Source: Clostridia bacterium
GTDB taxonomy: Bacteria > Bacillota > Peptococcia > DRI-13 > UBA5745
Assembly (NCBI GenBank): GCA_018436095.1
Contig: JAHDMJ010000018.1
Coordinates: 124,001-188,000 of the forward strand
Direction: 5' to 3'
Length of the DNA stretch: 64,000 nt
The notes beneath the pieces are model-generated. The model made no database searches. It saw only the letters and a program-made list of their open reading frames with translations, and was not told where the DNA came from. The position numbers were made by a program, and so were the translations under genes. Numbering within the stretch: the stretch's first letter is position 1; each line of letters opens with the position of its first letter. Below are positions 1 through 64,000 of the stretch, piece after piece.

Positions 1-402
1 TTGATACCCGAGCTTCTGATACAAGGATATAGCCTTTTTATTATCCTTCCTTACCTCAAGGCGGAAGCGTTTTGCCGAAGGATATTCCTGTTCGAGAAAA
101 TTGAAAAACTCACCGGCCAGCCCTTTGCCTCTGAGGGCTTTATTTATATATAGCTCTTCAATCAAAACCACCATGCCGCCGGCCTCGTTTGAATAGGTAA
201 AGGATAAAAGGGCGTAGCCGGCAGGTTTTTGCTCCGCTTCGATGATCAGGGCGCGGATAAAAGGGGAATTGGCCATGGCGGCATTAAACGTTATCTGGAA
301 ATTACAGACGTCAACATTATGGGCTACTGCTGCTGAAGCGTAGAACTCCTTGGCCATTGCTATAAATAATTCTTTGTCTTTTAGCAACAAATCGCGTATC
401 AT
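1..402 (-). CDS. GNAT family N-acetyltransferase (3' end outside window)
   Basis: This is the first 134 codons of a GNAT acetyltransferase, which would transfer an acetyl group from acetyl-CoA to an unidentified amine. The translation holds the family core: a beta4 strand (GGMVVLIEEL), then the acetyl-CoA pyrophosphate loop in LRGKGLAGEFF, and near the edge RLEVRKDNKKAISLYQKLGY, the usual N/Y-containing motif B. The start ATG at 402 follows GAAAGGA at good spacing. A promoter-like pair lies upstream on the same strand. The C-terminus is cut by the window edge. The substrate cannot be inferred. Confidence 0.85.
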   Translation of the reverse strand, partial: MIRDLLLKDKELFIAMAKEFYASAAVAHNVDVCNFQITFNAAMANSPFIRALIIEAEQKPAGYALLSFTYSNEAGGMVVLIEELYINKALRGKGLAGEFFNFLEQEYPSAKRFRLEVRKDNKKAISLYQKLGYQ

Positions 403-435
403 ATCGGCTGTCCTTTCTGAGCTTTAATTGAGTTT

Positions 436-464
436 ATTATATAGTTTTTCTCAAAATCCGGCAA
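436..464 (-). promoter_or_regulatory. Candidate promoter of the GNAT gene
   Basis: On the minus strand TTGCCG and TATAAT are separated by exactly 17 bases, about 35 bases upstream of the GNAT start. The -35 is two bases off consensus and the -10 is perfect. Confidence 0.5.
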
Positions 465-484
465 TCGGCGGCCGGGAATCCCTA

Positions 485-513
485 TTGTCAAAAGCTGATC
501 ATGCAAGTATACT
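485..513 (+). promoter_or_regulatory. Candidate promoter of rsgA
   Basis: TTGTCA (485-490) and TATACT (508-513) are 17 bases apart, matching a sigma-A promoter. It implies a leader of about 185 bases before the rsgA start, in which I saw no known riboswitch. Confidence 0.5.
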
Positions 514-704
514 GTAATTGTATAATACCGCACTGATATAAAGAAGAAAGAGGCGTTTGTGGTCATTGTCCGATAAGGAATAGTCATTGCATAAGAATCA
601 AAAAGACGATTTTTAATCGTTTATTTGTTGTGCAATGATGTTCCTGTTTTGGCGATGACCTTTTTATTTTGCCGATCATTTCAAATACTTATGAGGTGCG
701 AACA

Positions 705-1820
705 ATGTTAAATCAATTAATCCGCTACGGCGCAAGCCAACGCTATTTAGAAGAAGCTGTTCTTTATCCCGGCTGGTCTCTGGCAAGGGTAATTTCACAA
801 TATAAAGATCTATATAAAATTATTACGGAGGAAGGGGAGCGCCTGGCGGAAATCTCCGGCAAATTCCGCTACCGGTTGAAGGAATTAGCGGAATATCCCG
901 CCGTAGGCGACTTTGTCATGGCCGATCTTGGCGGCGGCAGCGGTAGCGGCACCGATAATGGCTCCGGCAGCAACAGCGGCGGAGGTAATGCTATTATCCA
1001 GCAGGTGCTAAGCCGGAAAAGCGTTTTTGAACGGGCCGCTGCCGGTACCGGCCAGCAAAGGCAGGTGGTCGCCGCAAATATAGACATCGTATTTATTTGC
1101 ATGGCCTTAAATAACAACTACAACCTGAGCCGCCTGGAACGTTATCTGGCGGTGGCCTGGAACAGCGGCGCCACTCCCGTAGTAGTGCTGACAAAGGCCG
1201 ACCTCTGCGAAAATTTAAGCGGTATTACTTTGGAAGTGTCCCAGGTTGCCGCCGGCGCCGATGTAATCGTTACCTCGGGCTATGACCAGGCTTCCTGCCA
1301 TAAACTGCTGCCCTATTTGCAGCCGGGACTTACCGCATCCTTTATTGGCTCTTCCGGCGTAGGCAAATCCACGCTGATCAATGAGCTGGCAGGAGAAAAG
1401 CTTTTGGACGTAGGGGCTATCGGTTGGGAGGATAAGGGACGGCACACCACCACCCGCAGAGAGCTGCTGGTTTTGCCTCAAGGCGGCATTGTTATCGATA
1501 CCCCGGGCATGCGGGAGCTGGGCGTGGAGGCCGTGGATTTATCCAGATCCTTTGCCGATATAGACGAATTAATCAGCCAATGCCGCTTTCGGGATTGCAG
1601 CCATACGGAGGAGCCGGGCTGCGCTGTCCGCCGGGCTTTGGAATCGGGGGAGCTGGATAGCCGGCGTCTGGAAAGCTACCGTAAACTAAAAAAAGAAGCC
1701 AAGTATGACGGACTTTCCTCTAGGCAGATCGAAGCGGAAAAGATCAACACAATGTTTGGCGGAATGGCTGAGATGAAAAAAATGAAGGACTTTAGCCGGA
1801 AAAAGAACAAAGGAAGATAG
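705..1820 (+). CDS. rsgA: Ribosome small subunit-dependent GTPase A
   Basis: RsgA is a circularly permuted GTPase that assists late 30S subunit maturation. The motif order is diagnostic: G4 LTKAD (about 162-166) precedes the P-loop GSSGVGKST (215-223), then DTPGM (265-269), then a C-terminal zinc site of Cys293, Cys298, His300 and Cys306. The ATG at 705 is preferred over an in-frame TTG at 669 because GAGGTG sits 8 bases before it. The N-terminal OB domain is interrupted at about residues 76-95 by a Gly/Ser/Asn-rich stretch that I do not know from the family; similar inserts occur elsewhere in this window. The gene is monocistronic. Confidence 0.93.
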   Translation: MLNQLIRYGASQRYLEEAVLYPGWSLARVISQYKDLYKIITEEGERLAEISGKFRYRLKELAEYPAVGDFVMADLGGGSGSGTDNGSGSNSGGGNAIIQQVLSRKSVFERAAAGTGQQRQVVAANIDIVFICMALNNNYNLSRLERYLAVAWNSGATPVVVLTKADLCENLSGITLEVSQVAAGADVIVTSGYDQASCHKLLPYLQPGLTASFIGSSGVGKSTLINELAGEKLLDVGAIGWEDKGRHTTTRRELLVLPQGGIVIDTPGMRELGVEAVDLSRSFADIDELISQCRFRDCSHTEEPGCAVRRALESGELDSRRLESYRKLKKEAKYDGLSSRQIEAEKINTMFGGMAEMKKMKDFSRKKNKGR

Positions 1821-1913
1821 AAGTAAAAGCAGGCGTTGCCTGCATTACAAAAACAAGAGGGCGTCTCAAAACAGCGAAGAAAACGGTGAGGAGAGGGGCC
1901 CTCTCCCAATGTT

Positions 1914-2047
1914 ATGATTCGGGTGTCAAAAGGTGTGAATCAGCAGCATCTATACTACATATGATGTGTTATCCCAATTCAGAGCAGCATATATAGTACG
2001 CTTATTCGCCATAAGTCATAAAACATGACTTTTGACACCCGAATCAT
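1914..2047. repeat. 134-bp element bounded by perfect 19-bp inverted repeats
   Basis: ATGATTCGGGTGTCAAAAG (1914-1932) is matched by its exact reverse complement at 2029-2047. The 96-bp centre is AT-rich and non-coding. The size and perfect ends suggest a MITE or REP-like unit nested in the larger 1859-2606 element. Confidence 0.55.
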
Positions 2048-2165
2048 GTCATTTAGATAAACAAAACGTTGGCGAATTCATGGAGCATTGTCCGGCGCCG
2101 CGGCAATAGAGCAATGCAGTGATGACTGCCGGCACTGCTGTTAGTGAACCATTGGCGGTGCTAGC

Positions 2166-2410
2166 TTGTACAAAAATTGCGGCTGTGGTCAATTGGCCGG
2201 GGCAGGTCGTACAAAAATTGCGTTTGTAGGTAAAATGCAGGGGAAGTATTCCCTCACAACCGAAAAAATTGCACAAAATGGCTTAGGCTTGGCTAAAATA
2301 GGCCTGGATTTGGCTAAAATAGACCTCGGCTGCTGCTGCAATTCACCCACAAACGTAAAAATTGTACAGGCCGAGCGCGGAAAGTGCATACAAACGCAAA
2401 TTTTGTACAG
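2166..2410. repeat. Cluster of dispersed short dyad repeats (copies 1-5)
   Basis: Five copies of a roughly 22-bp motif occur here: 2166-2188 and 2208-2228 in plus orientation, 2255-2276 (divergent), 2348-2369 and 2387-2410 in minus orientation. The core reads TACAAAAATTGCGTTTGTA in the best copy, with TACAAA/TTTGTA as inverted arms. Related copies occur at 2668-3202, 41784-42310 and 59225-59374. Confidence 0.6.
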
Positions 2411-2416
2411 AAAGGT

Positions 2417-2557
2417 ACGGACCATAATACCATCGCCCGGTTTATGAGCTAGCGGTTTGCCGAGGAACTTCCTGCCTTTTGTGCAAATAATGGCCTGGTT
2501 ATACTCTTCTTGCCCTTTGGGGGTCAGCTTTCCTTACTGAAAAAAGCGAAAAAATAA
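2417..2557 (+). pseudogene. Possible transposase relic
   Basis: Reading from 2417, the frame gives TDHNTIARFMS, an in-frame TAG, then RFAEELPAF and a further 25 codons to a stop. The first part resembles the DHATIARF segment of the IS1182-type transposase remnant at 45 kb. It is short, lacks a start and has an internal stop, so it is at most a fossil. Confidence 0.3.
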
Positions 2558-2667
2558 AAAGAGAGGGTGCCCCCTTCAGCGTTTTCTTCGCTGTTTTGAG
2601 ACACCCCCTTGCCAGTGTGCGCCATATTTAGTGCTGTGAGGAGTGATAAGCTATTGAAGACCAACTT

Positions 2668-3202
2668 TGCTCAATTTTGCAGCTTTGTTTAAGCTTGCGA
2701 ACCTGTCAGAAGCGTTTTTTTAGCCAAAACTTCAAGTTTAAAGTATTTGTAACCCGCTTTAACCCTTCTTTAATGAGGCTGAACACCGCTTTTTAGCTGT
2801 GTTTAGTGTCGCGTTCGGCGGAAACGCACCATTTCAAAGGAGCAGCACACTTTAAACCTGCATTTTTGCTTTATTTATTCGCCTGCCTTAACCCGGGGGT
2901 CCCCCAAACCGAAGGCACTGAAAAAGCCGGCCCAGCTAACCTTTGTGGAGCTGAAATGTACAAAATTTGAGGTTTTATGTTTATTTGCCAGGACTAGCTA
3001 CAAAAAATCTCCAGTTTTATGTTGGTAAGTACTGTTTTTTCTGTATTTAGTGTCAATGATGATTTGAATCCACTATCTTAAAGGGAGCACCCACCAAAAA
3101 CCTCAAATTTTGTACACGCAGCTGGATGGAAAGCACTTTTTTAGTGCCCTCTTACAAAACCTGCAATTTTGTGCAGGCGGGACGAAATCTGCAAATTCGC
3201 AT
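2668..3202. repeat. Cluster of dispersed short dyad repeats (copies 6-12)
   Basis: Further copies lie at 2668-2690, 2721-2743, 2956-2979 and 2996-3021 in plus orientation, and at 3095-3116, 3153-3176 and 3183-3202 in minus orientation. The core is CAAAAWTBSMRSTTKT or close to it. The last copy abuts the aroE stop codon. No gene or other RNA was recognised in the 600 bases between the mobile-like element and aroE. Confidence 0.55.
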
Positions 3203-3203
3203 A

Positions 3204-4202
3204 TTACAGCGATGCAATCAATTCCTCTATGATATTTGGGTCAGGGGTCTTGCCGGTAAAATGCTCAAAGGACAAGGCGGCTTGGCAGACCAGATGAGCC
3301 AGGCCGTTCATGACGGCAAAGCCCTTTGCTTTGGCCTGGCGCAGCAAAAAGGTTTCCCGGGGGGCGTAAATTAAATCATAGACTAAAGCGCCGGGCTGAA
3401 GGATATCAAGAAAGGACAAATCGCTAAAATCGTTGCCGCTTTCGTTTTGGGTTCCTGAAGGGGATGTGCCCTCCATACCTAAAGGCGTAGCGTTGATCAG
3501 CAAATTACAGCCTGCGGTTTTGATGGTATTGCCGATTTCTGACCAGGGGCAATAAACTGCGCCTTCTAAAGGCGGGGCGGTTGCCCACCGGCGGCAGGCC
3601 AACCGGACTTGGGCTCCTTGTTGCAGCAGAGCCATAGCCACAGCCCTGGCAGCGCCGCCGGCGCCCAGAATCAGGGCATTGGTTTTTGCCGCCTCAAGAC
3701 CGGCGGAGGCCAGAGAGAGAAGGAAGCCTTGACCGTCGGTATTGTGGCCGCTAAACTTGCCGTTTTGATAAACGACGGTGTTGACGGCGCCGTACAAATC
3801 GGCGCTGGGGGCTATTTCATCCAAGTGAGGCAGGATGAGGCTTTTCAAAGGCATGGTGACATTGAACCCCGCCATATTTAAGGTGCGGGCCGCCGCCATG
3901 AAATCCGAAAGGGTTTCAGGAGTAACGTCAAAAGCTAAATAAGCATAGGGTAGATTTAAGGAGTCCGCAAATCGGTTATGAATCTGGGGGGAGAGGCTGT
4001 GATTGACGGGATGGCCGATTACGGCCAGGAGCTTGGTGGCGCCGGTGATGCTGCCGCTACCGCTGCTACCGCCGCTACCGCTGCTACCGCCGCTACCGCT
4101 GCTACCGCCGCTACCGCTGCTGCCGCTGCTGCTACCGCCGCTGCCGCTACCGCTGCTACCGCCGCTGCTACCGCTGCTGCTGCCGGTGATGCCGCCCCTC
4201 AT
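3204..4202 (-). CDS. aroE: Shikimate dehydrogenase with Gly/Ser-rich N-terminal extension
   Basis: AroE reduces 3-dehydroshikimate to shikimate with NADPH. Hallmarks are HSLSPQIHN (shikimate-binding serines), NVTMPLK with the catalytic Lys at about 120, HNTDG with Asp156, and the nucleotide loop GAGGAA at about 180-185. The ATG at 4202 overlaps the aroQ stop as ATGA, implying translational coupling; a start at 4256 is possible in frame but would overlap aroQ by 58 bases. Residues 7-52 are almost pure Gly/Ser, encoded by an 18-bp tandem repeat, and precede a normal-length enzyme starting near KLLAVIGHP. It is the last gene of the aromatic operon. Confidence 0.93.
   Translation of the reverse strand: MRGGITGSSSGSSGGSSGSGSGGSSSGSSGSGGSSGSGGSSGSGGSSGSGSITGATKLLAVIGHPVNHSLSPQIHNRFADSLNLPYAYLAFDVTPETLSDFMAAARTLNMAGFNVTMPLKSLILPHLDEIAPSADLYGAVNTVVYQNGKFSGHNTDGQGFLLSLASAGLEAAKTNALILGAGGAARAVAMALLQQGAQVRLACRRWATAPPLEGAVYCPWSEIGNTIKTAGCNLLINATPLGMEGTSPSGTQNESGNDFSDLSFLDILQPGALVYDLIYAPRETFLLRQAKAKGFAVMNGLAHLVCQAALSFEHFTGKTPDPNIIEELIASL
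4050..4182. repeat. 18-bp coding minisatellite in aroE 5' end
   Basis: At least three perfect copies of GCTACCGCTGCTACCGCC lie head to tail at 4056-4109, followed by degenerate units to about 4182. On the minus strand it encodes the Gly/Ser tract of AroE. Units are multiples of 3, so copy-number change would keep frame. Confidence 0.9.
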
Positions 4203-4792
4203 CGGCTGCCGCCCTCGGCAACGGAAGTTTTGCCCACCGCCTGACCGGCCGCCCAATATTGGGCCAGATAATCCATGGCAGCCAGATAGCCCTGGAAGCC
4301 TAAGCCGCTGATTTGCCCCAGGCAGGCGGCGGCGGTTACCGAATGGCGCCGAAATTCTTCTCTGGCGGCAATGTTGGAAAGATGGACCTCCAGGGCAGGC
4401 AGGCCCACGCCTTTAATAGCATCGAATATAGCATAGCTGTAATGAGTATAGGCGCCGGGATTGATGATTAGGCCGTCATACTTGCCGGCAGCCTGGTGAA
4501 TGGCGTCGATAATCTCTCCCTCGTGGTTGCTTTGAAAGACAGCAGCCTCCAGACCTTTCCGTGCTGCCTGCTCTTTGATCAGGTCCACTAAATCCTCGTA
4601 AGTTTGCCGGCCATATACCTCCGGTTCCCGCCGGCCCAGCAGATTGAGGTTAGGCCCGTTGATCACCAGCAGCCTCAGGACAGCGCCGTCAGCGCCGTCA
4701 GAGCCGTCAGTGCCGCCTGCCACAGTCCTGTGGGCCAGACCTTCCGCAGCCATCGTATCTCCCTCGTTGCCCGGGTCTTTAGTATATCTCAT
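4199..4792 (-). CDS. aroQ: 3-dehydroquinate dehydratase, type II
   Basis: This enzyme dehydrates 3-dehydroquinate to 3-dehydroshikimate. The type II core is clear: LLVINGPNLNLLGRREPEVYG with the catalytic Tyr, FQSNHEGEIIDAIH, IINPGAYTHYS and VHLSNIAAREEFR. ATG 4792 is chosen because AAAGGAGG lies about 9 bases upstream; an in-frame ATG at 4753 (after GAGGGAG) is an alternative. At 197 residues it is longer than the usual ~145-150, with a Gly/Asp-rich N-terminal extension and a C-terminal extension ending in the aroE overlap. It is coupled to aroE and follows aroK by 50 bases. Confidence 0.93.
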   Translation of the reverse strand: MRYTKDPGNEGDTMAAEGLAHRTVAGGTDGSDGADGAVLRLLVINGPNLNLLGRREPEVYGRQTYEDLVDLIKEQAARKGLEAAVFQSNHEGEIIDAIHQAAGKYDGLIINPGAYTHYSYAIFDAIKGVGLPALEVHLSNIAAREEFRRHSVTAAACLGQISGLGFQGYLAAMDYLAQYWAAGQAVGKTSVAEGGSR

Positions 4793-4842
4793 GACTTCGA
4801 TACCTCCTTTGCCTCCAATACCATACATGCTATCCCCGCTTC

Positions 4843-5400
4843 CTATATTTTCAATGCAGCCAATACTTCCTTCACCGCTTCTTCAATGGAACCTTCATTA
4901 TCCACCCTAAAATCATACAGGTCTTCGTAAAGCTGCCGCCGCTGCTCATAAAGAGCTTGCAAAGCCGCCAGGGTTTCCGCAGGGGCTTTGCCTGACAGCA
5001 AAGGCCGGGAATCCGTTGGCAATGTGGCTATAATGCTTTCAACCCTGCGGCTTAGATAGATGACGACGGCATTTTCCTTAATGAGGCTGCCGTTATGCAG
5101 TATGGCGCCGCCGCCCAGGGCAATCACCGCCGGCCCTTTGGCCAGCAGGCCGGCGATGCACCGGCTTTCCAAGCAGCGAAAATACTCCTCGCCTTTTTCC
5201 GCAAAAATCCGGGGAATGCTCATTCCCGATTGGGCCTCAATCTCCAGATCGCTGTCGTACCAGGCTTGACCCAGGGCTGCGGCAACCTTTTTGGAAACAG
5301 TGGTTTTACCGCAGCCGGGCAAGCCGATAAAAGCAATATTTTTCATGGGCTCAATGTCATTTTTCATAGGCTTAAGGCCTGCCGGTACGCAATTTGCCAT
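4843..5400 (-). CDS. aroK: Shikimate kinase
   Basis: AroK phosphorylates shikimate at the 3-hydroxyl using ATP. Visible motifs are the Walker A loop GLPGCGKTT, the shikimate-binding DSD, FAEKGEEYFR, the ALGGGA loop and the lid segment DSRPLL. The first ATG at 5400 lies 9 bases after the pheA stop but has a weak ribosome binding site; in-frame ATGs at 5367 and 5346 are possible, and 5346 (MKNIAFIGLPG) gives the usual kinase N-terminus. Cytoplasmic, fifth from the end of the operon order. Confidence 0.93.
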   Translation of the reverse strand: MANCVPAGLKPMKNDIEPMKNIAFIGLPGCGKTTVSKKVAAALGQAWYDSDLEIEAQSGMSIPRIFAEKGEEYFRCLESRCIAGLLAKGPAVIALGGGAILHNGSLIKENAVVIYLSRRVESIIATLPTDSRPLLSGKAPAETLAALQALYEQRRQLYEDLYDFRVDNEGSIEEAVKEVLAALKI

Positions 5401-5409
5401 AAAAGCCCA

Positions 5410-6543
5410 TCATTCTTCCGTGGTGGTGGAATAGCAGCCTAAAACCTCGAAATAGTCGCATTGAGTGGCGGCCTGGCTCAAGGCATCCCGGGTGGTTGCC
5501 GAAAGGATGTTTGCCTGCAGGTCGGCAAAGAAGCGGTAACGGTCCTGGCTGACGGGCCGGGATTCGATTCTGGTCAGATTGATGCCGGCCAGCATGAAGC
5601 TTTCCAAAACAGCGCAGAGGGCGCCGCTTTTATGGGCGGTGGAGAAAGTAACGCTGGTCATGCCGCAGCTTTCATCGTAGATAGGCTGGCCGGCGATGAC
5701 AATGAACCGGGTTTTGTTGCTGGCGGTGTCCATGATATCGGGAACCAGCACCTTCAATCCGTAGGCTGCCGCCGCCTGACGGGAACCGATAGCCGCATAT
5801 TTAGGGCTGTTTTTCTCCGCTACCATCTGAGCGGCTACGGCAGTATTGCGGCAGGCCGTCAGGTCCCAGTTCTTGCCCTTAAGGAAACGGCGGCATTGGC
5901 CAAAGCCCTCGGGATGAGAGAAGACTTCCCGGATGTCGGCCAGCTCCGTGTCTTGAGTGGTCAGCAGACACTGGGCAATGGTAATCCAGACCTCGCCCAC
6001 AATATAGCAGGAATGCTTTTTTAGCAAATCGTAAACTTCGCCGATGGCGCCGGTTTGAGAGTTTTCAATAGGCAAAACACCGTAGTCCGCTTCTCCTGAT
6101 TTTACCACATTGAAAACATCTTCAAAATACTCGTGCTGGCAAAGTTCGGCTTGAGGGAACAGGCGGGCGGCTCCCTGCTGGCTCCAGGCTCCCGTAACCC
6201 CCTGATAGGCTACTTTAATGTTTTCCGTCTTTTTCTCGGCAGAAGCAGGGAAATCCACGGGGCTAGCCATACCCATGTCCTTCGTTTGCTTCATCTTTGA
6301 CAAAGCCATTAAGGTTCTCATGAGGGAGATCGTTTCGGCTTTCAGCTCTTCATCGGTGACGGCCAAAGCCCTTTCGATAACCTGCTGCTCCCTGTCTTTA
6401 TCGAGAATAGCCATATTGCCTGCCGTTTTTATACGGCCGATTTCTTTGATGGAATTCATCCTTTTGCCGAAAAGGGCTACCAGCTCCTGATCCACACTGT
6501 CGATTTCCCGGCGCAGAACCTCTAATTTTTCTTTGTTATTCAT
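5410..6543 (-). CDS. pheA: Bifunctional chorismate mutase / prephenate dehydratase (P-protein)
   Basis: The protein converts chorismate to prephenate and then to phenylpyruvate, the committed route to phenylalanine. An AroQ-type chorismate mutase domain spans residues 1-90, a prephenate dehydratase domain about 108-285 with the catalytic TRF motif at 278-280, and a C-terminal ACT domain about 295-372 with GAL (307-309) and ESRP (327-330), the residues known to bind inhibitory phenylalanine in this family. The fused CM-PDT layout is the E. coli type, not the separate genes of B. subtilis. The start at 6543 follows AGAAAGGATG. Confidence 0.95.
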   Translation of the reverse strand: MNNKEKLEVLRREIDSVDQELVALFGKRMNSIKEIGRIKTAGNMAILDKDREQQVIERALAVTDEELKAETISLMRTLMALSKMKQTKDMGMASPVDFPASAEKKTENIKVAYQGVTGAWSQQGAARLFPQAELCQHEYFEDVFNVVKSGEADYGVLPIENSQTGAIGEVYDLLKKHSCYIVGEVWITIAQCLLTTQDTELADIREVFSHPEGFGQCRRFLKGKNWDLTACRNTAVAAQMVAEKNSPKYAAIGSRQAAAAYGLKVLVPDIMDTASNKTRFIVIAGQPIYDESCGMTSVTFSTAHKSGALCAVLESFMLAGINLTRIESRPVSQDRYRFFADLQANILSATTRDALSQAATQCDYFEVLGCYSTTTEE

Positions 6544-6576
6544 GATATACCCATCCTTTCTGATCTCAATTAATTG

Positions 6577-7581
6577 TTAAGCAATGATCTCCCGGATCTT
6601 TCTTACTTTATCCATAATACGGTGGAAAACCTGGGGCGTTACGGACTGGGCGCCATCGCAGAGGGCGGCCTCGGGATGGTTGTGAACTTCGATGATCAGG
6701 CCGTCGGCTCCCGCCGCTACGGCTGCCAAAGCCATGGGCTCTACCAGATGCCAATAGCCTGTGGCATGGGAGGGATCGATGATCACCGGCAGATGGGTTT
6801 TGGCGTGGAGCACCGGTACTGCCGACAGGTCCAGCGTATTTCTGGTGGCCGTTTCAAAGGTGCGGATACCCCGTTCGCAGAGAATAACTTCTTGAGAGCC
6901 GCCGGCCATGACGTATTCCGCTGCCATCAGCAATTCGTCGATGGTGGAGGAGAGACCCCGCTTCAATAATACCGGCTTGCCTAAGGAGCCTACCTGGGAG
7001 AGCAGGGTGAAGTTCTGCATGTTGCGGGCGCCGATTTGGATAATGTCCACATCCTCGGCGAAGGCGTCCAGGTATTCCGGCGACATGATTTCCGTGACGA
7101 TGGGCAGCCCTGTTTTTTCCCTGGCGATCTTTAAAAGCTCCAGGCCGTCTAAGCCCAGGCCTTTGAAGGCGTAGGGAGAAGTTCTGGGCTTAAAGGCGCC
7201 TCCCCGCATGAAACCGGCTCCGGACATTTTTACATCCCGGGCAATGGACAGAATCTGCTCTTCGCTTTCTACGGAGCAAGGCCCGGCAATGACCGTAAAC
7301 TGGCCGCCGCCAATTTTGCGGCCGCAGATATCAAAAGTGCTGTCGGCAGGGTGAAACTTGCGTCCAGCCAGCTTATAAGGCTCTTTTACCCGCAGTACCC
7401 GCTCCACGCAGGGAAAGCGGAGAATAGTGTCCTCAGATATGCTGGAGGTATCGCCGGCCATGCCGATCATGCTGGTGGGTTCCCCCAGAATATTTTGGAC
7501 GATGACGCCTTTGCTCATCAGCAATTTTTCGATGGGTTCCCTTTCGGCCGGTTCCGTACCGGGTTTGAGAATAATGATCAT
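6577..7581 (-). CDS. aroF: 3-deoxy-7-phosphoheptulonate synthase (DAHP synthase, type I beta)
   Basis: This enzyme condenses PEP with erythrose 4-phosphate, the first step of the shikimate pathway. An N-terminal ferredoxin-like domain (about 1-70) precedes the TIM barrel with [40 protein letters not shown] and DPSHATG, as in the Thermotoga-type enzymes that carry an ACT-like regulatory domain. The start at 7581 follows AAAGAGGAG. The gene lies between aroC and pheA with short gaps. Confidence 0.94.
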
Positions 7582-7632
7582 TTGCAGCTCCTCTTTCTGT
7601 ATTAAATTTTATCCGGTTTATTATGAAGGGGG

Positions 7633-8697
7633 TTAATAAGTATCGCTCATTAAAAGATCCAGCAGGCAAAGGGCCAGAGCGCCCTGGGCCACCGGCAAAG
7701 CTCTTGGTACGATGCAGGGATCGTGGCGGCCGCCGAAGGAAGTTTCCGTGGTTTCCATCTTTACGATATCCACCGTGGTTTGCTTTTTATGAATAGTGGG
7801 TGTGGGTTTGACGGCCAGGCGGACAACCAGAGGATTGCCGTTGGTGATGCCGCCGTTGATGCCGCCGTTGTGGTTGCTTTTCAGCCTGATGCGGTCACCG
7901 CTGACTTCCAGCTGGTCATTGGCTCCATAACCTGTCATTGTTGTCAAGTTGAAGCCGTCGCCAAATTCGATGCCTTTAATGCCAGGGATAGAAAACATCA
8001 TGGAAGCGATGACGCTTTCCGCAGAATCGAAGAAGGGTTCGCCCAAACCTGCCGGCAAGTTCCAGGCGGCACATTCGATGATGCCTCCCAGGGAATCGCC
8101 GTCGGCTTTGGCCTGCAAAATAGCCTCTTTCATCCTGGCGCCTGCGGCATCGTCGAATACGGGGAAGGCTTTTTCAGCCAGTTTCGCCATTTCTTCCGCC
8201 CCGCCCGGGCTGTCGGCTATGTTATAGATGCTGTAAATCCTGCCGCCAAGGCTGATGCCCCGGCTTTCCAGAATTTGCTGGGCAATAGCGCCGGCAAAAA
8301 CCAGGCAGGCGGTAAGCCGGCCGGAAAAATGGCCGCCTCCCCGGTAATCGTTGAAGCCCTTGTATTTGATCCAGGCGGTGTAATCCGCATGGCCGGGCCG
8401 TAAAAGGTGAGGGGAGTAATCCCGGGAGCGGGTATCCTGATTGCGGATAATAGCGCAAAGGGGAGCGCCGCTGGTGTTGTCCCCCATCATACCTGAGAGG
8501 ATTTCCCATTGGTCTTTCTCCTGGCGGGGGGTGGAGATATCCCCGGAGCCCGGAGCCCGGCGGGCCATAGCGGCTGCCACTTTGGACCAATCAATGGCAA
8601 AGCCGGGAGGCAACCCGCCTATCGTAACGCCGATGGCCGGACCGTGGGATTCCCCGAATATACTGATCTTGATCTTTTGCCCCCAAACATTGCTCAT
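7633..8697 (-). CDS. aroC: Chorismate synthase
   Basis: AroC forms chorismate from 5-enolpyruvylshikimate 3-phosphate with reduced FMN. Signatures are GESHGPAIGVTIGGLPPG at the N-terminus, RPGHADYT, the central RGGGHFSGR segment, and GGINGGITNGNPL and RHDPCIVPRA near the C-terminus. The start ATG overlaps the aroA stop (ATGA) and is preceded by AAGGAG, so the two are translationally coupled. Length of 354 residues is normal. Confidence 0.96.
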   Translation of the reverse strand: MSNVWGQKIKISIFGESHGPAIGVTIGGLPPGFAIDWSKVAAAMARRAPGSGDISTPRQEKDQWEILSGMMGDNTSGAPLCAIIRNQDTRSRDYSPHLLRPGHADYTAWIKYKGFNDYRGGGHFSGRLTACLVFAGAIAQQILESRGISLGGRIYSIYNIADSPGGAEEMAKLAEKAFPVFDDAAGARMKEAILQAKADGDSLGGIIECAAWNLPAGLGEPFFDSAESVIASMMFSIPGIKGIEFGDGFNLTTMTGYGANDQLEVSGDRIRLKSNHNGGINGGITNGNPLVVRLAVKPTPTIHKKQTTVDIVKMETTETSFGGRHDPCIVPRALPVAQGALALCLLDLLMSDTY

Positions 8698-9956
8698 AGC
8701 CGCTTCTCCTTTTCAAAGTCCTCCCAAAAGTGAGGGTAAGATTTGGCCACACAGCCGCTATCCTCAATATAAACCGGCTGCCGGCTTCTGACTGCCGCCA
8801 CCGCTCCCATCATGGCAATGCGGTGATCTCCCCGGCCGCTGATCCTGCCGCCGGCCAGGGACTCTACGCCGTCGATAACGAGAGCGTCGCCTTCAATAGT
8901 AATCCGGGCCCCCAGCTTATTCAGTTCTTCCGTAACGGTAGCCAGCCTGTCGCTTTCCTTAAGCCTTAACCGGGCGCCGTTTTCGATGCGGCTCCGGCCT
9001 TGACAAAAACAGAAAAAAGCAGCTAAAGGAGAAACTAAATCAGGGATTTCCGCTATATCCACAATCTGAGCCTTATATGGTAAAGCGCCGGCTTTGGCCG
9101 TTACGCCGCCTTGAGGGCTCCACTCTAAATCAACGCCGCTGGCCTGGAGGATATCCAGAATTGTTTTGTCGCCTTGTTTGGAATAAGGGGAGAGGCCCAG
9201 GCATTCGCAATGACTGCCTAAGGCGCTGGCCACCAGAAAAAAGGCGGCCTGGGAAAAATCTCCCTCTACGGTGAAGGGACGGCTTACGTATTGCTGTTTC
9301 CCGGGTATTTTGAACCGTTGGTAGTTCTCATGCCAAACCGTAACGCCGAAATAGGTCATCACATCGATGGTTAAATCCACATAGGCCTTGGATTGCAAGG
9401 GGCTGGTAACCACTATTTCGCTTTCTCCTGCCAGCAAGGGCAAAGCAAAGAGCAGGCCGGAAATAAATTGAGAGCTGACGTGGCCGGGAAGAGTATATAG
9501 GCCGGGCTTGAGGCTGCCCTCCAGCCGGAGGATATCATCCTTGTATTCAAGGGTTATGCCGTGACTGGCCAGGGCTTCAATATAAGGGCCCTGGGGCCGG
9601 GCTAAAAGCCTTCCCTGGCCGGTAAAGCCGGCCTGGCCCGTCAAGGCTGCCGCCAGGGGAATCAAAAAGCGGAGGGTGGAGCCGGATTCGCCGCAATCGA
9701 GAAGAGCGCCGGGCTGGCGGATCAGCTTCATGCAGCGGCTAGTGGCCTCGATATCCTGGGAGTAAACCAGGTTTTCGATGGGCCAGGGGCTTTGGGACAG
9801 GGCGGCGCAGATAACAGCCCGGTGGGATATGCTTTTTGAGGGGGGCATTTTAATGGAGCCCGCCGGGAAGCCGGAGACCTTCCTGGCTTCTTTGTTATGA
9901 TTGACGGTACTGCCGTTTTCAACTGGATTGCTCCATTTAATTTCTTTACTTTGCAT
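8694..9956 (-). CDS. aroA: 3-phosphoshikimate 1-carboxyvinyltransferase (EPSP synthase)
   Basis: AroA transfers the enolpyruvyl group of PEP to shikimate 3-phosphate. The translation shows KMPPSKSISHRA for the N-terminal substrate loop, GESGSTLRF at the site usually written GNAGTAxR, LKESDRL and GRGDHRIAMM. The start overlaps the aroB stop by 11 bases and follows AAAGGAGG. Residues 1-35 before KMPPSKS are longer than usual. Sensitivity to glyphosate cannot be judged from sequence alone. Confidence 0.95.
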   Translation of the reverse strand: MQSKEIKWSNPVENGSTVNHNKEARKVSGFPAGSIKMPPSKSISHRAVICAALSQSPWPIENLVYSQDIEATSRCMKLIRQPGALLDCGESGSTLRFLIPLAAALTGQAGFTGQGRLLARPQGPYIEALASHGITLEYKDDILRLEGSLKPGLYTLPGHVSSQFISGLLFALPLLAGESEIVVTSPLQSKAYVDLTIDVMTYFGVTVWHENYQRFKIPGKQQYVSRPFTVEGDFSQAAFFLVASALGSHCECLGLSPYSKQGDKTILDILQASGVDLEWSPQGGVTAKAGALPYKAQIVDIAEIPDLVSPLAAFFCFCQGRSRIENGARLRLKESDRLATVTEELNKLGARITIEGDALVIDGVESLAGGRISGRGDHRIAMMGAVAAVRSRQPVYIEDSGCVAKSYPHFWEDFEKEKRL

Positions 9957-11022
9957 GATCCGGCGCTGCCTCCTTTAGCAGGTGCATAAGCTCTGTTTGG
10001 CTGATGGCGTGAAGGATGGGGCTTCCCAGCTTCTTCAGCAGCACCAGAGTAATTTCACTGCTTTGATTTTTTTTATCTCCTGTCATCAGGGGAATAATAT
10101 GGCTCAACTTATCGGTCAAGGTATAGGTAAGTCCCGCTTTGTCCATGGTTTCCATCAGGGTTTTGGCAGTGCCCTTTTCGCTGAGGCCCAGCAGCTGGCC
10201 GGTCCGGGCGGCTAAAGCCATGCCGATGGCCACGGCTTCCCCATGATTGTACTTTTGATAATCATGATATTTCTCAATAGCGTGGCCGAAGGTATGGCCA
10301 AAGTTGAGAAACATTCTCTCGCCGGTGTCCCGCTCATCTTTTTCTACATAAGCAGCTTTTTGTTTGCAGCAAAGGTAAACGATTTGCTCCAGGTTTTGCC
10401 GGATAGCTTCGGGGCCGGCCAGCAGGGAGGGCAGGCTTCCTGCGCCGATAGCGGCATATTTGACTACCTCCGCCAGGCCCGACAGCCATTCCCGCCGGGG
10501 CAGGCTTGCCAAAAGACCCGTATCTGCCAATACCAAATTGGGCTGATAGAAGCTGCCTACCAGGTTTTTGCCTTCCTCCAGGTTAACGGCTACTTTGCCG
10601 CCCACGCTGGAATCCACCTGGGCTAAAAGGGTGGTAGGAATCTGAATAAAGGGCAGGCCCCGCATGTAGGTGGAGGCGGCAAAGCCTGCCAGATCTCCCG
10701 CAACACCGCCGCCGAAGGCAATAACGGCATGATTTCTTTTTAAACCATAGCGAAAAAATTCTTTATATAGCTTTTCCAGCATGGCCAGGGATTTACTGGT
10801 TTCCCCTTGAGGGATAATCGCGGCAGTGTAGGCCAGGCCTAAACCTTTGAGTATTTTTTCCAGATCAGGACCATGCAAAGACCAGACTTTTTCGTCGGAT
10901 ACCACCGCCACCGTACCGCCGGGACAATAGCTGGCAAGGAGCCCGGCCTGTTCTTGCAGCACATTTTCTCCGATCAGGATAGGATAGCTGCGCCCCGGCA
11001 GGTTAATATCAAGCTGTATCAT
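9946..11022 (-). CDS. aroB: 3-dehydroquinate synthase
   Basis: AroB converts DAHP to 3-dehydroquinate using NAD and a divalent metal. The family signature runs through GGGVAGDLAGFAASTYMRG, PTTLLAQVDSSVGGKVAVN and the metal-binding NFGHTFGHAIE. GGAGGA precedes the ATG at 11022. It is the first structural gene of the operon and lies downstream of a leader peptide and an intrinsic terminator, so expression of all eight genes probably depends on readthrough. Confidence 0.95.
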   Translation of the reverse strand: MIQLDINLPGRSYPILIGENVLQEQAGLLASYCPGGTVAVVSDEKVWSLHGPDLEKILKGLGLAYTAAIIPQGETSKSLAMLEKLYKEFFRYGLKRNHAVIAFGGGVAGDLAGFAASTYMRGLPFIQIPTTLLAQVDSSVGGKVAVNLEEGKNLVGSFYQPNLVLADTGLLASLPRREWLSGLAEVVKYAAIGAGSLPSLLAGPEAIRQNLEQIVYLCCKQKAAYVEKDERDTGERMFLNFGHTFGHAIEKYHDYQKYNHGEAVAIGMALAARTGQLLGLSEKGTAKTLMETMDKAGLTYTLTDKLSHIIPLMTGDKKNQSSEITLVLLKKLGSPILHAISQTELMHLLKEAAPDHAK

Positions 11023-11064
11023 AGGCAGATTCCTCCAAACCCTTAATTTTATGTCTCGTTATAC

Positions 11065-11103
11065 AAAAAAGCGGCGGGATTCCTTTGCTGAATCCCACCG
11101 CTC
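11065..11103 (-). terminator. Attenuator terminator upstream of aroB
   Basis: On the minus strand GCGGTGGGATTC pairs with GAATCCCGCCGC across a 7-base loop and is followed by TTTTTTG. It lies between the aromatic leader peptide and aroB, about 45 bases before the aroB start, so it is placed to abort transcription of the operon. Confidence 0.85.
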
Positions 11104-11132
11104 AATGATCACGACATTTCATTTCAATCATA

Positions 11133-11249
11133 TCAGGACGACGACGATCCATATCCTTTATTCGTTTTTCCACACCAAAAATAGCCAAAGCTAAAGCTCT
11201 GGCTAAAGCTAAACAGGAATTCAGTTGTGGAGCAACGAAGGTCAGACAT
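11133..11249 (-). CDS. Aromatic-rich leader peptide of the aro-phe operon (38 aa)
   Basis: A 38-codon reading frame lies between the promoter and the attenuator terminator. Residues 11-25 read FLFSFSQSFSFGYFW: six Phe, one Tyr and one Trp in fifteen residues. AAGGCGG lies 9 bases before the ATG. This is the arrangement of classical ribosome-mediated attenuation leaders such as pheL, and pheA is in the operon. Within the Phe codons, GCCAGAGC and GCTTTGGC can pair, a candidate pause hairpin. The peptide itself probably has no other role. The assignment is inferred from composition and position. Confidence 0.75.
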   Translation of the reverse strand: MSDLRCSTTEFLFSFSQSFSFGYFWCGKTNKGYGSSSS

Positions 11250-11282
11250 AACGCAACCGCCTTAAATTTCTTATTTTTTAAT

Positions 11283-11311
11283 ATAGCACTCCATTTTTAG
11301 GTTGTCAATAA
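11283..11311 (-). promoter_or_regulatory. Promoter of the aro-phe operon
   Basis: TTGACA and TATATT are separated by 17 bases on the minus strand, about 35 bases upstream of the leader peptide ATG. It is the only near-consensus promoter seen upstream of the eight-gene operon. Confidence 0.75.
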
Positions 11312-11394
11312 AAAATAATGAGCCGTATAAACGGCAGACCTTAATCAAACAATAATCAAGTAACAATCCTAAGCGGCTTTAAGGAGGATAAATC

Positions 11395-11613
11395 ATGAGC
11401 AAACCCGATAACCGATGCGACAATGCGAAAAAGATCAAAAAAACGATTGAAGACACAAAACGGAACATGGAGCTGGCCGAGGAAATGATTCATAAGACCT
11501 CGGACGAAAAGCTGAAAAAAGAGCTGGCCGCCAAAAATCAGCGGCGGGCTCAGGCAATTCCCCAGATGGCCCGGGAGATGCAGGAAGAGGCCAGATATCA
11601 GCGGGAGCACTAA
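11395..11613 (+). CDS. tlp: Small acid-soluble spore protein, Tlp family
   Basis: A 72-residue, charged, helical protein beginning MSKPDNRCDNAKKIKKTI with the body pattern NMELAEEMIH, KNQRRAQAIPQMAREM and EEARYQ. This matches Tlp (thioredoxin-like protein, a misnomer), a small spore-core protein made in the forespore. AAGGAGG precedes the ATG. It is followed closely by a second small hydrophilic gene and a shared terminator. Confidence 0.85.
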   Translation: MSKPDNRCDNAKKIKKTIEDTKRNMELAEEMIHKTSDEKLKKELAAKNQRRAQAIPQMAREMQEEARYQREH

Positions 11614-11644
11614 AATTCAGGAAAAAAAGTAAAGGAGTTTCCTC

Positions 11645-11794
11645 ATGGCCAAAGACAGCCAGATCGATCCCAAGGAAGTCCGCAAGAAAAAGGCCAAGGG
11701 TGGTCCCACTATGGCCGAAAGCGCTTTGGACGGTGAAAGCCGTAACGCCAAAACTCAATCCGGCAACCGCCATAAGCCGGGTAATGACAGGTAA
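11645..11794 (+). CDS. Small hydrophilic protein, probably spore-associated (49 aa)
   Basis: A 49-codon frame starts at ATG 11645 after AAAGGAG and ends at TAA 11792-11794. It is rich in Lys, Asp, Asn, Gln and Gly, with no hydrophobic segment (for example KDSQIDPKEVRKKKAKGG). I do not recognise the family. The position 31 bases after tlp and before the shared terminator suggests co-transcription in the forespore, and the composition would suit a minor small acid-soluble spore protein. Confidence 0.6.
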   Translation: MAKDSQIDPKEVRKKKAKGGPTMAESALDGESRNAKTQSGNRHKPGNDR

Positions 11795-11816
11795 TGAAAA
11801 AAGCATAGGGACAGAC

Positions 11817-11850
11817 AGAGACTGCCGTAAACCCGGCAGTCTCTTTTTTT
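11817..11850 (+). terminator. Terminator after the spore protein pair
   Basis: GAGACTGCCG pairs perfectly with CGGCAGTCTC across a 6-base loop and is followed by seven T. Confidence 0.92.
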
Positions 11851-11937
11851 ATACGGGCAGAAACAATAATGATTCCCAATTACTGATAAACATGTTACAA
11901 TAAAATTGACCCGCGGCGCCACCGGGCGGCAGGATAA

Positions 11938-12522
11938 TCACGTGATAATCTTTGTGGTATTTTCCTTGCGGGGAGGGACATCCGAAGCTTTCTTAATGTA
12001 GCCAATGGCGGCGGCATTGCAGATGATGTGCTTTCTGGGGATGCCCAGTTCATAGAGAAAAGCCCTGACATTTTCATCGTCCCGCAGCCAATGAAGCTGG
12101 TTAATATAGCAACTGCCCAAACCCAGAGACTCCGCCGCCAAAAAAATATTTTCCAGGGCCAAAGAACAATCAGCCATGGCGTTGGCATAGCCTGGCCGGT
12201 TGGAGGCTATGATCAAAGTGGGAGCATGATAATAAAAATTGTAGTTTTCATCTTGCGCCTTTGTTTTGGCATTGATCTTGGCGGGATAATCATCGTCGGG
12301 CACCCAGTGCTGAAAGGCTTGGCGCACGAGGGTATTCAGCTCAAGAAGCAGCTTCCGGTTTTGAACGGCGGTAAAAAGCCAGCTTTGGCTGTTGCCGCCG
12401 CTGGGAGCCCAGATAGCGGCTTCCAATAAGGCATTCAACTGCTCGGGTTGTATTTGCTGCTCGTCAAAGTGTCTGGTGCTTCTGCGGCTGCGGATACAAT
12501 CAAGGACGGGATTACTGATCAT
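11938..12522 (-). CDS. Nitroreductase family protein
   Basis: The protein has the FMN-dependent nitroreductase fold: RRSTRHFDEQQI and APSGGNSQSWLF for FMN binding, then ADCSLALENIFLAAESLGLGSCYI, the usual second FMN segment. Such enzymes reduce nitro groups, quinones or flavins with NAD(P)H. The ATG at 12522 is chosen because AAGGAGG lies directly upstream; an in-frame start at 12576 has none. At 194 residues it is of normal length. Physiological substrate is unknown. Confidence 0.88.
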   Translation of the reverse strand: MISNPVLDCIRSRRSTRHFDEQQIQPEQLNALLEAAIWAPSGGNSQSWLFTAVQNRKLLLELNTLVRQAFQHWVPDDDYPAKINAKTKAQDENYNFYYHAPTLIIASNRPGYANAMADCSLALENIFLAAESLGLGSCYINQLHWLRDDENVRAFLYELGIPRKHIICNAAAIGYIKKASDVPPRKENTTKIIT

Positions 12523-12627
12523 AATTGACCTCCTTGCCAAAACAAAATACAAAATAATACAATTATAGAATAACATGGATCGAAAAAGATGTAAAGACTG
12601 GGAAAAAAAGCTATTGGAGTGAAAACC

Positions 12628-13719
12628 ATGGGTAAGAGGCTGCCGGTAAGTGAACTAATTGAAGGAATGGTTTTGGCCGAAGGCGTTTATTCCTCACAGG
12701 AGATGCGGATGCCCCTTGTAGCCAAAAACACGGTCTTAACGAAATACCTGATCGATAAAATCAAGAAAAACGGTGTTCGTGAAGTTATGGTCGCAGCTGA
12801 CTTCAAGCCCCCGGCATTGATTAATGTGCCGAAAGAGCAGCCGGCGGTGGGAGCTGTACTGCGCCGGGAACTGCTGACGAATTTGGAAGATGTATTTTAT
12901 CTGGTTCAGCAGGAAGATAAGGGAATTTTATCCGCTAAAGTCAGGGCCTTTGAAGAAGGGATAGGGCAGCTGGTCAACGCCATAATTAAGGACAAGCGCA
13001 CTATGGTTAATATTAATAGTTTAAAGAGTTTTGATGAGTATACCTATCATCATTCCTTAAGCGTGGCCGTAGTGTCCATAGCAATAGCCCAGGCCATTGG
13101 CTTCAGCAACAGAAATTTAAAACAAATGGGCAAATGCGCTATGATGCACGATATCGGCAAAATCGCCATTCCCCTGCAGATCATCAATAAATCCTCCCGC
13201 TTGGATGCAGAGGAGTACAGGATCATTAAAAACCATTCGCCGGAAGGTTTCAAGTACTTATCCAACAAAGATATTGGTAATGACGAGCTTTGGTACAGCG
13301 TCATGTACCATCACGAAAAATATGACGGTACCGGCTATCCCCTGGGATTGCGGGGGGATGAGATTCCGCTGTTAAGCCGGATTATAGCGGTGGCCGACGT
13401 TTATGACGCCTTGACCTCCAACCGCCCCTACCGGCAGCCCATGCAGCCGGCAGAAGCCATGGAATACATAATGAGCGGCGTCGGCACCTTCTTCGATTAC
13501 GATATTGTAATGGCTTTTCTTTCAAAGATCAATCCCTATCCCTTGGGTAGTTTAGTGGAATTGTCAAATGGTAAAATAGCCATGGTAATCAATAATGAAT
13601 TTGCCCTGCGCCCGGTGGTACAGGTATTGGAAAACGGTAATGTATTTGATTTGTATAACGACCGCCAATGTCTCAATATTGTAATCCGGCAAATATTTTT
13701 AGATCCCCCCGACCTATAA
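12628..13719 (+). CDS. HD-GYP domain protein, probable cyclic-di-GMP phosphodiesterase
   Basis: The C-terminal half carries an HD-GYP domain with HHSLSVA, MMHDIGKIAIP (HD near residue 174), and HHEKYDGTGYPLGLRGDEIP, followed by IIAVADVYDALTSNRPYR. These residues bind the di-iron centre that hydrolyses cyclic di-GMP in characterised members. The N-terminal ~110 residues resemble the DUF3391-like region often attached to such domains. The ATG at 12628 follows GGAG at 7 bases; a GTG at 12619 is an alternative. No signal peptide or membrane segment is seen. Confidence 0.85.
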   Translation: MGKRLPVSELIEGMVLAEGVYSSQEMRMPLVAKNTVLTKYLIDKIKKNGVREVMVAADFKPPALINVPKEQPAVGAVLRRELLTNLEDVFYLVQQEDKGILSAKVRAFEEGIGQLVNAIIKDKRTMVNINSLKSFDEYTYHHSLSVAVVSIAIAQAIGFSNRNLKQMGKCAMMHDIGKIAIPLQIINKSSRLDAEEYRIIKNHSPEGFKYLSNKDIGNDELWYSVMYHHEKYDGTGYPLGLRGDEIPLLSRIIAVADVYDALTSNRPYRQPMQPAEAMEYIMSGVGTFFDYDIVMAFLSKINPYPLGSLVELSNGKIAMVINNEFALRPVVQVLENGNVFDLYNDRQCLNIVIRQIFLDPPDL

Positions 13720-13763
13720 GCAGGAAAAATTAAAACCGGATTAAGATTTGATTATATTATGCC

Positions 13764-13794
13764 GGAAAGGGTCTTTTTGAGGCCCTTTCTTATT
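13764..13794 (+). terminator. Probable terminator after the HD-GYP gene
   Basis: GAAAGGG and CCCTTTC form a hairpin with a T-rich loop; the downstream T run is short (TTATT), so it is a moderate candidate. Confidence 0.5.
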
Positions 13795-13825
13795 GCGCCG
13801 GGCCGGGGAAAAACATATAATTGGT

Positions 13826-13989
13826 CTAGTACTCTGCGTCCACTAAAAGCTTACACCTGCTTGCCTATTTTCTCAATTGCGGCGTTGTCGTCGCTCACCG
13901 TAGACACCGCTACGCTTCGCTTCTCCGCCTTGCACTTGAGAAAATATTCTGCGCATATGTGACAACTTTTAGTGGACACAAAGCACTAG
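13826..13989. repeat. 164-bp hairpin element with 24-bp imperfect inverted ends
   Basis: The ends at 13826-13849 and 13966-13989 are inverted copies with about 4 mismatches, including the perfect 12-mer GTCCACTAAAAG and its complement. Inside, TATTTTCTCAA and TTGAGAAAATA also pair, so the whole unit can fold as one long interrupted hairpin. It contains no gene and sits just upstream of the SPFH gene. It looks like a MITE or REP-type element. Confidence 0.6.
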
Positions 13990-14006
13990 GATAAGGAGGA
14001 AAAGCC

Positions 14007-14894
14007 ATGGCGATTATTGATGTAGTTAAATATAACGGCGGGGATCGGGTATATGCCTGGAAATTTCCCAACGAGAGTCTAAGCACCCGGACCCAGTTGA
14101 TCGTAAATGATTCTCAGGAGGCTGTGCTTTTTAAAGACGGCATAGCTTTAGATGTCTTTCCCAGCGGCAGATACGTATTGGATACGGAAAATGTGCCGCT
14201 GCTTACGGGTATGATTAAGTTGCCCTTCGGCGGCCGTTCGCCTTTTAGCGCCGAGGTTTGGTTTATCAATAAGGTTCACTCCCTGGACATCAAATGGGGC
14301 ACGGCTACTCCCGTCCAAATTCAGGACCCCCGTTATGGAATTTTTGTTCCCTTGCGTTCCTTTGGCCAATTTGGCATCAGAATCATCGACTCTAAAAAAT
14401 TTCTGGTCAAGCTGGTGGGCACCATGCCCGTTTTTGACAAAGAAAACCTGGTTCAATATTTCCGGGGCTTTTACCTGACCAGAATCAAAGACGCCTTATC
14501 CTCTTACCTCATCCACAAGAAAGTCAGCATTCTGGAAATCAACGCGTATTTAGAGGAGATATCCCAGTATTTGCAAGAAAGAATCAAGCCGGATTTTGAT
14601 GAATACGGCATAGAACTGATCAATTTCTTCATTAATGATATCAGCGTGTCGGAGGATGACCCGGCATTGCGCAAGCTGAAAAATGCCCTGGCCAAAAAGG
14701 CGGAGATGACCATCATCGGTTGGGAGCTGGCGGGTTACTGTCCGGCCTGCAATAAGCCCGTCTATATTGGCGGCGCCAAATACTGTCCGGAATGCGGCAG
14801 TTCTTTAGGCCAAATCTGCCATAGTTGCCAAAAGGCCCTTGCTGCCGGCAGTAAGTTTTGCCCCCATTGCGGCCAGGCTGTGGAGGAAACGTGA
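14007..14894 (+). CDS. SPFH-domain protein with C-terminal double zinc ribbon (YdjI-like)
   Basis: The first ~230 residues form an SPFH/band-7 type domain (QLIVNDSQEAVLFKDG, FPSGRYVLDT, RIIDSKKFLVKLVG) of the virion-core-like YdjI group. The last ~50 residues hold two zinc ribbons: CPAC with CPEC, then CHSC with CPHC. In B. subtilis YdjI belongs to the ydjFGHI operon, a PspA-associated envelope-stress complex. Here it overlaps the next gene by one base (TGATG). No PspA homologue is adjacent. AAGGAGG precedes ATG 14007. Confidence 0.8.
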   Translation: MAIIDVVKYNGGDRVYAWKFPNESLSTRTQLIVNDSQEAVLFKDGIALDVFPSGRYVLDTENVPLLTGMIKLPFGGRSPFSAEVWFINKVHSLDIKWGTATPVQIQDPRYGIFVPLRSFGQFGIRIIDSKKFLVKLVGTMPVFDKENLVQYFRGFYLTRIKDALSSYLIHKKVSILEINAYLEEISQYLQERIKPDFDEYGIELINFFINDISVSEDDPALRKLKNALAKKAEMTIIGWELAGYCPACNKPVYIGGAKYCPECGSSLGQICHSCQKALAAGSKFCPHCGQAVEET

Positions 14895-15613
14895 TGATCA
14901 ACAGCAGAAGAACCAGACTGACGGCTTTTATGGGGTTGATCCTTCTCTTTGCTACCGTGGTATTGTTTATGGGGATCTTTCAGGATCAGAAAGACATCCA
15001 TTGGATCAGCCTGCTTTTCATTATTTTAGGCGAAGTCCTGCCCATAGCCGGGTTTATCTGGCTTGAGGATACGCTCAAGGCCGGCTTAGGCTCCGGGCTG
15101 CGGATCGGGATATACTCCCTGTTTTTTGTCTATGGCGTAGCCGCCGTGTCCCTGTCTTTGCTTTTGCTGCTTTTAGGAGCAACCCCCCGGCTTTTGGCTA
15201 CCCTGGAAGTGATACTTATCCTGGCTTTCGGCCTTATCCTGCTGTTGGCGGCAGCATTGGGCGGCAGCGGCAGGGGCAGCGCCAGAACCCTGCCCTCGGT
15301 GGTTTTTATGCGGGGACTGGAAGAAGAGGTCAAGTCCTTGAGCCTGGAGCCTGCCAACCGGCAGTACGGGCAGCAATTAAAACAAATAGGAGAAGCGGTC
15401 AAATACAGCGATTATGCCGGACTTTCCAGTATGGATGAAGGCTTGACGGAAAGGCTGCGGGAATTGAAATATGTTTTGCAGGAAGCAAAGGAAGAGGACA
15501 GGCCCGGCGGTATAGATACAGAAAAACAAGTAAATCTGCTAACGTCGGATATCCTGGGGCTTCTGCGGCTGAGGAACCGGGAAATCAAAGAAAAAAGGGC
15601 GGGAAAGATCTAA
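14894..15613 (+). CDS. Integral membrane protein of the YdjI-like operon
   Basis: A 239-residue protein with four hydrophobic segments in the first ~130 residues (around 10-29, 40-58, 72-95 and 102-122), followed by a soluble C-terminal domain rich in charged helices. I do not recognise a named family. The start is fixed by GGAGGAAACGTG before ATG 14894 and by one-base overlap with the SPFH gene. By position it could stand in for the membrane partner YdjH, but sequence similarity is not established. Confidence 0.65.
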   Translation: MINSRRTRLTAFMGLILLFATVVLFMGIFQDQKDIHWISLLFIILGEVLPIAGFIWLEDTLKAGLGSGLRIGIYSLFFVYGVAAVSLSLLLLLLGATPRLLATLEVILILAFGLILLLAAALGGSGRGSARTLPSVVFMRGLEEEVKSLSLEPANRQYGQQLKQIGEAVKYSDYAGLSSMDEGLTERLRELKYVLQEAKEEDRPGGIDTEKQVNLLTSDILGLLRLRNREIKEKRAGKI

Positions 15614-15614
15614 G

Positions 15615-16328
15615 ATGGCTAAACAAAGAATAGGACCCTCTTGGGTGGCGGTGATTTTGTGGTTAATTTTTTTCTGGCCCGTAGGCTTATATCTGCTGAT
15701 TAAGAAATTGACCACAGATAGAAGGGCGGTAGTAGAGCAAGACAGAAAGCTGCCGGTGGTGGGCTGGCTAATGCTGTTTGTAGGCGTGGTGTTTCTGGGA
15801 TCATTCTTTGATAGCTATCAGAGCAGCGCTACCGAACTGCTTTTTGCCCTGTTCTTTTTTTGCGGCGGTTTAGCCTCTTTGCGCACCGCTAAGAAGAAAA
15901 CGGCGGAAGGGGGCAGATACCGGTGCTATATCGACGCCATCGTCAATCATGGCCTGGTCTTTATTCCTCAAATCGCTGCTTTTGTGGGCGTAAAAGAAAA
16001 CACAGCCTGCAAAGATCTGAAGAAAATGATCAAAATGGGTTATTTTGAGCAGGCTTATATCGATGAAAACCGCAACGAGATCCATCTTTATCAGCGCCAG
16101 GCTCCCGTTTACCGGAGCCAGCCTTATTATGGCGGCGGCGGTTCCTTTCAGCCATTCCGGGAAGGATCCGTATTCCGGGAAGAGCCCGGTTATCCGCCAA
16201 ACTATGGGCAGTATCAGCCGCCGGCAGAGGAGGCGGTTACCTGCCGCAGCTGCGGCGCCCATAATTGGATTCGTCCCGGCAGCAAAAACCACTGCGAATA
16301 TTGCGGCTCACCTTTAAATAGGAAATAA
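15615..16328 (+). CDS. Membrane protein with C-terminal zinc ribbon (YdjG-like position)
   Basis: Two or three N-terminal membrane segments (about 10-30, 48-66, 70-88) are followed by a helical segment resembling a winged helix (IPQIAAFVGVKENTACKDLKKMIKMGYF), a Tyr/Pro/Gly-rich linker, and a zinc ribbon CRSCGAHN...CEYCGSPL. A one-base gap after the previous stop makes it part of the same operon. The combination of membrane segments, winged-helix-like region and zinc ribbon fits a scaffold in the SPFH complex; function is inferred only from context. Confidence 0.65.
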   Translation: MAKQRIGPSWVAVILWLIFFWPVGLYLLIKKLTTDRRAVVEQDRKLPVVGWLMLFVGVVFLGSFFDSYQSSATELLFALFFFCGGLASLRTAKKKTAEGGRYRCYIDAIVNHGLVFIPQIAAFVGVKENTACKDLKKMIKMGYFEQAYIDENRNEIHLYQRQAPVYRSQPYYGGGGSFQPFREGSVFREEPGYPPNYGQYQPPAEEAVTCRSCGAHNWIRPGSKNHCEYCGSPLNRK

Positions 16329-16389
16329 AAAGCTCCAATTGACAAACGAATTCCATCATTTCCCAGGAAATAGAAAATATTCTTGAAGA

Positions 16390-16418
16390 AAACGCGGCTT
16401 AGGCAGCGTTTTTTTCGC
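16390..16418 (+). terminator. Terminator after the YdjI-like operon
   Basis: AAACGC and GCGTTT flank a 10-base loop and are followed by a T run. Confidence 0.65.
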
Positions 16419-16457
16419 ATTCCTATGCGGTTTATTTGAGCTTGGCCCCTCCTGGGT

Positions 16458-16486
16458 TTGACAGCTTATTCCTTTTTTATTATACT
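16458..16486 (+). promoter_or_regulatory. Promoter of the opuC operon
   Basis: TTGACA (16458-16463) and TATACT (16481-16486) are 17 bases apart, leaving a leader of about 85 bases before opuCA. Confidence 0.75.
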
Positions 16487-16579
16487 TATACTATAAATTT
16501 ATTTATTACTTTAGATGAAGAATTCAGCAAAAGATTAAGGAGATGTTGAAGAGAGAGCGCGAGCGGGAGGGGGAAATAG

Positions 16580-17701
16580 ATGATACGTTTTGAACATGTA
16601 AGCAAAAGATATGGGGATTCTTTGGTATTGGATGATTTGAATCTGGAGATTGCCACCGGAGAATTTACCGTCTTGATAGGGCCCAGCGGCTGCGGCAAGA
16701 CGACGACCCTTAAGACCATTAACCGCCTGATTGAGCCGGACAAAGGGAAGATTTTCATTGATGATCAGGATACTTCCCAAATCGATAAGGTAAAACTGCG
16801 GCGGTCCATCGGGTATGTTATCCAACAGATCGGTTTGTTCCCCAATATGACGGTGGAGCAAAATATTTCTGTGGTGCCAAAGCTTTTAAATTATGATAAG
16901 GCCAGATGCAATGAGATTGTTCGGGAGCTTCTGGCCTTGGTTAATATGCCCTATGAAGAATATGCTCATAAATATCCTTCCGAGATGTCCGGCGGCCAGC
17001 AGCAGCGGATCGGGGTGTTGCGGGCTTTGGCCGCTTCACCGCCTATAGTGTTGATGGATGAGCCTTTCGGCGCTTTGGACCCTATGACCCGCCGTATCCT
17101 CCAGGATGAAGTCAGCAAACTCCAAAAAAAATTAAACAAAACCATTGTTTTTGTAACTCATGACATGGATGAGGCCCTCAATATGGCCGATAAGATCATT
17201 TTCATGAATAAGGGCAAGATTGTCCAGATGGCGGCGCCGGAAGAAATGCTGGAAAATCCCGCCGACGATTTGATTCGCAGCTTTATGGGCAAGCACTCAA
17301 TAGACAATGAATCCCTGCCCCAGACAGCCGCCGACTTTATGCGTTCGGATATTTATAGCTGCTACCGGAACCGGGGCGTCCGGGAAGCCATTCAGCAGAT
17401 GGCCCGCCGCAAAGTCGATACGCTGCTGGTCAAGAATCTGGACGAGACTTATGCCGGTACTGTATCCATCAAAAACATCCGCAATCACGGCAAGGATATG
17501 AAAACTATTGAGCCTTTGATCACCCAGGAAAACGCGGTGTCTTACGTGGATGAGGACGCTCAGGTTTGCTTCGATAAGCTGCTCAATGGCCAGGACAGCT
17601 ACGTTGTGGTGCTGAACCACGACCAGACCATTGCCGGCATTGTGACGAAAACCAGCATGGCTAAATCCCTGGCGGACGCCGTCTGGGGGGATAGTCAATG
17701 A
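16580..17701 (+). CDS. opuCA: Glycine betaine/carnitine/choline ABC transporter ATP-binding protein
   Basis: The ATPase of an osmoprotectant importer. Residues 1-240 hold Walker A GPSGCGKTT, the signature SGGQQQRIG, Walker B VLMDEPFGALD and the switch His in FVTHD. Residues ~255-370 form a CBS pair, as in OpuCA/OpuAA; in Listeria and Staphylococcus OpuCA this region binds cyclic di-AMP, which inhibits uptake. Whether that holds here is inference. The gene overlaps the first permease by 4 bases (ATGA). Confidence 0.93.
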   Translation: MIRFEHVSKRYGDSLVLDDLNLEIATGEFTVLIGPSGCGKTTTLKTINRLIEPDKGKIFIDDQDTSQIDKVKLRRSIGYVIQQIGLFPNMTVEQNISVVPKLLNYDKARCNEIVRELLALVNMPYEEYAHKYPSEMSGGQQQRIGVLRALAASPPIVLMDEPFGALDPMTRRILQDEVSKLQKKLNKTIVFVTHDMDEALNMADKIIFMNKGKIVQMAAPEEMLENPADDLIRSFMGKHSIDNESLPQTAADFMRSDIYSCYRNRGVREAIQQMARRKVDTLLVKNLDETYAGTVSIKNIRNHGKDMKTIEPLITQENAVSYVDEDAQVCFDKLLNGQDSYVVVLNHDQTIAGIVTKTSMAKSLADAVWGDSQ

Positions 17702-18336
17702 GCCATTTTATAGCTCTTTATGGCAAAAGGCTTTCTTCAGCTATCATTACTCATTTTTGGTATGTGGTGATTTCCATAACCATTGCTTTTATTATTGCTT
17801 TTATTCTGGGAATTCTGTTATCTCGGATGCCCCGGCGGGCTAATCTTATCCTGCCGGTCATATCGGTTTTTCAGACCATTCCCGGCATTGTCTTTATCGG
17901 TCTGCTTTTTCTTTACAACGGCATGGTGCCCTCTACAGTGGTTATTGCTCTGACCATTTACGCCATATTCCCCATACTGAAAAATACTTATGTCGGAATT
18001 ATCAATGTTTCCGAAGATTTTAAAGAAGCAGCCAAAGGCTGCGGTATGTCGCCTTTTCAAATATTGATGAAAGTTGAGGTGCCTCTGGCCCTTCCTTCCA
18101 TTATTACAGGCTTGAGAATATCCACCGTATATACCGTAAGCTGGGCTGTGTTGGCGGCCATGATCGGCTTGGGAGGGCTGGGAGAACTGATCTATGCCGG
18201 TGTTTCCAGCAACAACAACACCTTGATCATTGCCGGTGCTATACCGGCGGCGATTATGGCCTTGCTTTTCAGCCTGGCTATCGATCTTTTGCGCAAGGCC
18301 CTGATTCCCAAGCAATTAAGGAGGGACAACAAATGA
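17698..18336 (+). CDS. opuCB: Osmoprotectant ABC transporter permease
   Basis: A 212-residue inner-membrane permease with about five or six membrane segments and the EAA-type loop GCGMSPFQILMKVEVPLALPSIITGLRI that contacts the ATPase. It pairs with the second permease to form the translocation channel. It overlaps opuCA and opuCD by ATGA junctions, so the three are translationally coupled. Confidence 0.92.
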   Translation: MSHFIALYGKRLSSAIITHFWYVVISITIAFIIAFILGILLSRMPRRANLILPVISVFQTIPGIVFIGLLFLYNGMVPSTVVIALTIYAIFPILKNTYVGIINVSEDFKEAAKGCGMSPFQILMKVEVPLALPSIITGLRISTVYTVSWAVLAAMIGLGGLGELIYAGVSSNNNTLIIAGAIPAAIMALLFSLAIDLLRKALIPKQLRRDNK

Positions 18337-18947
18337 CCCTCAATATGGTGATGAGCCACTTTTATCTGGTAGCGGCGGCCGTGGTATTAACGATTGTCAT
18401 AGGCGTGCCCTTAGGCATCCTGGCCTATTTTTACAAAAGCGTCCGCAAAATTATTCTCTGGATCGTAGAAGTGCTGCAAACTATGCCGGCTCTGGCTCTT
18501 TTGGGTATTATTATGGTATTTATGGGGGCGGGCAAGCCTACGGTAATCATCGGCTTGCTGCTTTATTCGCTGCTGCCGGTGGTGCAAAATACTTATATAG
18601 GCTTAAGTGAAGTGGACCCGGCCATCAAAGAGGTGGCCCAGGGCATGGGCATGACGAAGCTGTACCGCCTATGGCATGTAGAGATGCCTATAGCTTTTCC
18701 GTTGATTTTTACAGGGGTCAGGATTGCCACCGTTACCTCGGTAGGTACGGCAGTATTTGCCGCTTTTGTAGGCGGCGGCGGTCTGGGCAGCCTGATCTAT
18801 CGGGGGATCCGGATTTCCAATATGGCCATGATTTTATCCGGTACTTTTGTTTTGATGGTAATGGCGGTGGGTTGCGACGGCATAATGTCTTACATTGAAA
18901 AGCGATTATACCGCCGTTTTTCCCCCGCAAAACCATATAATGAGTAA
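18333..18947 (+). CDS. opuCD: Osmoprotectant ABC transporter permease, second subunit
   Basis: A 204-residue permease homologous to the previous gene, with five to six membrane segments and the loop GMGMTKLYRLWHVEMPIAFPLIFTGVRI. In this operon the second permease precedes the binding protein, unlike the ABCD order of B. subtilis, so the letter is by function and not order. AAGGAGG lies upstream. Confidence 0.9.
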   Translation: MTLNMVMSHFYLVAAAVVLTIVIGVPLGILAYFYKSVRKIILWIVEVLQTMPALALLGIIMVFMGAGKPTVIIGLLLYSLLPVVQNTYIGLSEVDPAIKEVAQGMGMTKLYRLWHVEMPIAFPLIFTGVRIATVTSVGTAVFAAFVGGGGLGSLIYRGIRISNMAMILSGTFVLMVMAVGCDGIMSYIEKRLYRRFSPAKPYNE

Positions 18948-18963
18948 GAAGGGAAGGGATACG

Positions 18964-19899
18964 ATGAAGAAGAACATGATGAAATGGCTATCTGTATGCT
19001 TGATTGCAGTTATGCTGCTTGTGCTGGCCGGCTGCGGAGGGTCTGCACCTCAGGCCGGCGGGAAGGATACAATCATCATCTATGATGGACAGTTTTCCGA
19101 AATGTGGCTGGTGCATAGGGCAGTAAAGCTGCTGGTGGAAGAGCACACAGACGCCAAGGTGGAGATCAGGGAAGAAATGGCGCCGCCCAATAGCTATAGC
19201 TTAATTGTTAAAGGTGACGCCGACTTAATGAACAGCTACGACGGTACTCTTCTTACCACATTCTTGCATTTGGATCCCTCTGATGTACCGGAGGGTCAGA
19301 GCCTCTATGATTTTGTCAACGAGCAGGGCAAGGCCGAGGGGGTCAGGCTGCTGGATAAACTGGGCCTCAATAACACCTATGTTTTGGGCGTAGCTCCGGC
19401 AGTTTATGAGAAGTACAAGATGGAAACCGTCAGCGACCTGGCCCAAGTGGCAGGCGAGCTGGTCTTTGGCGCCGAGCATGATTTCTTCACGGAGGAAGGC
19501 AGCGCCAAGTTTAATCCCCTGACGGAGTTTTACGGCCTGAACTTTAAAGAAGCGAAGCAAATCGACATCGGCCTTAAGTATTCGGCGGTAGACAGCGGCA
19601 ATATTGACGTGACTGTGGTTTATGCCACCGACGGTCTCAACCGCAGATCCAACATGAAAACACTGACCGATGACAAGGGCTTTTTCCCGGAATACAACGG
19701 CGCTATCCTTGTACGGGAGGCCCTGTTTGAAGAGATGAAGGACGTAGCTCCTAATCTGGAAGAAGTACTCAATAAGCTGGGCGGCCTTTTCCCCAGTGAG
19801 GTCATGACGGATCTGAGCTATGCCGTAGATGTGGAAGGCCAGGACGTCAATGTAGTGATTAAAGAATTCTTGCAGGAAAAAGGCCTGATTGCTAAATAG
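18964..19899 (+). CDS. opuCC: Osmoprotectant-binding lipoprotein
   Basis: A substrate-binding protein of the OpuAC family. The start ATG 18964 follows GAAGGGA and gives a lipoprotein signal: MKKNMMKWLS, a hydrophobic stretch, then the lipobox LAGC with Cys near residue 24. The mature part is the periplasmic-binding type II fold, captured here by IIIYDGQFSEMWL and the closing-lobe segment NIDVTVVYATDG. An upstream in-frame ATG at 18895 would lie inside opuCD and lacks a ribosome site. Confidence 0.9.
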   Translation: MKKNMMKWLSVCLIAVMLLVLAGCGGSAPQAGGKDTIIIYDGQFSEMWLVHRAVKLLVEEHTDAKVEIREEMAPPNSYSLIVKGDADLMNSYDGTLLTTFLHLDPSDVPEGQSLYDFVNEQGKAEGVRLLDKLGLNNTYVLGVAPAVYEKYKMETVSDLAQVAGELVFGAEHDFFTEEGSAKFNPLTEFYGLNFKEAKQIDIGLKYSAVDSGNIDVTVVYATDGLNRRSNMKTLTDDKGFFPEYNGAILVREALFEEMKDVAPNLEEVLNKLGGLFPSEVMTDLSYAVDVEGQDVNVVIKEFLQEKGLIAK

Positions 19900-19949
19900 C
19901 AAAATTAAAGGATAAAACAACGGGCAAATCGTTTGCCAACAGTTATAAA

Positions 19950-19990
19950 AAAAACTTCCCCTTGAGACAGGTCTCGGGGGAAGTTTTTTA
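19950..19990. terminator. Bidirectional terminator after opuC operon
   Basis: AAAACTTCCCC pairs with GGGGAAGTTTT, extended by GAGAC and GTCTC around a short loop. It has A and T runs on either side and could serve both opuCC and the convergent gene at 20022. Confidence 0.85.
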
Positions 19991-20021
19991 TAGGCGCCGG
20001 CGGCAATTAAAGAATGAGTAA

Positions 20022-21062
20022 TCAGCAGGGAGCCTTTTTGGGCAGCAGGCTGGAAATCCCGGCCACACCGGCGCCGGCCAAAAGGGGCAGGTAATAGTTG
20101 ATGCCCCGGCAAACCAGCAATGCCGGCGTTAGCAGCAAACCGAAGATAGGACCGTAGAGCAGGAGAAAACCGGCTTCCGCTACCCCCAGGCCTCCGGGCA
20201 AGGGCAAAGATTCCACCGTCAACGTCAGCAGCAGTTGGGCAACCATGATATCTAAAGGTGATGAGCCGGCAAAACCAAAGGCCCGATAAGCAAAATAAGG
20301 TACGGCCAAGGAAAATACCAAATGGCAAATGGTCAAAAAGAGCAGTTGCAGAAGCATAAGGGGATGCTCTTTGATATATTGGGCTCCTTGCCGGTATTCC
20401 CGTAGCTGCTGGAGCAAATGGTCTTTGGCTGCTTCAGGATTTTTAATCAGCTTGAGGCGGGCTAAGAGAGGGCTGAGGCGGGCAACCGGCCTTTCCAGCC
20501 AGGCAGCGTGAAAAATGGCGATCAGAAAAAGGAGCATCAGAAAAGCATGGACCGCTACCCCCAGCAAAGCCGTATATTTCAAGAGGCCGATACCGGCGAA
20601 AAGGCGGGCGCCCTGAAAAAGGAAGGCGGCCAGGGTTAGCAGCAGAATGCCCAGATGGTATGACATGTTAAAAAGCAGCAGGGTCAAAGAGGAAGCCCCC
20701 AGATTGACGCCGTCCTTGGCCATATAGACAAGCTGAGCCGGCTGGCCTGCCATAGTGCCGGGGGTAACGCCGCTAAAATAAAAATCAATGAAGGAATATT
20801 TTAGGCAGCTTAAAAAGGAGGCGGGCTGGCCCAAAGAAGTCAGCAGGCAGAGATAATTCAAAGCCTGGCAGCAGAAAAAAGCCAGCATCACCGATAAACC
20901 GGAGAAGAAGTACCAGGGATTGAGCCGGGGAATAACCTGCCGCAGCAATTCCCAATCAAGATCTTTTACGATAGCGGCAAAAGTCAGGCTGAGCAAAACC
21001 AGAAAGAGCAGGGCGCTCCAAATATAGCGGGGCTTTTTGAATAGTGAAGCATTGTTGAGCAT
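20022..21062 (-). CDS. Lysylphosphatidylglycerol synthase TM-region / flippase-like protein
   Basis: A 346-residue polytopic membrane protein with eight or so hydrophobic segments, of the UPF0104/AglD-like family. The motif FSGVTPGTMAGQPAQLVYMAKDG and the C-terminal LPLPGGLGVAEAGFLLLYG match the conserved PG..G..E signatures. The lysine-transfer domain of MprF is absent, so it is more likely a lipid or glycolipid translocator. It is the last gene of a three-gene operon with a polysaccharide deacetylase and a glycosyltransferase, which suggests a role in glycolipid or lipid-linked glycan export. Confidence 0.82.
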   Translation of the reverse strand: MLNNASLFKKPRYIWSALLFLVLLSLTFAAIVKDLDWELLRQVIPRLNPWYFFSGLSVMLAFFCCQALNYLCLLTSLGQPASFLSCLKYSFIDFYFSGVTPGTMAGQPAQLVYMAKDGVNLGASSLTLLLFNMSYHLGILLLTLAAFLFQGARLFAGIGLLKYTALLGVAVHAFLMLLFLIAIFHAAWLERPVARLSPLLARLKLIKNPEAAKDHLLQQLREYRQGAQYIKEHPLMLLQLLFLTICHLVFSLAVPYFAYRAFGFAGSSPLDIMVAQLLLTLTVESLPLPGGLGVAEAGFLLLYGPIFGLLLTPALLVCRGINYYLPLLAGAGVAGISSLLPKKAPC

Positions 21063-21064
21063 GT

Positions 21065-21811
21065 TTATTGTCCTTCCATTAACGGGTGGCTGGCTGTTCC
21101 CACTGAGGGGTTATAAGGGGTTATAAAGGTGTATCCTTGCTCCCTGGCCTCGGGAAGAAAGCGGCCTAAAGCTTCTATAGTTTTGGCGGGGCCATGGATG
21201 GCGCCGCCGGTGTTTTGGCCGGAATCGTGGAGACAAATCACGGCCCCCGGTTTGCTGCGTTTTTTCAGTTTTTTATAAATAGAAAAAGCGGAAGCCTGCT
21301 CTTGCCAATCCTGAGCCATGACGGTCCAAAACATCGGCAGGAAACCGGCTTTTTTGGCGGCAGCAATTGTAAATAAGTTTACATGGCCGTGAGGCGGCCG
21401 ATAGTATATAGGCTGCCAGCCCTGGCGGCGGCACAGCCGGAGGGCCCGGTCAAACCGGTCCTTCACTTCCCGGGGGCTCATCAGCCACATGGATTTATGA
21501 TCCAGGCCGTGAAGTCCTAGCTGGTGCCCCTCGGCCAGTATGCGGTCTGCCAGCTCAGGCCGGTCTAACGCTTTATCCAGCAGGATAAAAAACACGGCTT
21601 TAACCTGTTCTTCTTGCAGCAGATCCAAAAGCTCGGCCGTATATTGCTGGTCCGGCCCGTCATCGAAAGTCAAAAGCAAGGGGCCTGCCGCAGCTTGTCC
21701 AATAGGCAGGCTGTGATTTTGCAGCCTTTTGTACCAAAGGGTAGGCAGCAGACAATAGACAATCCAGCAGGCCAAGGGCAGCATAAGGAGAAGCAAAGAA
21801 GCCTTCAGCAT
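21065..21811 (-). CDS. Polysaccharide deacetylase family protein
   Basis: A 248-residue protein with an N-terminal membrane anchor (about 4-24) and a NodB-type carbohydrate esterase 4 domain. The catalytic motifs are present: TFDDGPD (motif 1), HGLDHKS giving the H-x3-H metal site (motif 2), RPPHG (motif 3) and LHDSG (motif 5). It would deacetylate N-acetylated sugars outside the membrane. The start overlaps the upstream glycosyltransferase by 7 bases, and the next gene starts 2 bases after its stop. Confidence 0.9.
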   Translation of the reverse strand: MLKASLLLLMLPLACWIVYCLLPTLWYKRLQNHSLPIGQAAAGPLLLTFDDGPDQQYTAELLDLLQEEQVKAVFFILLDKALDRPELADRILAEGHQLGLHGLDHKSMWLMSPREVKDRFDRALRLCRRQGWQPIYYRPPHGHVNLFTIAAAKKAGFLPMFWTVMAQDWQEQASAFSIYKKLKKRSKPGAVICLHDSGQNTGGAIHGPAKTIEALGRFLPEAREQGYTFITPYNPSVGTASHPLMEGQ

Positions 21812-23022
21812 GCAAAAGCCTCCTGCATCCTGCTTTCTTCATAACCGGAGCCGGCCTCCAGGCTGGCCAGCAATTGGAGAAAATCGCCGGTTTGCATACC
21901 GGCTTTTAACTGCTTCATATTTTTTTGCATTTCGGCTAAAGCTGGCCGGTCTTTTAGTAAGGTTATTAATTCTTCGGCAGCCTTGGCGGGATTTTTGTCA
22001 AGCAAGATACCCAGGCCCTTGTCCCGGATAAAAGCGCCGTTGGCCATTTCCTGTTTCAGCAAAGGGGTAAAGGAAGCCAGGGGCAGCCCGGCATAGACAG
22101 CTTCAAATAAGGTGATGCCTCCCGGCTTCGAGAGCAGGAGATGGGCTTTGCTCATATAACGGTATACTTCATCGGTATAGCCCAGGACGGTGATGTTTTC
22201 ATACCTGCCCGCCAGCTTCCTGTATAAACGCCGGTTTTTGCCTGTGATAACCGTAGTGTGAAGGCCGGGCTCCCCGTTTAGCCGGACATAAAAATCCCGG
22301 CTTTCCGGCAGGAGGCCTAAACCGCCCCCCATGACCAGCAGCTCTCTCTTTTGAGAGCCGGCGGTTTGGGACCCGGGGTTTTTTCCGGCAGTTTCAAGGG
22401 AGGCGCAGTCTTGAGCTGTCAGCTTCTTGAATTCCGCCCTTACGGGGATACCGCTGACTGCGATCTTGCGGGCAGGCACCCCTTGGCCGATCAGCTCCAA
22501 ACGGGTAGTCTTATCGGCTACAAAATAGTAATCGGTATAATCGTTGACCCAGACGTTGTGACTGGTTATATCCGTAATATAAGTGATCAGGGGAACGGCG
22601 CTTTTTGATTCGGCTTTATAGCAGGAAGTCAGCATTGAGCACAAAGAATAAGTGGAAATAATCATATCCGGCTGAAATTCTTCGATAATATCAGATAAGG
22701 CCTTTAGTAAAATCCGGCGCAGCCGGCCCAGGTCAGTACTGTCGCCGTGACGGCGGCAAGCTGTGGTTTTCTTGTAAGCCAGGTTATAGATGGCCCAGCC
22801 TTTACCGGCCAGCAAAGAATAGGCTTCATAAATAGCCGGGCAGGTCCGGGGAAAGGCTTTTTCATAAATATCGCAAATCATCACATGGCTGCTAGGGTTT
22901 TGGGATGAAATATCCTGGGCAAGACTAGCCGCTGCAGAATAGTGACCCATACCGAAGCGGCAGGTCAGAATCAATAACCTTGGCACGGCCGCCGAAGGCT
23001 GCGGCCCTATATCAGTGAACAT
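21805..23022 (-). CDS. MGDG synthase-like glycosyltransferase (GT28)
   Basis: The N-terminal part (RLLILTCRFGMGHYSAAASLAQ) is the MGDG-synthase/UgtP N-terminal domain, and the C-terminal part has the GT28 nucleotide-sugar signature (LVMGGGLGLLPE, VLGYTDEVYRYMSKAHLLLSKPGGITLFEA). Relatives glycosylate diacylglycerol or, in Clostridia, form UDP-sugar-derived lipids. The start ATG 23022 is set by AAGGAGGAA; an in-frame ATG at 23058 lacks a site. It is the first gene of the operon, whose promoter I could not identify with confidence. Confidence 0.87.
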   Translation of the reverse strand: MFTDIGPQPSAAVPRLLILTCRFGMGHYSAAASLAQDISSQNPSSHVMICDIYEKAFPRTCPAIYEAYSLLAGKGWAIYNLAYKKTTACRRHGDSTDLGRLRRILLKALSDIIEEFQPDMIISTYSLCSMLTSCYKAESKSAVPLITYITDITSHNVWVNDYTDYYFVADKTTRLELIGQGVPARKIAVSGIPVRAEFKKLTAQDCASLETAGKNPGSQTAGSQKRELLVMGGGLGLLPESRDFYVRLNGEPGLHTTVITGKNRRLYRKLAGRYENITVLGYTDEVYRYMSKAHLLLSKPGGITLFEAVYAGLPLASFTPLLKQEMANGAFIRDKGLGILLDKNPAKAAEELITLLKDRPALAEMQKNMKQLKAGMQTGDFLQLLASLEAGSGYEESRMQEAFAC

Positions 23023-23150
23023 AAAAAAATTCCTCCTTGCTTGGGTTAGTTTAATCATAGCAAGGAGAAATTAAGATTTTGAGGTAAGGTATATTAAAAA
23101 TTCCGGATAAAAACTTAAGATTTGCTTAAAGAATAAGACTGGCGGCCCAA

Positions 23151-23711
23151 TCAGGGGTGCATCAAATGCTCCAGCAGGATTTTCAGGCCGATCAGGATCA
23201 GAATAACACCGCCGGCAAACTCTGCTTTGGCTTTAAACTTGCAGCCGAAAATATTGCCCACCTTAACGCCAAAAGCTGACAGGCTGAAGGTGATAACGCC
23301 GATGAAAATCACTGCAGGCAGGATATTGACTTCCAGGAGAGAAAAAGTGAGGCCAACTACCAAAGCATCGATGCTGGTGGCTATGGCCAAAGGCAGCATA
23401 GCGCCAAAGGATAGGTTGCAGGACTCCCCTTCCTGGTGAGGCTCCAGGCTTTCCTTAATCATCTTGCTGCCGATGAGACCCAGCAAAACAAAGGCGATCC
23501 AGTGATCAAAAGCCACAATCTTATCGGAAAATTGAGAACCAAGGAAATAGCCGATCAAAGGCATTAAGCCCTGAAATATACCGAAATAAGCGCCGACTAA
23601 AACAGCATTCTTGACATCGGCTTTCTTCATAGATAAGCCCTTGCAGATGGATACGGCAAAGGCGTCCATCGATAAAGCTACGGCTACTAAAAATAATTCC
23701 CAAAGTTTCAT
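23151..23711 (-). CDS. mntP: Manganese efflux pump MntP
   Basis: A 186-residue six-helix membrane protein of the MntP (YebN) family, which exports Mn(II). The two internally repeated DUF204 halves each carry the metal motif: [15 protein letters not shown] near the N-terminus and [13 protein letters not shown] in the second half. GGGGGG lies 7 bases before ATG 23711, preferred over ATG 23726. The yybP-ykoY manganese riboswitch often found upstream of mntP was looked for and not recognised. Confidence 0.93.
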
Positions 23712-23818
23712 TGTGTTGCCCCCCATATTATTATTCTCTTAATTAAGATATTTGGCGGATGAAAATCCCCGGTTTCATCTGCCAATTGCCCGCTAGCAAA
23801 TTTATATGCAAAATAATT

Positions 23819-23860
23819 AGACTCATGTACAGTGAAGCACTGTACATGAGTCTTGTTTTT
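23819..23860 (+). terminator. Perfect 16-bp hairpin between mntP and copA
   Basis: A 16-base arm at 23819-23834 (ends AGACTCATGTACAGTG) is complemented exactly at 23838-23853 across an AAG loop, followed on the plus strand by TTGTTTTTTA. It has terminator form, but no plus-strand gene ends before it. It may instead be an operator or a small-RNA end in the divergent region. Confidence 0.6.
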
Positions 23861-23998
23861 TACTGTAAGCCAGACCAGGTCTTGATCTTAATCAAAATCC
23901 CGGTCAGCGTGTTGACTTACAACGCCGGCGGCGCAAACTACTCCCTCATGGACTGGAGCCATTATAGCATAGCCATGGAGCGAATGCAATTTTCTTTG

Positions 23999-24052
23999 TT
24001 GACAAATGCTAAGATAAATGTCATAGTTTATATACACCACCCCCGAGGGGTG
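23999..24052 (+). promoter_or_regulatory. copA promoter region with candidate CsoR operator
   Basis: TTGACA lies at 23999-24004, with a weak -10 (CATAGT) 17 bases on. Downstream, CACCCC-CGA-GGGGTG at 24038-24052 is a G/C-tract palindrome of the type bound by CsoR repressors, and it lies between the promoter and the copA start. csoR is the next gene after copA, so autoregulation by copper is likely. Confidence 0.6.
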
Positions 24053-24073
24053 ATAAAAGGTGAGGTGAATTTT

Positions 24074-26812
24074 ATGGAACAAAAATTTGCAGTCAGCGGC
24101 ATGACTTGTTCAGCCTGTTCAGCCCATGTGGAAAAAGCCGTAAAAAAGCTGGCCGGCGTTAAAGATGCCCGGGTTAATCTGCTGGCTAATTCTATGATAG
24201 TGGACTATGAGCCTGAGACTGTAGATCAGGAAGGGATTATTTCTGCCATAGAAAAGGCAGGCTACGGCGCCGAGGCCGTTAAAAGCCGCAGCGCCGAGAC
24301 CAAGGCTGCGGCAGTGGGGCCGAAAGCTGCTCAAGCTTTGACGGCAGAAGGCGATAGCCTTGATTTGGCCGCTGCCCGGCGGGAAAGACTGCAGGCCTTG
24401 GCTGCCGAAGGAGGCAGGAGCAAAGAAAAACCGAAAGCGGAGCATCAGGCCAAAGACAGGATGTCCGGCGAGATGAGGGAGATGCGGCGGCGGCTGGCGG
24501 TTTCTTTTATTTTTCTGATCCCGTTGTTTTATATTGCTATGGGTCATATGATGGGGCTGCCTTTGCCCGGCTTTCTCCATGGCCATCATAATGCCGCCAC
24601 TTTTGCTTTAGTTCAATTGCTGCTTTGTATACCGATTATCAGGGTCAATGAGAAATATTTTCGGGTGGGCTTTACCACTTTATTCCGGGGGGCGCCCAAT
24701 ATGGACTCCCTCATCGCTGTAGGTTCCACCGCCGCCATCGTTTATGGTATTTTTGCCCTGTTTCAGATCGGTTACGGTTTAGGCCACGGTGATGCCCCCC
24801 GGGTGGAGCAGTATATGATGGATTTGTATTTTGAGTCGGCGGCTATGATCCTGACTTTGATTACTTTAGGCAAATATTTGGAGACGAAATCCAAAGGCCG
24901 CACCGGTGAGGCCATCGCCCGGCTTTTAGACCTGGCGCCGGAGACGGCGGTGGTGGTTTTTGAAGGCCGGGAGTATGAGATACCAGTGGAGAGCGTGGAA
25001 CCCGGCGATATTTTGGCTTTGCGGCCCGGCGGCAAAGTACCGGTGGACGGTATCGTCGTTGAGGGCTTTAGCTCTTTGGACCAATCGGCTTTGACCGGTG
25101 AAAGCATACCCGTACCCAAGGGACCGGGAGACCAGATCAGTGCCGCTACCATCAATAAAGCCGGTTTTCTGCTTTTTGAGGCTCAACGGGTAGGGGACGA
25201 CACTACTTTGGCTCAAATTATTCGCCTGGTAGAAGAAGCGGGCGCTTCCAAGGCCCCCATTGCCCGGCTGGCAGATAAAATTTCCGGTATCTTTGTACCC
25301 ATTGTCATGGCTATTTCTGTCATTACCGGAGCGGTATGGCTGATTTCCGGAGCTACCTTGGAGTTTGCTTTATCCAACGCCGTAGCCGTATTGGTTATTT
25401 CCTGCCCCTGCGCTTTAGGGCTGGCCACACCGGTAGCCATCATGGTTGGCACCGGCCGGGGAGCGGAGCAGGGTATTTTGATCAAATCTGCCGAAGCTCT
25501 GGAGCGGGCCAGCTCCATTGATACCGTTGTACTGGACAAAACCGGCACCATTACGGAGGGCAAGCCGAAAGTCACCGATATTGTTGCTTTTGGGGCGACC
25601 GCCGAAAAGGAACTGTTGACATTAGGCGCTTCCTTAGAAAAGCCCTCGGAACATCCCTTGGCCGAGGCCATTGTTGAAGCCGGCCGGGCAGAGGAACTGC
25701 CGGTTTTGCCGGTGGAGGATTTCCAGGCCGTCTTTGGCCAGGGTATCGAAGGTACAATCGATGGCAAGCGTTATTGGGCCGGTAATCAACGGATGATGGA
25801 AGCTAAAGGCATTGACCTAACCGCCGGCGACGGTGCCAAAGGCCTTGCGGAGGCCAGCCGGCTGGCTCAGGGAGGTAAAACGCCTCTGTTCTTCGCCGGT
25901 GAAGCAGGGCTTATGGGTCTGATTGCAGTGGCTGACGTAGTGAAGGCCACCAGCGCCCGGGCTATCCAGTCGATGAAAGCCATGGGCATTGACCTGGTAT
26001 TGCTGACCGGTGATAATAAGCAAACGGCGGAAGCCGTCCGGCAGCAGCTGGGCATCGACCGGGTGGTGGCTGAGGTATTGCCTCAGGATAAGGAAAAAGA
26101 GATTCGCCTCCTTCAGGAAAAGGGACGGAAGGTAGCCATGGTAGGCGACGGCATCAACGACGCTCCTGCTTTGGCCCGGGCCGATGTGGGCATTGCCATT
26201 GGCGCCGGTACCGATGTGGCTATTGAATCGGCGGATATCGTACTGATGAAGAGCGACCTTTTGGATGGCGTTACGGCAATACAGCTTGCCAAAGCTTCCC
26301 TGCGCAATATCCGGCAAAACCTCTTTTGGGCTTTCTTTTACAATACCATCGGCATCCCTTTGGCTGCCGGCCTGTTTTACGGCTGGCTGGGCTGGAAGCT
26401 CAGTCCCATGTTTGCGGCGGCGGCCATGAGCTTCAGTTCCGTCAGCGTAGTGACCAATGCTTTGCGGCTGCGGTTTTTCAAACCGAAGTTCAGCGGCCAG
26501 GGCGGCGCTGTGATCCGGCAGAGCCAAGAGACGGAGCCGGCAGGCATTAAGGAGAGCGAGCCCGTTAATATAGCCAAAGACAACGAAGTAAAAGGAGGAA
26601 GTAACATGATGAAACAAATGGAGATCGAAGGAATGAGCTGCAGCCATTGCTCCGGCCGGGTTGAGAAGGCGCTGAACGGCATCGCCGGCGTGAAAGCTAC
26701 GGTGGATCTGGAGAAGAAAACAGCCACGGTGGAAATGGAGAGCCCCGTCGATGACCAGGTGCTGAAAGCTGCCGTAGAAGATGCAGGTTATGAAGTGGTT
26801 GCTATTCGGTAA
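24074..26812 (+). CDS. copA: Copper-exporting P1B-type ATPase with C-terminal CopZ-like domain
   Basis: A 912-residue Cu(I) exporter. Order: heavy-metal-associated (HMA) domain with GMTCSAC at residues 8-14; a 60-residue charged linker; membrane segments; ALTGES actuator; SCPCALG membrane metal site near 443; DKTGT phosphorylation site near 488; SEHPLA; GDGINDAPAL; and the C-terminal NAVAV/FSSVSVVTNALR region of CopA. A second HMA domain (from 845, GMSCSHC) is fused at the C-terminus, unusual for bacterial CopA. ATG 24074 follows GAGGTG; the long upstream extension of the frame is rejected for lack of a site. Next gene is csoR. Confidence 0.93.
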   Translation: MEQKFAVSGMTCSACSAHVEKAVKKLAGVKDARVNLLANSMIVDYEPETVDQEGIISAIEKAGYGAEAVKSRSAETKAAAVGPKAAQALTAEGDSLDLAAARRERLQALAAEGGRSKEKPKAEHQAKDRMSGEMREMRRRLAVSFIFLIPLFYIAMGHMMGLPLPGFLHGHHNAATFALVQLLLCIPIIRVNEKYFRVGFTTLFRGAPNMDSLIAVGSTAAIVYGIFALFQIGYGLGHGDAPRVEQYMMDLYFESAAMILTLITLGKYLETKSKGRTGEAIARLLDLAPETAVVVFEGREYEIPVESVEPGDILALRPGGKVPVDGIVVEGFSSLDQSALTGESIPVPKGPGDQISAATINKAGFLLFEAQRVGDDTTLAQIIRLVEEAGASKAPIARLADKISGIFVPIVMAISVITGAVWLISGATLEFALSNAVAVLVISCPCALGLATPVAIMVGTGRGAEQGILIKSAEALERASSIDTVVLDKTGTITEGKPKVTDIVAFGATAEKELLTLGASLEKPSEHPLAEAIVEAGRAEELPVLPVEDFQAVFGQGIEGTIDGKRYWAGNQRMMEAKGIDLTAGDGAKGLAEASRLAQGGKTPLFFAGEAGLMGLIAVADVVKATSARAIQSMKAMGIDLVLLTGDNKQTAEAVRQQLGIDRVVAEVLPQDKEKEIRLLQEKGRKVAMVGDGINDAPALARADVGIAIGAGTDVAIESADIVLMKSDLLDGVTAIQLAKASLRNIRQNLFWAFFYNTIGIPLAAGLFYGWLGWKLSPMFAAAAMSFSSVSVVTNALRLRFFKPKFSGQGGAVIRQSQETEPAGIKESEPVNIAKDNEVKGGSNMMKQMEIEGMSCSHCSGRVEKALNGIAGVKATVDLEKKTATVEMESPVDDQVLKAAVEDAGYEVVAIR
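26591..26812 (+). CDS. Possible internally initiated copper chaperone (CopZ) within copA
   Basis: Inside copA, AAAGGAGG at 26590-26597 is followed 8 bases later by ATG 26606 in the same frame. Translation from there would give a free 68-residue HMA protein (MMKQMEIEGMSCSHC onward) of the size of CopZ. The ribosome site is stronger than that of copA itself. It could be a remnant of two fused genes or a working second start. Only sequence evidence is available. Confidence 0.55.
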   Translation, partial: KGGSNMMKQMEIEGMSCSHCSGRVEKALNGIAGVKATVDLEKKTATVEMESPVDDQVLKAAVEDAGYEVVAIR

Positions 26813-26834
26813 AGGGAAAAACAAGAGGGAGTTA

Positions 26835-27110
26835 ATGATGAGGGCAAAACGTGAAATGATTGACCGGCTGTTAAAAACGGCCCGGGGCCAGTTGGATGGC
26901 TTGCTTAAGATGGTGGAGGAAGACCGCTATTGCATTGATATCTCCAATCAGCTAATGGCTACGGAGTCCATACTGCGCAAGGCTAACCGGGAGGTTTTGA
27001 AAGCCCATGTGGAGCACTGTCTGAAAGAGGCTTTTGCTTCAGGGGATCCATTAATCGAGCAGGCCAAGATGGCCGAGGTTAATGAAATATTGGATAAGCT
27101 GGCCAAGTGA
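26835..27110 (+). CDS. csoR: Copper-sensing transcriptional repressor CsoR
   Basis: A 91-residue four-helix repressor of the CsoR/RcnR (DUF156) family. The Cu(I) ligands of true CsoR are present: Cys in RYCIDI and His-x3-Cys in HVEHCLKEA. The start ATG 26835 (or 26838) follows GAGGGAG; the upstream extension overlaps copA and is unlikely. It lies 22 bases after copA and probably represses it through the CACCCC/GGGGTG site. Confidence 0.92.
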   Translation: MMRAKREMIDRLLKTARGQLDGLLKMVEEDRYCIDISNQLMATESILRKANREVLKAHVEHCLKEAFASGDPLIEQAKMAEVNEILDKLAK

Positions 27111-27132
27111 GCCGGCGAAGTTGGCTGAGAAC

Positions 27133-27170
27133 AAAGGCCGGGCGAAGCAATTGACAAGCCCGGCCTTTAG
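27133..27170 (+). terminator. Probable terminator after csoR
   Basis: AAAGGCCGGGC pairs perfectly with GCCCGGCCTTT across 14 bases. The T tail is only three bases. Confidence 0.6.
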
Positions 27171-27254
27171 GCTTAAACTAAAGGCAGCAGCCAGGCGGAT
27201 GAGTTTCGGCCGGCCGGTTTGCTTATGTTATTTAGCTATGTTTAGGGGGGATCG

Positions 27255-27662
27255 ATGTTGACCAGGCAGGCAGCGGAAAGGTCCTATTTGCCTCATGATC
27301 ACGGCCAGGATGCGGAAAAGATCCTGGCGTCCATGCCGGGGGCCGGAGCCTTCCAGCGGGTGGCGGAGACTTTTCAGTTAATCAGCGACAGTACCAGGCT
27401 GAGGATTCTGTGGATTTTATGCCATAGCGAGCAATGCGTATGCAACATAGCCGCCGCCATCAATATGAGCGCCCCGGCGGTATCCCATCATTTAAAGATG
27501 CTGAAGCATTCCGGTTTGATCGGCAACCGCCGCATCGGCAAAGAGATTCATTATACCTTAGCTGATACGGCGGAAGCTGAGTTAGTCCATAAGATTATTG
27601 ATGATATTTTTATGATCAAGTGCCCCACGCCCGCAGGCCGCAAGCACTGCGGCGACGAGTAA
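27255..27662 (+). CDS. ArsR/SmtB family metal-responsive repressor
   Basis: A 135-residue winged-helix regulator. The helix-turn-helix is CVCNIAAAINMSAPAVSHHLKMLKHSGLI, with a Cys pair in EQCVCNI like the alpha-3 metal site of CadC. The C-terminal helix DTAEAELVHKIIDDI carries Asp and His in the alpha-5 site pattern of SmtB/CzrA. An N-terminal His/Asp stretch (PHDHGQD) could also bind metal. It lies upstream of a zinc/cadmium-type ATPase, whose promoter has a palindrome suitable for such a repressor. GGGGGG precedes the ATG. Confidence 0.88.
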   Translation: MLTRQAAERSYLPHDHGQDAEKILASMPGAGAFQRVAETFQLISDSTRLRILWILCHSEQCVCNIAAAINMSAPAVSHHLKMLKHSGLIGNRRIGKEIHYTLADTAEAELVHKIIDDIFMIKCPTPAGRKHCGDE

Positions 27663-27763
27663 TAAGGCTTCGGCGGGCGGTGCATATTCGGACTCCCTTA
27701 GGAATAGATATTTAGCGCAGGCCAAGGCATGTGCAGGATTCCGGATGAGGGAGGACGATAGAT

Positions 27764-27904
27764 ATGGAGGCTTTATTGGAAAGCTGCCTTACGGCGGCAG
27801 CGGCGGAGCAGTTATATGAGCGGTTTGGACTGACCTTTGAGGTAGGAGAGGGCAAGATATACGGTTTGTTTATTGAATATAGGGTGGGTAGTATGAGAAA
27901 GTAA
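27764..27904 (+). CDS. Small protein of unknown function (46 aa)
   Basis: A 47-codon frame with a good ribosome site (GAGGGAGGA, 8 bases before ATG 27764). The peptide starts MEALLESCLTAAAAEQLYER and continues FGLTFEVGEGKIYG before a basic tail. It has no membrane segment. I do not recognise the family, but the compact start, site and position between the ArsR gene and the zinc/cadmium ATPase make it a credible gene. Confidence 0.5.
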   Translation: MEALLESCLTAAAAEQLYERFGLTFEVGEGKIYGLFIEYRVGSMRK

Positions 27905-27959
27905 AGAGGGCCTGGCCATTAAAGGACCGGCTTCAAATGAAAGTCGCAAATGCTCTGGA

Positions 27960-27992
27960 TAGGGACTGTCTCAAATGGCAGTCCTTTTTCTA
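27960..27992 (+). terminator. Terminator upstream of the split ZntA operon
   Basis: GGGACTG and CAGTCCT pair across a 10-base loop and are followed by TTTTTC. Confidence 0.7.
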
Positions 27993-28033
27993 TTGTGGAT
28001 TTAAATTTCAATTAAGTATTTGTTTAATCGATG

Positions 28034-28087
28034 TTGACAAATGCGGCAGCTCAGCATATAATGAGGATAATTAAACGAACGTTTAAT
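28034..28087 (+). promoter_or_regulatory. Consensus promoter with candidate ArsR-family operator
   Basis: TTGACA (28034-28039) and TATAAT (28057-28062) are separated by 17 bases, a perfect sigma-A promoter. Eight bases downstream is the palindrome ATTAAACG-AA-CGTTTAAT (28070-28087), and related TTTAAT half-sites lie on both sides. It is placed for repression by the ArsR-type regulator encoded 0.4 kb upstream. Confidence 0.75.
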
Positions 28088-28146
28088 CAAATGAAGGTTT
28101 AATTAAATATTGATTTATCTAAATCTAAAATAGAGGAGGCTTACTC

Positions 28147-28365
28147 ATGAAAAAGGTTTACAAAATGGAAGACTTGAGCTGCGCCCATTGCGCCGCCAAA
28201 ATGGAAGATGCTATTAGCAAGCTGGAGGGTGTGGAAAGCGCCAGCGTGAATTTCGTAACCCAGAAGCTGACGATTAATGCCGCTGAAAATCTCATTGATT
28301 CCATTCTGGAGCAGGCCAGAAAAATTGTCAGCAAGATAGAGCCGGATTGCGTAATCCTTTCGTAA
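28147..28365 (+). CDS. Free heavy-metal-associated (HMA) domain protein
   Basis: A 72-residue single HMA domain with the CxxC site in EDLSCAHCAAKMED. It precedes a P-type ATPase that lacks its own N-terminal HMA domain, so it probably delivers metal to it or acts as its detached metal-binding domain. AGAGGAGG lies before the ATG. The C-terminal Cys in EPDCVILS is an extra potential ligand. Confidence 0.85.
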   Translation: MKKVYKMEDLSCAHCAAKMEDAISKLEGVESASVNFVTQKLTINAAENLIDSILEQARKIVSKIEPDCVILS

Positions 28366-28402
28366 ATCATTAGCATAAAAGTAAGTTCCCTAAAGGATAT
28401 AT

Positions 28403-28452
28403 AGATTCTGCAAGAAATGTACGGGATGCTGCATTGAGGCAGAATCTTTTTT
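28403..28452 (+). terminator. Intercistronic terminator/attenuator before zntA
   Basis: AGATTCTGC pairs with GCAGAATCT across a 27-base loop and is followed by six T, 14 bases before the ATPase start. It would lower ATPase expression relative to the HMA protein. Confidence 0.7.
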
Positions 28453-28466
28453 ATAGAGGTGGAGAA

Positions 28467-30377
28467 ATGACGAAGAAACAAAAGAAACAGCTATATAAAA
28501 TCCTGGCCGCCGCGGCGCTGTATGTCCTTGGTATACTGCTGCCGGCAGACGAAAGGATTCTTATTGTCATCTATCTGGTCAGTTACTTGATTGCCGGCGG
28601 TGACGTACTGCTAAGGGCTGCCGGCAACATCAGGCGGGGACAGGTTTTTGATGAAAACTTCCTCATGACCATTGCCACCATTGGCGCTCTGATTTTGGGT
28701 GAATACCGGGAAGGTATTGCCGTTATGCTATTCTATCAGGTGGGAGAGCTTTTCCAGTCTGTGGCGGTGAGCAAGTCCAGAAAATCCATTGCCGACTTGA
28801 TGGATATCCGGCCGGACCACGCCAATATTATGCGGGAAGACCAATGGATTGAAGTTGACCCGGAAGAGGTGCAGGTAGGAGAAATTATCCTGATTAAGCC
28901 CGGCGAACGGGTACCCTTGGACGGTGTGATTACAGAAGGCAATTCTACGCTAGATACCTCGGCCCTTACCGGGGAGTCAGTGCCCCGGGAAGTCCTGCCG
29001 GGCAATGAAATTTTCAGCGGCTGCATCAACTTAAACGGCAGGCTGATGATGCGGGTAAGCAAAGAGTTTGAGCAATCCACAGTGGCCAGAATTTTGGATC
29101 TGGTGGAGAATGCCAGCGGCAAAAAAGCCAATATGGAAAGCTTTATTACCCGTTTTGCCAGATACTACACGCCGGCGGTGGTTATCGTTGCCGCTTGCCT
29201 GGCCGTATTGCCTCCTTTGGTACTTCCGGGGGCCCAGTTCAGCGACTGGGTCTATCGGGCCCTGACCTTTTTGGTTATTTCTTGCCCCTGCGCTTTGGTT
29301 ATCTCCATTCCGTTAAGCTTTTTCGGAGGATTGGGAGGCTCTTCCCGGCAGGGCGTACTGGTGAAGGGCGGCAACTACCTGGAAGCCTTGGCTGCCGCTG
29401 AAATTGTTGTCTTTGATAAAACCGGTACCTTGACGAAGGGAACCTTTGAGGTGGCGGAAATTGTACCGGCCGCCCTGCCGGAAGCTATGGCTATTTCCGC
29501 GGCTCAATTGCTGGAGCTGGCGGCTTTGGGAGAAAGCTATTCTACCCATCCGATTTCCCAGTCTTTGCGCCGGGCTTATGGCAAAGAGCCTGATTTGGCA
29601 AGACTCGGCCAGGTTCAGGAAATACCGGGCTACGGTATAGAGGCGGAAATTGACGGCGCCGCCGTTTATATCGGCAACGAAAAAATGATGGCGGAGAAAG
29701 CCGGCGTCCAATTGCCGGAAAGCCCTGCCGGCACTTTAGTACACGTAGCCAAACAGGGGGTTTATGCCGGCTATATTCTAATTGAGGATCAGATCAAAGA
29801 AGATGCGGCAGCGGCCATTGCCAGCCTGAAGGCTTGCGGCATCAAAAAAACGGTGATGCTTACCGGCGACAATGACGCCATCGGCAAGAAAGTGGCGGCT
29901 CAATTGGGCATCAGCCAGGTCTTTACCCAGCTTTTGCCGGCGGACAAAGTAGATAAGCTGGAGCTTTTGCTGGCGGAAAAATCCCCCAAGGGCAAGCTGG
30001 TCTTTGTTGGGGACGGCATCAATGACGCTCCGGTACTGGCCCGGGCCGATGTGGGCGTGGCCATGGGGGCCTTGGGCAGTGATGCGGCTATTGAAGCCGC
30101 CGACGTGGTGATCATGAACGACGAGCCTTCCAAGCTGGCCACCGCCATTGCCGTTGCCCGCAAAACCATTGGCATTGCCAAACAAAATACGGTTTTCGCC
30201 TTGGGCGTCAAGGGCCTGGTTTTAATATTGGGGGCTATGGGCATGGCCAGCATGTGGGCGGCTGTATTTGCCGATGTGGGTGTGTCGGTCTTGGCAATTC
30301 TCAACGCTATTCGGGCGCTGAACATTGCAAAGGAAAAAGCGGTGGTTAAGCCTATAGAGGCTGATTCTCTGATTTGA
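28467..30377 (+). CDS. zntA: Zinc/cadmium/lead-type P1B ATPase lacking N-terminal HMA domain
   Basis: A 636-residue heavy-metal translocating ATPase. It shows TSALTGESVP, the membrane motif SCPCAL near 273, DKTGTLTKG near 316, STHPIS, MLTGDN and VGDGINDAPVLARADVGVAMG. The last membrane pair holds ADVGVSVLAILNA, the Asp of the Zn/Cd/Pb subgroup, which separates it from CopA. The metal-binding domain is instead the separate gene upstream. Start ATG 28467 follows GGTGGAG; an in-frame ATG at 28434 overlaps the terminator stem. Confidence 0.92.
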   Translation: MTKKQKKQLYKILAAAALYVLGILLPADERILIVIYLVSYLIAGGDVLLRAAGNIRRGQVFDENFLMTIATIGALILGEYREGIAVMLFYQVGELFQSVAVSKSRKSIADLMDIRPDHANIMREDQWIEVDPEEVQVGEIILIKPGERVPLDGVITEGNSTLDTSALTGESVPREVLPGNEIFSGCINLNGRLMMRVSKEFEQSTVARILDLVENASGKKANMESFITRFARYYTPAVVIVAACLAVLPPLVLPGAQFSDWVYRALTFLVISCPCALVISIPLSFFGGLGGSSRQGVLVKGGNYLEALAAAEIVVFDKTGTLTKGTFEVAEIVPAALPEAMAISAAQLLELAALGESYSTHPISQSLRRAYGKEPDLARLGQVQEIPGYGIEAEIDGAAVYIGNEKMMAEKAGVQLPESPAGTLVHVAKQGVYAGYILIEDQIKEDAAAAIASLKACGIKKTVMLTGDNDAIGKKVAAQLGISQVFTQLLPADKVDKLELLLAEKSPKGKLVFVGDGINDAPVLARADVGVAMGALGSDAAIEAADVVIMNDEPSKLATAIAVARKTIGIAKQNTVFALGVKGLVLILGAMGMASMWAAVFADVGVSVLAILNAIRALNIAKEKAVVKPIEADSLI

Positions 30378-30402
30378 CAAATAGAAACTGGTATGATAAA
30401 TT
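30374..30402 (+). promoter_or_regulatory. Promoter of the glycine riboswitch/symporter unit
   Basis: TTGACA (30374-30379) and TAAATT (30397-30402) are 17 bases apart. The -35 overlaps the zntA stop codon. The riboswitch starts about 20 bases downstream. Confidence 0.55.
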
Positions 30403-30419
30403 AACTTCTACAATTAAAT

Positions 30420-30612
30420 CTGGACAGATGAAGCGCGCAGGAAAGTAACCATATCAGGTTTGCCGAAGGAGTAACACTCTCAGGTGTCCCTCAGGGGATG
30501 AAGACTGTGCGCGGATGTGACTCTGGAGAAGCTCGATTATGAGTGCCGAAGGTGCAACACGGAATGCAATTCCGTTAATCTCTCAGGCAAAAGGACAGAG
30601 GCGAAACCGTTC
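30420..30612 (+). ncRNA. Glycine riboswitch (tandem, first aptamer divergent)
   Basis: The second aptamer is textbook: CTGGAGAAG, GTGCCGAAGGTGCAAC, then CTCTCAGGCAAAAGGACAGA (30580-30599). The first aptamer is less canonical but keeps GCCGAAGGAGTAAC and CTCTCAGGTGTCCC, and is closed by GCGCGCA...TGTGCGCG arms. The pair precedes a terminator and an alanine/glycine:cation symporter, a known target class for this riboswitch. Confidence 0.92.
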
Positions 30613-30664
30613 CGCCGGACTGCGTAGAATTACGCATCCGGTGGACGTTTCTGCTGTTTTTGTC

Positions 30665-30698
30665 GGATCGTGGCTTTCTCCACGATCTATTTTTTTGT
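30665..30698 (+). terminator. Expression-platform terminator of the glycine riboswitch
   Basis: GATCGTGG pairs with CCACGATC across a 6-base loop, followed by TATTTTTTTG. It ends 19 bases before the symporter start. A separate hairpin at 30613-30642 (CCGGACTGCGTA and TACGCATCCGG) may be part of the switch. Confidence 0.9.
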
Positions 30699-30716
30699 CC
30701 AAAGGAGAGAGTAATT

Positions 30717-32144
30717 ATGTTACAGCAGTTAGAAACAACTCTTTACCCCCTGGTGGCGGCCATCAATACCTACTTATCCAGCTATGTTTTGGTTTTTTTA
30801 TTGGTTGCGGTAGGTCTGTGGTACACTATTTCTACTGGTTTTATCCAAATTCGCTGCTTCGGTGAGGGAATGAAAAAAGTATTTGGCAATCTCTCATTGC
30901 GCGGAGGCAAGCAGGCCAGCGGTATGAGCTCTTTTCAAGCATTGACCACCGCTATCGCCGCCCAGGTGGGTACCGGCAACATCGTGGGTGCTTCCGGAGC
31001 TATTTTAACCGGCGGACCCGGCGCTATTTTCTGGATGTGGATCATTGCTTTTCTGGGAATGGCAACCATCTACGCCGAGGCAACCTTGGCAATAAAGACC
31101 CGTATCACCGATCAAGACGGCACTATCCATGGCGGCCCGGTCTATTATATTACCACCGCCTTTCAGGGGACTTTCGGCAAATTTCTGGCCGGCTTCTTTG
31201 CCTTTGCCATTATTTTAGCCTTGGGTTTTATGGGCTGCATGGTGCAATCCAATTCCATCGGCTCCACCTTTGAAACCGCATTTGGCCTTCCAACCTGGAT
31301 AATTGGCGTTATACTTGTTGTTATCTGCGGCATTATCTTTCTGGGCGGTGTACAGCGGCTGGCTGCTGTCACAGAAAAGCTTGTCCCCCTTATGGCGGCT
31401 GTGTTCTTACTGGGAGGCCTGGCTGTTCTGATCGTCCGTATACAGTATCTTCCGGCCTCCTTTGGCATGATCTTCCGGTATGCTTTTCAGCCTCAGGCTA
31501 TCATCGGCGGCAGCTTTGGCTATGCGCTGAAAACTGCCATCAGCCAAGGGGCTAAGCGGGGGCTTTTTTCCAACGAGGCCGGTATGGGGTCCACCCCCCA
31601 TGCCCATGCCCAGGCCAACGTACAAAATCCCCATGACCAGGGTGTTGTGGCGATGATTGGTGTGTTTATCGATACCTTTGTGGTGCTAACCCTAAACGCC
31701 TTGGTGGTCATCTCCACCCTGTACACCAGCGACGGCATCCTGGCCAGCGGCATAATTCCGGAAGGCGTCAATAAAGCCAATCTGGCTCAGACTGCCTTTG
31801 GAACCGTTATGGGTGAAGGGCCGGGTGCTGTATTTGTAGCTGTTTGTTTGTTCTTTTTTGCATTCTCCACTGTACTGAGCTGGAATTTGTTCGGCAAAAT
31901 CAACGTGATCTACCTCTTTGGAAAAAAGGCGTCTGCCGTATACTCGGTGATTGCGTTAGTCTTTATTTTTGCCGGAACTCTTATGTCAAACGATCTGGTG
32001 TGGGAGCTGACCGACATGTTCAACAACCTGATGGTTCTCCCCAACGCTCTCGCTTTGTTTGCCCTAACCCGTATAGTTGTGCAGATTTCTAAAAGCAAGA
32101 CAGATAAAAAGCCCCTTGACCGTAAAATGAAGCTGAACAACTAA
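30717..32144 (+). CDS. Alanine/glycine:cation symporter (AGCS family)
   Basis: A 475-residue sodium-coupled amino acid transporter with about eleven membrane segments. Family signatures are FQALTTAIAAQVGTGNIVGA, GGPGAIFWMW, and SNEAGMGSTPHAHA. ATG 30717 follows AAAGGAGAGAG. The glycine riboswitch strongly suggests glycine as substrate; whether glycine turns the gene on or off depends on whether the cell uses it for uptake or efflux, which the sequence does not settle. Confidence 0.92.
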   Translation: MLQQLETTLYPLVAAINTYLSSYVLVFLLVAVGLWYTISTGFIQIRCFGEGMKKVFGNLSLRGGKQASGMSSFQALTTAIAAQVGTGNIVGASGAILTGGPGAIFWMWIIAFLGMATIYAEATLAIKTRITDQDGTIHGGPVYYITTAFQGTFGKFLAGFFAFAIILALGFMGCMVQSNSIGSTFETAFGLPTWIIGVILVVICGIIFLGGVQRLAAVTEKLVPLMAAVFLLGGLAVLIVRIQYLPASFGMIFRYAFQPQAIIGGSFGYALKTAISQGAKRGLFSNEAGMGSTPHAHAQANVQNPHDQGVVAMIGVFIDTFVVLTLNALVVISTLYTSDGILASGIIPEGVNKANLAQTAFGTVMGEGPGAVFVAVCLFFFAFSTVLSWNLFGKINVIYLFGKKASAVYSVIALVFIFAGTLMSNDLVWELTDMFNNLMVLPNALALFALTRIVVQISKSKTDKKPLDRKMKLNN

Positions 32145-32275
32145 AGGGATAAACTTATCGCAATTTTTGATTAATATTATTTTAAAATTGACAAAACTAT
32201 CAGTAAAGAGTAGCATAGTAACAATAGGATACAATTTTTACCGCCTGAGGTTTTCTTTTGCAAAAGGAAATATGG

Positions 32276-32587
32276 ATGAGGGGAAGGATCGCCGAGTCTA
32301 TGGAAATATCTGAATGCTGCGAGAAATATGCACTCCGTAATAGCGTAGAGGAATTAATTCTTGCCAAAACAAAATCAATCATGTCCAGATTAAACATGTG
32401 TCAGTGCGAGAAATGTTTTTTAGACACTTGTGCTCTGGTGTTAAACAAATTGCCGCCAAAGTACGTGACCACGGACAAAGGCTGTTTAATGGCCAAAGTG
32501 CCGGCAATGGATGCCAGAAACGAGCTGGAACTGGCCATCCTGATCACCCAATGCGCTAAAATGGTGCGGGACAATCCTTGCCACTAA
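32276..32587 (+). CDS. comFB: ComFB family protein
   Basis: A 103-residue protein matching late-competence ComFB: NSVEELILAKTKSIM, MCQCEKCFLDTCALVLNKLPPKYVTTDKG with four Cys that form a zinc site, and a C-terminal helix LAILITQCAKMVRDNPCH. Relatives in cyanobacteria have been reported as cyclic dinucleotide receptors; that role is not shown by this sequence. ATG 32276 follows AAAGGAA at 7 bases; ATG 32300 is an alternative. No comFA or comFC is adjacent. Confidence 0.85.
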   Translation: MRGRIAESMEISECCEKYALRNSVEELILAKTKSIMSRLNMCQCEKCFLDTCALVLNKLPPKYVTTDKGCLMAKVPAMDARNELELAILITQCAKMVRDNPCH

Positions 32588-32608
32588 AATTTCATAGAAA
32601 TATTACGG

Positions 32609-32650
32609 GACACAATCTGCCATGCTCTGACCGAGGCCGGTTGTGTTTTC
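32609..32650 (+). terminator. Possible terminator after comFB
   Basis: ACACAA and TTGTGT pair, extended by GG..CC contacts, with a short T run. Moderate candidate. Confidence 0.45.
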
Positions 32651-32688
32651 TTGTTTAGAAAAGGGATAACAAAAAGGAGGCGGCCAAT

Positions 32689-34200
32689 ATGGCAAACCAA
32701 AGACAAAGGCGCTATATAATGGCGCTGGATCAGGGCACCACCAGCTCCCGGGGGATTTTATTCGACGGCCGGGGCAACGTGGCCGGCCTGGGCCAACAGG
32801 AGTTTAAGCAGAGCTATCCCCAGCCCGGCTGGGTGGAGCAGGATGCTATGGAGATTCTCTATAGCCAATATTTGGCCATGGGCACCGCCGCAAAAAAAGC
32901 GGCAGCCAAAGGCAGCGAGATTGCGGCCATAGGCATTACCAATCAGCGGGAGACGGTGGTGGCCTGGGATAATCAGACCGGCAAACCGGTTTATCCGGCT
33001 ATTGTATGGCAATGCCGGCGGACGGCAGACCGCTGTGAAAAGCTGCGCCAGCAAGGAAAGGAAGACCTGATCAGCTTAAAAACCGGCTTGCTGGCCGATC
33101 CCTATTTTTCCGGAACGAAACTGGCCTGGATTTTGGACGAGGTGCCGGCGGCCAGGCAATTATTGGAGGCAGGCAGGCTGCGCTGCGGAACCATAGATAC
33201 TTGGCTGATCTGGAATTTGACCGGCGGCGCTGTTTATGCTACCGATTATTCCAATGCCTCCCGGACTATGCTGTTCAATATTGACGAACTGAAATGGGAT
33301 GAAGAGCTCTGCGGCCTTTTAGGCATTCCCCTCTCGGTCTTGCCGGAGGTTCGCCCTTCGGCCGGGGATTTTGGGGCAGTGGCATCCGGTATCCGGGGGA
33401 TTGAAGACATGGCCGGTATACCCATATGCAGCGCCATCGGTGACCAGCAAGGAGCTTTGTTCGGCCAAGGCTGTTTTCAGGCCGGACAGGTAAAAAATAC
33501 TTATGGCACCGGCTGCTTTCTGTTGATGAATACAGGCAAGTCCCGCATCCGTTCCGCCAACCGGCTGCTTTCCACCATTGCCTGGGGGCTGGAAGGAGAA
33601 GTGGAGTACGCTCTGGAAGGCAGCGTATTCAATGCCGGTTCCGCTATCAAATGGCTGCGGGATGAGCTGCGGATCATTAACACTGCCGCCGAATGCGATC
33701 AATTGGCGGCAGAATGCCCGGATAACGAGGGCGTCTATTTTGTGCCGGCTTTTACCGGCTTGGGAGCCCCCTATTGGGATACGGCGGCCAGGGGCGTTCT
33801 TTGCGGCCTGACCAGAGGCAGCGGCCGCCGGCAGATTGCCAGAGCTGTTCTTGAGTCTATTGCTTACCAGGTAAAGGATCTGCTGGATGCCATGACGGCT
33901 GACTCCGGCATTGCCCAGACCAGCCTCAACGTGGACGGCGGCGCTGCCGTCAGCAATGTATTGATGCAATTCCAGGCCGATTTGCTGAATATTCCCGTAG
34001 ACCGGCCTGAAACCGTGGAGACCACTGCCTTGGGAGCTGCAGCTTTAGCGGGGCTGGCCTGCGGTTTTTGGCAGACAAAAGAAGACGTCCGCCGTTTAAG
34101 GCGGACGGATCGGATTTTTACTCCTGGGATGACTGGCCAAGAGCGGCAAAGATTGCATGAACAATGGCAAAAAGCCGTTAAAAAAGCAATCGGCGGTTAA
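32689..34200 (+). CDS. glpK: Glycerol kinase
   Basis: GlpK phosphorylates glycerol to sn-glycerol 3-phosphate. The FGGY-family signatures are DQGTTSSRGILFD at the N-terminus, GITNQRETVVAWD, WQCRRT, GTIDTWLIWNLTGG, GDQQGALFGQGCF, and the C-terminal NVDGGAAVSNVLMQFQADLL. The 503-residue length is normal and AAGGAGG precedes ATG 32689. No glpF, glpD or dha gene is adjacent, so it is an orphan in this window. Confidence 0.95.
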   Translation: MANQRQRRYIMALDQGTTSSRGILFDGRGNVAGLGQQEFKQSYPQPGWVEQDAMEILYSQYLAMGTAAKKAAAKGSEIAAIGITNQRETVVAWDNQTGKPVYPAIVWQCRRTADRCEKLRQQGKEDLISLKTGLLADPYFSGTKLAWILDEVPAARQLLEAGRLRCGTIDTWLIWNLTGGAVYATDYSNASRTMLFNIDELKWDEELCGLLGIPLSVLPEVRPSAGDFGAVASGIRGIEDMAGIPICSAIGDQQGALFGQGCFQAGQVKNTYGTGCFLLMNTGKSRIRSANRLLSTIAWGLEGEVEYALEGSVFNAGSAIKWLRDELRIINTAAECDQLAAECPDNEGVYFVPAFTGLGAPYWDTAARGVLCGLTRGSGRRQIARAVLESIAYQVKDLLDAMTADSGIAQTSLNVDGGAAVSNVLMQFQADLLNIPVDRPETVETTALGAAALAGLACGFWQTKEDVRRLRRTDRIFTPGMTGQERQRLHEQWQKAVKKAIGG

Positions 34201-34225
34201 GCGTTGGCCGCCGGCCATTCATCGG

Positions 34226-35464
34226 CTAACGAATAACGCCCAAAGCTGCGGCCAGCCGTATCATGGCATCGGAGAGAATTTCCCGGGGGCAGGCTAAGTT
34301 TAGCCGTTGGAAGCCCTCGCCCTCCGGGCCGAATTTACTGCCTTCATAAAGCCAGAGCTTGCCCCTTTCCACCAGCCGGCGGTTTATTTCCGCAGGGGTA
34401 AAGCCGCTGCCCCAGCAGTCAAGCCACAGCAAATACGTGCCTTGGCGGCGCACCACATGGATGCCGTGAAGGTACTGTTTGATGAAAGTTTGGACGAAGG
34501 CGTCGTTGTCGTTGATATACTTCAGCAGGCTATCCAGCCAGGGACGGCCTTTTTCGTAAGCGGCCCGGCAGGCAGTAATCCCCATAACATTAGGCTCATC
34601 ATAGCCGGTGGCCGCTTTTTGTTCCAGCCAGGCTTTGCGCATTTCCTCATTGGCAATGAAAACATGGGAAAATTGCAGTCCGGCCAGATTGAAGGTTTTG
34701 CTGGGCGCCGCCAATGTAACCGTGATTTGCTCCAATTTGGGATCAAGGCCGGCAAAAACCTGGTGTTTAAATCCTGGGGAAACAAAATCGCAATGAACCT
34801 CATCGGCTGCCACCACTACGCCATTGCGGCGGCAGATTTGGCCAAGCCTTTGCAGCTCCAGGGGCGTCCAGACCCGGCCCACGGGATTATGGGGGTTGCA
34901 AAGGATAAACATTTTTACCTTGTGGGCTTTAATTGTTTCTTCAAAGGCTTCAAAATTGATGGTGTATTCTTTATTGATGTAAGTCAAAGGGCTGCTTACC
35001 AGCTTGCGGTCATTGAGAAGGATAGCGCTGAAAAATGGATAATAGACCGGTGTTTGAACCAAAATGCTGTCGCCGGGCCTGGTAAAAGCTCTGATGGCGG
35101 TGGAAAGAGAGAAGACAATGCCCGGAGATTCCAGGATCCATTCCTTTTTTACCTTATAGTTATGGTAGGTTTTCCACCAATCTTGAACGGCTTGATAATA
35201 GCCTTCCTGAGGTTCGGTATAGCCGAAAATACCATGATTAACCCTGGACCGCAGGGCTTCCAATATGGCGGGAGCTGCCGGAAAATCCATATCGGCCACC
35301 CAGAAAGGCAAGACCTCTGCCGGATAACCCCGCCTAACCGCAGAATCGTATTTTAGGGCGCCGGTGCCCCGCCGGTTGATTATTCTGTCAAAATTAAACG
35401 TTGATATTTCCTGCTGATGAAGAGAACCGGTTACATCAAGGTTGTGTCCTGGTGGTTTTGGCAT
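34226..35464 (-). CDS. MalY/PatB-type PLP-dependent aminotransferase / cystathionine beta-lyase
   Basis: A fold-type I PLP enzyme. Motifs are PFWVADMDFPAAPAI, FGYTEPQEGYY, CNPHNPVGRVW, AADEVHCDFV and APSKTFNLAGLQFSH with the PLP lysine. This set is typical of MalY/PatB proteins, which cleave cystathionine or related C-S bonds; some act as aminotransferases, so it could also supply the missing transaminase step to phenylalanine, though nothing in the context favours that. Residues 1-25 are a non-conserved extension. AAAGGAAG precedes the start. Confidence 0.87.
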   Translation of the reverse strand: MPKPPGHNLDVTGSLHQQEISTFNFDRIINRRGTGALKYDSAVRRGYPAEVLPFWVADMDFPAAPAILEALRSRVNHGIFGYTEPQEGYYQAVQDWWKTYHNYKVKKEWILESPGIVFSLSTAIRAFTRPGDSILVQTPVYYPFFSAILLNDRKLVSSPLTYINKEYTINFEAFEETIKAHKVKMFILCNPHNPVGRVWTPLELQRLGQICRRNGVVVAADEVHCDFVSPGFKHQVFAGLDPKLEQITVTLAAPSKTFNLAGLQFSHVFIANEEMRKAWLEQKAATGYDEPNVMGITACRAAYEKGRPWLDSLLKYINDNDAFVQTFIKQYLHGIHVVRRQGTYLLWLDCWGSGFTPAEINRRLVERGKLWLYEGSKFGPEGEGFQRLNLACPREILSDAMIRLAAALGVIR

Positions 35465-35527
35465 AGAATATCTTCCTTTCCGGATTAGTGGATTCAGAGG
35501 CAGCGCCTGCAGGCTTGCAAATGCAAA

Positions 35528-36496
35528 TTAACCGATGGACTCCCGGGCGGCCAGCAGCTGCTCCATATCTTTGGGCAAAGGGGAAGCAAGCCGGATCTGC
35601 TGCTGCTTTACGGGATCGTAGAAGCTGACTTCACCGCAGTGCAGGGCCTGCCTCCGGATCTGTGTTTCACCGCCGCCGTATAAACCGTCGCCGGCCAAAG
35701 GAAAACCCAAATGAGCAAAATGGGCCCGAATCTGATGAGTGCGGCCGGTTTCTAAAGCGGCAGAAATTAAAGTGTAAGCTTCAGAGCGGCTTAGTACCTG
35801 AAAATGGGTAACGGCTCTTTGGCCGCCGGCTTCCACTTGCCGCTTAATGGTATCGCCGGGCAAACGCAGCAAAGGTAAATCTACGGTGCCTTTATCCTGA
35901 GGCAGGGAGCCCTCTAAGATAGCGTAATATACCTTTTGAATATTTTGATTGGCAATAGCGGCGCAAAAAGGGTTTTTTGCCACAAGGCAAATCCCGGTAG
36001 TGTCCTTATCCAATCTGCCGATAGGCCGGAAAGACTGGCCGGGGTAGAGGGCGGCAAAGTAATTGCCCAGGGAGCGGCGGTAATGCCGGGCGCTGGGATG
36101 AATGGGCAAGCCGGGAGGTTTATCGAAAGCGATGAAAGAATTGTCTTCATGTAATATAGGTACGCCCAGATCGGCAGCGGGCAGCAAATGCTTGTCCGGC
36201 GGCGCCTGGGGCCAATGGATGGCGATTTCATCGCCGATGGCTACGGCATCGATCATGCGGTGAAAACAGCCGTTTACCGTTACGCAGTTTTGCAGCCGCA
36301 GCCCTTTGATCAGCTTGTCGGAGAAACCCTGCCCCGCAAGGTGTTCTTCCAGGCTGGCGGAGGCCCTGCTGCAGACCTCTGGTCCGGGAGTGCCTGTCAC
36401 CTTAAATATTAATTTATCGTCGCTGATTTGGCGTATTTGCAGGCTGCCGCTTTGAGGCTTGCCGGCAGCGCCTTGATTTAGCATAGTCAGGCTCAT
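35528..36496 (-). CDS. RluA family pseudouridine synthase
   Basis: The protein converts uridine to pseudouridine in rRNA or tRNA. The catalytic motif is GRLDKDTTGICLVAKN (Asp in RLD), preceded by FDKPPGLPIHP and followed by ALETGRTHQIRAHFAHLGFPLAGDGLYGG. The N-terminal ~100 residues look like a diverged S4-type region. It overlaps the upstream P1 peptidase gene by ATGA. The target uridine cannot be assigned. Confidence 0.9.
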   Translation of the reverse strand: MSLTMLNQGAAGKPQSGSLQIRQISDDKLIFKVTGTPGPEVCSRASASLEEHLAGQGFSDKLIKGLRLQNCVTVNGCFHRMIDAVAIGDEIAIHWPQAPPDKHLLPAADLGVPILHEDNSFIAFDKPPGLPIHPSARHYRRSLGNYFAALYPGQSFRPIGRLDKDTTGICLVAKNPFCAAIANQNIQKVYYAILEGSLPQDKGTVDLPLLRLPGDTIKRQVEAGGQRAVTHFQVLSRSEAYTLISAALETGRTHQIRAHFAHLGFPLAGDGLYGGGETQIRRQALHCGEVSFYDPVKQQQIRLASPLPKDMEQLLAARESIG

Positions 36497-37491
36497 TGGC
36501 GGTTAAAGCTTTGCCAGGCGGGTAAGCCGCCGGCAGGAGCCGCCGCCTTAACGGCTTTAATAATAGCCCGTTCAACGGCCAGGGCCGCCATTTCCCCGGC
36601 CACATCCAAAGGAACAGCCATGGGGCCTGTGGCTAAAGCAAAAAGCATATCGCCGTCCATGGTAGTGTGTACGGGCCGGATGGCTCTGGCCATACCGTTG
36701 TGACCCATGGCCGCAATTTTATTGCACTGGGGTTTAGTGAAAGTGCCGTTGCAGGCAATAATGCCGATGGTGGTGTTGCCCCCAAAGGCAGGAGCTTTTG
36801 GTTCTTGGCCGGCGGCGCCGGCCCCCATTTCCAACAGGCAGCGGCTGCTGTCGGCAAAGAGCGGCGCTGCTCCATCCCCCTCCAGCATGCCGGCAATAAT
36901 CCGGCCCTCCTCGTAGACGTCGCCTAAAGCATTGACGGCAACGATAGCTCCCAGGGTAAAGCCGCCCGCCAGCCGCAGTGATGCGGAGCCAATGCCGCTT
37001 TTCATCGCTCCTCTGCCTTGACGCAGCTTGCCGATGGTGGCGCCGCAGCCGGCGCCGTAGTTGCCCTGGGCCAATTCGCTGCCGTCAGAGACAGCCTTTT
37101 CGCAAGCTTCCCTGGCCATAGCCTGATCGGGACGAATACGGCTGTCTCCTATGCCTAAATCGAACAAAATAGCTTGGGGCACTAAGGGTACCCTGGCTAC
37201 CCCCGTGTCAAAGCCGAAGCCTTTTTCCTCCAGCCAGGCCATAACGCCGCCGGCGGCGTCCAGGCCATAGGCGGAACCGCCGGATAAAACCACGGCATGG
37301 ACCTGATCCGTGGTGGTGCCGGGATCAAAAAGATTAAGCTCCCGGGTGCCGCTGCCGCCGCCCCGCAGGTCGGCGCCGGCTGTTGCCCCTTGAGGAACCA
37401 GCAATACGGTGATGCCGGTAAGGGCTGACTTATTTTGAGCTTGGCCCACCAGCAGGCCGGGTACGTCAAGAATGGTGTCCGTCGTAGGCAT
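36493..37491 (-). CDS. P1 (DmpA/S58) family peptidase
   Basis: A 332-residue N-terminal-nucleophile hydrolase of the DmpA family, which self-cleaves into two chains. GGNTTIGIIACNGTFTKPQ holds the expected cleavage and nucleophile Thr after GGN. Conserved LSGGSAYGLDAAGGVM and GNYGAGCGATIGK precede it. Characterised relatives are aminopeptidases or amidases with D-amino acid or beta-peptide preference. AGGAGG precedes the start. Substrate unknown. Confidence 0.9.
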   Translation of the reverse strand: MPTTDTILDVPGLLVGQAQNKSALTGITVLLVPQGATAGADLRGGGSGTRELNLFDPGTTTDQVHAVVLSGGSAYGLDAAGGVMAWLEEKGFGFDTGVARVPLVPQAILFDLGIGDSRIRPDQAMAREACEKAVSDGSELAQGNYGAGCGATIGKLRQGRGAMKSGIGSASLRLAGGFTLGAIVAVNALGDVYEEGRIIAGMLEGDGAAPLFADSSRCLLEMGAGAAGQEPKAPAFGGNTTIGIIACNGTFTKPQCNKIAAMGHNGMARAIRPVHTTMDGDMLFALATGPMAVPLDVAGEMAALAVERAIIKAVKAAAPAGGLPAWQSFNRQ

Positions 37492-37633
37492 AAAAACTCC
37501 TCCTAAAGGAAGACTGTAGGGATTTAGAAAAATTCATGATAAGTATACCATAAAAAATAGATTTTTGATCAATACTTATGATATAATAATAACATCTAAC
37601 TAAAATTTGGATATGTATAGGGAGGAATAGTTC

Positions 37634-38974
37634 TTGGAAGACCCGTTGATATGGCGGCTATTAACTTTACTGGTTTTAATTCTTGTCAATGCCTTTTTTA
37701 CCATGAGTGAGATTGCGGTTATTTCGGTTAACGACAATAAGATCAAGCGCATGGCGGAAGAAGGCAATCCAAAGGCCAAAAAGCTTTTGGTCCTTTTAGA
37801 AAAACCCAGTCAGTTTTTATCGACTATCCAGATCGGCGTTACTTTAGCGGGATTCCTGGCCAGCGCCTTTGCTGCCAGCAGTTTTTCCGCACCCCTGGCC
37901 AGATTTATCGTTGAGCACACTCCGTTTACCGATCCGGCGGCGGTAGATGATTTCTGCGTTGTGTTGATTACCATTGTTTTGTCTTATGTGACTTTGGTGT
38001 TCGGTGAACTGGTACCAAAGCAGATCGGCTTGCAAAAGGCGGAGCCTATAGCCTTTTCTTTGGCAGGCGTCATCCTGTTCATTGGCAAAATATTAAAACC
38101 GGTTGTTATTCTGCTGACGGCCTCCACCAATGGCATACTTCGTCTTTTCGGCATCAACCCTTCCGGGGAAATGAGCGACGTGACGGAAGAGGAGATTCGC
38201 ATGATGGTGGATATTGGTGAAGAAAAAGGCTCCATTGCCGCCGACGAAAAAGAGCTGATCACCAATGTTTTTGAGTTCAACAATAAAGAAGCTGCCGATG
38301 TGATGACCCACCGCACCGATCTTTGCATGCTCTGGATTGATGAGGAGCCGGAGGTGATCCGTCAAGAGATTTTGGAAAACGGTTATACCAGATTTCCCGT
38401 ATACGATGAGGATGCCGACGACATTGTGGGTATTCTGCATTTGCGGGATTATCTTGCCAATATGCTGGCCACCGAGCCTAAGTCGTTAAAAGAGTTGCTG
38501 CGGCCGGCCTACTTCATTCCGGAGCAAGTGCCCACAGATGTGCTGTTCCGGGATATGCAGCGGGAAAAAATTCATCTGGCCGTGGTAATGGACGAATACG
38601 GCGGTACCCGCGGCATTGTCACCATGGAAGACCTGCTGGAAGAGATCGTCGGCAACATTTATGACGAGTACGACGAAGCGCCCGAGGTCACTCAGCAGGT
38701 GGACGAAAAAACCTGGCGGGTGCCGGGATCGGCAGATCTGGAGCAGTTGGAGAAGCTGTTCAATATCAAGTTGCCCCAGGATGCTTTCGATACTTTAGGC
38801 GGTCTGGTGTTCAGCCGCCTGCGGACAATTCCCGAGGATGGCACTACGCCTGTGATTGAAGCCTACGGCTTGCGGGTCCATGTGGAGGAGATTCTGGACC
38901 ACCGGGTGGAGAAAGCTTTAGTCAGTAAATTAGAAGAAGAGGCGGAAGACGCCGAGGGTGAGGAAGAAGACTGA
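37634..38974 (+). CDS. CNNM/CorC-HlyC family transporter (hemolysin-like)
   Basis: A 446-residue membrane protein. A DUF21/CNNM domain with four membrane segments (residues ~1-190, beginning FTMSEIAVISVNDNKI) is followed by two CBS domains (TEEEIRMMV, MTHRTDLCML, GILHLRDYL, VVMDEYGGTRGIVTMEDLLEEIVG) and a CorC/HlyC domain. Relatives export Mg(II) or Co(II). The start is TTG 37634, placed 6 bases after GGAGGAA; no in-frame ATG is better. The C-terminus is strongly acidic (EEEAEDAEGEEED). Confidence 0.9.
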   Translation: MEDPLIWRLLTLLVLILVNAFFTMSEIAVISVNDNKIKRMAEEGNPKAKKLLVLLEKPSQFLSTIQIGVTLAGFLASAFAASSFSAPLARFIVEHTPFTDPAAVDDFCVVLITIVLSYVTLVFGELVPKQIGLQKAEPIAFSLAGVILFIGKILKPVVILLTASTNGILRLFGINPSGEMSDVTEEEIRMMVDIGEEKGSIAADEKELITNVFEFNNKEAADVMTHRTDLCMLWIDEEPEVIRQEILENGYTRFPVYDEDADDIVGILHLRDYLANMLATEPKSLKELLRPAYFIPEQVPTDVLFRDMQREKIHLAVVMDEYGGTRGIVTMEDLLEEIVGNIYDEYDEAPEVTQQVDEKTWRVPGSADLEQLEKLFNIKLPQDAFDTLGGLVFSRLRTIPEDGTTPVIEAYGLRVHVEEILDHRVEKALVSKLEEEAEDAEGEEED

Positions 38975-39063
38975 GCCCCGGCCGGTCTGGCCTTTGATTA
39001 AGCCTTCATTGTGCCGGTTAAGCCCTTTACAGCGACCAGGGGACAGCTTATTATAGGTTCTTT

Positions 39064-39094
39064 AGCAATGGGATTATTTCCCCATTGCTTTTTC
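39064..39094 (+). terminator. Terminator after the CNNM gene
   Basis: AGCAATGGG pairs with CCCATTGCT across 7-8 bases, followed by TTTTTCC. Confidence 0.85.
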
Positions 39095-39212
39095 CTTATT
39101 TCGGCCTTTTCCTCTTCACAAAAGGGACACAAAACTGTTATATAATATAATAAACCTAATGGGAAAGGCTATCAAGAAGAATGCTGCATCAGCAAAGAAG
39201 CAGGTGATATAG

Positions 39213-39893
39213 ATGAAGGATTTAAAAATTTTGATTGTGGATGACGAAAGCCGGATGCGCAAGCTGATCCACGATTATCTGGGAGCTGCCGGCGTCCAGA
39301 TTTTAGAGGCTGCCGACGGGCAGGCCGGACTGGACATTTTTTTGGGCGTTAAAGGCATCGATCTGGTGATTTTGGATGTGATGATGCCGAAGCTGGATGG
39401 TTGGCAAGTATGCCAGGAGATACGCAAGGTATCCAACGTGCCGGTGATTATGCTGACGGCCCGGGGTGAAGAACGGGACGAATTGAAGGGCTTTGACCTG
39501 GGTGTGGATGAGTATATTTCCAAGCCTTTCAGTCCCAGGATATTGGCTGCCCGGGTGGAGGCTTTGATTCGCCGCAGCCAGGGCCAGAAAAACCTGCAAG
39601 CCATCATCATGGGGCAGTTGTCCGTGGACCGGGAGGGCAGAAAAGTGGTGGCCTGCGGCCAGCCTGTGGAGTTGAGTTATAAAGAATACGAGCTCCTCAA
39701 TTATCTTATTGATCACCGGGGCGTGGCCCTGACCCGGGAAAAGATCCTCAACCAGGTCTGGGATTACGATTATTATGGCGATACCCGGACCATTGACACC
39801 CATATTAAGAAGCTGCGGCAGAAGCTGGGTCCCTGCGGCGATTATATTGAAACTGTACGGAATATCGGCTATAAATTTGAGGTTCCTCAATGA
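39213..39893 (+). CDS. OmpR/PhoB-family response regulator
   Basis: A 226-residue two-domain regulator. The receiver has the acidic pair VDDE at 9-12, phospho-acceptor Asp55 in VILDVMMPK, Thr in MLTARG and Lys in SKPFS. The C-terminal winged helix has LSYKEYELLNYLIDHRGVALTREKIL and DTHIKKLRQKLG. It overlaps the kinase gene by ATGA. The regulon is unknown; no adjacent transporter hints at the signal. Confidence 0.93.
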   Translation: MKDLKILIVDDESRMRKLIHDYLGAAGVQILEAADGQAGLDIFLGVKGIDLVILDVMMPKLDGWQVCQEIRKVSNVPVIMLTARGEERDELKGFDLGVDEYISKPFSPRILAARVEALIRRSQGQKNLQAIIMGQLSVDREGRKVVACGQPVELSYKEYELLNYLIDHRGVALTREKILNQVWDYDYYGDTRTIDTHIKKLRQKLGPCGDYIETVRNIGYKFEVPQ

Positions 39894-41671
39894 AAAATAA
39901 TATGCGCAGGAAGCTGCTGACCTTCATGGCCGGTTTGGTGGCCTTGGTGGTGATTTTTGGCTGGCTGATCAACAGCCTTTTTTTGGAGCGCTTTTATTTA
40001 TATAGTAAAGGCAATTCCCTTTTGCGCTCCATGACCACCATTAACCATTTATATAATGCCGGCAGCCCCGACATCGAACTGGAATTGGCCAAAATGCAGA
40101 TCAACCAGGGCATACAGGTTATTATTTTCAACAGTAACCTGGAGGCGGTATATATGGCCTGGCAGGATTCCATCAATTTGGGTTTTGGCCGCCGGGGTAT
40201 TTTGGGGGGGCCGGATCTGCCGGGTTTCATCAGCAAAAAAGGCAATCTGCCTTTTGAAATCAGCCGCAATTACGACGAACGGCTGAAAACCGAGTATCTG
40301 GACCTGGTGGGCTCTTTGGACAACGGCCTGTACCTGCTGCTGCGGACGCCGGTACAGACCATTACCGACAGTGTAGGCATCGCCAACCGGTTTTTGCTGA
40401 TTACCGGCATATTCAGCATCTTGGCTTCGGCTTTTATCAGCGCCCGGCTGTCCAACCAAATTGCCAAACCCATCAAGGCTGTGGAGGGTATAGCCAAATC
40501 CATGTCTCATCTGGATTTTACCCGCAAAATCACGGTAAACACTCAGGACGAGATCGGTTCCCTGGCAGCCAGCATCAATGCCCTATCGGAGCATTTGCAG
40601 GAAACCATCCAGGAACTTCAGGAGAAAAACCGGCAGTTGGAGGAGGATATTCAATTTATCTCCAGGCTGGACGAAAAACGTAAAGAATTTCTCTCCAGTA
40701 TCTCCCACGAGTTGAAGACGCCCATCGCTCTGATTCAGGGGTATGCCGAGGCCTTGGAGGAGAAAGTGGTGACCAGTGATGAAGACAGGGATTACTATTA
40801 CCATGTTATTTCCGATGAAGCGGACAGGATGAATGCCCTGGTGAAAAAGCTTATGAATTTAAACAACCTGGAAGCCGGCCAGGACGAACTTTATTTGGAG
40901 AACTTCGATATTGTTTCCCTGGTTCAATCGGTGATGCGGCGGAGCAAGTCTTTGCCGGGGGCGGAGGAGCTGGATTTCCGGCTGCTGGCGCCGGCAGAGG
41001 CCTGGGTGAGGGCCGATGAGTTTTTGATTGAAGAAGTGGTGCTGAATTATATGACCAATGCCATTCATTACGCCGATGGCAGAAAGCTGGTGCAGGTTAC
41101 CGTAAAACAGTTGCCGGCAGCGTCGGAGCAGGGTGAAGCAGCCGCAGAAGCGGCGGCAGGATCAGCCGCAGAAGCTGGCGCTGGCGCAAATGCCGGAGCT
41201 GCAACCGGCACCGAAGCTGCGCCGGGCCATAACGCGGGGCTGGGTTATAACGCTGCGCCTGACTCTAAAGCCCTGTCGGCCTCTAAAGCCGCATACACAA
41301 AGGGAGCCTATGATGAAGATGTTATGGAAGGTGTGATTCTGGCCGCAGAAGGTGAAGAGAAGCAGGAAGAGGCCGCCGCAGTGGCGGCAGATGCTTCAGC
41401 GGTGGAAGTCGGGGCCAATAATGAAAATCTAAGCCGCCGGGTCAGAGTGGAGGTTTTCAATAGCGGCAGTTTCCTCAGCGAAGAAGAACGGGAGCGGGTT
41501 TGGGAAAGCTTTTATAAAGCCGATAAATCCCGGAGCCGGGAATACGGCGGCAGCGGTTTAGGCCTTACCGTGGTGAAGGCGGCAATGGAGCGCCATCAGA
41601 GCCCCTTTGGCGTGGACAATGTGGAGGACGGCGTTTCTTTCTGGTTTGAGCTGCCCCAAGCCCAGGAATAA
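39890..41671 (+). CDS. Sensor histidine kinase with Ala-rich insertion in the ATPase domain
   Basis: A 593-residue membrane kinase: membrane helix at ~13-31, extracellular sensor to ~165, second helix ~167-185, HAMP to ~240, then HisKA SSISHELKTPIALIQGYAEAL with His273, N-box NYMTNAIHY at 386-394, G1-like VFNSGSF and G2 GGSGLGL at 553-559. Between the N-box and G1 lies about 105 extra residues (410-516) rich in Ala, Gly and Glu, where the family normally has a short strand. The core catalytic boxes are otherwise intact, so it is probably functional. Confidence 0.9.
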   Translation: MKNNMRRKLLTFMAGLVALVVIFGWLINSLFLERFYLYSKGNSLLRSMTTINHLYNAGSPDIELELAKMQINQGIQVIIFNSNLEAVYMAWQDSINLGFGRRGILGGPDLPGFISKKGNLPFEISRNYDERLKTEYLDLVGSLDNGLYLLLRTPVQTITDSVGIANRFLLITGIFSILASAFISARLSNQIAKPIKAVEGIAKSMSHLDFTRKITVNTQDEIGSLAASINALSEHLQETIQELQEKNRQLEEDIQFISRLDEKRKEFLSSISHELKTPIALIQGYAEALEEKVVTSDEDRDYYYHVISDEADRMNALVKKLMNLNNLEAGQDELYLENFDIVSLVQSVMRRSKSLPGAEELDFRLLAPAEAWVRADEFLIEEVVLNYMTNAIHYADGRKLVQVTVKQLPAASEQGEAAAEAAAGSAAEAGAGANAGAATGTEAAPGHNAGLGYNAAPDSKALSASKAAYTKGAYDEDVMEGVILAAEGEEKQEEAAAVAADASAVEVGANNENLSRRVRVEVFNSGSFLSEEERERVWESFYKADKSRSREYGGSGLGLTVVKAAMERHQSPFGVDNVEDGVSFWFELPQAQE

Positions 41672-41783
41672 GGGCGGGGAGGCAAGGAGGCGGATTCCCA
41701 GGCGGCAGTTGGAGTGGGAGTGGAGCAATCAACCGCTTAGACCCGCAAGTTTCCGTGTAGTATTCTTATGGGAGTGGTCTGGA

Positions 41784-42310
41784 TACTCAAAATTGCAGCT
41801 TTGTTGGAAGCTGCTGAAAAAGTCGCAGGGTTATGTCCGTATAGTGGCTAAAATCGGATTCACTGTTGCCAACTGCACAAAAATCGAAGTTGTGTGACGG
41901 ATTATAGGGCAGTTTTTCGTAATCTGAGCCAATTTAGAGGTCATAGTACAACACAACCTCGATTTTTGTGCAGTTGACCCTGCTTTTAGCCTAAATTTGA
42001 TGCCTGCAGCGACACAACTTCGATTTTTGTGCACCTCGCCTGATTTGCCGGCGACTTTTCAGTGCCCTCGGTTTGTTGCTGTTCGCTTAAGCTAACTGCT
42101 CAAAATTGCAGCTTTGTCGGTCACTGGCTGGTCAAAATGAGCAAAATTTCAAGTTTGTAGTGTGTCGTTTCTCCAAAATAGTGGGAAAATCCTGAGCAAT
42201 ACACTAAATATAGATAAATACAGCAAAAAAGTGAGGTTAAGACACGGCTAAACTTGCAATTTTGCACAGTAAGCTTCTGCAAACGCTAACAAACTTGAAA
42301 TTTTGCTCAA
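41784..42310. repeat. Cluster of dispersed short dyad repeats (8 copies)
   Basis: Between the kinase and htpG lie copies at 41784-41806, 41873-41896, 42096-42119 and 42138-42160 in plus orientation, and 41951-41973, 42012-42034, 42249-42269 and 42289-42310 in minus orientation. Two subtypes alternate: CACAAAAATCGAAGTTGTG and CTCAAAATTGCAGCTTTGT. The 820-bp gap has no recognisable gene apart from the htpG promoter. Confidence 0.65.
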
Positions 42311-42405
42311 AATGCCTGGGTGGTATTTGGCCGGCGCCGCTGCTGCTAAGTGGCAAGTTGCATTCATGCCCTTACCTTTATGCTGGAAGCGTTCAAGAGA
42401 AGACC

Positions 42406-42434
42406 TTGACAAAATTTAGCTGAAGTTATATAAC
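42406..42434 (+). promoter_or_regulatory. htpG promoter
   Basis: TTGACA (42406-42411) and TATAAC (42429-42434) are 17 bases apart and immediately precede the CIRCE element. Confidence 0.8.
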
Positions 42435-42438
42435 TATA

Positions 42439-42465
42439 TTAGCACTCAGCTCCTGGGAGTGCTAA
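42439..42465. promoter_or_regulatory. CIRCE operator (HrcA binding site)
   Basis: TTAGCACTC-N9-GAGTGCTAA is a perfect match to the CIRCE inverted repeat. It starts 4 bases after the -10 of the htpG promoter, so HrcA would block initiation until heat shock. Confidence 0.96.
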
Positions 42466-42493
42466 TAATTCTTTTTCGGAGGATGGATAGACG

Positions 42494-44551
42494 ATGAAGA
42501 AAAAACCTTTTAAGACAGAATCTAAACGTATTCTGGATTTAATGATTAACTCCATTTATACCCACAAGGAAATTTTTCTGCGGGAATTGATTTCCAATGC
42601 CAGCGACGCCATGGACAAGCTGTATTTTAAAAGCCTGACCGAGGGCGGTCTGGATATCAACCGAAGGGATTTTGAAATATTTATTGAAGCCAATAAAGAT
42701 ATCCGGACCTTGACCATTAAGGATAACGGTATCGGCATGACCAAGGATGAGCTGGAAAATAACCTGGGCACTATCGCCAAAAGCGGTACCATGGATTTTC
42801 GGCAGGAAAATCAGGATAGCTTGAGAAAACCCAAGACTGACAGCCAGGAAGAGGATGAGGTAACGGAGGAAACTGCTGGGGCTGCGGAGAACGCGGAGGC
42901 TGCTGAAAAGGCTGCCGGCGCATCTGGTGAGGCTGAAAAGTCTGCCGGCTCAGACAATGCCCAAGAGCAGCCGGACATTGAAGTCATCGGCCAGTTCGGC
43001 GTAGGCTTTTATTCCGCTTTTATGGTCAGCAAGCGCATCACCGTCATCAGCAAAGCCTATGGCAGCAGCGAGGCCTGGCGCTGGCAGTCGGAAGGCGCCG
43101 ACGGCTACGGCATCGAGCCCTTTGAGAAAGAGGATTGGGGCACCACCATTATCCTGGAAATCAAAGAGAATCAGGGCGAGGAGGACTTCGATCAGTACCT
43201 GGAGCAGTATAAGATCCAGGAAATCGTCAAAAAGTATTCGGATTATATCCGCTATCCCATCCGCATGGAAGTGACAAAAAGCCGCCCCAAGGCCAAGGCT
43301 GAAGGGGAGGAGCAAGACGACCAGGCTATGCCGGAATACGAAAGCTATCAAGAGATTGAGACGTTAAACAGCATGGTTCCCCTATGGCGGCGCAACAAAA
43401 ATGAGGTTAGCGCCGAGGAGTACGAAGGCTTTTACATGGAAAAATTCTATGACTATGAAAAGCCTTTGACCTACATGCATATCAGCGCCGAGGGTACCGT
43501 CAGCTACAATGGCATTTTGTATATCCCGGCCCATGCGCCTTACAATTATTACAGTAAGGAGTATGAAAAAGGCCTGCAGCTTTATGCCAACGGCGTGCTG
43601 ATCATGGAAAAATGCGCCGACCTGTTGCCGGACTGCTTCAGTTTTGTCAAAGGCCTGGTAGATTCTCCCGATCTTTCTTTGAATATTTCCCGGGAGATGC
43701 TGCAGCAGGACCGCCAGGTGAAGGCTATTGCCAAGAGCCTGGAAAAACGGATTAAATCGGAGCTGCTAAAGCTGCAAAAGGATAACCGGGAAAAATACGA
43801 AGGTTTCTTTAAAGATTTTGGTCTCCAGATAAAGTTTGGTATCTATAACAGCTTTGGGGCGGATAAAGAAAAATTGCAGGACCTGCTGCTTTACCATTCC
43901 CTGAAGGAAGATAAGATGGTGACCCTGGCGGAGTACAAAGAGAAAATGGCTGAGAATCAGGAAGCTATTTACTATGCCTGCGGCGGCAGCGTCAGCCGGA
44001 TCAGGCAATTGCCTCAAACGGAGCTGGTCTTGGACAAGGGTTACGATATCCTGGCCCTCACCGACGATGTGGATGAGTTTGCCATCAAGATTCTGCGGGA
44101 GTACGACGGCAAGGCGATTAAATCCGTTTCCGACAAAGATCTGAATCTGGAGAGCAATGAAGAAAAAGAAGCGGCCAAGGAGCAGGCCGAGGCCCATAAG
44201 GATTTGTTTGCCGCCATGAAGGAAGCTTTGGGAGATAAGGTTAAGGAAGTAAGGCTGTCTAAACGGCTGAAATCTCATCCCGTTTGTCTTACCAGCGACG
44301 GGCCTCTGTCTTTGGAAATGGAGAAGGTGTTAAACTCCATGCCCACAGACCAGCAGGTAAAGGCCGACCGGGTCCTGGAAATCAACAGCAGCCATCCCAT
44401 TTTTGAAGCCTTGACCAAACTGGAGGGCAAGGAGCCGGAGAAATTAAAGACTTATGCATTCTTGCTTTACAATCAGGCTTTACTGATTGAAGGATTGACC
44501 ATTGAGGATCCGGCTGCCTTTGCCAATGCCATTTGCCAACTGATGGAATAG
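42494..44551 (+). CDS. htpG: Molecular chaperone HtpG (Hsp90)
   Basis: A 685-residue Hsp90. The N-terminal ATPase has FLRELISNASDAMDKLYF, IKDNGIGMTKDELENNLGTIAKSGT and GQFGVGFYSAFMV; the middle domain has the catalytic-loop segment NISREMLQQDR. An acidic Ala-rich insert (about residues 108-158) sits in the ATP-lid region between SGTMDF and the VIGQFGVG loop, where bacterial homologues have some 10 residues. GGAGG lies upstream. It is monocistronic, under a CIRCE operator, and ends at a strong terminator. Confidence 0.95.
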   Translation: MKKKPFKTESKRILDLMINSIYTHKEIFLRELISNASDAMDKLYFKSLTEGGLDINRRDFEIFIEANKDIRTLTIKDNGIGMTKDELENNLGTIAKSGTMDFRQENQDSLRKPKTDSQEEDEVTEETAGAAENAEAAEKAAGASGEAEKSAGSDNAQEQPDIEVIGQFGVGFYSAFMVSKRITVISKAYGSSEAWRWQSEGADGYGIEPFEKEDWGTTIILEIKENQGEEDFDQYLEQYKIQEIVKKYSDYIRYPIRMEVTKSRPKAKAEGEEQDDQAMPEYESYQEIETLNSMVPLWRRNKNEVSAEEYEGFYMEKFYDYEKPLTYMHISAEGTVSYNGILYIPAHAPYNYYSKEYEKGLQLYANGVLIMEKCADLLPDCFSFVKGLVDSPDLSLNISREMLQQDRQVKAIAKSLEKRIKSELLKLQKDNREKYEGFFKDFGLQIKFGIYNSFGADKEKLQDLLLYHSLKEDKMVTLAEYKEKMAENQEAIYYACGGSVSRIRQLPQTELVLDKGYDILALTDDVDEFAIKILREYDGKAIKSVSDKDLNLESNEEKEAAKEQAEAHKDLFAAMKEALGDKVKEVRLSKRLKSHPVCLTSDGPLSLEMEKVLNSMPTDQQVKADRVLEINSSHPIFEALTKLEGKEPEKLKTYAFLLYNQALLIEGLTIEDPAAFANAICQLME

Positions 44552-44577
44552 GCGGCAGGTTCCGAAAGCTAACAGAT

Positions 44578-44629
44578 GGGCGTGTCGCAAAACGTTAATT
44601 CTAAACGTTGGGCGATACGCCCCTTTTTT
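44578..44629 (+). terminator. htpG terminator
   Basis: GGGCGTGTCGC pairs with GCGATACGCCC (one mismatch), with AACGTT arms extending inward, followed by CTTTTTT. Confidence 0.92.
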
Positions 44630-44746
44630 ATCATGTTTAGATCAGCGAACACCTTAATTACAGAGCTGCATTGCCGTTTTAGCCCTAGTTTGGGCACAAC
44701 AAAACAAGGGGAGGTCTTCCCCCTGTGGATAACTTTTCGGTTGTAA

Positions 44747-45958
44747 TCAGGCTACCTTAGGAATATGTAAATGTTTGCCGCAGCGGCCGGACTGAATCTT
44801 ACTGTGGAGTTTGTTAAGGTTAAAGGCTATGGCCAGCAGAAGGAGTTCCGTCTGAACATTTACCTGATCACGCATAAGAAAACGCCGAAAGCCCATGTCC
44901 TGTTTTGCTTTTCTTCTCATAAGCAGCCTGGACCAGGTGGCCCGCATGGCAGAGGTAGGCATCCTGGTTAGCATCATAGGGCATATTTTCCCGTTTACCG
45001 ATGTCGCTTTTATATTTTTTTGTCTTAGCCTGCTCATGGTTGGCCGGTTTAATGAAGGCCATTTGTCCGTTTTTCTCACACCAGGTATAGTTCTCTTCAC
45101 TTTCAAAGCCTGCGTCTGCTACCGGCTTGCGGTAGCCAAGAGGAAGGAGCTTTTCCAGCATAGGGATAAGGGTGTCTGTGTCATTGCGCATTTGGGAGAC
45201 CATTGCGCCTACGATGTACTCGGCGTCTACCGCCAGGGTAACATTGTAGCCGGGCTTAAGCTGGCCATTTCTCATGTGGTCTTCTTTCATCCGCATGAAG
45301 GTGGCGTCCCTGTCTGTCTTGGAAAAGCTATTTCGCTCACCAAAACTGTGGTTGTAGTCGTCATATTTTTTCTGACGGGCAAGATATTCTTCTGCGGTTT
45401 CGATGGCTTTCTGTAAAGGGGTTTTTCGTTTCCCTTTACCTTGAACAAATGGCTTCGTCCCCTTTTGGGCATACAGCTTTTTCCGTAGTTTTTTCAGGTC
45501 TTTGCTGCGGATTTTTTCTCCGCCATAAAACCCTATCCCCAATTGCCCGGCCAGCTTGGGCAGCTCTGCCTTCATTTTTTCCTGCATTTTGGCCTCGTTT
45601 TTTTGGGTAGACTTTTTCCACATAAAAAGCTGTAGCGGTTCGCATTTGCCTCAAGCTTCGTTCCGTCAATAAAAGCCTGTTCCAGTGACAGTTCCCCGGC
45701 ATCGGCCAAGAGTTTTGTCAGTTGAGCAAACAACTCTTGCACCACACCGGTTAGGCGTTGGCTGCAAAAGCGGGCGATTGTTGCGTGGTCGGGTGCGCGT
45801 TCCCGGCCCAGAAGGTACATGAAATTGATGTCCCGAAGGCAGGCCTGCTCGATTTTCCGGCTGGAATACAGGCCATTCATGCGGCCATACACGATTATTT
45901 TGACAGATTCAACCGGCAGATATTTTCCTGCCGGTGTCTTTTTACGCCATTTTTCCAC
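44747..45958 (-). pseudogene. IS1182-family transposase, decayed
   Basis: Three fragments of one transposase lie in different frames. The N-side (45958 to ~45620) reads KIIVYGRMNGLYSSRKIEQA and DHATIARFCSQRL. A one-base slip in a T tract near 45615 shifts to WKKSTQKNEAKMQEK and the DDE region VADAGFESEENYTW. Near 44900 the frame breaks again and continues as DMGFRRFLMRDQVNVQTELLL to the C-terminal NLNKLHSKIQ. About 50 N-terminal codons and perhaps 100 internal codons before the last fragment are missing. Terminal inverted repeats were not found. Confidence 0.87.
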
Positions 45959-46130
45959 CGCCGCTTTTTAAGAATGGTATTGCTATTTGCTCTATTCCTT
46001 TTCTGGAATAATTTACTGGCACCGGCGCAAAATAGCCATAGAGAACGGCAGCAAGTGCTTTGTAAACTTTTAGAGGTTACAGGGCACAAGTTAAACAATG
46101 AAATAAGCCGTCGCAGAAAGGAAGGATGAT

Positions 46131-46313
46131 ATGGGTAACATGAGTCCAAAAGAATTGTTGTATGTGGAAGATGCGCTGGGTCATGAGAAGTTTTGTATGT
46201 CTAAGCTGAATACGGCTGCTCAGCAGTTGACCGACCCGGAGTTGAAGCAATTCGTAACGCAGATGGCCAATAAACACCAGCAGTTGTTCAGCCAGTTTTT
46301 TAGCCTGTTGTAA
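46131..46313 (+). CDS. Small spore coat-like protein (60 aa)
   Basis: A 60-residue helical protein starting MGNMSPKELLYVEDALGHEK with NTAAQQLTDPELKQFVTQMANKHQQLFSQF. This matches the short CotF-related proteins that Clostridia encode next to cotF. AAGGAAGG precedes the ATG. It lies 52 bases before the CotF gene and is probably expressed with it in the mother cell. Confidence 0.75.
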   Translation: MGNMSPKELLYVEDALGHEKFCMSKLNTAAQQLTDPELKQFVTQMANKHQQLFSQFFSLL

Positions 46314-46365
46314 AACAAACTCATCAATAAGTTAAAATCAGGCAATTGAAAGGAGTCTACTCATC

Positions 46366-46620
46366 ATGAACGATCAAATGATCATGCAGGATCTGCTGAA
46401 TTCCGCTAAAGGCGTGGCAGATCTGTATCTCCATGGCACTATTGAATCCGCTACCCCTAATGTCCACCAGGCCTTTGACACAGCTTTGGATGAAACTTTA
46501 TGCATGCAGTCCGATATTTATCAAAAAATGTCCGCCAAAGGCTGGTATCCTACTCAGCAGGCTGAACAACAGCAGGTCACCCAGGTTAAGCAGAAGTTCA
46601 CTAATCAGATGCAGCAGTAA
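46366..46620 (+). CDS. CotF family spore coat protein
   Basis: An 84-residue protein with the CotF pattern: MNDQMIMQDLLNSAKGVADLY, ALDETLCMQSDIYQKMSAKGWYP and a Gln-rich tail. It is likely a coat or exosporium component. GAAAGGAG lies 11-16 bases before ATG 46366. The pair is followed by a terminator. Confidence 0.85.
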   Translation: MNDQMIMQDLLNSAKGVADLYLHGTIESATPNVHQAFDTALDETLCMQSDIYQKMSAKGWYPTQQAEQQQVTQVKQKFTNQMQQ

Positions 46621-46687
46621 AGCAGCATAAACGCAGCTGGATAAAAAACCAATACAACAGGACAAGATTAGTCCCGGGGTTAATGAA

Positions 46688-46728
46688 CCGCTTGACAAGC
46701 AACATTGCTTGCAGGCGGTTTTTTAACG
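46688..46728 (+). terminator. Terminator after the coat protein pair
   Basis: AACCGCnTG and CAnGCGGTT with inner AAGCAA/TTGCTT form a long hairpin followed by TTTTTTAA. Confidence 0.85.
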
Positions 46729-46788
46729 TGCAGGTAAGACCTGAACAGTTAAACCTATATTTGTGAAAATAAACACAAGAAAAAGCTA

Positions 46789-46831
46789 TTGACTTTTTTG
46801 AAAAGGAAAATATAATGAGTGTATACTCATT
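46789..46831 (+). promoter_or_regulatory. tetR promoter with candidate self-operator
   Basis: TTGACT (46789-46794) and TATAAT (46811-46816) are 16 bases apart. AATGAGT-GTAT-ACTCATT at 46814-46831 is an inverted repeat overlapping the -10, the usual position of a TetR-family autoregulatory operator. Confidence 0.7.
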
Positions 46832-46848
46832 GAGCTTGGAGTCATCTT

Positions 46849-47430
46849 ATGCAATCAAAAAGACAACTGCAAAAAGAAAGCACACGAAAAAAAATAATTG
46901 AAGCGGCATATAAGGTTTATGCCGGTCAAGGCTTTACCGCCCCAACGGCTGCCATTGCCAAGGAGGCCGGAGTATCTCATGGGACAATATTCGTACACTT
47001 TTCATCTCTGGAGGAGCTGCAATGTTATCTGATACAGGATTTTGGCAATACCCTGGGGCTGGAGATACATTGTTTGGCGGAAACCGGCAGCAATACTGAG
47101 GAATTACTGAAAGCTCATTTAAATGCCTTAGCTAAGCATGAAAACTTTTATATTCGGCTCATAGCCGAGAAAAGTCTATTGCCGGAAGATACCCAAATGG
47201 CCTTTGCCAATATCCAGTCAATTATGGCCTATCATTTCAGCAAGGTAATCGAGAGGGAAGGGCAAAATCAAGCAATCAAAAATATTCCGCTTCATTTGAT
47301 GTTTAATACATGGATGGGATTGCTGCATTACTATCTGCTGAATAAAGATTTCTTTTCACCGGATCAGCCCCTTTTGCTGAGGTACGGTCCGGAACTTATA
47401 GGAACCTTTGCCGAATTAATAAAAAAATAG
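46849..47430 (+). CDS. TetR/AcrR family transcriptional regulator
   Basis: A 193-residue repressor-type protein. The N-terminal helix-turn-helix is KKIIEAAYKVYAGQGFTAPTAAIAKEAGVSHGTIFVHFSSLEEL. The C-terminal ligand domain is not assignable. GGAG precedes the ATG. It heads a co-directional cluster with a zinc-ribbon protein and a TfoX-C protein, and probably represses itself and the next genes through the overlapping palindrome. Confidence 0.9.
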   Translation: MQSKRQLQKESTRKKIIEAAYKVYAGQGFTAPTAAIAKEAGVSHGTIFVHFSSLEELQCYLIQDFGNTLGLEIHCLAETGSNTEELLKAHLNALAKHENFYIRLIAEKSLLPEDTQMAFANIQSIMAYHFSKVIEREGQNQAIKNIPLHLMFNTWMGLLHYYLLNKDFFSPDQPLLLRYGPELIGTFAELIKK

Positions 47431-47445
47431 AAGGAGGACACGGCA

Positions 47446-47691
47446 GTGAAGATATGTATTGCTTGCGGTATGCCAATGCAGGAAGCCGCTGAATTTGCCT
47501 GTGGTGATACCGGTAAAGATTATTGTGTGCATTGTGCCCGCCCCGACGGATCAATGCAGTCTTTTGAAGAGAAAAAGGCCGGTATGATCCAATTTATAAT
47601 TAAAACCCAGGGCTTTGATAAAAAGGCCGCCGCACAAATGGCCGAAAGCAGCATGAAAAAACTTCCGGCCTGGAAAGAGTATTTTGTATAA
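47446..47691 (+). CDS. Putative zinc ribbon protein
   Basis: An 81-residue protein with CIACGMPM and YCVHCARPDGSMQSFEEK, two Cys pairs forming a zinc ribbon of the type found at the N-terminus of Clostridial DUF/zf-ribbon proteins (CxxCGMPM...CxxC..DG). The start is GTG 47446, 8 bases after GGAGG; no suitable ATG exists. It follows tetR by 15 bases. Function unknown. Confidence 0.8.
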   Translation: MKICIACGMPMQEAAEFACGDTGKDYCVHCARPDGSMQSFEEKKAGMIQFIIKTQGFDKKAAAQMAESSMKKLPAWKEYFV

Positions 47692-47702
47692 AGGTGGTTT
47701 TT

Positions 47703-47957
47703 ATGAGAAATTTATCTTCGTTACCCAATGTGGGCAGAGTTCTGGAAAAGAATTTGCACAGCATAGGTGTTTACCGGCCGGAGCAGCTCAGGGAAATGGG
47801 CAGCAAGGAAGCTTTTATCCGTATCAGGCTTATTGACAGAGGAGCCTGCCTGCACATGCTTTATGGCCTGCAGGGGGCAATAGAGGGTGTAAGGTATACT
47901 TGGCTTGACGAAGAGACTAAGCAAGATTTGCGAAACTTTTTCAATAATCTGCTATAA
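47703..47957 (+). CDS. TfoX C-terminal domain protein
   Basis: An 84-residue protein consisting only of a TfoX-C domain: LPNVGRVLEKNLHSIGVYRPEQLREMGSKEAFIRIR, CLHMLYGLQGAIEGVRYTWL. The domain resembles helix-hairpin-helix folds. Stand-alone versions are common and of unknown role. ATG 47703 follows AAGGTGG; it lies 11 bases after the zinc ribbon gene. Confidence 0.85.
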   Translation: MRNLSSLPNVGRVLEKNLHSIGVYRPEQLREMGSKEAFIRIRLIDRGACLHMLYGLQGAIEGVRYTWLDEETKQDLRNFFNNLL

Positions 47958-47977
47958 TAGGAATAAGGAGTGAAACA

Positions 47978-48754
47978 ATGACGGTAAACAAGGCCAATTG
48001 CCTCTATGACGATGTGCTTTTTGATGCCGACGATACTTTATTTGATTTCCGTCAGGCAGAAAAAGAAGCCTTTTTCGCTGTGTTTCAACAGCGGGGATTT
48101 ACCATGGAGGCTGCTGATCTGCAGGATTATATCCGGATTAACGAAGGTTTGTGGCGGGATTTGGAGCTGGGCTTGATCGAAAAAGCCGATTTAAAGGTTC
48201 TCCGCTTTACCCGTTTTTTTGAAGAATTAAGCCAATCTCCTGATAAAGCTAAAGCTGACACAGGGAAAGTCTTGCTGGCATCGGATGTCTGGGTTTTTGC
48301 TGAGGATTACCTCACTTTTCTGGGTCAGGGCAGTCATTTAATGCCGGAGGCTTTAGCGGTATGCCAAACCTTAAGCCGGGTCTGCCGCCTGTCCATCATA
48401 ACCAATGGCATTTCCCGGGTCCAGGAAAGCCGATTAGCCGCTTCCGCAATCAAACCCTATATTTCCGGTTTATTCGTATCGGAAGCCTTTGGGGCCGCTA
48501 AACCCCAGCCGGAATTCTTTAATCCGGTATTTCAAATACTGGGTATCGACAGCCCGGTAAAGAAAAAGCGTACCATCATTTGCGGTGATTCTCTTACTTC
48601 CGATATGGCCGGTGGAATTAGAGCAGGCATCGATACTTGCTGGTATGCCCCCTCAGGGGATTTTTCAGCGGCGCAAGGGCTGCCCATAACTTACCGGATC
48701 CGGCGGCTGCAGGAGATTATTGCTATAGTGCAAGGAGATGAATATGACCGGTAA
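47978..48754 (+). CDS. YjjG-type HAD hydrolase (nucleotidase)
   Basis: A 258-residue haloacid-dehalogenase phosphatase. Motif I is FDADDTLFDF, motif II ITNGI, motif III AAKPQPEFF with Lys, and motif IV ICGDSLTSDMAGG. The pattern and length fit YjjG/YfnB, which dephosphorylates non-canonical pyrimidine nucleotides. AAGGAG precedes the ATG. The end overlaps the WYL regulator by 11 bases. Confidence 0.88.
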   Translation: MTVNKANCLYDDVLFDADDTLFDFRQAEKEAFFAVFQQRGFTMEAADLQDYIRINEGLWRDLELGLIEKADLKVLRFTRFFEELSQSPDKAKADTGKVLLASDVWVFAEDYLTFLGQGSHLMPEALAVCQTLSRVCRLSIITNGISRVQESRLAASAIKPYISGLFVSEAFGAAKPQPEFFNPVFQILGIDSPVKKKRTIICGDSLTSDMAGGIRAGIDTCWYAPSGDFSAAQGLPITYRIRRLQEIIAIVQGDEYDR

Positions 48755-49721
48755 GCAGCGCCAAAAGCAAAAATTATTATATTTAATGAAACTTTTTTGG
48801 GAAGAAACCGATGAAGACCATCCCTTGACCATGGAAGAGATCATCCGGCGGCTGGCCGCTCAAGGCATTGACTGCGAGCGGCGTTCTGTCTATGACGATA
48901 TCCGGCTTTTACAGGATTTCGGCTTGGACATTTTGGGCGAAAAAAGAAAGAATTACGTCTATTACCTGGGGGGACGGGATTTTGAGCTGGCGGAACTGAA
49001 GCTTTTGGTGGACACGGTTTCCGCTGCCAGGTTTATTACCGGCAAAAAGTCGCAGCAACTGATTAAAAAATTGTCGGCATTAACCAGCAGACATCTGGCA
49101 GGCCAGCTAAAACGCCAAGTTTATGTATCCGGCAGGGTTAAAGCATTCAATGAGGGTATTTATTACAACGTCGATGCCATTCATCGGGGCATCAATGAAA
49201 ACAGGCAGGTGTCTTTTAAATATTTCGATTATGATATGGGAAAAAACCAGGTGTTGCGCCGGCAGGGCCACCGTTATCAGGTAAGCCCTTATTTACTGTG
49301 CTGGGACAACGAAAACTATTATATGGTGGCTTATCACCGCCGCTACGAACGCTTGGCTCATTTCCGGGTAGATAAAATGACGGAGATACAATTAGAAGAA
49401 GAAAGACGGCAGCCTCTGGGAGAAAATATCGATCCGGCTGCCTATTGCCAAAGTGTATTCGGCATGTTCAGCGGCGAGGAAAGCCGGGTGAAGGTAAGAT
49501 TTGCGGCGGAGCTGGTCGGCGTAGTCATCGACCGCTTCGGCAAAGAGGTCTCCATAACCAGGGAGGACGAAGACTGGTTTGTGGCCAGTATAAAGGTGAC
49601 GGTAAGCCCGGTGTTTTTTTCCTGGCTGATTCAGTTTGGAGCCAGAGCTGAGATCTTGGAGCCGGCGGAAGTCAGACAGCAGATGAAGAGCCTCTTAAAA
49701 GAAGCTTTAGAAAAATATTGA
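48744..49721 (+). CDS. WYL-domain transcriptional regulator
   Basis: A 325-residue DeoR-like regulator: an N-terminal winged helix (MEEIIRRLAAQGIDCERRSVYDDIRLLQDFG), then a WYL domain (QVSFKYFDYDMGK, YQVSPYLLCWDNENYYMVAYHRRYERLAHFRVDKMTEIQL) and a C-terminal WCX region. WYL proteins bind nucleic acid or nucleotide ligands. ATG 48744 is preferred over 48738, which would touch the AAGGAG site. Target genes are unknown. Confidence 0.88.
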   Translation: MTGKQRQKQKLLYLMKLFWEETDEDHPLTMEEIIRRLAAQGIDCERRSVYDDIRLLQDFGLDILGEKRKNYVYYLGGRDFELAELKLLVDTVSAARFITGKKSQQLIKKLSALTSRHLAGQLKRQVYVSGRVKAFNEGIYYNVDAIHRGINENRQVSFKYFDYDMGKNQVLRRQGHRYQVSPYLLCWDNENYYMVAYHRRYERLAHFRVDKMTEIQLEEERRQPLGENIDPAAYCQSVFGMFSGEESRVKVRFAAELVGVVIDRFGKEVSITREDEDWFVASIKVTVSPVFFSWLIQFGARAEILEPAEVRQQMKSLLKEALEKY

Positions 49722-49796
49722 GGGGAACTCAATTTACTGTACAGAAAATCGCACTCTTCTTTTTGTATGATGGATACATAAAGGAGGTGCTTTTTT

Positions 49797-50447
49797 ATGA
49801 GCATTGTAAAAATTGCCTTTAGGAATTCAAAAGTGACGGATACAGCCAAACAAGGAAAAAAGAACCGCCGGACAGACCGGGAGAGCAGGATTTTTCTGCT
49901 GATTGCGGGGGCCTTGCTTCTGGGCATGCTGTTAGGCCAATTGGCGAAGATCATCATGGAACTGGAGCCTTTTGCCCGTTATGTTGTTGGCGGCGGCGCC
50001 GCTTTTTTGACAGCGGCAGCCTGGTTTACTCTAGTCTTCAGCCGGCAGGAGCGCAAGCATGAGCTGATGCTGGCCGGTTATGAGGAGAAGCAGCGGTTCT
50101 ATTACGGATTGTTAGACAGCTTATTTGCAGCTCTGGATGATTTTAATCAGGGCAGCAAAAACCCTGCAGAAGAAGTCTTGATCTATCTGCAGGGCTACCG
50201 GACGGAGTTTTATACTTATGCCGGTGGAAAAGTCATTGAAGCAGTGGATGCCTGGATCAGAGCAGCGGAGGCCGCGGCTGATTTTGAGGGCAGAGATTCC
50301 TCTTCATTGCATAAGAGAGGAAAGGCGATCATTAAAGCCGTCAAAGAGGATCTTTGCCAGGAAGGTGTGGAATACACCGACGAAACGATATTTCCTTTGC
50401 TGGCTCCCCCTGGAGTAGCGGTTCCCCTATTGCGCCGGTTAAAGTGA
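49797..50447 (+). CDS. Membrane protein of unknown function
   Basis: A 216-residue protein with a basic N-terminus, two membrane helices (about 31-51 and 60-80) and a cytoplasmic helical domain of ~130 residues. I recognise no domain. AAAGGAGG lies 7 bases before the ATG. It stands alone between the WYL regulator and a convergent gene. Confidence 0.65.
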   Translation: MSIVKIAFRNSKVTDTAKQGKKNRRTDRESRIFLLIAGALLLGMLLGQLAKIIMELEPFARYVVGGGAAFLTAAAWFTLVFSRQERKHELMLAGYEEKQRFYYGLLDSLFAALDDFNQGSKNPAEEVLIYLQGYRTEFYTYAGGKVIEAVDAWIRAAEAAADFEGRDSSSLHKRGKAIIKAVKEDLCQEGVEYTDETIFPLLAPPGVAVPLLRRLK

Positions 50448-50510
50448 AGGGCCGAGACCCAGTGTACATCCCATTCATCCTGAGCTATTTAGTCCAAAAG
50501 GAGCGGGACG

Positions 50511-51596
50511 CTATACTTGGTTGCCTCTGGCAAACATCACCTTCGAAAGCCTGGCCAAGTCATCGATGGAAACAAAGGTGATATCGTCAATGACCTGGAT
50601 ATCTGTGGCTGAGTTGGCGATGGTACCACCCAGCTCAGCCATTTTGCCGGCATGGGACAGATCAAAAAGAAAACCAAATTCTCTGGTGTTATCGTGCCAT
50701 AAGATTATGGAGGAGCTGGCGCTGTCCCAGGCAACCGTATATCCCAGGGCTTCATATACCTTTCGCAAAGGCAGCATGGTGAAGCCCTGTTCATTTTGAT
50801 AAACCACAGTCTTATTATCCAAAACAAGAGGCTTGCCGTTTACATAGAGGCTGCCCTCAGGTGTCAGTTCCACGTAACCGTTATAATCGTAGGGCAGAGC
50901 GATAATTCTTGAGGGTGAGGTCTGGGCCGGCATACTCAAAGAGACTGCAGAGTACCAGGCCAAAACTCTGGTGCCGGGCACTAACTGATCGGCGGTGACC
51001 TTTTCCAGGGCAGCCGCCGAGGCGGTTTTGAAAGCCTCCGGCATATAGCGGTCCTCTATCCGCAAAACCATATCCTTGTCGGTAACCAGCCTGACAGCCT
51101 CATCTTCGTTGGCGGTAATGCTGCGGACCTCAAAGTACCCGGGAACGGCTTTGTCCTCAGTGAGGCGGCATAAAACCACCTGGGCAGTGACCTGGGGCGG
51201 CAAATCCCTATCGGAGGGCGCGCTGATATAAGCGTAGATCTTTTCACCGTCTTTTAGCTCATTGATGGGTACAGGCCGGCCACTGACTCCGTCCATAATC
51301 AGAGTGGTATCGTCTATAAGCAATTCGATTTCCTGATAGGGGGCCTGGTCCCCTTCGCTTGTCAGCCGCAGATTGCCATTGTCCAGCTTTGTTAAAGTAC
51401 CGCCAATAAGGATATTATCTGTGGGGTTAGCAGGCAGCCGGAAGCCTGCTGCTCCAACCGCGGCTTCCAGCATATGATTGCCAACCGGCGGTTGCCCGGC
51501 CTCCGCCGTATTCATAGCAGCCAGGCTGCCTGCATGGCTAAGCAGCAAAAGCATACTTAAAGCCAAAGCCAATACTTTTTTTCTTTCCTTCTTCAT
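50511..51596 (-). CDS. Secreted stalk-domain (copper amine oxidase N-like) protein
   Basis: A 361-residue exported protein with a signal peptide (KKERKKVLALALSMLLLLSHAGSLAA). The C-terminal third has a copper-amine-oxidase-N-like stalk domain: VNGKPLVLDNKTVV, MLPLRKVYEALGYTVAWDSASSSIILWHDN and VSIDDLARLS. This domain is a non-catalytic surface module common in Clostridia and Paenibacilli; it does not imply oxidase activity. The middle region resembles a repeated beta domain and is not assigned. It follows the sirtuin gene by 24 bases on the same strand. Confidence 0.8.
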   Translation of the reverse strand: MKKERKKVLALALSMLLLLSHAGSLAAMNTAEAGQPPVGNHMLEAAVGAAGFRLPANPTDNILIGGTLTKLDNGNLRLTSEGDQAPYQEIELLIDDTTLIMDGVSGRPVPINELKDGEKIYAYISAPSDRDLPPQVTAQVVLCRLTEDKAVPGYFEVRSITANEDEAVRLVTDKDMVLRIEDRYMPEAFKTASAAALEKVTADQLVPGTRVLAWYSAVSLSMPAQTSPSRIIALPYDYNGYVELTPEGSLYVNGKPLVLDNKTVVYQNEQGFTMLPLRKVYEALGYTVAWDSASSSIILWHDNTREFGFLFDLSHAGKMAELGGTIANSATDIQVIDDITFVSIDDLARLSKVMFARGNQV

Positions 51597-51620
51597 TCTC
51601 GTCCACCATCCTTTACTCTA

Positions 51621-52346
51621 TTATTTTCCATTTACTTCGATTTGGCCCAGTACCTGGCCGATGCTTTCCTTGATCAGCAGTGATGCCCGGCGGTCGTGGG
51701 GCGTGGCGCTTTTGTTGATCAAAATCAAAGGGCCTTGATAAAACGCTAACAAGCCGGCAGCGGGATAGACGGAAAGGGAGGTGCCCCCGACGATGAGGAG
51801 GTCTGCCTGGCCCAGACAGGTTTCCGCCTGCCTCAGGATGTCGCTGTCCAAGGCTTCTTCATACAATACCACATCGGGCCGGATAATGCCGCCGCAGCAG
51901 CATCGGGGTATAGGAGTTCCGGCAGTAATCCCGTCCACTGCATAGGTTTTGCCGCAATCTATGCAATAGTTGCGCCATATGGAGCCGTGAAGCTCCAAAA
52001 CTCTTTTGGCTCCCGCAGCCTGATGCAAGCCGTCGATGTTTTGAGTAATCACTGCCGTCAACTGCCCGGCTTTCTCCAGCTCCGCCAACTTTTTATGAGC
52101 TGCGTTGGGTTTAGCAGTAAGAAATAGAACCTTGTCCCGATAAAATTCATAAAACTCTTCCGGATAAGCGGCAAAAAAGCTGTGACTTAAAATGTCTTCC
52201 GGCGGGTATTTGTATTTTTGATGGTACAGGCCATCGGGGCTGCGAAAATCAGGAATGCCGCTTTCCGTAGAGACGCCGGCGCCGCCAAAAAAAACGATAT
52301 GCTTGCTTTTGGCAATATAATCTTGCAATTGTTCTACCTGGTCCAT
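51621..52346 (-). CDS. NAD-dependent protein deacylase (SIR2 family)
   Basis: A 241-residue sirtuin that removes acyl groups from lysines with NAD. Signatures: GGAGVSTESGIPDFRS, TQNIDGLHQ, LELHGS with the catalytic His, and the VGGTSLSVYPAAGL loop. The zinc site is atypical but present: CIDC, then a run of three Cys in PRCCCGG. GAGAGGTGG precedes the ATG. Cytoplasmic; it is transcribed upstream of the stalk-domain gene. Confidence 0.92.
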   Translation of the reverse strand: MDQVEQLQDYIAKSKHIVFFGGAGVSTESGIPDFRSPDGLYHQKYKYPPEDILSHSFFAAYPEEFYEFYRDKVLFLTAKPNAAHKKLAELEKAGQLTAVITQNIDGLHQAAGAKRVLELHGSIWRNYCIDCGKTYAVDGITAGTPIPRCCCGGIIRPDVVLYEEALDSDILRQAETCLGQADLLIVGGTSLSVYPAAGLLAFYQGPLILINKSATPHDRRASLLIKESIGQVLGQIEVNGK

Positions 52347-52396
52347 AACCCACCTCTCCTTACGTATTTATCATTATTATAGCATATTTCTTCCAT

Positions 52397-52635
52397 CTGA
52401 TGGGATATTCACGACAAGAGCATGAGTAAACATTATGTAAACGAGAAGGAAGGTTTTGCAAAAAGGCCAAATCAGCTATGCTCACTCTCCGCCGGCCAAA
52501 TGTTGAAAGAAGCTTTTCTATATGGAAATTTAGCCGGCTGCAAATGTCGCTATAGCTGACATGGCCTTTTCTCCAGATTCCTTCCCCTAATGCTCACCGA
52601 TTGTTTACTCATGCTCTTGTCCTGATGGGATATTC
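52397..52635. mobile_element. 209-bp MITE-like hairpin with 14-bp flanking direct repeats
   Basis: GACAAGAGCATGAGTAAAC (52413-52431) is perfectly inverted at 52603-52621. CTGATGGGATATTC occurs directly at 52397-52410 and again at 52622-52635, so the unit appears inserted into, and to have duplicated, that 14-mer. The interior pairs along most of its length (GAAGGAA, AAAAGGCC and TCAGCTAT with their complements, then GCCGGC arms), so the element can fold as one long hairpin. It has no coding capacity. Confidence 0.85.
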
Positions 52636-52861
52636 GGCCGAAAGTCTTTTTGCGATCATATAAAAAAGCATTTATTTACCTCACTTTTTCTTAACCCTTG
52701 CTAAGGGTTGTGCCAGAATTGCCTGGCCTTAAATAATGGAAAAACCTAGAATAAAATTGTATGGCAATTTTTATTATAATAAGAAAAGTTTAGATTTCCA
52801 TATAAAAAAACAAAATAAAGTAATTAAATTTTAGTATAAAACAATTATTTATTTTCTTAGA

Positions 52862-52899
52862 TTGTGAATATTGACACAAACTCTACTTAATGTTATATT
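52862..52899 (+). promoter_or_regulatory. Hydrogenase operon promoter with Rex-like operator
   Basis: TTGACA (52871-52876) and TATATT (52894-52899) are 17 bases apart. TTGTGAATATTGACACAA (52862-52879) overlaps the -35. It keeps TTGTGAA and CACAA of the Rex consensus TTGTGAA-N4-TTCACAA with two changes. Rex senses the NADH/NAD ratio, which suits an NADH-linked hydrogenase. The 220 bases between the MITE and this site are AT-rich with no gene seen. Confidence 0.65.
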
Positions 52900-52935
52900 G
52901 CTCATAATAACAACCATGGGAAGGAGCCAAGGCAA

Positions 52936-53427
52936 ATGAGTCAGGTTTGTGATTATCGGAAGCTGGACGAAATTTTAGAGAAGCACCGGTATGATTCCGC
53001 CAGCATTATCGCTATTTTACAGGAAACTCAAGAAGAGTATCATTACCTGCCCCGGGAAGCTTTTGATTATTATGCCCAAAAGCTAAAAATGCCAATTGCT
53101 AAAGTCTTCAGTATCGCTACCTTTTATGAAAACTTCTCCCTGGAACCAAAAGGAAAATACGTGATTAAGGTTTGCGACGGTACAGCCTGTCATGTACGGA
53201 AATCCATACCCGTATTAGAGCGCCTGAGAAAAGAACTGGGCCTTTCGGAAGGCAAGGTGACTACGGACGATCAGCTATTTACTGTGGAGATCGTCTCCTG
53301 CTTAGGGGCCTGCGGTTTGGCGCCGGCCATCACGGTCAATGAAAAAGTTATCGGATTGTTGACTCCGGATAAAGCGGCAGAGATTTTAGCCGAGCTTAAG
53401 GAGGGTGAAAGCCATGCAAAAGCTTAA
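52936..53427 (+). CDS. hydC: Electron-bifurcating hydrogenase gamma subunit (NuoE-like)
   Basis: A 163-residue thioredoxin-like [2Fe-2S] protein of the 24-kDa/NuoE family. Its cluster ligands are CDGTACHVR and CLGACGLAP, in the C-x4-C...C-x3-C pattern. In trimeric bifurcating hydrogenases it relays electrons to the flavin subunit. AAGGAGCC lies before ATG 52936. It overlaps the next gene by 14 bases. Confidence 0.93.
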   Translation: MSQVCDYRKLDEILEKHRYDSASIIAILQETQEEYHYLPREAFDYYAQKLKMPIAKVFSIATFYENFSLEPKGKYVIKVCDGTACHVRKSIPVLERLRKELGLSEGKVTTDDQLFTVEIVSCLGACGLAPAITVNEKVIGLLTPDKAAEILAELKEGESHAKA

Positions 53428-55294
53428 AAGCCAGCAGGAGCTGCAGGCAAAAAGCCTCTTTTATAAGGAAACTCTGGCAAAACAAAAAGTAAAAATTCTC
53501 GTGTGCGCCGGTACGGCCTGTGTGGCCAGCGGTGCTTTAGCTATATATGATACTTTCTTAAAGCTGCTGCAGGAGAAAGACATTGATTGCCAGTTGACGC
53601 TGGATGATGAGAAAGAAAAGGAGTCCATAGGACTTAAGAGAAGCGGCTGCCACGGCTTTTGCGAAATGGGGCCATTGGTTCGTATTGAGCCCTGGGGATA
53701 TCTTTATGTCAAAGTAAAGCCGGAAGATTGTGAAGAAATTGTGGATGTTACGGTGCTGGGCGGACGCTGCCTGGACCGTCTTACTTACCAGACGGAAGGC
53801 AAGGCCTATAAAACCCAGGAGGATATACCTTTTTATAAACGGCAGCACCGGTTGGTTTTACAGAATTGCGGCCATATTGACGCCAATTCTTTAGACGAAT
53901 ATCTGGCTTTCGGCGGTTACCGCACTCTGGAAAAGGCTTTATTTGAGATGACGCCGGAAGATGTGCTGAAAGAAATGGATATTGCCAACCTAAGAGGCCG
54001 GGGTGGCGGCGGCTTCCCCACTGCCCGAAAATGGCGGCAGGTAAGGCGGCAGACGGCAGAGAAAAAATATGTAGTCTGCAATGGTGACGAAGGCGATCCC
54101 GGCGCATTTATGGACCGCAGCATTATGGAAAGCGATCCCCATCGTCTGCTGGAAGGTATGATGCTGGCAGCTTACGCCGTAGGCTCCGATGAAGGCTATA
54201 TTTACGTGAGGGCGGAATACCCCCTGGCGGTGACCAGGCTTAACCGGGCCATCAAGCAGGCGGAAGAAATGGGGATTTTAGGAGACAACATTTTAGGTAC
54301 GGATTTCAGCTTTAAGATCCACATCAACAGGGGTGCCGGCGCTTTCGTTTGCGGTGAAGGCAGCGCTCTTACCGCTTCCATTGAAGGCAAGAGGGGCTTT
54401 CCCCGGGTTAAGCCGCCCCGTACTGTTGAGCAGGGGCTTTTTGACAAGCCTACCGTGCTGAATAACGTAGAAACTTTCGCCAACGTTCCGATGATTATCG
54501 AAAAAGGCGGCCAATGGTTCCGCAGCATCGGCACGGACAACAGCCCCGGCACTAAGGCCTTTGCTCTTACCGGCAATATTGCCAATACCGGCTTGATTGA
54601 AGTACCCATGGGCATTACCTTGAGGGAAATCATCTATGATATCGGCGGCGGCATGAGAGGCGGCGCTGAGTTTAAAGCCGTGCAGATCGGCGGCCCCTCC
54701 GGCGGCTGTCTGACCCGGGAACATTTAGACCTGCCTCTGGATTTTGATAATCTCCAAAGCGCAGGCGCCATGATCGGCTCCGGCGGCCTGGTGGTTATGG
54801 ATGAGCATACCTGTATGGTGGAAGTCGCCCGCTTTTTCATGGGCTTCACCCAAAATGAATCCTGCGGCAAATGCATCCCCTGCCGGGAAGGCACAAAACG
54901 GATGCTGGAAATTCTGGAAAGGATTGTGGCCGGACAGGGCGAATTGGCCGATATGGATTTGCTGCTGGAGCTGGCGGATACCGTATCTTCCGCCGCCCTC
55001 TGCGGTCTGGGCAAAACGGCGCCTTCACCTATTTTAAGTACCATCAAATATTTCCGGGACGAATATGAGGCCCATATCGTGGATAAGAAATGCCCCACGA
55101 AAAACTGCCAGAAGCTTAAAATGATCGTCATTGATCCCCAGTTGTGCAAAGGCTGCTCAAAATGCACCAGGGTCTGTCCCGTATCCGCCATTTCCGGCAA
55201 AATCAAAGACCCCTATGTCATCGACCAAACCAAGTGTATCAAATGCGGCGCCTGCATAGAGACTTGCCCCTTCGGCGCTATTAAGGAGGACTGA
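53414..55294 (+). CDS. hydB: Electron-bifurcating hydrogenase beta subunit (NuoF-like, FMN)
   Basis: A 626-residue protein. An N-terminal thioredoxin-like [2Fe-2S] domain (CAGTACVASG, CHGFCEMGP) is followed by the NuoF NADH/FMN domain (LRGRGGGGFPT near 193), an SLBB segment, the 4Fe-4S motif SCGKCIPCREGT near 482, and a C-terminal two-cluster ferredoxin (CKGCSKCTRVCP, CIKCGACIETCP). It oxidises or reduces NADH and splits electrons towards ferredoxin and HydA. ATG 53414 is favoured over GTG 53405 by spacing to GGAGG. Confidence 0.95.
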   Translation: MQKLKSQQELQAKSLFYKETLAKQKVKILVCAGTACVASGALAIYDTFLKLLQEKDIDCQLTLDDEKEKESIGLKRSGCHGFCEMGPLVRIEPWGYLYVKVKPEDCEEIVDVTVLGGRCLDRLTYQTEGKAYKTQEDIPFYKRQHRLVLQNCGHIDANSLDEYLAFGGYRTLEKALFEMTPEDVLKEMDIANLRGRGGGGFPTARKWRQVRRQTAEKKYVVCNGDEGDPGAFMDRSIMESDPHRLLEGMMLAAYAVGSDEGYIYVRAEYPLAVTRLNRAIKQAEEMGILGDNILGTDFSFKIHINRGAGAFVCGEGSALTASIEGKRGFPRVKPPRTVEQGLFDKPTVLNNVETFANVPMIIEKGGQWFRSIGTDNSPGTKAFALTGNIANTGLIEVPMGITLREIIYDIGGGMRGGAEFKAVQIGGPSGGCLTREHLDLPLDFDNLQSAGAMIGSGGLVVMDEHTCMVEVARFFMGFTQNESCGKCIPCREGTKRMLEILERIVAGQGELADMDLLLELADTVSSAALCGLGKTAPSPILSTIKYFRDEYEAHIVDKKCPTKNCQKLKMIVIDPQLCKGCSKCTRVCPVSAISGKIKDPYVIDQTKCIKCGACIETCPFGAIKED

Positions 55295-55298
55295 GCAC

Positions 55299-57032
55299 AT
55301 GAGCAGCGGCATTGTCATGATTGATAATATCCCGGTGGAGATCAATGGAGAAGCTAATTTGCTGGCTCTGATCCGCAAAGCCGGTATTGATTTGCCTACG
55401 TTTTGCTACTATTCCGAGTTGTCGGTATACGGCGCCTGCCGGATGTGCGTGGTAGAGACGAAAAAAGGCGCTATCGAAGCGGCCTGCTCTACGCCGCCCC
55501 AAGATGGCATGGAGATTTTCACGAATACCCCAAGACTGAAGCGTTACCGCAAAATGATTCTGGAGTTGTTGCTGTCCAACCATTGCCGGGACTGCACCAT
55601 TTGCGAAAAAAACGGCCAGTGTAAGCTGCAGGAACTGGCGGAGCGGTTCGGCATTTCCAGAGTCAGGTTTGCCAATACGGCAGATCAAAGTCCCCTGGAC
55701 ACCTCTTCTCTTGCCATCGTCCGGGACAAAAGCAAATGTATTCTCTGCGGCGATTGCGTCCGCATGTGCCATGAAGTGCAAAACGTGGGGGCTATCGATT
55801 TTATTTCCCGGGGCGCTAAGATCTCCGTCAGCACCGCTTTTGACGAGCCTATTGCCAATTCCTCTTGTGTAGGCTGCGGCCAGTGCGCCGCTGTCTGCCC
55901 CACCGGCGCCATCATCATCCGGCGGAATACGGATCAGGTGTGGGAAGCCTTAAGCGATCCTCAGACAAAGGTGGTCTTCCAGATTGCTCCGGCAGTCAGA
56001 GTGGGCTTGGGCGGTAAAATGGGGCAGGCTCAAGGAGAGAATCTCATGGGCAAAATTGTGGCGGCTTTGCGGCGCATGGGCGCTGACGAGGTTTTTGATA
56101 CGGCTACCGGCGCCGATTTTACGGTTTTGGAGGAGGCCAACGAGTTCTTAGGCCGTCTGGACAGCGGCGAGAAGCTGCCCTTGTTCACTTCCTGTTGCCC
56201 GGCCTGGATCAATTACGCCGAAAAGAATCATCCCGATCTTCTAAGCAATATTTCCAGCTGCCGTTCACCCATGCAGATGTTCAGCTCAATGCTGAAAGAG
56301 CAGTTCAAGCATTCCAACCGCACGGTAGTGGTGGTGGCGGTGATGCCCTGTACGGCCAAAAAAGAAGAAGCAGCCCGCCGGGAGTTTTTGGATGATACGG
56401 GTCAGCCCTATACGGACTGCGTGATTACTACCCAAGAGTTGATTGCCATGATCAAAGAAAGCGGCCTGGTCTTTTCGGAGCTGGAGCCGGAGGCAGTGGA
56501 TATGCCTTTTGGCACCATGAGCGGCGCCGGCATCATTTTTGGTGTTACCGGCGGTGTTACGGAAGCCGTACTGCGGCGGATCTCCGTCAATAAATCCAAC
56601 GGCGCTCTGCGCTCCCTGGCTTTTACCGGCGTCAGAGGCATGGCCGGGGTAAAAGAGACGAAACTGATGTACGGCGACCGGGAAGTCAAAATCGCTATTG
56701 TCAGCGGTCTGAAAAATGCCGAGGAGCTGATTCTGAAAATTAAAAGCGGTGAAAGCTACTATGATTTTGTAGAAGTCATGGCCTGTCCCGGCGGCTGCGT
56801 GGCCGGCGCCGGCCAGCCTACCGTCAACAATGCCGCCAAACAAAAACGGGGTCAAGGCTTATATGATGCGGACCGCATGAGCAGCATCAAGCGTTCCGAG
56901 GAAAATCCCATTATGATGTCCGTGTATTCCGGTTTGCTAAAAGGGAAGGTGCATCATCTTCTGCATGTGGACTATGCAGCCTCCTACAAGGAAAGGCAGC
57001 AAAGCTTACAGGAAAAGGGGTGCCCCAAATGA
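55299..57032 (+). CDS. hydA: [FeFe] hydrogenase catalytic subunit (M3 type)
   Basis: A 577-residue hydrogenase. Order: N-terminal [2Fe-2S] (CYYSELSVYGACRMC), a His-Cys3 4Fe-4S site (NHCRDCTICEKNGQC), two 4Fe-4S ferredoxin motifs (CILCGDCVRMC, CVGCGQCAAVCP), then the H-cluster domain with TSCCPAW near 297, MPCTAKKEE near 350 and ACPGGCVAGAGQP near 495. The module set is that of bifurcating HydABC. It starts 4 bases after hydB. The hydE, hydF and hydG maturation genes are not in this window. Confidence 0.96.
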   Translation: MSSGIVMIDNIPVEINGEANLLALIRKAGIDLPTFCYYSELSVYGACRMCVVETKKGAIEAACSTPPQDGMEIFTNTPRLKRYRKMILELLLSNHCRDCTICEKNGQCKLQELAERFGISRVRFANTADQSPLDTSSLAIVRDKSKCILCGDCVRMCHEVQNVGAIDFISRGAKISVSTAFDEPIANSSCVGCGQCAAVCPTGAIIIRRNTDQVWEALSDPQTKVVFQIAPAVRVGLGGKMGQAQGENLMGKIVAALRRMGADEVFDTATGADFTVLEEANEFLGRLDSGEKLPLFTSCCPAWINYAEKNHPDLLSNISSCRSPMQMFSSMLKEQFKHSNRTVVVVAVMPCTAKKEEAARREFLDDTGQPYTDCVITTQELIAMIKESGLVFSELEPEAVDMPFGTMSGAGIIFGVTGGVTEAVLRRISVNKSNGALRSLAFTGVRGMAGVKETKLMYGDREVKIAIVSGLKNAEELILKIKSGESYYDFVEVMACPGGCVAGAGQPTVNNAAKQKRGQGLYDADRMSSIKRSEENPIMMSVYSGLLKGKVHHLLHVDYAASYKERQQSLQEKGCPK

Positions 57033-57274
57033 TCAACATTAATGTTTGCATCGGCAGCGCCTGCCACGTCAAGGGCTCCTATAACATGATTTCTACGTTC
57101 CAACAATTGATCGAGGAGCATCAGCTTCATGATCAGGTGGAGCTTCGAGGCGTCTTTTGCATGGGTTGCTGCGGCCAGGAAGGGGTCAGCGTCAGAATTG
57201 GCGAAGGATCGCCGGAAAAAGTTACGCCAATACAAGCAAGAAGCTTCTTTAAAGAGAAAGTCTTAGAAAGCTAA
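57029..57274 (+). CDS. Thioredoxin-like [2Fe-2S] ferredoxin, fourth gene of hydrogenase operon
   Basis: An 81-residue small ferredoxin with CIGSACHVKGSY and CMGCCGQEGVSV, the C-x4-C...C-x3-C thioredoxin-like [2Fe-2S] pattern of HndB and Nuo-E-like proteins. Its start overlaps the hydA stop as ATGA and follows AAAGGGG. It resembles the N-terminal domain of HydB and may be an extra electron carrier of the complex or a leftover paralogue. Confidence 0.85.
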   Translation: MININVCIGSACHVKGSYNMISTFQQLIEEHQLHDQVELRGVFCMGCCGQEGVSVRIGEGSPEKVTPIQARSFFKEKVLES

Positions 57275-57312
57275 ACCACTGCTGAATTTCCCAACCATAC
57301 CTTAAGGATAGA

Positions 57313-57366
57313 AAAGGAGACGTCTCAACAGGCTTGAAAAAAGCTTGGAGACCCTCCTTTTTTTGA
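57313..57366 (+). terminator. Terminator of the hydrogenase operon
   Basis: AAGGAG and CTCCTT, extended by GTCTC/GGAGAC and AGGCTT/AAGCTT arms, form a hairpin followed by TTTTTTT. Confidence 0.85.
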
Positions 57367-57426
57367 TCTCATTTTATAATTGACCAAAGTATCCCCGCCT
57401 TTTTAACATAGGAGCAAAGCATCCTT

Positions 57427-57434
57427 CATACATA
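57427..57434 (+). promoter_or_regulatory. Possible sigma-E -10 element before yqfC
   Basis: CATACATA resembles the sigma-E -10 consensus, and AACATA lies 16 bases upstream as a weak -35. yqfCD are sigma-E genes in B. subtilis, which is the main reason to propose it. Confidence 0.35.
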
Positions 57435-57508
57435 TAGAAATAGCGAAGATATACGCAATCTTTGTATCAGGCAGAAATAACCGCAGCCGGATAGGAGAGG
57501 GAGAGGAA

Positions 57509-57790
57509 ATGAAGCAGCAACCCAGGGAAGGCGGCAGCCTTTTCGAAAAAACAAAAGAGATGCTCCCCGGCCAGGGTATTCTCGATCTGCCCCGTATGAA
57601 TATGCTGGGCAATCGCTATATCGAGCTGGAAAATCATCTGGGCATTTTATCCTATTCCCTGACGGAGACGGTGGTTGCCTTAAAAACAGGGGAATTAAGG
57701 ATTAAAGGCCGTGAGTTGGAAATCAGCAGAATAGACCGGGAGTTCTTTTGTTTAGCAGGGATCATTGAAGAAATCCATTTTCGTTTATAA
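57509..57790 (+). CDS. yqfC: Sporulation protein YqfC
   Basis: A 93-residue protein of the YabP/YqfC family (DLPRMNMLGNRYIELENHLGILSYS and ALKTGELRIKGRELEISRIDREF). It is made in the mother cell and is required for efficient sporulation in relatives; the biochemical role is unknown. GAGAGGGAGAGG precedes the ATG. It is followed after 36 bases by yqfD, the standard neighbour. Confidence 0.93.
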   Translation: MKQQPREGGSLFEKTKEMLPGQGILDLPRMNMLGNRYIELENHLGILSYSLTETVVALKTGELRIKGRELEISRIDREFFCLAGIIEEIHFRL

Positions 57791-57826
57791 GGTCATTAAT
57801 CGATTCGTTATAATGCGGAGTGAACC

Positions 57827-59119
57827 ATGAAGACAAAAAACAGTACTCAAAACCGGGTGGCCTTGCGCTTGTGGGACGGGGAACCGGACCGGACCGTAAA
57901 TATGGCCGTCAGCCGGGGCATACCCCTATGGCAATTGAAGGAGACGGAAAAAGGCATTTGGCAGTTGGAAACCAGCATTGAAGGCATTAGGCCATTATTT
58001 CGCCTGGCCCGGCAAAACCGTTGCCGCATGAAAATTATCGGGAAAAAGGGGCCGGCCTTTCTGCTGGCCAAAATGAAGAGGCGGCGTTCTTTTGTAATAG
58101 GCGGCCTCTTGTTTATCCTGATGCTTTTTTGCGTCAGCCGTTTTATCTGGTTTGTGGATATTCGCTGCAATGATCCTCAATTAAATCTGGCTGCCAGGGA
58201 AATAGCCGGCGCTTACGGCCTGACTCCCGGCAGCTTAAAATCGGCAGTACATCAGGATGAAGTAAGAAACGGACTTTACCGGTCTTTGCCGGGCATATCC
58301 TGGGTAGGCATTGAAATCGAGGGCAGCCGCCTGACCTTGACCATTGTGGAGAAGAAAAATCAGGTGGATGCCAGCATGGTGGGCCGGGGGGATTTAGTAG
58401 CCGCCGTTGACGGAGTTGTGGAGGAGATTCTGGTCTTGCAGGGTACGGTTATGGTAAGACCCGGCGAAACTGTGCGTAAGGGCCAGGTGTTGATTGCCGG
58501 CTACCAGCCTTTAACTCAGGAAGAATGGCTGGCCCGCTGGAAAAGCCAGCAAAGAGAGGAGGAGCGGCGGCTAAAAGCCGGCCTTGGTCCAAAGGAAAGC
58601 AGCGGGGAAGAGGATGCGGAGGAAAAGGCCGCTGAAAAAGGGCTGCGGCTTTTGCCGGCCCGGGGAGTGATCAGGGCCCGGGTGCACAGGGAAATCCTGC
58701 AAGAGAGCGCTTTGCGGGAGGAAATACATCAGGATACGGGAGAGGAGACTACCTGGTATCAGCTAAGGGTTTTGGGCCAGGAATGGCGGCTTTCCGGGCT
58801 GCCCCAGCCTCCTTATGAAGTTTACCGCCAGGTCGTAAACGTAAAGACTTTGTGGCAAGACAAGAATCAAGAAAAGCAAATACAACTGATCAGCGTTACC
58901 CATAAAGAGCAAAAACTGTCCGTACAAGAAAGAGATTTGCAGCAAGCGGCGGCGGAAAGCATACGTCTGGCTAGGGAAGAGTTGTTCCGGCAGACGCCTT
59001 TGGATTGCCGGATCTTGCGGGAGGAGGTGCGGCCCGGCCAGGAGGTGGATGGCAAGGTGCAAATCCTTTGGTCTGTAGAGACTTTGGAGGACATAGGCGA
59101 ATACGTAAGGCGGGATTAG
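57827..59119 (+). CDS. yqfD: Sporulation protein YqfD
   Basis: A 430-residue membrane protein with one clear membrane helix (about 87-107, RRRSFVIGGLLFILMLF) and a large extracytoplasmic domain, typical of YqfD (stage IV sporulation). A charged Lys/Glu segment at about 240-275 (for example GPKESSGEEDAEEK) is longer than I expect for the family. The conserved motif IEGSRLTLTIVEKK is present. It is probably co-transcribed with yqfC. Confidence 0.9.
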   Translation: MKTKNSTQNRVALRLWDGEPDRTVNMAVSRGIPLWQLKETEKGIWQLETSIEGIRPLFRLARQNRCRMKIIGKKGPAFLLAKMKRRRSFVIGGLLFILMLFCVSRFIWFVDIRCNDPQLNLAAREIAGAYGLTPGSLKSAVHQDEVRNGLYRSLPGISWVGIEIEGSRLTLTIVEKKNQVDASMVGRGDLVAAVDGVVEEILVLQGTVMVRPGETVRKGQVLIAGYQPLTQEEWLARWKSQQREEERRLKAGLGPKESSGEEDAEEKAAEKGLRLLPARGVIRARVHREILQESALREEIHQDTGEETTWYQLRVLGQEWRLSGLPQPPYEVYRQVVNVKTLWQDKNQEKQIQLISVTHKEQKLSVQERDLQQAAAESIRLAREELFRQTPLDCRILREEVRPGQEVDGKVQILWSVETLEDIGEYVRRD

Positions 59120-59225
59120 AGTCCGGCGGAATGCGGGAGTGCGGCAGAGTGCGGCAGAGTGCGGCGGAATGCGGGAGTGCGGCAGAGTGCGGCGGAGTGC
59201 GGGAGTACTGTGGAATGCAGTTGAA
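59118..59225. repeat. Decamer tandem repeat after yqfD
   Basis: Units of GCGGCAGAGT and close variants (GCGGCGGAAT, GCGGGAGT, GCGGCGGAGT) repeat about nine times from the yqfD stop codon to the first short dyad repeat. A 28-bp higher-order unit occurs twice. The tract decays towards its right end. Confidence 0.85.
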
Positions 59226-59374
59226 TGCACAAAAAACGAAGTTGTGTATACTTAATCAGTAATCGTTATGAATTATAGAGGAGTATTTGAGTAATTATGT
59301 GCATGATTTTGTTTATCCCGTATTTTTATAGGAGTATTTGAATAAAGTTTTCACACAACCTCGATTTTTGAGTG
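59225..59374. repeat. Dispersed short dyad repeats (2 copies)
   Basis: One copy at 59225-59248 (plus; CACAAAAAACGAAGTTGTG) and one at 59352-59374 (minus) flank a short AT-rich segment in which ATTATAGAGGAGTATTTGA and TTATAGGAGTATTTGA form a direct repeat. No gene or promoter is evident in 59120-59557 apart from the ribosome site of the next gene. Confidence 0.6.
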
Positions 59375-59557
59375 TTAGCTTCTGGAAACTCTCAACAGAC
59401 CAAAACTGAACTGGCCATAGCCAACTAGCGAAACTCGACTGGCAAATTCGGCTAGCAAACTAAATGGCCTGCCTAAAGCTCGTGCACCTAAAAACTGTTC
59501 TCGCAAAAACCGGGGGAAATAGGGTATACTGTATCAGGAAAGAGAGGAATACAGTGT

Positions 59558-60163
59558 ATGCCTGTCCATCAAATTTTGCCCATATTATCCCGGGCCGCCC
59601 TTTGGGCGCCGGCTGCAGCAGCCGCCTTCCTGGCCTGGCGCTGGCTTTTTTGCCGGCTTAAGGGCAAAAGCTTCAACTGGTATAATGAATTATGGTTTAC
59701 AGCCACGGTTTTTTATTTCGCAACCTTATTTTTAATCACCGTATCCAGACCCGGCATTGATTGGGCTGCCGTGGCGGAGGGCCGGCACCGGGGCCGTTAT
59801 GGCTTGCAGCTTATTCCCTTTTTTGTAACAATAAAACAGCTAAGGGGCGGCTGGCTGAAGCTGTTTTATCCCGTGGCAGGCAATATCGCCTGGTTTATTC
59901 CTTTAGGAATTTTGCTGCCCGCTTGTTGGCAAATAAAAAACCAGCCTGTTAGCGGCAGAAAGGTATTGCTGATTTCCTTATTGGTATCTTTGGGGATTGA
60001 AACCCTGCAGTGGCTATGGGGAACAGGGGTCAGCGACATTGACGACGTGATTTTTAACGTCATCGGCGGTATCCTTGGCTATGGGCTTTACCGGTTGTTT
60101 GCCAGGCGGTCTAATTGGCGCTTTGCTCATTGTGATTGCAGAAAAAGGAAAGATTTGATATAA
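59558..60163 (+). CDS. VanZ family protein
   Basis: A 201-residue membrane protein with four or five helices. The VanZ signatures are visible: LQLIPF (residues 88-93), AGNIAWFIPLGILLP, and GIETLQWLWGTGVSDIDDVIFNVIGGILGYGLYR. VanZ gives low-level teicoplanin resistance in enterococci, but most family members are chromosomal proteins of unknown role. GAGAGGAA lies 8 bases before ATG 59558. It interrupts the usual yqfD-phoH adjacency. Confidence 0.88.
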   Translation: MPVHQILPILSRAALWAPAAAAAFLAWRWLFCRLKGKSFNWYNELWFTATVFYFATLFLITVSRPGIDWAAVAEGRHRGRYGLQLIPFFVTIKQLRGGWLKLFYPVAGNIAWFIPLGILLPACWQIKNQPVSGRKVLLISLLVSLGIETLQWLWGTGVSDIDDVIFNVIGGILGYGLYRLFARRSNWRFAHCDCRKRKDLI

Positions 60164-60213
60164 TTTATTAATTTAACGAGCCTGATCTCGTTATGCTACG
60201 AGGAGGAAAAGGA

Positions 60214-61200
60214 TTGTCCAAGACCATAGAAGGAGCATTCCCCTTGGAAAACGGCCTGGCCGCCAACTTATACGGTCCTAATGATGAAAACCTAAGTTTT
60301 CTGGAAAGCCGGCTCAATGCCCGTTTATCCGGACGGGGCGGCGAGTTGCGGCTGATCGGGGAAGAAAGCGAAGTGCAATTGGGCCTGGCTCTTTTGCAGC
60401 AATTAAAGTCCATGGCAGAAAAAGGCCATATTGTTACAGCGGCGGATATTACCTATTGCCTGGGCGCCTTGCAGGAAGGTATGGCTAAGGATTTGGGGGA
60501 GGCGCTGAATCAAGTCCTGCAGACCACGGTCAGAGGCCGGCTGATCAAGGCCAAAACCATCGGCCAATACCGCTATGTACAAGCCATCAATAAGCAAGAT
60601 ATCGTTTTTGGCATCGGTCCTGCCGGTACAGGCAAAACCTATCTGGCGGTGGTGATGGCCGTTACGGCACTGAAAAATAAAGCGGTGAACCGGATCATTC
60701 TTACCCGGCCGGCAGTGGAAGCCGGCGAAAAGCTGGGCTTTTTGCCGGGAGATTTGCAGGATAAAGTGGATCCTTACCTGCGGCCCCTCTATGATGGCCT
60801 CTTTGATATTTTAGGCATGGAAGCGGCTCAGCGCTACATCGAGAAGTCCGTTATCGAAATTGCGCCTCTGGCCTATATGAGAGGCAGAACCTTAGACGAT
60901 TCTTTCATTATTTTGGATGAGGCCCAAAACACTACGCCGGAGCAGATGAAGATGTTTTTAACCCGCATCGGCTTTAATTCCAAAGCGGTAATCACCGGCG
61001 ACGTGACCCAGATCGATATCGGCAAGGCCCAGGAATCCGGCCTGGTTTCGGTACAGCGGATCTTAAAGGGTGTGCCCGGCATCAGTTTCCTCTATCTGAC
61101 CAAGGTGGATATTGTCCGGCATCCCGTGGTGCAGCGGATTATTCAGGCTTACGAAGATTACGATGAGCAGAGGACGGTTGAAGAAAAACGGGGGCGATAA
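60214..61200 (+). CDS. phoH: PhoH family protein
   Basis: A 328-residue ATPase: an N-terminal KH-like region, then the PhoH domain with GPAGTGKTYLAV (Walker A), LTRPAVEAGEKLGFLPGDL, AYMRGRTLDDSFIILDEAQN (Walker B) and TGDVTQID. It is linked to RNA metabolism and ribosome assembly with YbeY in other bacteria. Start TTG 60214 is chosen because GAGGAGG lies 7 bases upstream; ATG 60193 in frame would include that site in the coding region. Followed after 3 bases by pgpH. Confidence 0.93.
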   Translation: MSKTIEGAFPLENGLAANLYGPNDENLSFLESRLNARLSGRGGELRLIGEESEVQLGLALLQQLKSMAEKGHIVTAADITYCLGALQEGMAKDLGEALNQVLQTTVRGRLIKAKTIGQYRYVQAINKQDIVFGIGPAGTGKTYLAVVMAVTALKNKAVNRIILTRPAVEAGEKLGFLPGDLQDKVDPYLRPLYDGLFDILGMEAAQRYIEKSVIEIAPLAYMRGRTLDDSFIILDEAQNTTPEQMKMFLTRIGFNSKAVITGDVTQIDIGKAQESGLVSVQRILKGVPGISFLYLTKVDIVRHPVVQRIIQAYEDYDEQRTVEEKRGR

Positions 61201-61203
61201 CCA

Positions 61204-63639
61204 GTGGCAAAGACTTTGCAGGAAAAGATTCAACGATTTTTTAAGGACATGAGTCCGGCTAATCACGCCATGTTATGGGGGCTAATCACATTAGCGGGAG
61301 TGTTAGTGATTTTTTCCTCTTACTATTTGCCGGGTAATTTTTTTGTTAGCGAAGGGGAAGTGTCTCAAGCCACCATTGAAGCTGACAAAAGCGTGACTTA
61401 TGAGGATACGGCTAAAACCGAAGCCAACCGCCAGGCTGCCGCTGAGAAGGTGGGGGATATTTTTGTTTTTGACAGCGCCGTTTTAGAAGGCCAGGTTGAT
61501 CAATTAAACCAGCTTTTTAAAGCCTGGGAGGATTTAGCTTTATTGTCGGAAGACGGACAAGCTCCGACCGGACAGGCTGCCGCCGGCAGTGAAAGCGCCG
61601 GCAATGGAGCTGCGGAAGAAACGGCGCCGACGACAGGCAATCAAGAGCCCACCGAACCAAAAAGCCGGATGGAGCAGGCTGCTCCTTATATAGCTCAGCT
61701 GCAAATTAAGGAAAGCACAGCCAAGGCTATTTTATCTCTGGATTCTATTACCCTGCAGTCCCTGCGCAGTGAGGCCGTCAATATTATGACGGAACAATGG
61801 ACGAAGGGCGTGCGCAAAGAAGAGGTAGAGGAAGCCAGAAAAAGAATATTAGACGAGGTATACCTGCGAATTAATAATGAGGAGCAAGTCTCTTTCCTGC
61901 AGGCCGTATTTCGCTTTATTAACCTGGACGCCAACTTTATTTTCGACGAAGAAACGACTATGCGGGCCAGAGAAGAAGCGGCCAGCAAGGAGCCGCCGGT
62001 TTTAAATACGGTATACCGCAATCAAAAGGTTATCGGCAAGGGCGAGGTAGTGACAGCCAATCATATCGAGATCCTTAAAGCCCTGGGTTATCAGCGGAGC
62101 AAGGCTCCTTATGTGATGCTGGTGGGCGTGGCGGTATTTACTGCCGGCATCTTTTTCCTGCTTTCGCTGTATTTGAAGCAGTTCCCTCCCAAAAACCTGG
62201 CCGACGGCAAGCATTATACGCTGCTGAGCCTGCTTTTTCTTATGATTTTGGCAGTGGCCCGGCTTATTGTGGCCATCAATATCAGCCCTGAGCCCATAAT
62301 GGCGGAGCAGGTGGCCTATTTGATTCCCGCCTCGGCCGGCAGCATATTGATTGCTATTCTCATGGATAGCTGGCTGGGGGTATTTTTTGGCACTGTCGTA
62401 AGCCTATATATTGGCATTTTAGCGGGCGGCGGCCTTTCTTACGCTATTGTGGCCTTTGCCGGCAGCATGATCGGCATATACGGCATCAGCCGTTATGCCC
62501 AGCGTTCGGAATGGGCCAAGGCCGGTTTAATGATTGCCCTGGTGAACTCCTGGATGATCATAGGCATGGGTATTATGAACAACCATGCCAGGATGACCAT
62601 TTTCTACGGCGTGATTCTGGGTGTGGTCAACGGCTTCTTTTCTCCTATTCTGGCTTACGGCAGCCTGCCGTTTTTGGAGTCGGCTTTCCACGTCACCACC
62701 AGCGTCAGTCTGATGGAGCTGTCCAATCCCCGGCAGCCCTTATTGAAGGAGTTGCTGCTGAAGGCGCCGGGCACCTATCACCACAGCATTTTGGTGGGTA
62801 ATCTGGCGGAAGCCGCCGCCGATGCGGTAGGAGCGGACCCCATATTGGTAAGGGTAGGGGCTTATTACCATGACATCGGCAAGACCAGGCGTCCCTATTT
62901 CTTCGTGGAAAACCAGTTGGCCGGCGCCAATCCCCATGACAAGCTGACGCCGGCTCTCAGCGCTTTGATTCTGAGCTCCCATGTGAAGGATGGCCTGGAA
63001 ATCGGCAGAAAAAATAAACTGCCGGAAAAGGTGCTGGATTTTATTGTCCAGCATCATGGCGACAGCATCATGGCCTTTTTCTACCACAAGGCTCTGGAAG
63101 AGGCGGAGGATCCCGAAAAAGTCAAGGAAAGCGATTTCCGCTATCCCGGGCCAAGGCCTCAATCCAAAGAAACGGCTTTAGTGATGCTGGCAGACTCTGT
63201 GGAAGCGGCCATCCGCTCCATGAATGTTAGCGGCGATAAAATGGAAGCGGCGGTAAAGAAGCTGATTAATGACAAAGTTGCCGACGGGCAGTTGGAGGAT
63301 TCCCATTTATCTCTCAGCGATTTGAAAACCATTGGTCAGAGTTTTACCCAGGTGCTGAACGGTATTTACCATAGCCGTATCGAGTATCCGGAGAATGTGC
63401 TGGCCGTGATGAAAAAAGGCATGGAAAAAACGGAAGATAATCCCGGAGAGCAGGGGGAAGGGATTCCGGCAGAAGGGCCGGCGGCGGAAGCCGGCGCCGG
63501 CAAGCCGGGCAGCCAGCCGGAAGGGGTGGCAGAGGGTGCCGGTACCGGCAAGTCCGGCACTCCGGCAGCAGCGCCCGGCAGCTCGCCGGAGCTTAGCGGC
63601 TTGCCGGAATCCGGCAGCCTGCCGCAGCAAGGGAAATAA
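61204..63639 (+). CDS. pgpH: 7TM-HD family cyclic-di-AMP phosphodiesterase
   Basis: An 811-residue PgpH-type protein. N-terminal membrane helix, large extracellular 7TMR-HDED domain (to ~300), seven helices (~305-490), then an HD domain with YHHSILVGNLAEAAADAV near 523 and YYHDIGKTRRPYFFVENQ near 556. In Listeria PgpH hydrolyses cyclic di-AMP. The start is GTG 61204. The extracellular domain contains an Ala/Gly/Glu-rich insert (about 119-160), and the last ~65 residues are a Gly/Pro/Ala/Ser-rich tail; both are low complexity and not part of the family core. Confidence 0.92.
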   Translation: MAKTLQEKIQRFFKDMSPANHAMLWGLITLAGVLVIFSSYYLPGNFFVSEGEVSQATIEADKSVTYEDTAKTEANRQAAAEKVGDIFVFDSAVLEGQVDQLNQLFKAWEDLALLSEDGQAPTGQAAAGSESAGNGAAEETAPTTGNQEPTEPKSRMEQAAPYIAQLQIKESTAKAILSLDSITLQSLRSEAVNIMTEQWTKGVRKEEVEEARKRILDEVYLRINNEEQVSFLQAVFRFINLDANFIFDEETTMRAREEAASKEPPVLNTVYRNQKVIGKGEVVTANHIEILKALGYQRSKAPYVMLVGVAVFTAGIFFLLSLYLKQFPPKNLADGKHYTLLSLLFLMILAVARLIVAINISPEPIMAEQVAYLIPASAGSILIAILMDSWLGVFFGTVVSLYIGILAGGGLSYAIVAFAGSMIGIYGISRYAQRSEWAKAGLMIALVNSWMIIGMGIMNNHARMTIFYGVILGVVNGFFSPILAYGSLPFLESAFHVTTSVSLMELSNPRQPLLKELLLKAPGTYHHSILVGNLAEAAADAVGADPILVRVGAYYHDIGKTRRPYFFVENQLAGANPHDKLTPALSALILSSHVKDGLEIGRKNKLPEKVLDFIVQHHGDSIMAFFYHKALEEAEDPEKVKESDFRYPGPRPQSKETALVMLADSVEAAIRSMNVSGDKMEAAVKKLINDKVADGQLEDSHLSLSDLKTIGQSFTQVLNGIYHSRIEYPENVLAVMKKGMEKTEDNPGEQGEGIPAEGPAAEAGAGKPGSQPEGVAEGAGTGKSGTPAAAPGSSPELSGLPESGSLPQQGK

Positions 63640-63690
63640 AGAGATAGCCGGTTTTTGAGCCGGTATTAGTATAGAAGGGATTGGAGAAAA

Positions 63691-64000
63691 ATGAAGCTGG
63701 TATTCAGCCGTCAGGGCAAGAGCAAGCCTTCCGAAGAGATGGCAGCCTTGCTGCGCCAGGCAGTGAAGCTAAGCCTCTTGCGGATGAAAGCCGATCAAAA
63801 AGTGGAAGTCAGCCTGACTTTGACTGATGATCCCGGTATCCGGGAGCTGAATAAAGCTTACCGCAATATGGACAGGCCTACGGATGTGCTTTCCTTTCCC
63901 ATCAACGAGGGACAGGCTTTGGCCACGGGCGGCAGCCAGCGGCGGCTTTTGGGAGATATTATTATTTCCACAGACCGGGCGGCGGAGCAGGCTTTGGCTT
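63691..64000 (+). CDS. ybeY: Endoribonuclease/rRNA maturation factor YbeY (3' end outside window)
   Basis: The first 103 codons of YbeY, a metal-dependent enzyme that trims 16S rRNA 3' ends. The N-terminal domain is present (VSLTLTDDPGIRELNKAYRNMDRPTDVLSFP, LLGDIIISTDRAAEQA); the HGxLHLxGYDH metal site lies beyond the edge. GGAGAAAA precedes ATG 63691. The order phoH-pgpH-ybeY is the usual Firmicute one. Confidence 0.93.
   Translation, partial: MKLVFSRQGKSKPSEEMAALLRQAVKLSLLRMKADQKVEVSLTLTDDPGIRELNKAYRNMDRPTDVLSFPINEGQALATGGSQRRLLGDIIISTDRAAEQALA

Follow-up and report, generated by a model that had tools for sequence, protein, structure and literature searches.

Leader-peptide attenuation is textbook knowledge in Proteobacteria. 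The amino-acid genes of Clostridia are generally assigned to T-boxes or to proteins, and the lineage is better known for its T-box switches. In E. coli, the pheL and trpL/hisL leaders consist of a promoter, a Shine-Dalgarno (SD) sequence, a short ORF rich in codons for the end product and a terminator, placed before biosynthetic genes, and the clostridial locus described here is built likewise. Within the Firmicutes, histidine leader peptides were described for hisS*/hisZ in bacilli (PMC2965389) and for his operons of the B. cereus group, Peptostreptococcaceae and Erysipelotrichales (PMC9413887). The passages of another report that deal with the uORFC-13-1 motif place it before aroF and give it only from Acholeplasma and from environmental sequences (24 representatives), and its authors propose Phe-dependent attenuation (PMC8632094).

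The window analysed here is a 64,000-nt stretch of the genome of a Clostridia bacterium (G000), in which a leader with a promoter of its own precedes aroB on the minus strand. Judging from the sequence, we consider it highly probable that this leader is a ribosome-mediated transcription attenuator of the pheL/trpL kind. The features of the locus and of the genes behind it are as follows:

11280..11308, minus strand: promoter TTGACA-17-TATATT with TG before the -10 element (extended -10), 11 of 12 consensus matches
11257..11263, minus strand: SD sequence AAGGCGG of the leader ORF, 7 nt 5' of the ATG (from the sequence); the same region is part of segment 1, pairing with the ORF end (fold GGCGGUU:GAUCGUC)
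11133..11249, minus strand, ATG at 11249: leader peptide ORF of 38 codons, MSDLRCSTTEFLFSFSQSFSFGYFWCGKTNKGYGSSSS* (from the sequence, a chance test and a profile)
11175..11219, minus strand: aromatic codon cluster, residues 11-25 (six Phe, one Tyr, one Trp), aromatic positions kept in relatives; presumed stall site
11216..11224, minus strand: alternative antiterminator strand CUGAAUUCC, 9 bp with GGGAUUCAG in the terminator (p 0.04)
11138..11151, minus strand: candidate segment 2, UGGAUCGUCGUCGU, the last ORF codons (from the fold; duplex -11 kcal/mol)
11065..11103, minus strand: intrinsic terminator (segments 3:4), 14-bp GC-rich stem and T run (from the fold and the sequence)
9946..11022, minus strand: aroB, 3-dehydroquinate synthase, the first structural gene (Pfam PF01761, PF24621)
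8694..9956, minus strand: aroA, EPSP synthase (PF00275)
7633..8697, minus strand: aroC, chorismate synthase (PF01264)
6577..7581, minus strand: aroF, DAHP synthase with a ferredoxin-like N-terminal domain (PF00793, PF18152)
5410..6543, minus strand: pheA, chorismate mutase-prephenate dehydratase (PF01817, PF00800)
3204..5400, minus strand: aroK, aroQ and aroE, shikimate kinase, type II dehydroquinase and shikimate dehydrogenase (PF01202, PF01220, PF08501)

A sequence-only reading of this DNA had described the promoter upstream of aroB and the 38-codon ORF with aromatic residues 11-25 and a ribosome site of its own; both are present as stated (11308-11280 and 11249-11133, respectively, minus strand), and the ORF translates as FLFSFSQSFSFGYFW. 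The terminator and its T run were found as well, but the stem, given as 12 bp, is 14 bp long counting G-U pairs (hairpin 11103-11069, dG -25.2 kcal/mol, z -6.9). The ribosome site and start of aroB lie about 45 nt past it. The aromatic leader ORF goes beyond chance, as judged by its rarity among window ORFs and in shuffled sequences: only 2 of 1027 short ORFs (12-80 aa, both window strands) have eight aromatics per 15 residues, the leader ORF alone of the two has a good SD (6/7), and 5000 dinucleotide shuffles of the leader gave one such ORF, with an SD in none. An alternative frame across the leader (KAVALCLTFVAPQLNS...KCRDH) appeared protein-like and was rejected, being without an SD and without a homologue beyond the genus.

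Pfam searches bore out the aro-phe operon behind the leader, with eight genes in the order aroB-aroA-aroC-aroF-pheA-aroK-aroQ-aroE, identical to that in the sister genome G004. The presence of pheA was likewise upheld; for the ACT domain ascribed to it, Pfam reported nothing at E<=1e-5, and a C-terminal ESRP-type sequence is visible by eye. The aroE product carries a long Gly/Ser-rich N-terminal extension (window ~4050-4256, minus strand), a repeat that is missing from the aroE of the sister genome. Elsewhere in the window, an RsgA-like GTPase with a Gly/Ser-rich insert (669-1820, plus strand) and a glycine riboswitch aptamer (RF00504, 58.5 bits; 30513-30608, plus strand) were observed.

The sister genome is the MAG Clostridia bacterium SM1-B15.1 (G004, contig JAHDPO010000007, locus L045). 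From the -35 element to the T run, the two genomes differ at 5 of 250 positions (98% identity); at four-fold sites of aroB, aroF and pheA, 32-39% of positions have changed. Sequence identity starts at the leader promoter and falls off right after the terminator, at the ribosome site of aroB. The five changes are located in the promoter spacer, just 5' of the ATG, in codon 25 (W25C), after the stop codon and in the terminator, where a G-U pair became A-U. There is no synonymous change in the 38 codons, and the peptide is the same in G004 apart from W25C. The leader, first described as rich in Phe, Tyr and Trp, therefore keeps its Phe and Tyr codons, but not Trp25, which is Cys in the sister species. 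As a yardstick, we used the seven orthologous T-box leaders that could be aligned over their full length between the two genomes; they are 78-96% identical, so constraint on the leader is no weaker than on structured attenuators already known. Alignment of the whole leader is possible with G004 only, and in so nearly identical a pair the covariation amounts to the one G-U to A-U change.

Neither a DNA search of 60 related genomes nor a search for the peptide within the order detected the leader outside the sister species. A wider family was found by scanning upstream of aro genes for an SD-led aromatic ORF followed by a terminator. The survey yielded about 30 leaders, spread over 27 genomes and 14 families; almost all stand immediately before aroF (DAHP synthase), and that of G005 is the least certain. 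The peptides include MEGMCRKLIAQVEFYFYYSYRSFYSFGFFCYPYSRLSVSKSL in G008 and MDKLIKITTEYFYYFFSSNFFGWAFCVGSE in G135, one that begins MEKIIRTININAENFNFFFSQGFFSVGFFCYKK... in G025, and those containing ...SAYFFFFSLGQFFGAGFF... in G028 and ...IEYVFTYFGWGYLYFSAGYFWYNEF... in G110. When fixed criteria (SD of at least 5/7, at least six aromatics in 12 residues, and a terminator) were applied to all genes alike, they matched upstream of 18 of 56 aroF genes, 1 of 51 aroB genes (that of the window), none of the other aro genes and none of 384 non-aro genes. Run over 249 genomes, a peptide profile built from 24 leaders matched 23, and all clear matches lie upstream of aroF or of the aroB of the window; the window leader, itself in the training set with 23 others, scored E 2.9e-8. 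The profile also found a leader outside the training set, MENIIRKGKTVQFNSFYFSYSLGYFYSAGYLCC... in G069, which has a promoter, an SD and a terminator just before aroF, as well as a 10-nt complement between ORF and terminator. The two weakest profile matches (E ~0.005) are unsupported, one of them (in G026) adjoining unrelated genes. Apart from the profile, the borderline hits L036 and L041 were discarded, as they lie within ORFs of unrelated genes, and the leader candidates L213, L232, L261 and L132 were left out of the count as too weak.

Within sub-families, aromatic positions were still aromatic in 81 of 88 comparisons, with F and Y interchanging, and other leader positions were identical in 154 of 193. 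Terminators of sub-families stay paired through two-sided changes (GGAGCCCCGUGGC..GCCGCGGGGCUC vs AGAGCCCCGUAGC..GCUGCGGGGCUU). The alignment of related leaders that had been proposed as a check thus shows aromatic codons, a terminator with compensatory changes and a place before aro genes, all kept. G008 has two aroF copies (L155, L156), each with a paralogous leader and with almost identical terminators; only one of the two copies heads the aro operon.

The genome of the window has a second leader, which is Tyr-rich (MRDFISAANYYYYAGFAYFMSKVSLRLADRDMRFMYC, NYYYYAGFAYF), has its own promoter and terminator, and stands before a second DAHP synthase gene (aroF2) followed by tyrA:

L151 (G000:C13:27000-33500), 2043-2156: Tyr leader, terminator just downstream

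This leader probably controls aroF2-tyrA; the copy in the sister genome has diverged, with compensatory changes in the terminator. Across the family, the Tyr/(Phe+Tyr) share of the cluster is 0-0.14 in four operons with pheA and without tyrA, and 0.33-0.71 in thirteen with tyrA beside aroF. The two groups do not overlap (Mann-Whitney U=0, p=0.0019, the p-value being indicative because the rows share ancestry). In G007/G008, where both pheA and tyrA are present, the Tyr share is 0.5. A Phe/Tyr share that tracks pheA/tyrA is the prediction of codon-specific attenuation, and not that of an aptamer or a housekeeping micropeptide.

To analyse RNA pairing, each leader was divided into a pre-cluster, a cluster and a post-cluster part, and each part was compared with shuffled sequences for its ability to form a continuous helix with the 5' arm and loop of the terminator. 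Over 18 leaders taken together, the post-cluster part is complementary to the 5' half of the terminator beyond shuffles (Fisher p 4.6e-8), and neither the cluster (p 0.72) nor the pre-cluster part (p 0.78) shows an excess of such complementarity. Examples of these helices are CUAAUGAGC:GCUCAUUAG in G205, UUUGCUGC:GCAGCAAA in G106 and UCAAUGAG:CUCAUUGA in G007/G008. The post-cluster segments usually fall within the final 5-16 codons of the ORF or directly behind its stop, a position that a ribosome which has reached the stop codon could mask. Pairing between pre-cluster and post-cluster parts beats shuffles in 11 of 25 leaders including that of the window (p<=0.025), which supplies segment 1:2. 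Across the family, the predicted pairing follows the trp/phe attenuators in its 1:2, 2:3, 3:4 order, and segments 1 and 2 flank the aromatic codons.

The window leader has strong helices 1:2, formed by GGAUAUGGAUCGUC and the SD/start region, and 3:4. Segment 2 (11138..11151) can pair with segment 1 or with the 5' arm of the terminator at 11089-11101, but the latter helix, UGGAUC-g-UCGUCGU:GCGGUGGGAUUCA, is weak, GU-rich and not significant against shuffles (p 0.5). The antiterminator suggested earlier, CTGAAT with ATTCAG, fared poorly: the pairing CUGAAUUCC:GGGAUUCAG (9 bp) is marginal, it lies 5' of the Phe codons and would need to form behind the ribosome, and it is not the segment used by the rest of the family. 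In full-length window RNA, the terminator was thermodynamically favoured at every ribosome position tried; antitermination would therefore have to be kinetic, and ribosome-masked thermodynamic folding of the window alone was set aside as uninformative because the terminator always wins. Masked folding across the family gave a 5'-arm pairing of 0.68 with the ribosome stalled vs 0.21 with the ribosome at the stop, a difference that arises in part by construction, from the geometry and from the use of the highest value among codons.

From the elements observed directly (promoter, SD, ORF, Phe run, terminator, conservation, wider family and the match of composition to operon), we propose that transcription begins at the leader promoter and that the Phe-rich leader is translated by a ribosome following the RNA polymerase. 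With ample Phe-tRNA(Phe), this ribosome would reach the stop codon and sit on the last part of the ORF, and the terminator would form ahead of aroB. With too little charged Phe-tRNA, it would stall on the Phe codons; the segment beyond them would be left free to form a helix with the terminator's 5' half, and transcription would continue into the eight aro-pheA genes. Stalling, its direction and the exact antiterminator of the window are predicted parts of this scheme, and the antiterminator step in the window leader is suggested by the pairing found across the family.

The conservation of the leader could also be read as that of a structured RNA that senses a metabolite or a protein, either like a riboswitch or as the target of a protein such as TRAP, in which the Phe-rich ORF is incidental. 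The leader folds as a long hairpin (z -4.0 for the 5' part), its identity between the two genomes equals or exceeds that of the T-box leaders, and its codons lack synonymous changes, all of which would suit such an RNA. However, no match was found in Rfam for the window leader at gathering or permissive thresholds (cmscan; no T-box and nothing relevant), and no catalogued Rfam amino-acid leader family matches it or 20 related loci at the gathering threshold. Moreover, its relatives share the aromatic ORF and not a common fold, and the exchange of Phe for Tyr follows operon content, which is unexpected of an aptamer; we regard this explanation as quite improbable. The abrupt limits of conservation, at the promoter and just past the terminator, would also fit a small gene in its own right, coding for a functional micropeptide or an sRNA and ended by its own terminator; expression of aroB would then depend on leaky readthrough that no amino acid controls. 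We find this very improbable, since the distance from terminator to aroB leaves no room for a second promoter, and members of the family stand before aro genes only, with a composition that follows pheA/tyrA.

T-boxes are common in the lineage, and a tRNA-sensing leader of this type that has lost its recognisable features could be imagined at the locus. The T-box model (RF00230) found 12 elements in the genome of the window, none of them at the leader, which also lacks GGTGGNACCGCG and has an SD-led ORF; we judge a degenerate T-box to be extremely improbable, and the claim that none is present held in the searches with both the T-box model and permissive Rfam thresholds. The genes just 3' of the 12 elements include trpE, pheS, thrS and trp biosynthesis genes (pheS, thrS and trp genes assigned by reading translations). 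The genome with the Phe leader thus also uses T-boxes, on trp genes and pheS, and since none lies at the leader, other aromatic genes are under T-boxes and something else acts at aroB. A T-box-like GGGTGGNACCGCG occurs in 31 of 143 surveyed aroF upstream regions (L121-L286), and leader peptides precede the aroF genes most similar to that of the window. Because those 31 regions carry the T-box-like sequence instead, leader peptides and T-boxes appear to replace each other before aroF. The pheL/trpL reading, as opposed to a T-box, is favoured by the kept aromatic codons, the terminator, the position before aro genes and the Phe/Tyr share in relation to pheA/tyrA.

An ACAACTGAAT-like RNA, encoding TTE[YF], occurs just before the aromatic cluster in L202-L216, L224, L225, L125-L129, L135, L136, L155 and L301, and the peptides of the same loci (L202-L216 etc.) end in FSxG[FY]F[CW], which is beyond the need of codon counting alone. 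The proposed core is approximately [T]TE[YF]xxYFxFSxxxFFSxG[FY]F[CW], following the ACAACTGAAT-like RNA. It is conceivable, though we lean against it, that the clostridial Phe/Tyr leaders are a single family by descent, share a conserved core of both peptide and RNA, and were inherited together with one clade of DAHP synthase. If so, the Phe:Tyr ratio of the leader would be an evolvable dial for the control that each amino acid exerts on the shared pathway.

What is surprising about these leaders is how widely the family is spread, that it occurs alongside T-boxes, and that Phe and Tyr leaders are split inside one genome. As we read them, they are Phe- and Tyr-specific leader-peptide attenuators; they are present in no fewer than 14 families of the phylum, and the genome of the window has them together with T-boxes for trp genes and pheS. 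The tracking of operon content by leader composition provides a natural comparison, in which an exchange of Phe and Tyr codons would serve as a test of codon-specific attenuation. The family also allows one to ask how leader peptides and T-boxes substitute for each other before aroF.

Among the known systems, the his leaders of Firmicutes also represent leader-peptide attenuation where T-boxes are the rule (PMC2965389, PMC9413887), but they respond to histidine and not Phe/Tyr, and belong to other lineages and other sequences. The uORFC-13-1 motif resembles the window leader in that a candidate uORF, containing one or more Phe codons, and a terminator precede aroF; it differs, by description only, in that Phe is encoded by a U-run and in that the passages on the motif mention no Tyr version and no pheA/tyrA correlation (PMC8632094). 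T-boxes of aromatic genes in Firmicutes have the same regulatory output and are present upstream of other surveyed aroF genes, but they sense uncharged tRNA directly, have no ORF and are absent from the window locus. The open-access literature, to which the search was confined, yielded no description of Phe/Tyr leaders in clostridial aro operons, and the family is absent from Rfam 15; the mechanism is already known, and the clostridial leader family is, on the strength of that literature, apparently new within it. Compared with E. coli pheL and trpL/hisL, to which no sequence relation was found, the window leader is clostridial, precedes eight shikimate-pheA genes and matches no Rfam leader, but the 1:2, 2:3 and 3:4 complementarity is common to the E. 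coli leaders and the family described here.

Follow-up and report, generated by a model that had tools for sequence, protein, structure and literature searches.

ERIC of the enterobacteria (127 bp) and the Yersinia repeat YPAL (168 bp) are described as small palindromic intergenic repeats (PMC2229807). According to the same description, ERIC is co-transcribed with its neighbors and its orientation matters, and both empty and filled sites are known for YPAL (PMC2229807). The bcr1 repeat of the Bacillus cereus group is portrayed as a group-specific dispersed repeat with a mobile character and a predicted conserved structure (PMC2267715). The element analyzed in this study lies within a window of 64,000 nt, by which we mean the whole stretch of DNA that was examined, and we conclude with high confidence that it is a MITE, i.e., a nonautonomous DNA transposon, whose family was found in one genus only. 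It resembles ERIC and YPAL, as they are characterized in the source above, in being a small palindromic intergenic repeat, a likeness of form. Unlike them, the family has target site duplications of about 11 bp and an asymmetric internal loop. The family also shares with the published picture of bcr1 a group-specific, dispersed, and mobile form, in a different host lineage. We take the duplication of bcr1 to be 5 bp long. Members of the IS4-type family, such as the IS231-related MITEs, produce duplications of roughly 10 to 13 bp, and the length of about 11 bp fits IS4-derived MITEs; the likeness here is one of duplication length.

Structure of the focal element

An exact 14-bp direct repeat, CTGATGGGATATTC, is found at window positions 52397-52410 and 52622-52635, in agreement with the first-pass annotation of this DNA. 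The arms at 52409-52432 and 52602-52625 are paired at 23 of 24 positions, and within them the inverted ends are perfect over 20 bp: the left terminal inverted repeat GACAAGAGCATGAGTAAACA (52413-52432, plus strand), which was assigned from the arm pairing and the family ends, is perfectly complementary to the right one (52602-52621, minus strand). The annotation had given perfect ends of 19 bp, which is right as to their perfection and one base short as to their length, and it had correctly placed two bases (AC) between the left direct repeat and the perfect arm. The MITE body (52411-52624; matched by the sequence profile R1 at 52412-52623) folds from end to end. The focal 239 nt have a folding energy of −90.1 kcal/mol compared with −56.6 ± 4.4 kcal/mol for shuffled sequences (z = −7.55), and 0 of 200 shuffles were as good, which bears out the earlier claim of folding along nearly the full length. 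The body is short (about 214 bp) and noncoding, containing no internal ORF of at least 80 amino acids.

The inner hairpin core (52466-52565, minus strand) is composed of stem 1, an asymmetric internal loop, and stem 2. It matched the structured model R2 with 73.3 bits on the minus strand and 23 bits on the plus strand. In the alignments of copies, one strand of the conserved internal loop is GCTCACTCTCCGC (52480-52492, plus strand; GCGGAGAGTGAGC on the minus strand), and the other strand of the loop lies at 52540-52551 on the plus strand, where the focal element is one base short of most aligned copies (minus strand, AGCGACATTTGC versus AGCGAACATTCGC).

Copies, ends, and target site duplications

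The first-pass annotation had suggested looking for further copies, and about 30 related loci were found in the own genome, 23 of them by profile R1 and 7 by their ends alone. The profile was made from 10 copies and applied at a threshold of E ≤ 0.01; it gave 33 matches at the 23 loci of the own genome (the weakest with E = 0.0096) and 13 matches at nine loci, two of these a tandem pair, in the sister species (G004). A DNA search gave 22 matches in the own genome, some copies being counted on both strands or piecewise, and the 20-bp end pattern matched there 24 times at up to three mismatches, compared with 0 times for the reversed pattern. The copies are dispersed and have the inverted ends CAGGACAAGAGCATGAGTAAACA in common. 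Measured from arm to arm, with the arms included, the 13 two-ended copies are 52 to 231 bp long. In the four smallest (52, 60, 66, and 86 bp), little or nothing of the interior is left, and the same shortened center is common to three copies in two species (L008, L107, and L051). One lone end in G004 (C6:17116) appears to be a genuine remnant. The single-end matches in G001 and G003 and one in G004 (C1:245105) were rejected as chance matches; they run into apparent gene starts and have no second end nearby.

The flanks of the 13 two-ended copies were compared left against right, within and between copies, with offsets of 0 to 4 on each side throughout. For all lengths between 9 and 13 bp, the two flanks of one copy matched each other better than permuted pairs did (p = 5e-5, the lowest value that 20,000 permutations allow), and the 13 copies as a set thus carry target site duplications. 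At 10 bp, six of the 13 copies beat all 156 cross pairs, and the remaining seven are not outstanding singly. Perfect 11-bp repeats at equal offsets to the core flank both L051 on contig 13 of G004 (AGATAACAATA) and the focal copy (ATGGGATATTC). The left focal repeat (52400-52410) lies within the 14-bp repeat at 52397-52410, and the right one (52625-52635) was assigned from the direct-repeat match and the permutation test; the flanking repeat of L014 matches at 10 of 11 positions. The family end reads CAGGACAAGAG and reaches the CTG at 52622-52624 in the focal right repeat, which therefore belongs to the element, and the target duplication is therefore better put at about 11 bp than at 14 bp. 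The 14 bp of the earlier note are correct as the length of the repeat and not as that of the target duplication; comparison of the copies shows that they are made up of 11 bp and of three further bases that match the end of the element itself.

Besides the family, both species carry other palindromic intergenic inserts of different sequence, among them L062 (reverse strand, ~2270-2730), L105, L032, and L150. Some of these have pieces such as GTGCAAAATTTACG or CGAGGTTGTG in common, and one of them occupies a site where the sister species carries a member of the focal MITE family. At one site in G004 (L130 and L138, C44:330265-330550), the core of the focal family is partly duplicated in tandem.

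Host range and autonomous partner

The DNA search detected the family in 2 of 100 genomes, the own genome being one of them, and profile R1 detected it in 2 of 12. The structured model R2 gave matches in 2 of 9 genomes and, in a search of the class, in 2 of 46. In every search the positive genomes were the same two, the own genome and G004, which represent two species of one genus. The best 7 candidates per genome were considered in most of the DNA search and the best 150 or fewer in the later searches, and three same-genus genomes are only 80 to 85% complete; weak copies may therefore have escaped detection. The same copies are present in "MAG: Clostridia bacterium isolate SM1-B15.1," which is the same genome as G004, with matches in 3 of 12 stretches. 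One end also occurs in the nine remaining genome stretches and in 19 viral ones, none of which has an inverted second end at up to five mismatches, and the scan of viral contigs for the loop motif gave 0 stretches.

An autonomous element with the same ends, which the first-pass annotation had proposed to look for, was not found: neither the own genome nor any of 13 relatives contains a long-spaced pair of family ends. Such a partner is usual for a MITE and does not strictly define one. DDE_Tnp_1 gave a single match in the own genome, at window positions 44868-45958 on the minus strand, over two overlapping ORFs that we take to be IS1182-like. These ORFs were considered as the partner and rejected, having no family end nearby. 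The transposase search, which covered DDE_Tnp_1 only, gave no match in G004.

Genomic context and empty sites

The focal copy is located between a sirtuin gene (51621-52346, minus strand) and a hydrogenase operon that begins at 52936 on the plus strand, the names being read from the translations; its position in the earlier note was correct. The sirtuin start is about 65 bp away, with the copy on its upstream side. Toward the hydrogenase operon, the copy is followed after more than 230 bp by a promoter-like site, TTGACA-17-TATATT (52871-52899), which precedes the operon and is also present in the sister species. At these distances, the focal copy is unlikely to have a large effect on the hydrogenase. 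Immediately beyond the left duplication, the minus strand carries TGCTATAAT at 52376-52384, whose counterpart in the sister species is TGCTATACT. Judged from its sequence, it could serve the sirtuin gene, with a weak −35 part and no entry in the promoter scan. Elsewhere in the window, a glycine riboswitch aptamer (30513-30608, plus strand) scored above the gathering level.

The sister species keeps the gene order of sirtuin and hydrogenase, and its intergenic region lacks the focal element and holds an unrelated palindromic insert closer to the sirtuin gene. The pre-insertion 11-mer was not seen there because this intergenic region has diverged. Four further copies with ends in the own genome (L014, L003, L006, and L022) are absent from the sister species. 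Conversely, its copy L048 is absent from the own genome, where the site of L051 is taken by a different palindrome. All seven resolved sites, with the focal one counted, are thus without the element in the other species, a count that leaves out L031, L032, and six two-ended copies (L002, L004, L008, L012, L027, and L030). The comparison of empty sites proposed in the first-pass annotation therefore found the orthologous focal site empty in the sister species, and its view of a MITE with recent movement is backed by the copy number, the target duplications, and this empty site. The focal copy is young. The annotation had named a single-copy hairpin conserved in place as one of two findings that would speak against a MITE; this does not describe the focal copy and partly fits old end-less copies that are common to the two species.

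Inner hairpin core of the old copies

The old copies without transposon ends retain the inner hairpin. In the sense of the window minus strand, the order of the core is stem 1, AGCGAACATTCGCAG, stem 2, loop, stem 2′, GGAGAGTGAGC (or GAGAAGTGAGC), and stem 1′. Seven end-less copies from five independent sites in the two species, including the orthologous pairs L152/L132 and L146/L130, were aligned (alignment A3), and their pairing was scored on a structure drawn by hand on one sequence. Standard pairs fill 88.4% of the pair cells, compared with 71.4% in shuffles, both sides have changed in 19 of 27 pairs, and such changes occupy 36 cells, compared with 13.3 in shuffles. On each of five measures, all 500 shuffles fell short of the observed value, although related sequences can exceed such shuffles without selection. 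Slid controls were 30 to 52% paired. The poorest fits are L146, with 22 of 27 pairs, and L130, with 19 of 27.

L152 (~1515-1632) and L132 (~1500-1610) lie at a gene 3′ end and are identical at 175 of 180 positions of the intergenic flank and 296 of 330 positions of the gene flank. The arms of their stem 1, however, match at just 5 of 14 and 6 of 13 positions, and each copy still folds on itself (−52.3 and −73.5 kcal/mol, respectively). The stems of L146 and L130 remain similar at their shared site, and at the third site one side of the core is present in L050 and has been lost from its orthologue L011. Large stem turnover is thus seen at only one of the three sites common to both species. L050 (~1443-1558), the sister's copy at the L011 site, has about 44 extra nt in the core, at the 5′ loop strand. 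In the MITE ends, derived changes are shared by the two arms of one copy more often than expected, with 8 counted in 13 copies and 2.8 expected (p = 0.005).

The orientation of the copies was compared with that of their neighbors at 31 loci, the neighbors being longest-ORF guesses with trimmed starts and not curated genes. The copies were codirectional at 17 loci and opposed at 4. Leaving out one partner of each of three orthologous pairs, including L050 with its tied call, gives 28 independent sites. The named strand agrees with same-strand neighbors at 16 of these and opposes them at 3 (16/19, p = 0.004), and the other nine, the focal site included, are mixed and uninformative on orientation. 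Targeted insertion, loss of harmful orientations, and use as RNA would all give this bias.

Alternative explanations

It is conceivable, though we hold it only tentatively, that the family is mainly a structured RNA. The core hairpin on the window minus strand would then be a functional RNA of 3′-UTRs or intercistronic regions, spread by transposition and kept in the old copies by selection. The covariation in the seven old copies from five independent sites points in this direction, and so do the internal loop, with 15 of 26 columns of A3 invariant compared with 1 of 28 in stem 1, and the codirectional placement with tandem genes at 16 of 19 sites. In 19 of 20 copies, the fold of the named strand is also better than that of the opposite strand, but common ancestry accounts for part of this difference. 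Compensatory changes can, moreover, come from template switching, a process that by published description can both create hairpins and maintain them (PMC8794818). The counts of G-U versus A-C in the old copies (14 versus 8) do not show selection at the RNA level, and the turnover of L152/L132 is matched at neither of the other two shared sites. The focal copy itself has a shortened loop strand and sits between divergent genes. No Rfam family matched at the gathering level within the focal element; at low stringency, eight loci gave four subthreshold matches (E of 1.1 to 8.8), all outside the elements, and no copy was found outside the two species. Either template-switch repair or selection for an RNA hairpin could explain the paired stem changes and the orientation bias. 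A related proposal regards the MITE as the vehicle of a strand-specific RNA hairpin whose asymmetric internal loop is conserved: copies inserted behind stop codons would drop their ends and stay as RNA hairpins, and their stems could turn over fully with the pairing kept. We consider this rather unlikely; if true, a transposon would have given rise to an RNA class specific to this lineage.

It seems improbable that the core acts in both directions as an intrinsic terminator or attenuator. In favor of this, AAAAGGCC and GGCCTTTT are the typical boundaries of MITE-type cores, and 17 of the 21 loci with a same-strand upstream ORF start within 25 nt of its end. However, no T run lies behind the stem in the seven old copies of A3, the scan of 52300-52960, limited to loops of 3 to 8 bases, gave 0 terminator-like sites, and the focal copy is placed between two divergent gene starts. 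For a chance palindrome or a single-copy regulatory hairpin there is the hairpin itself and nothing else, and this explanation, to which we assign almost no weight, is refuted by the roughly 30 loci and by the presence and absence of copies between species.

Proposed history and significance

We therefore retain the interpretation as a MITE and suggest the following course of events. The family ends would have been recognized in trans by a DDE transposase that has since been lost or was not sampled, and insertion would have involved an 11-bp staggered cut. After insertion, copies may shrink at the center of the palindrome and lose their ends, and what can remain is the inner hairpin, whose two arms change jointly. 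This joint change would most likely arise from template switching between the arms during replication, and the persistence of the hairpin is perhaps aided by tolerance or by some mild use of it in transcripts at the 3′ ends of genes.

As a MITE, the element is ordinary, one more nonautonomous family in a little-studied genus of Clostridia. Its copies in two close species nevertheless form an age series, from intact copies with duplications to shared copies without ends and one shared site with replaced stems. With this series, selection and template switching could be weighed against each other as sources of compensatory change in hairpins within a compact system, which also bears on how a mobile palindrome may become an element of transcripts.
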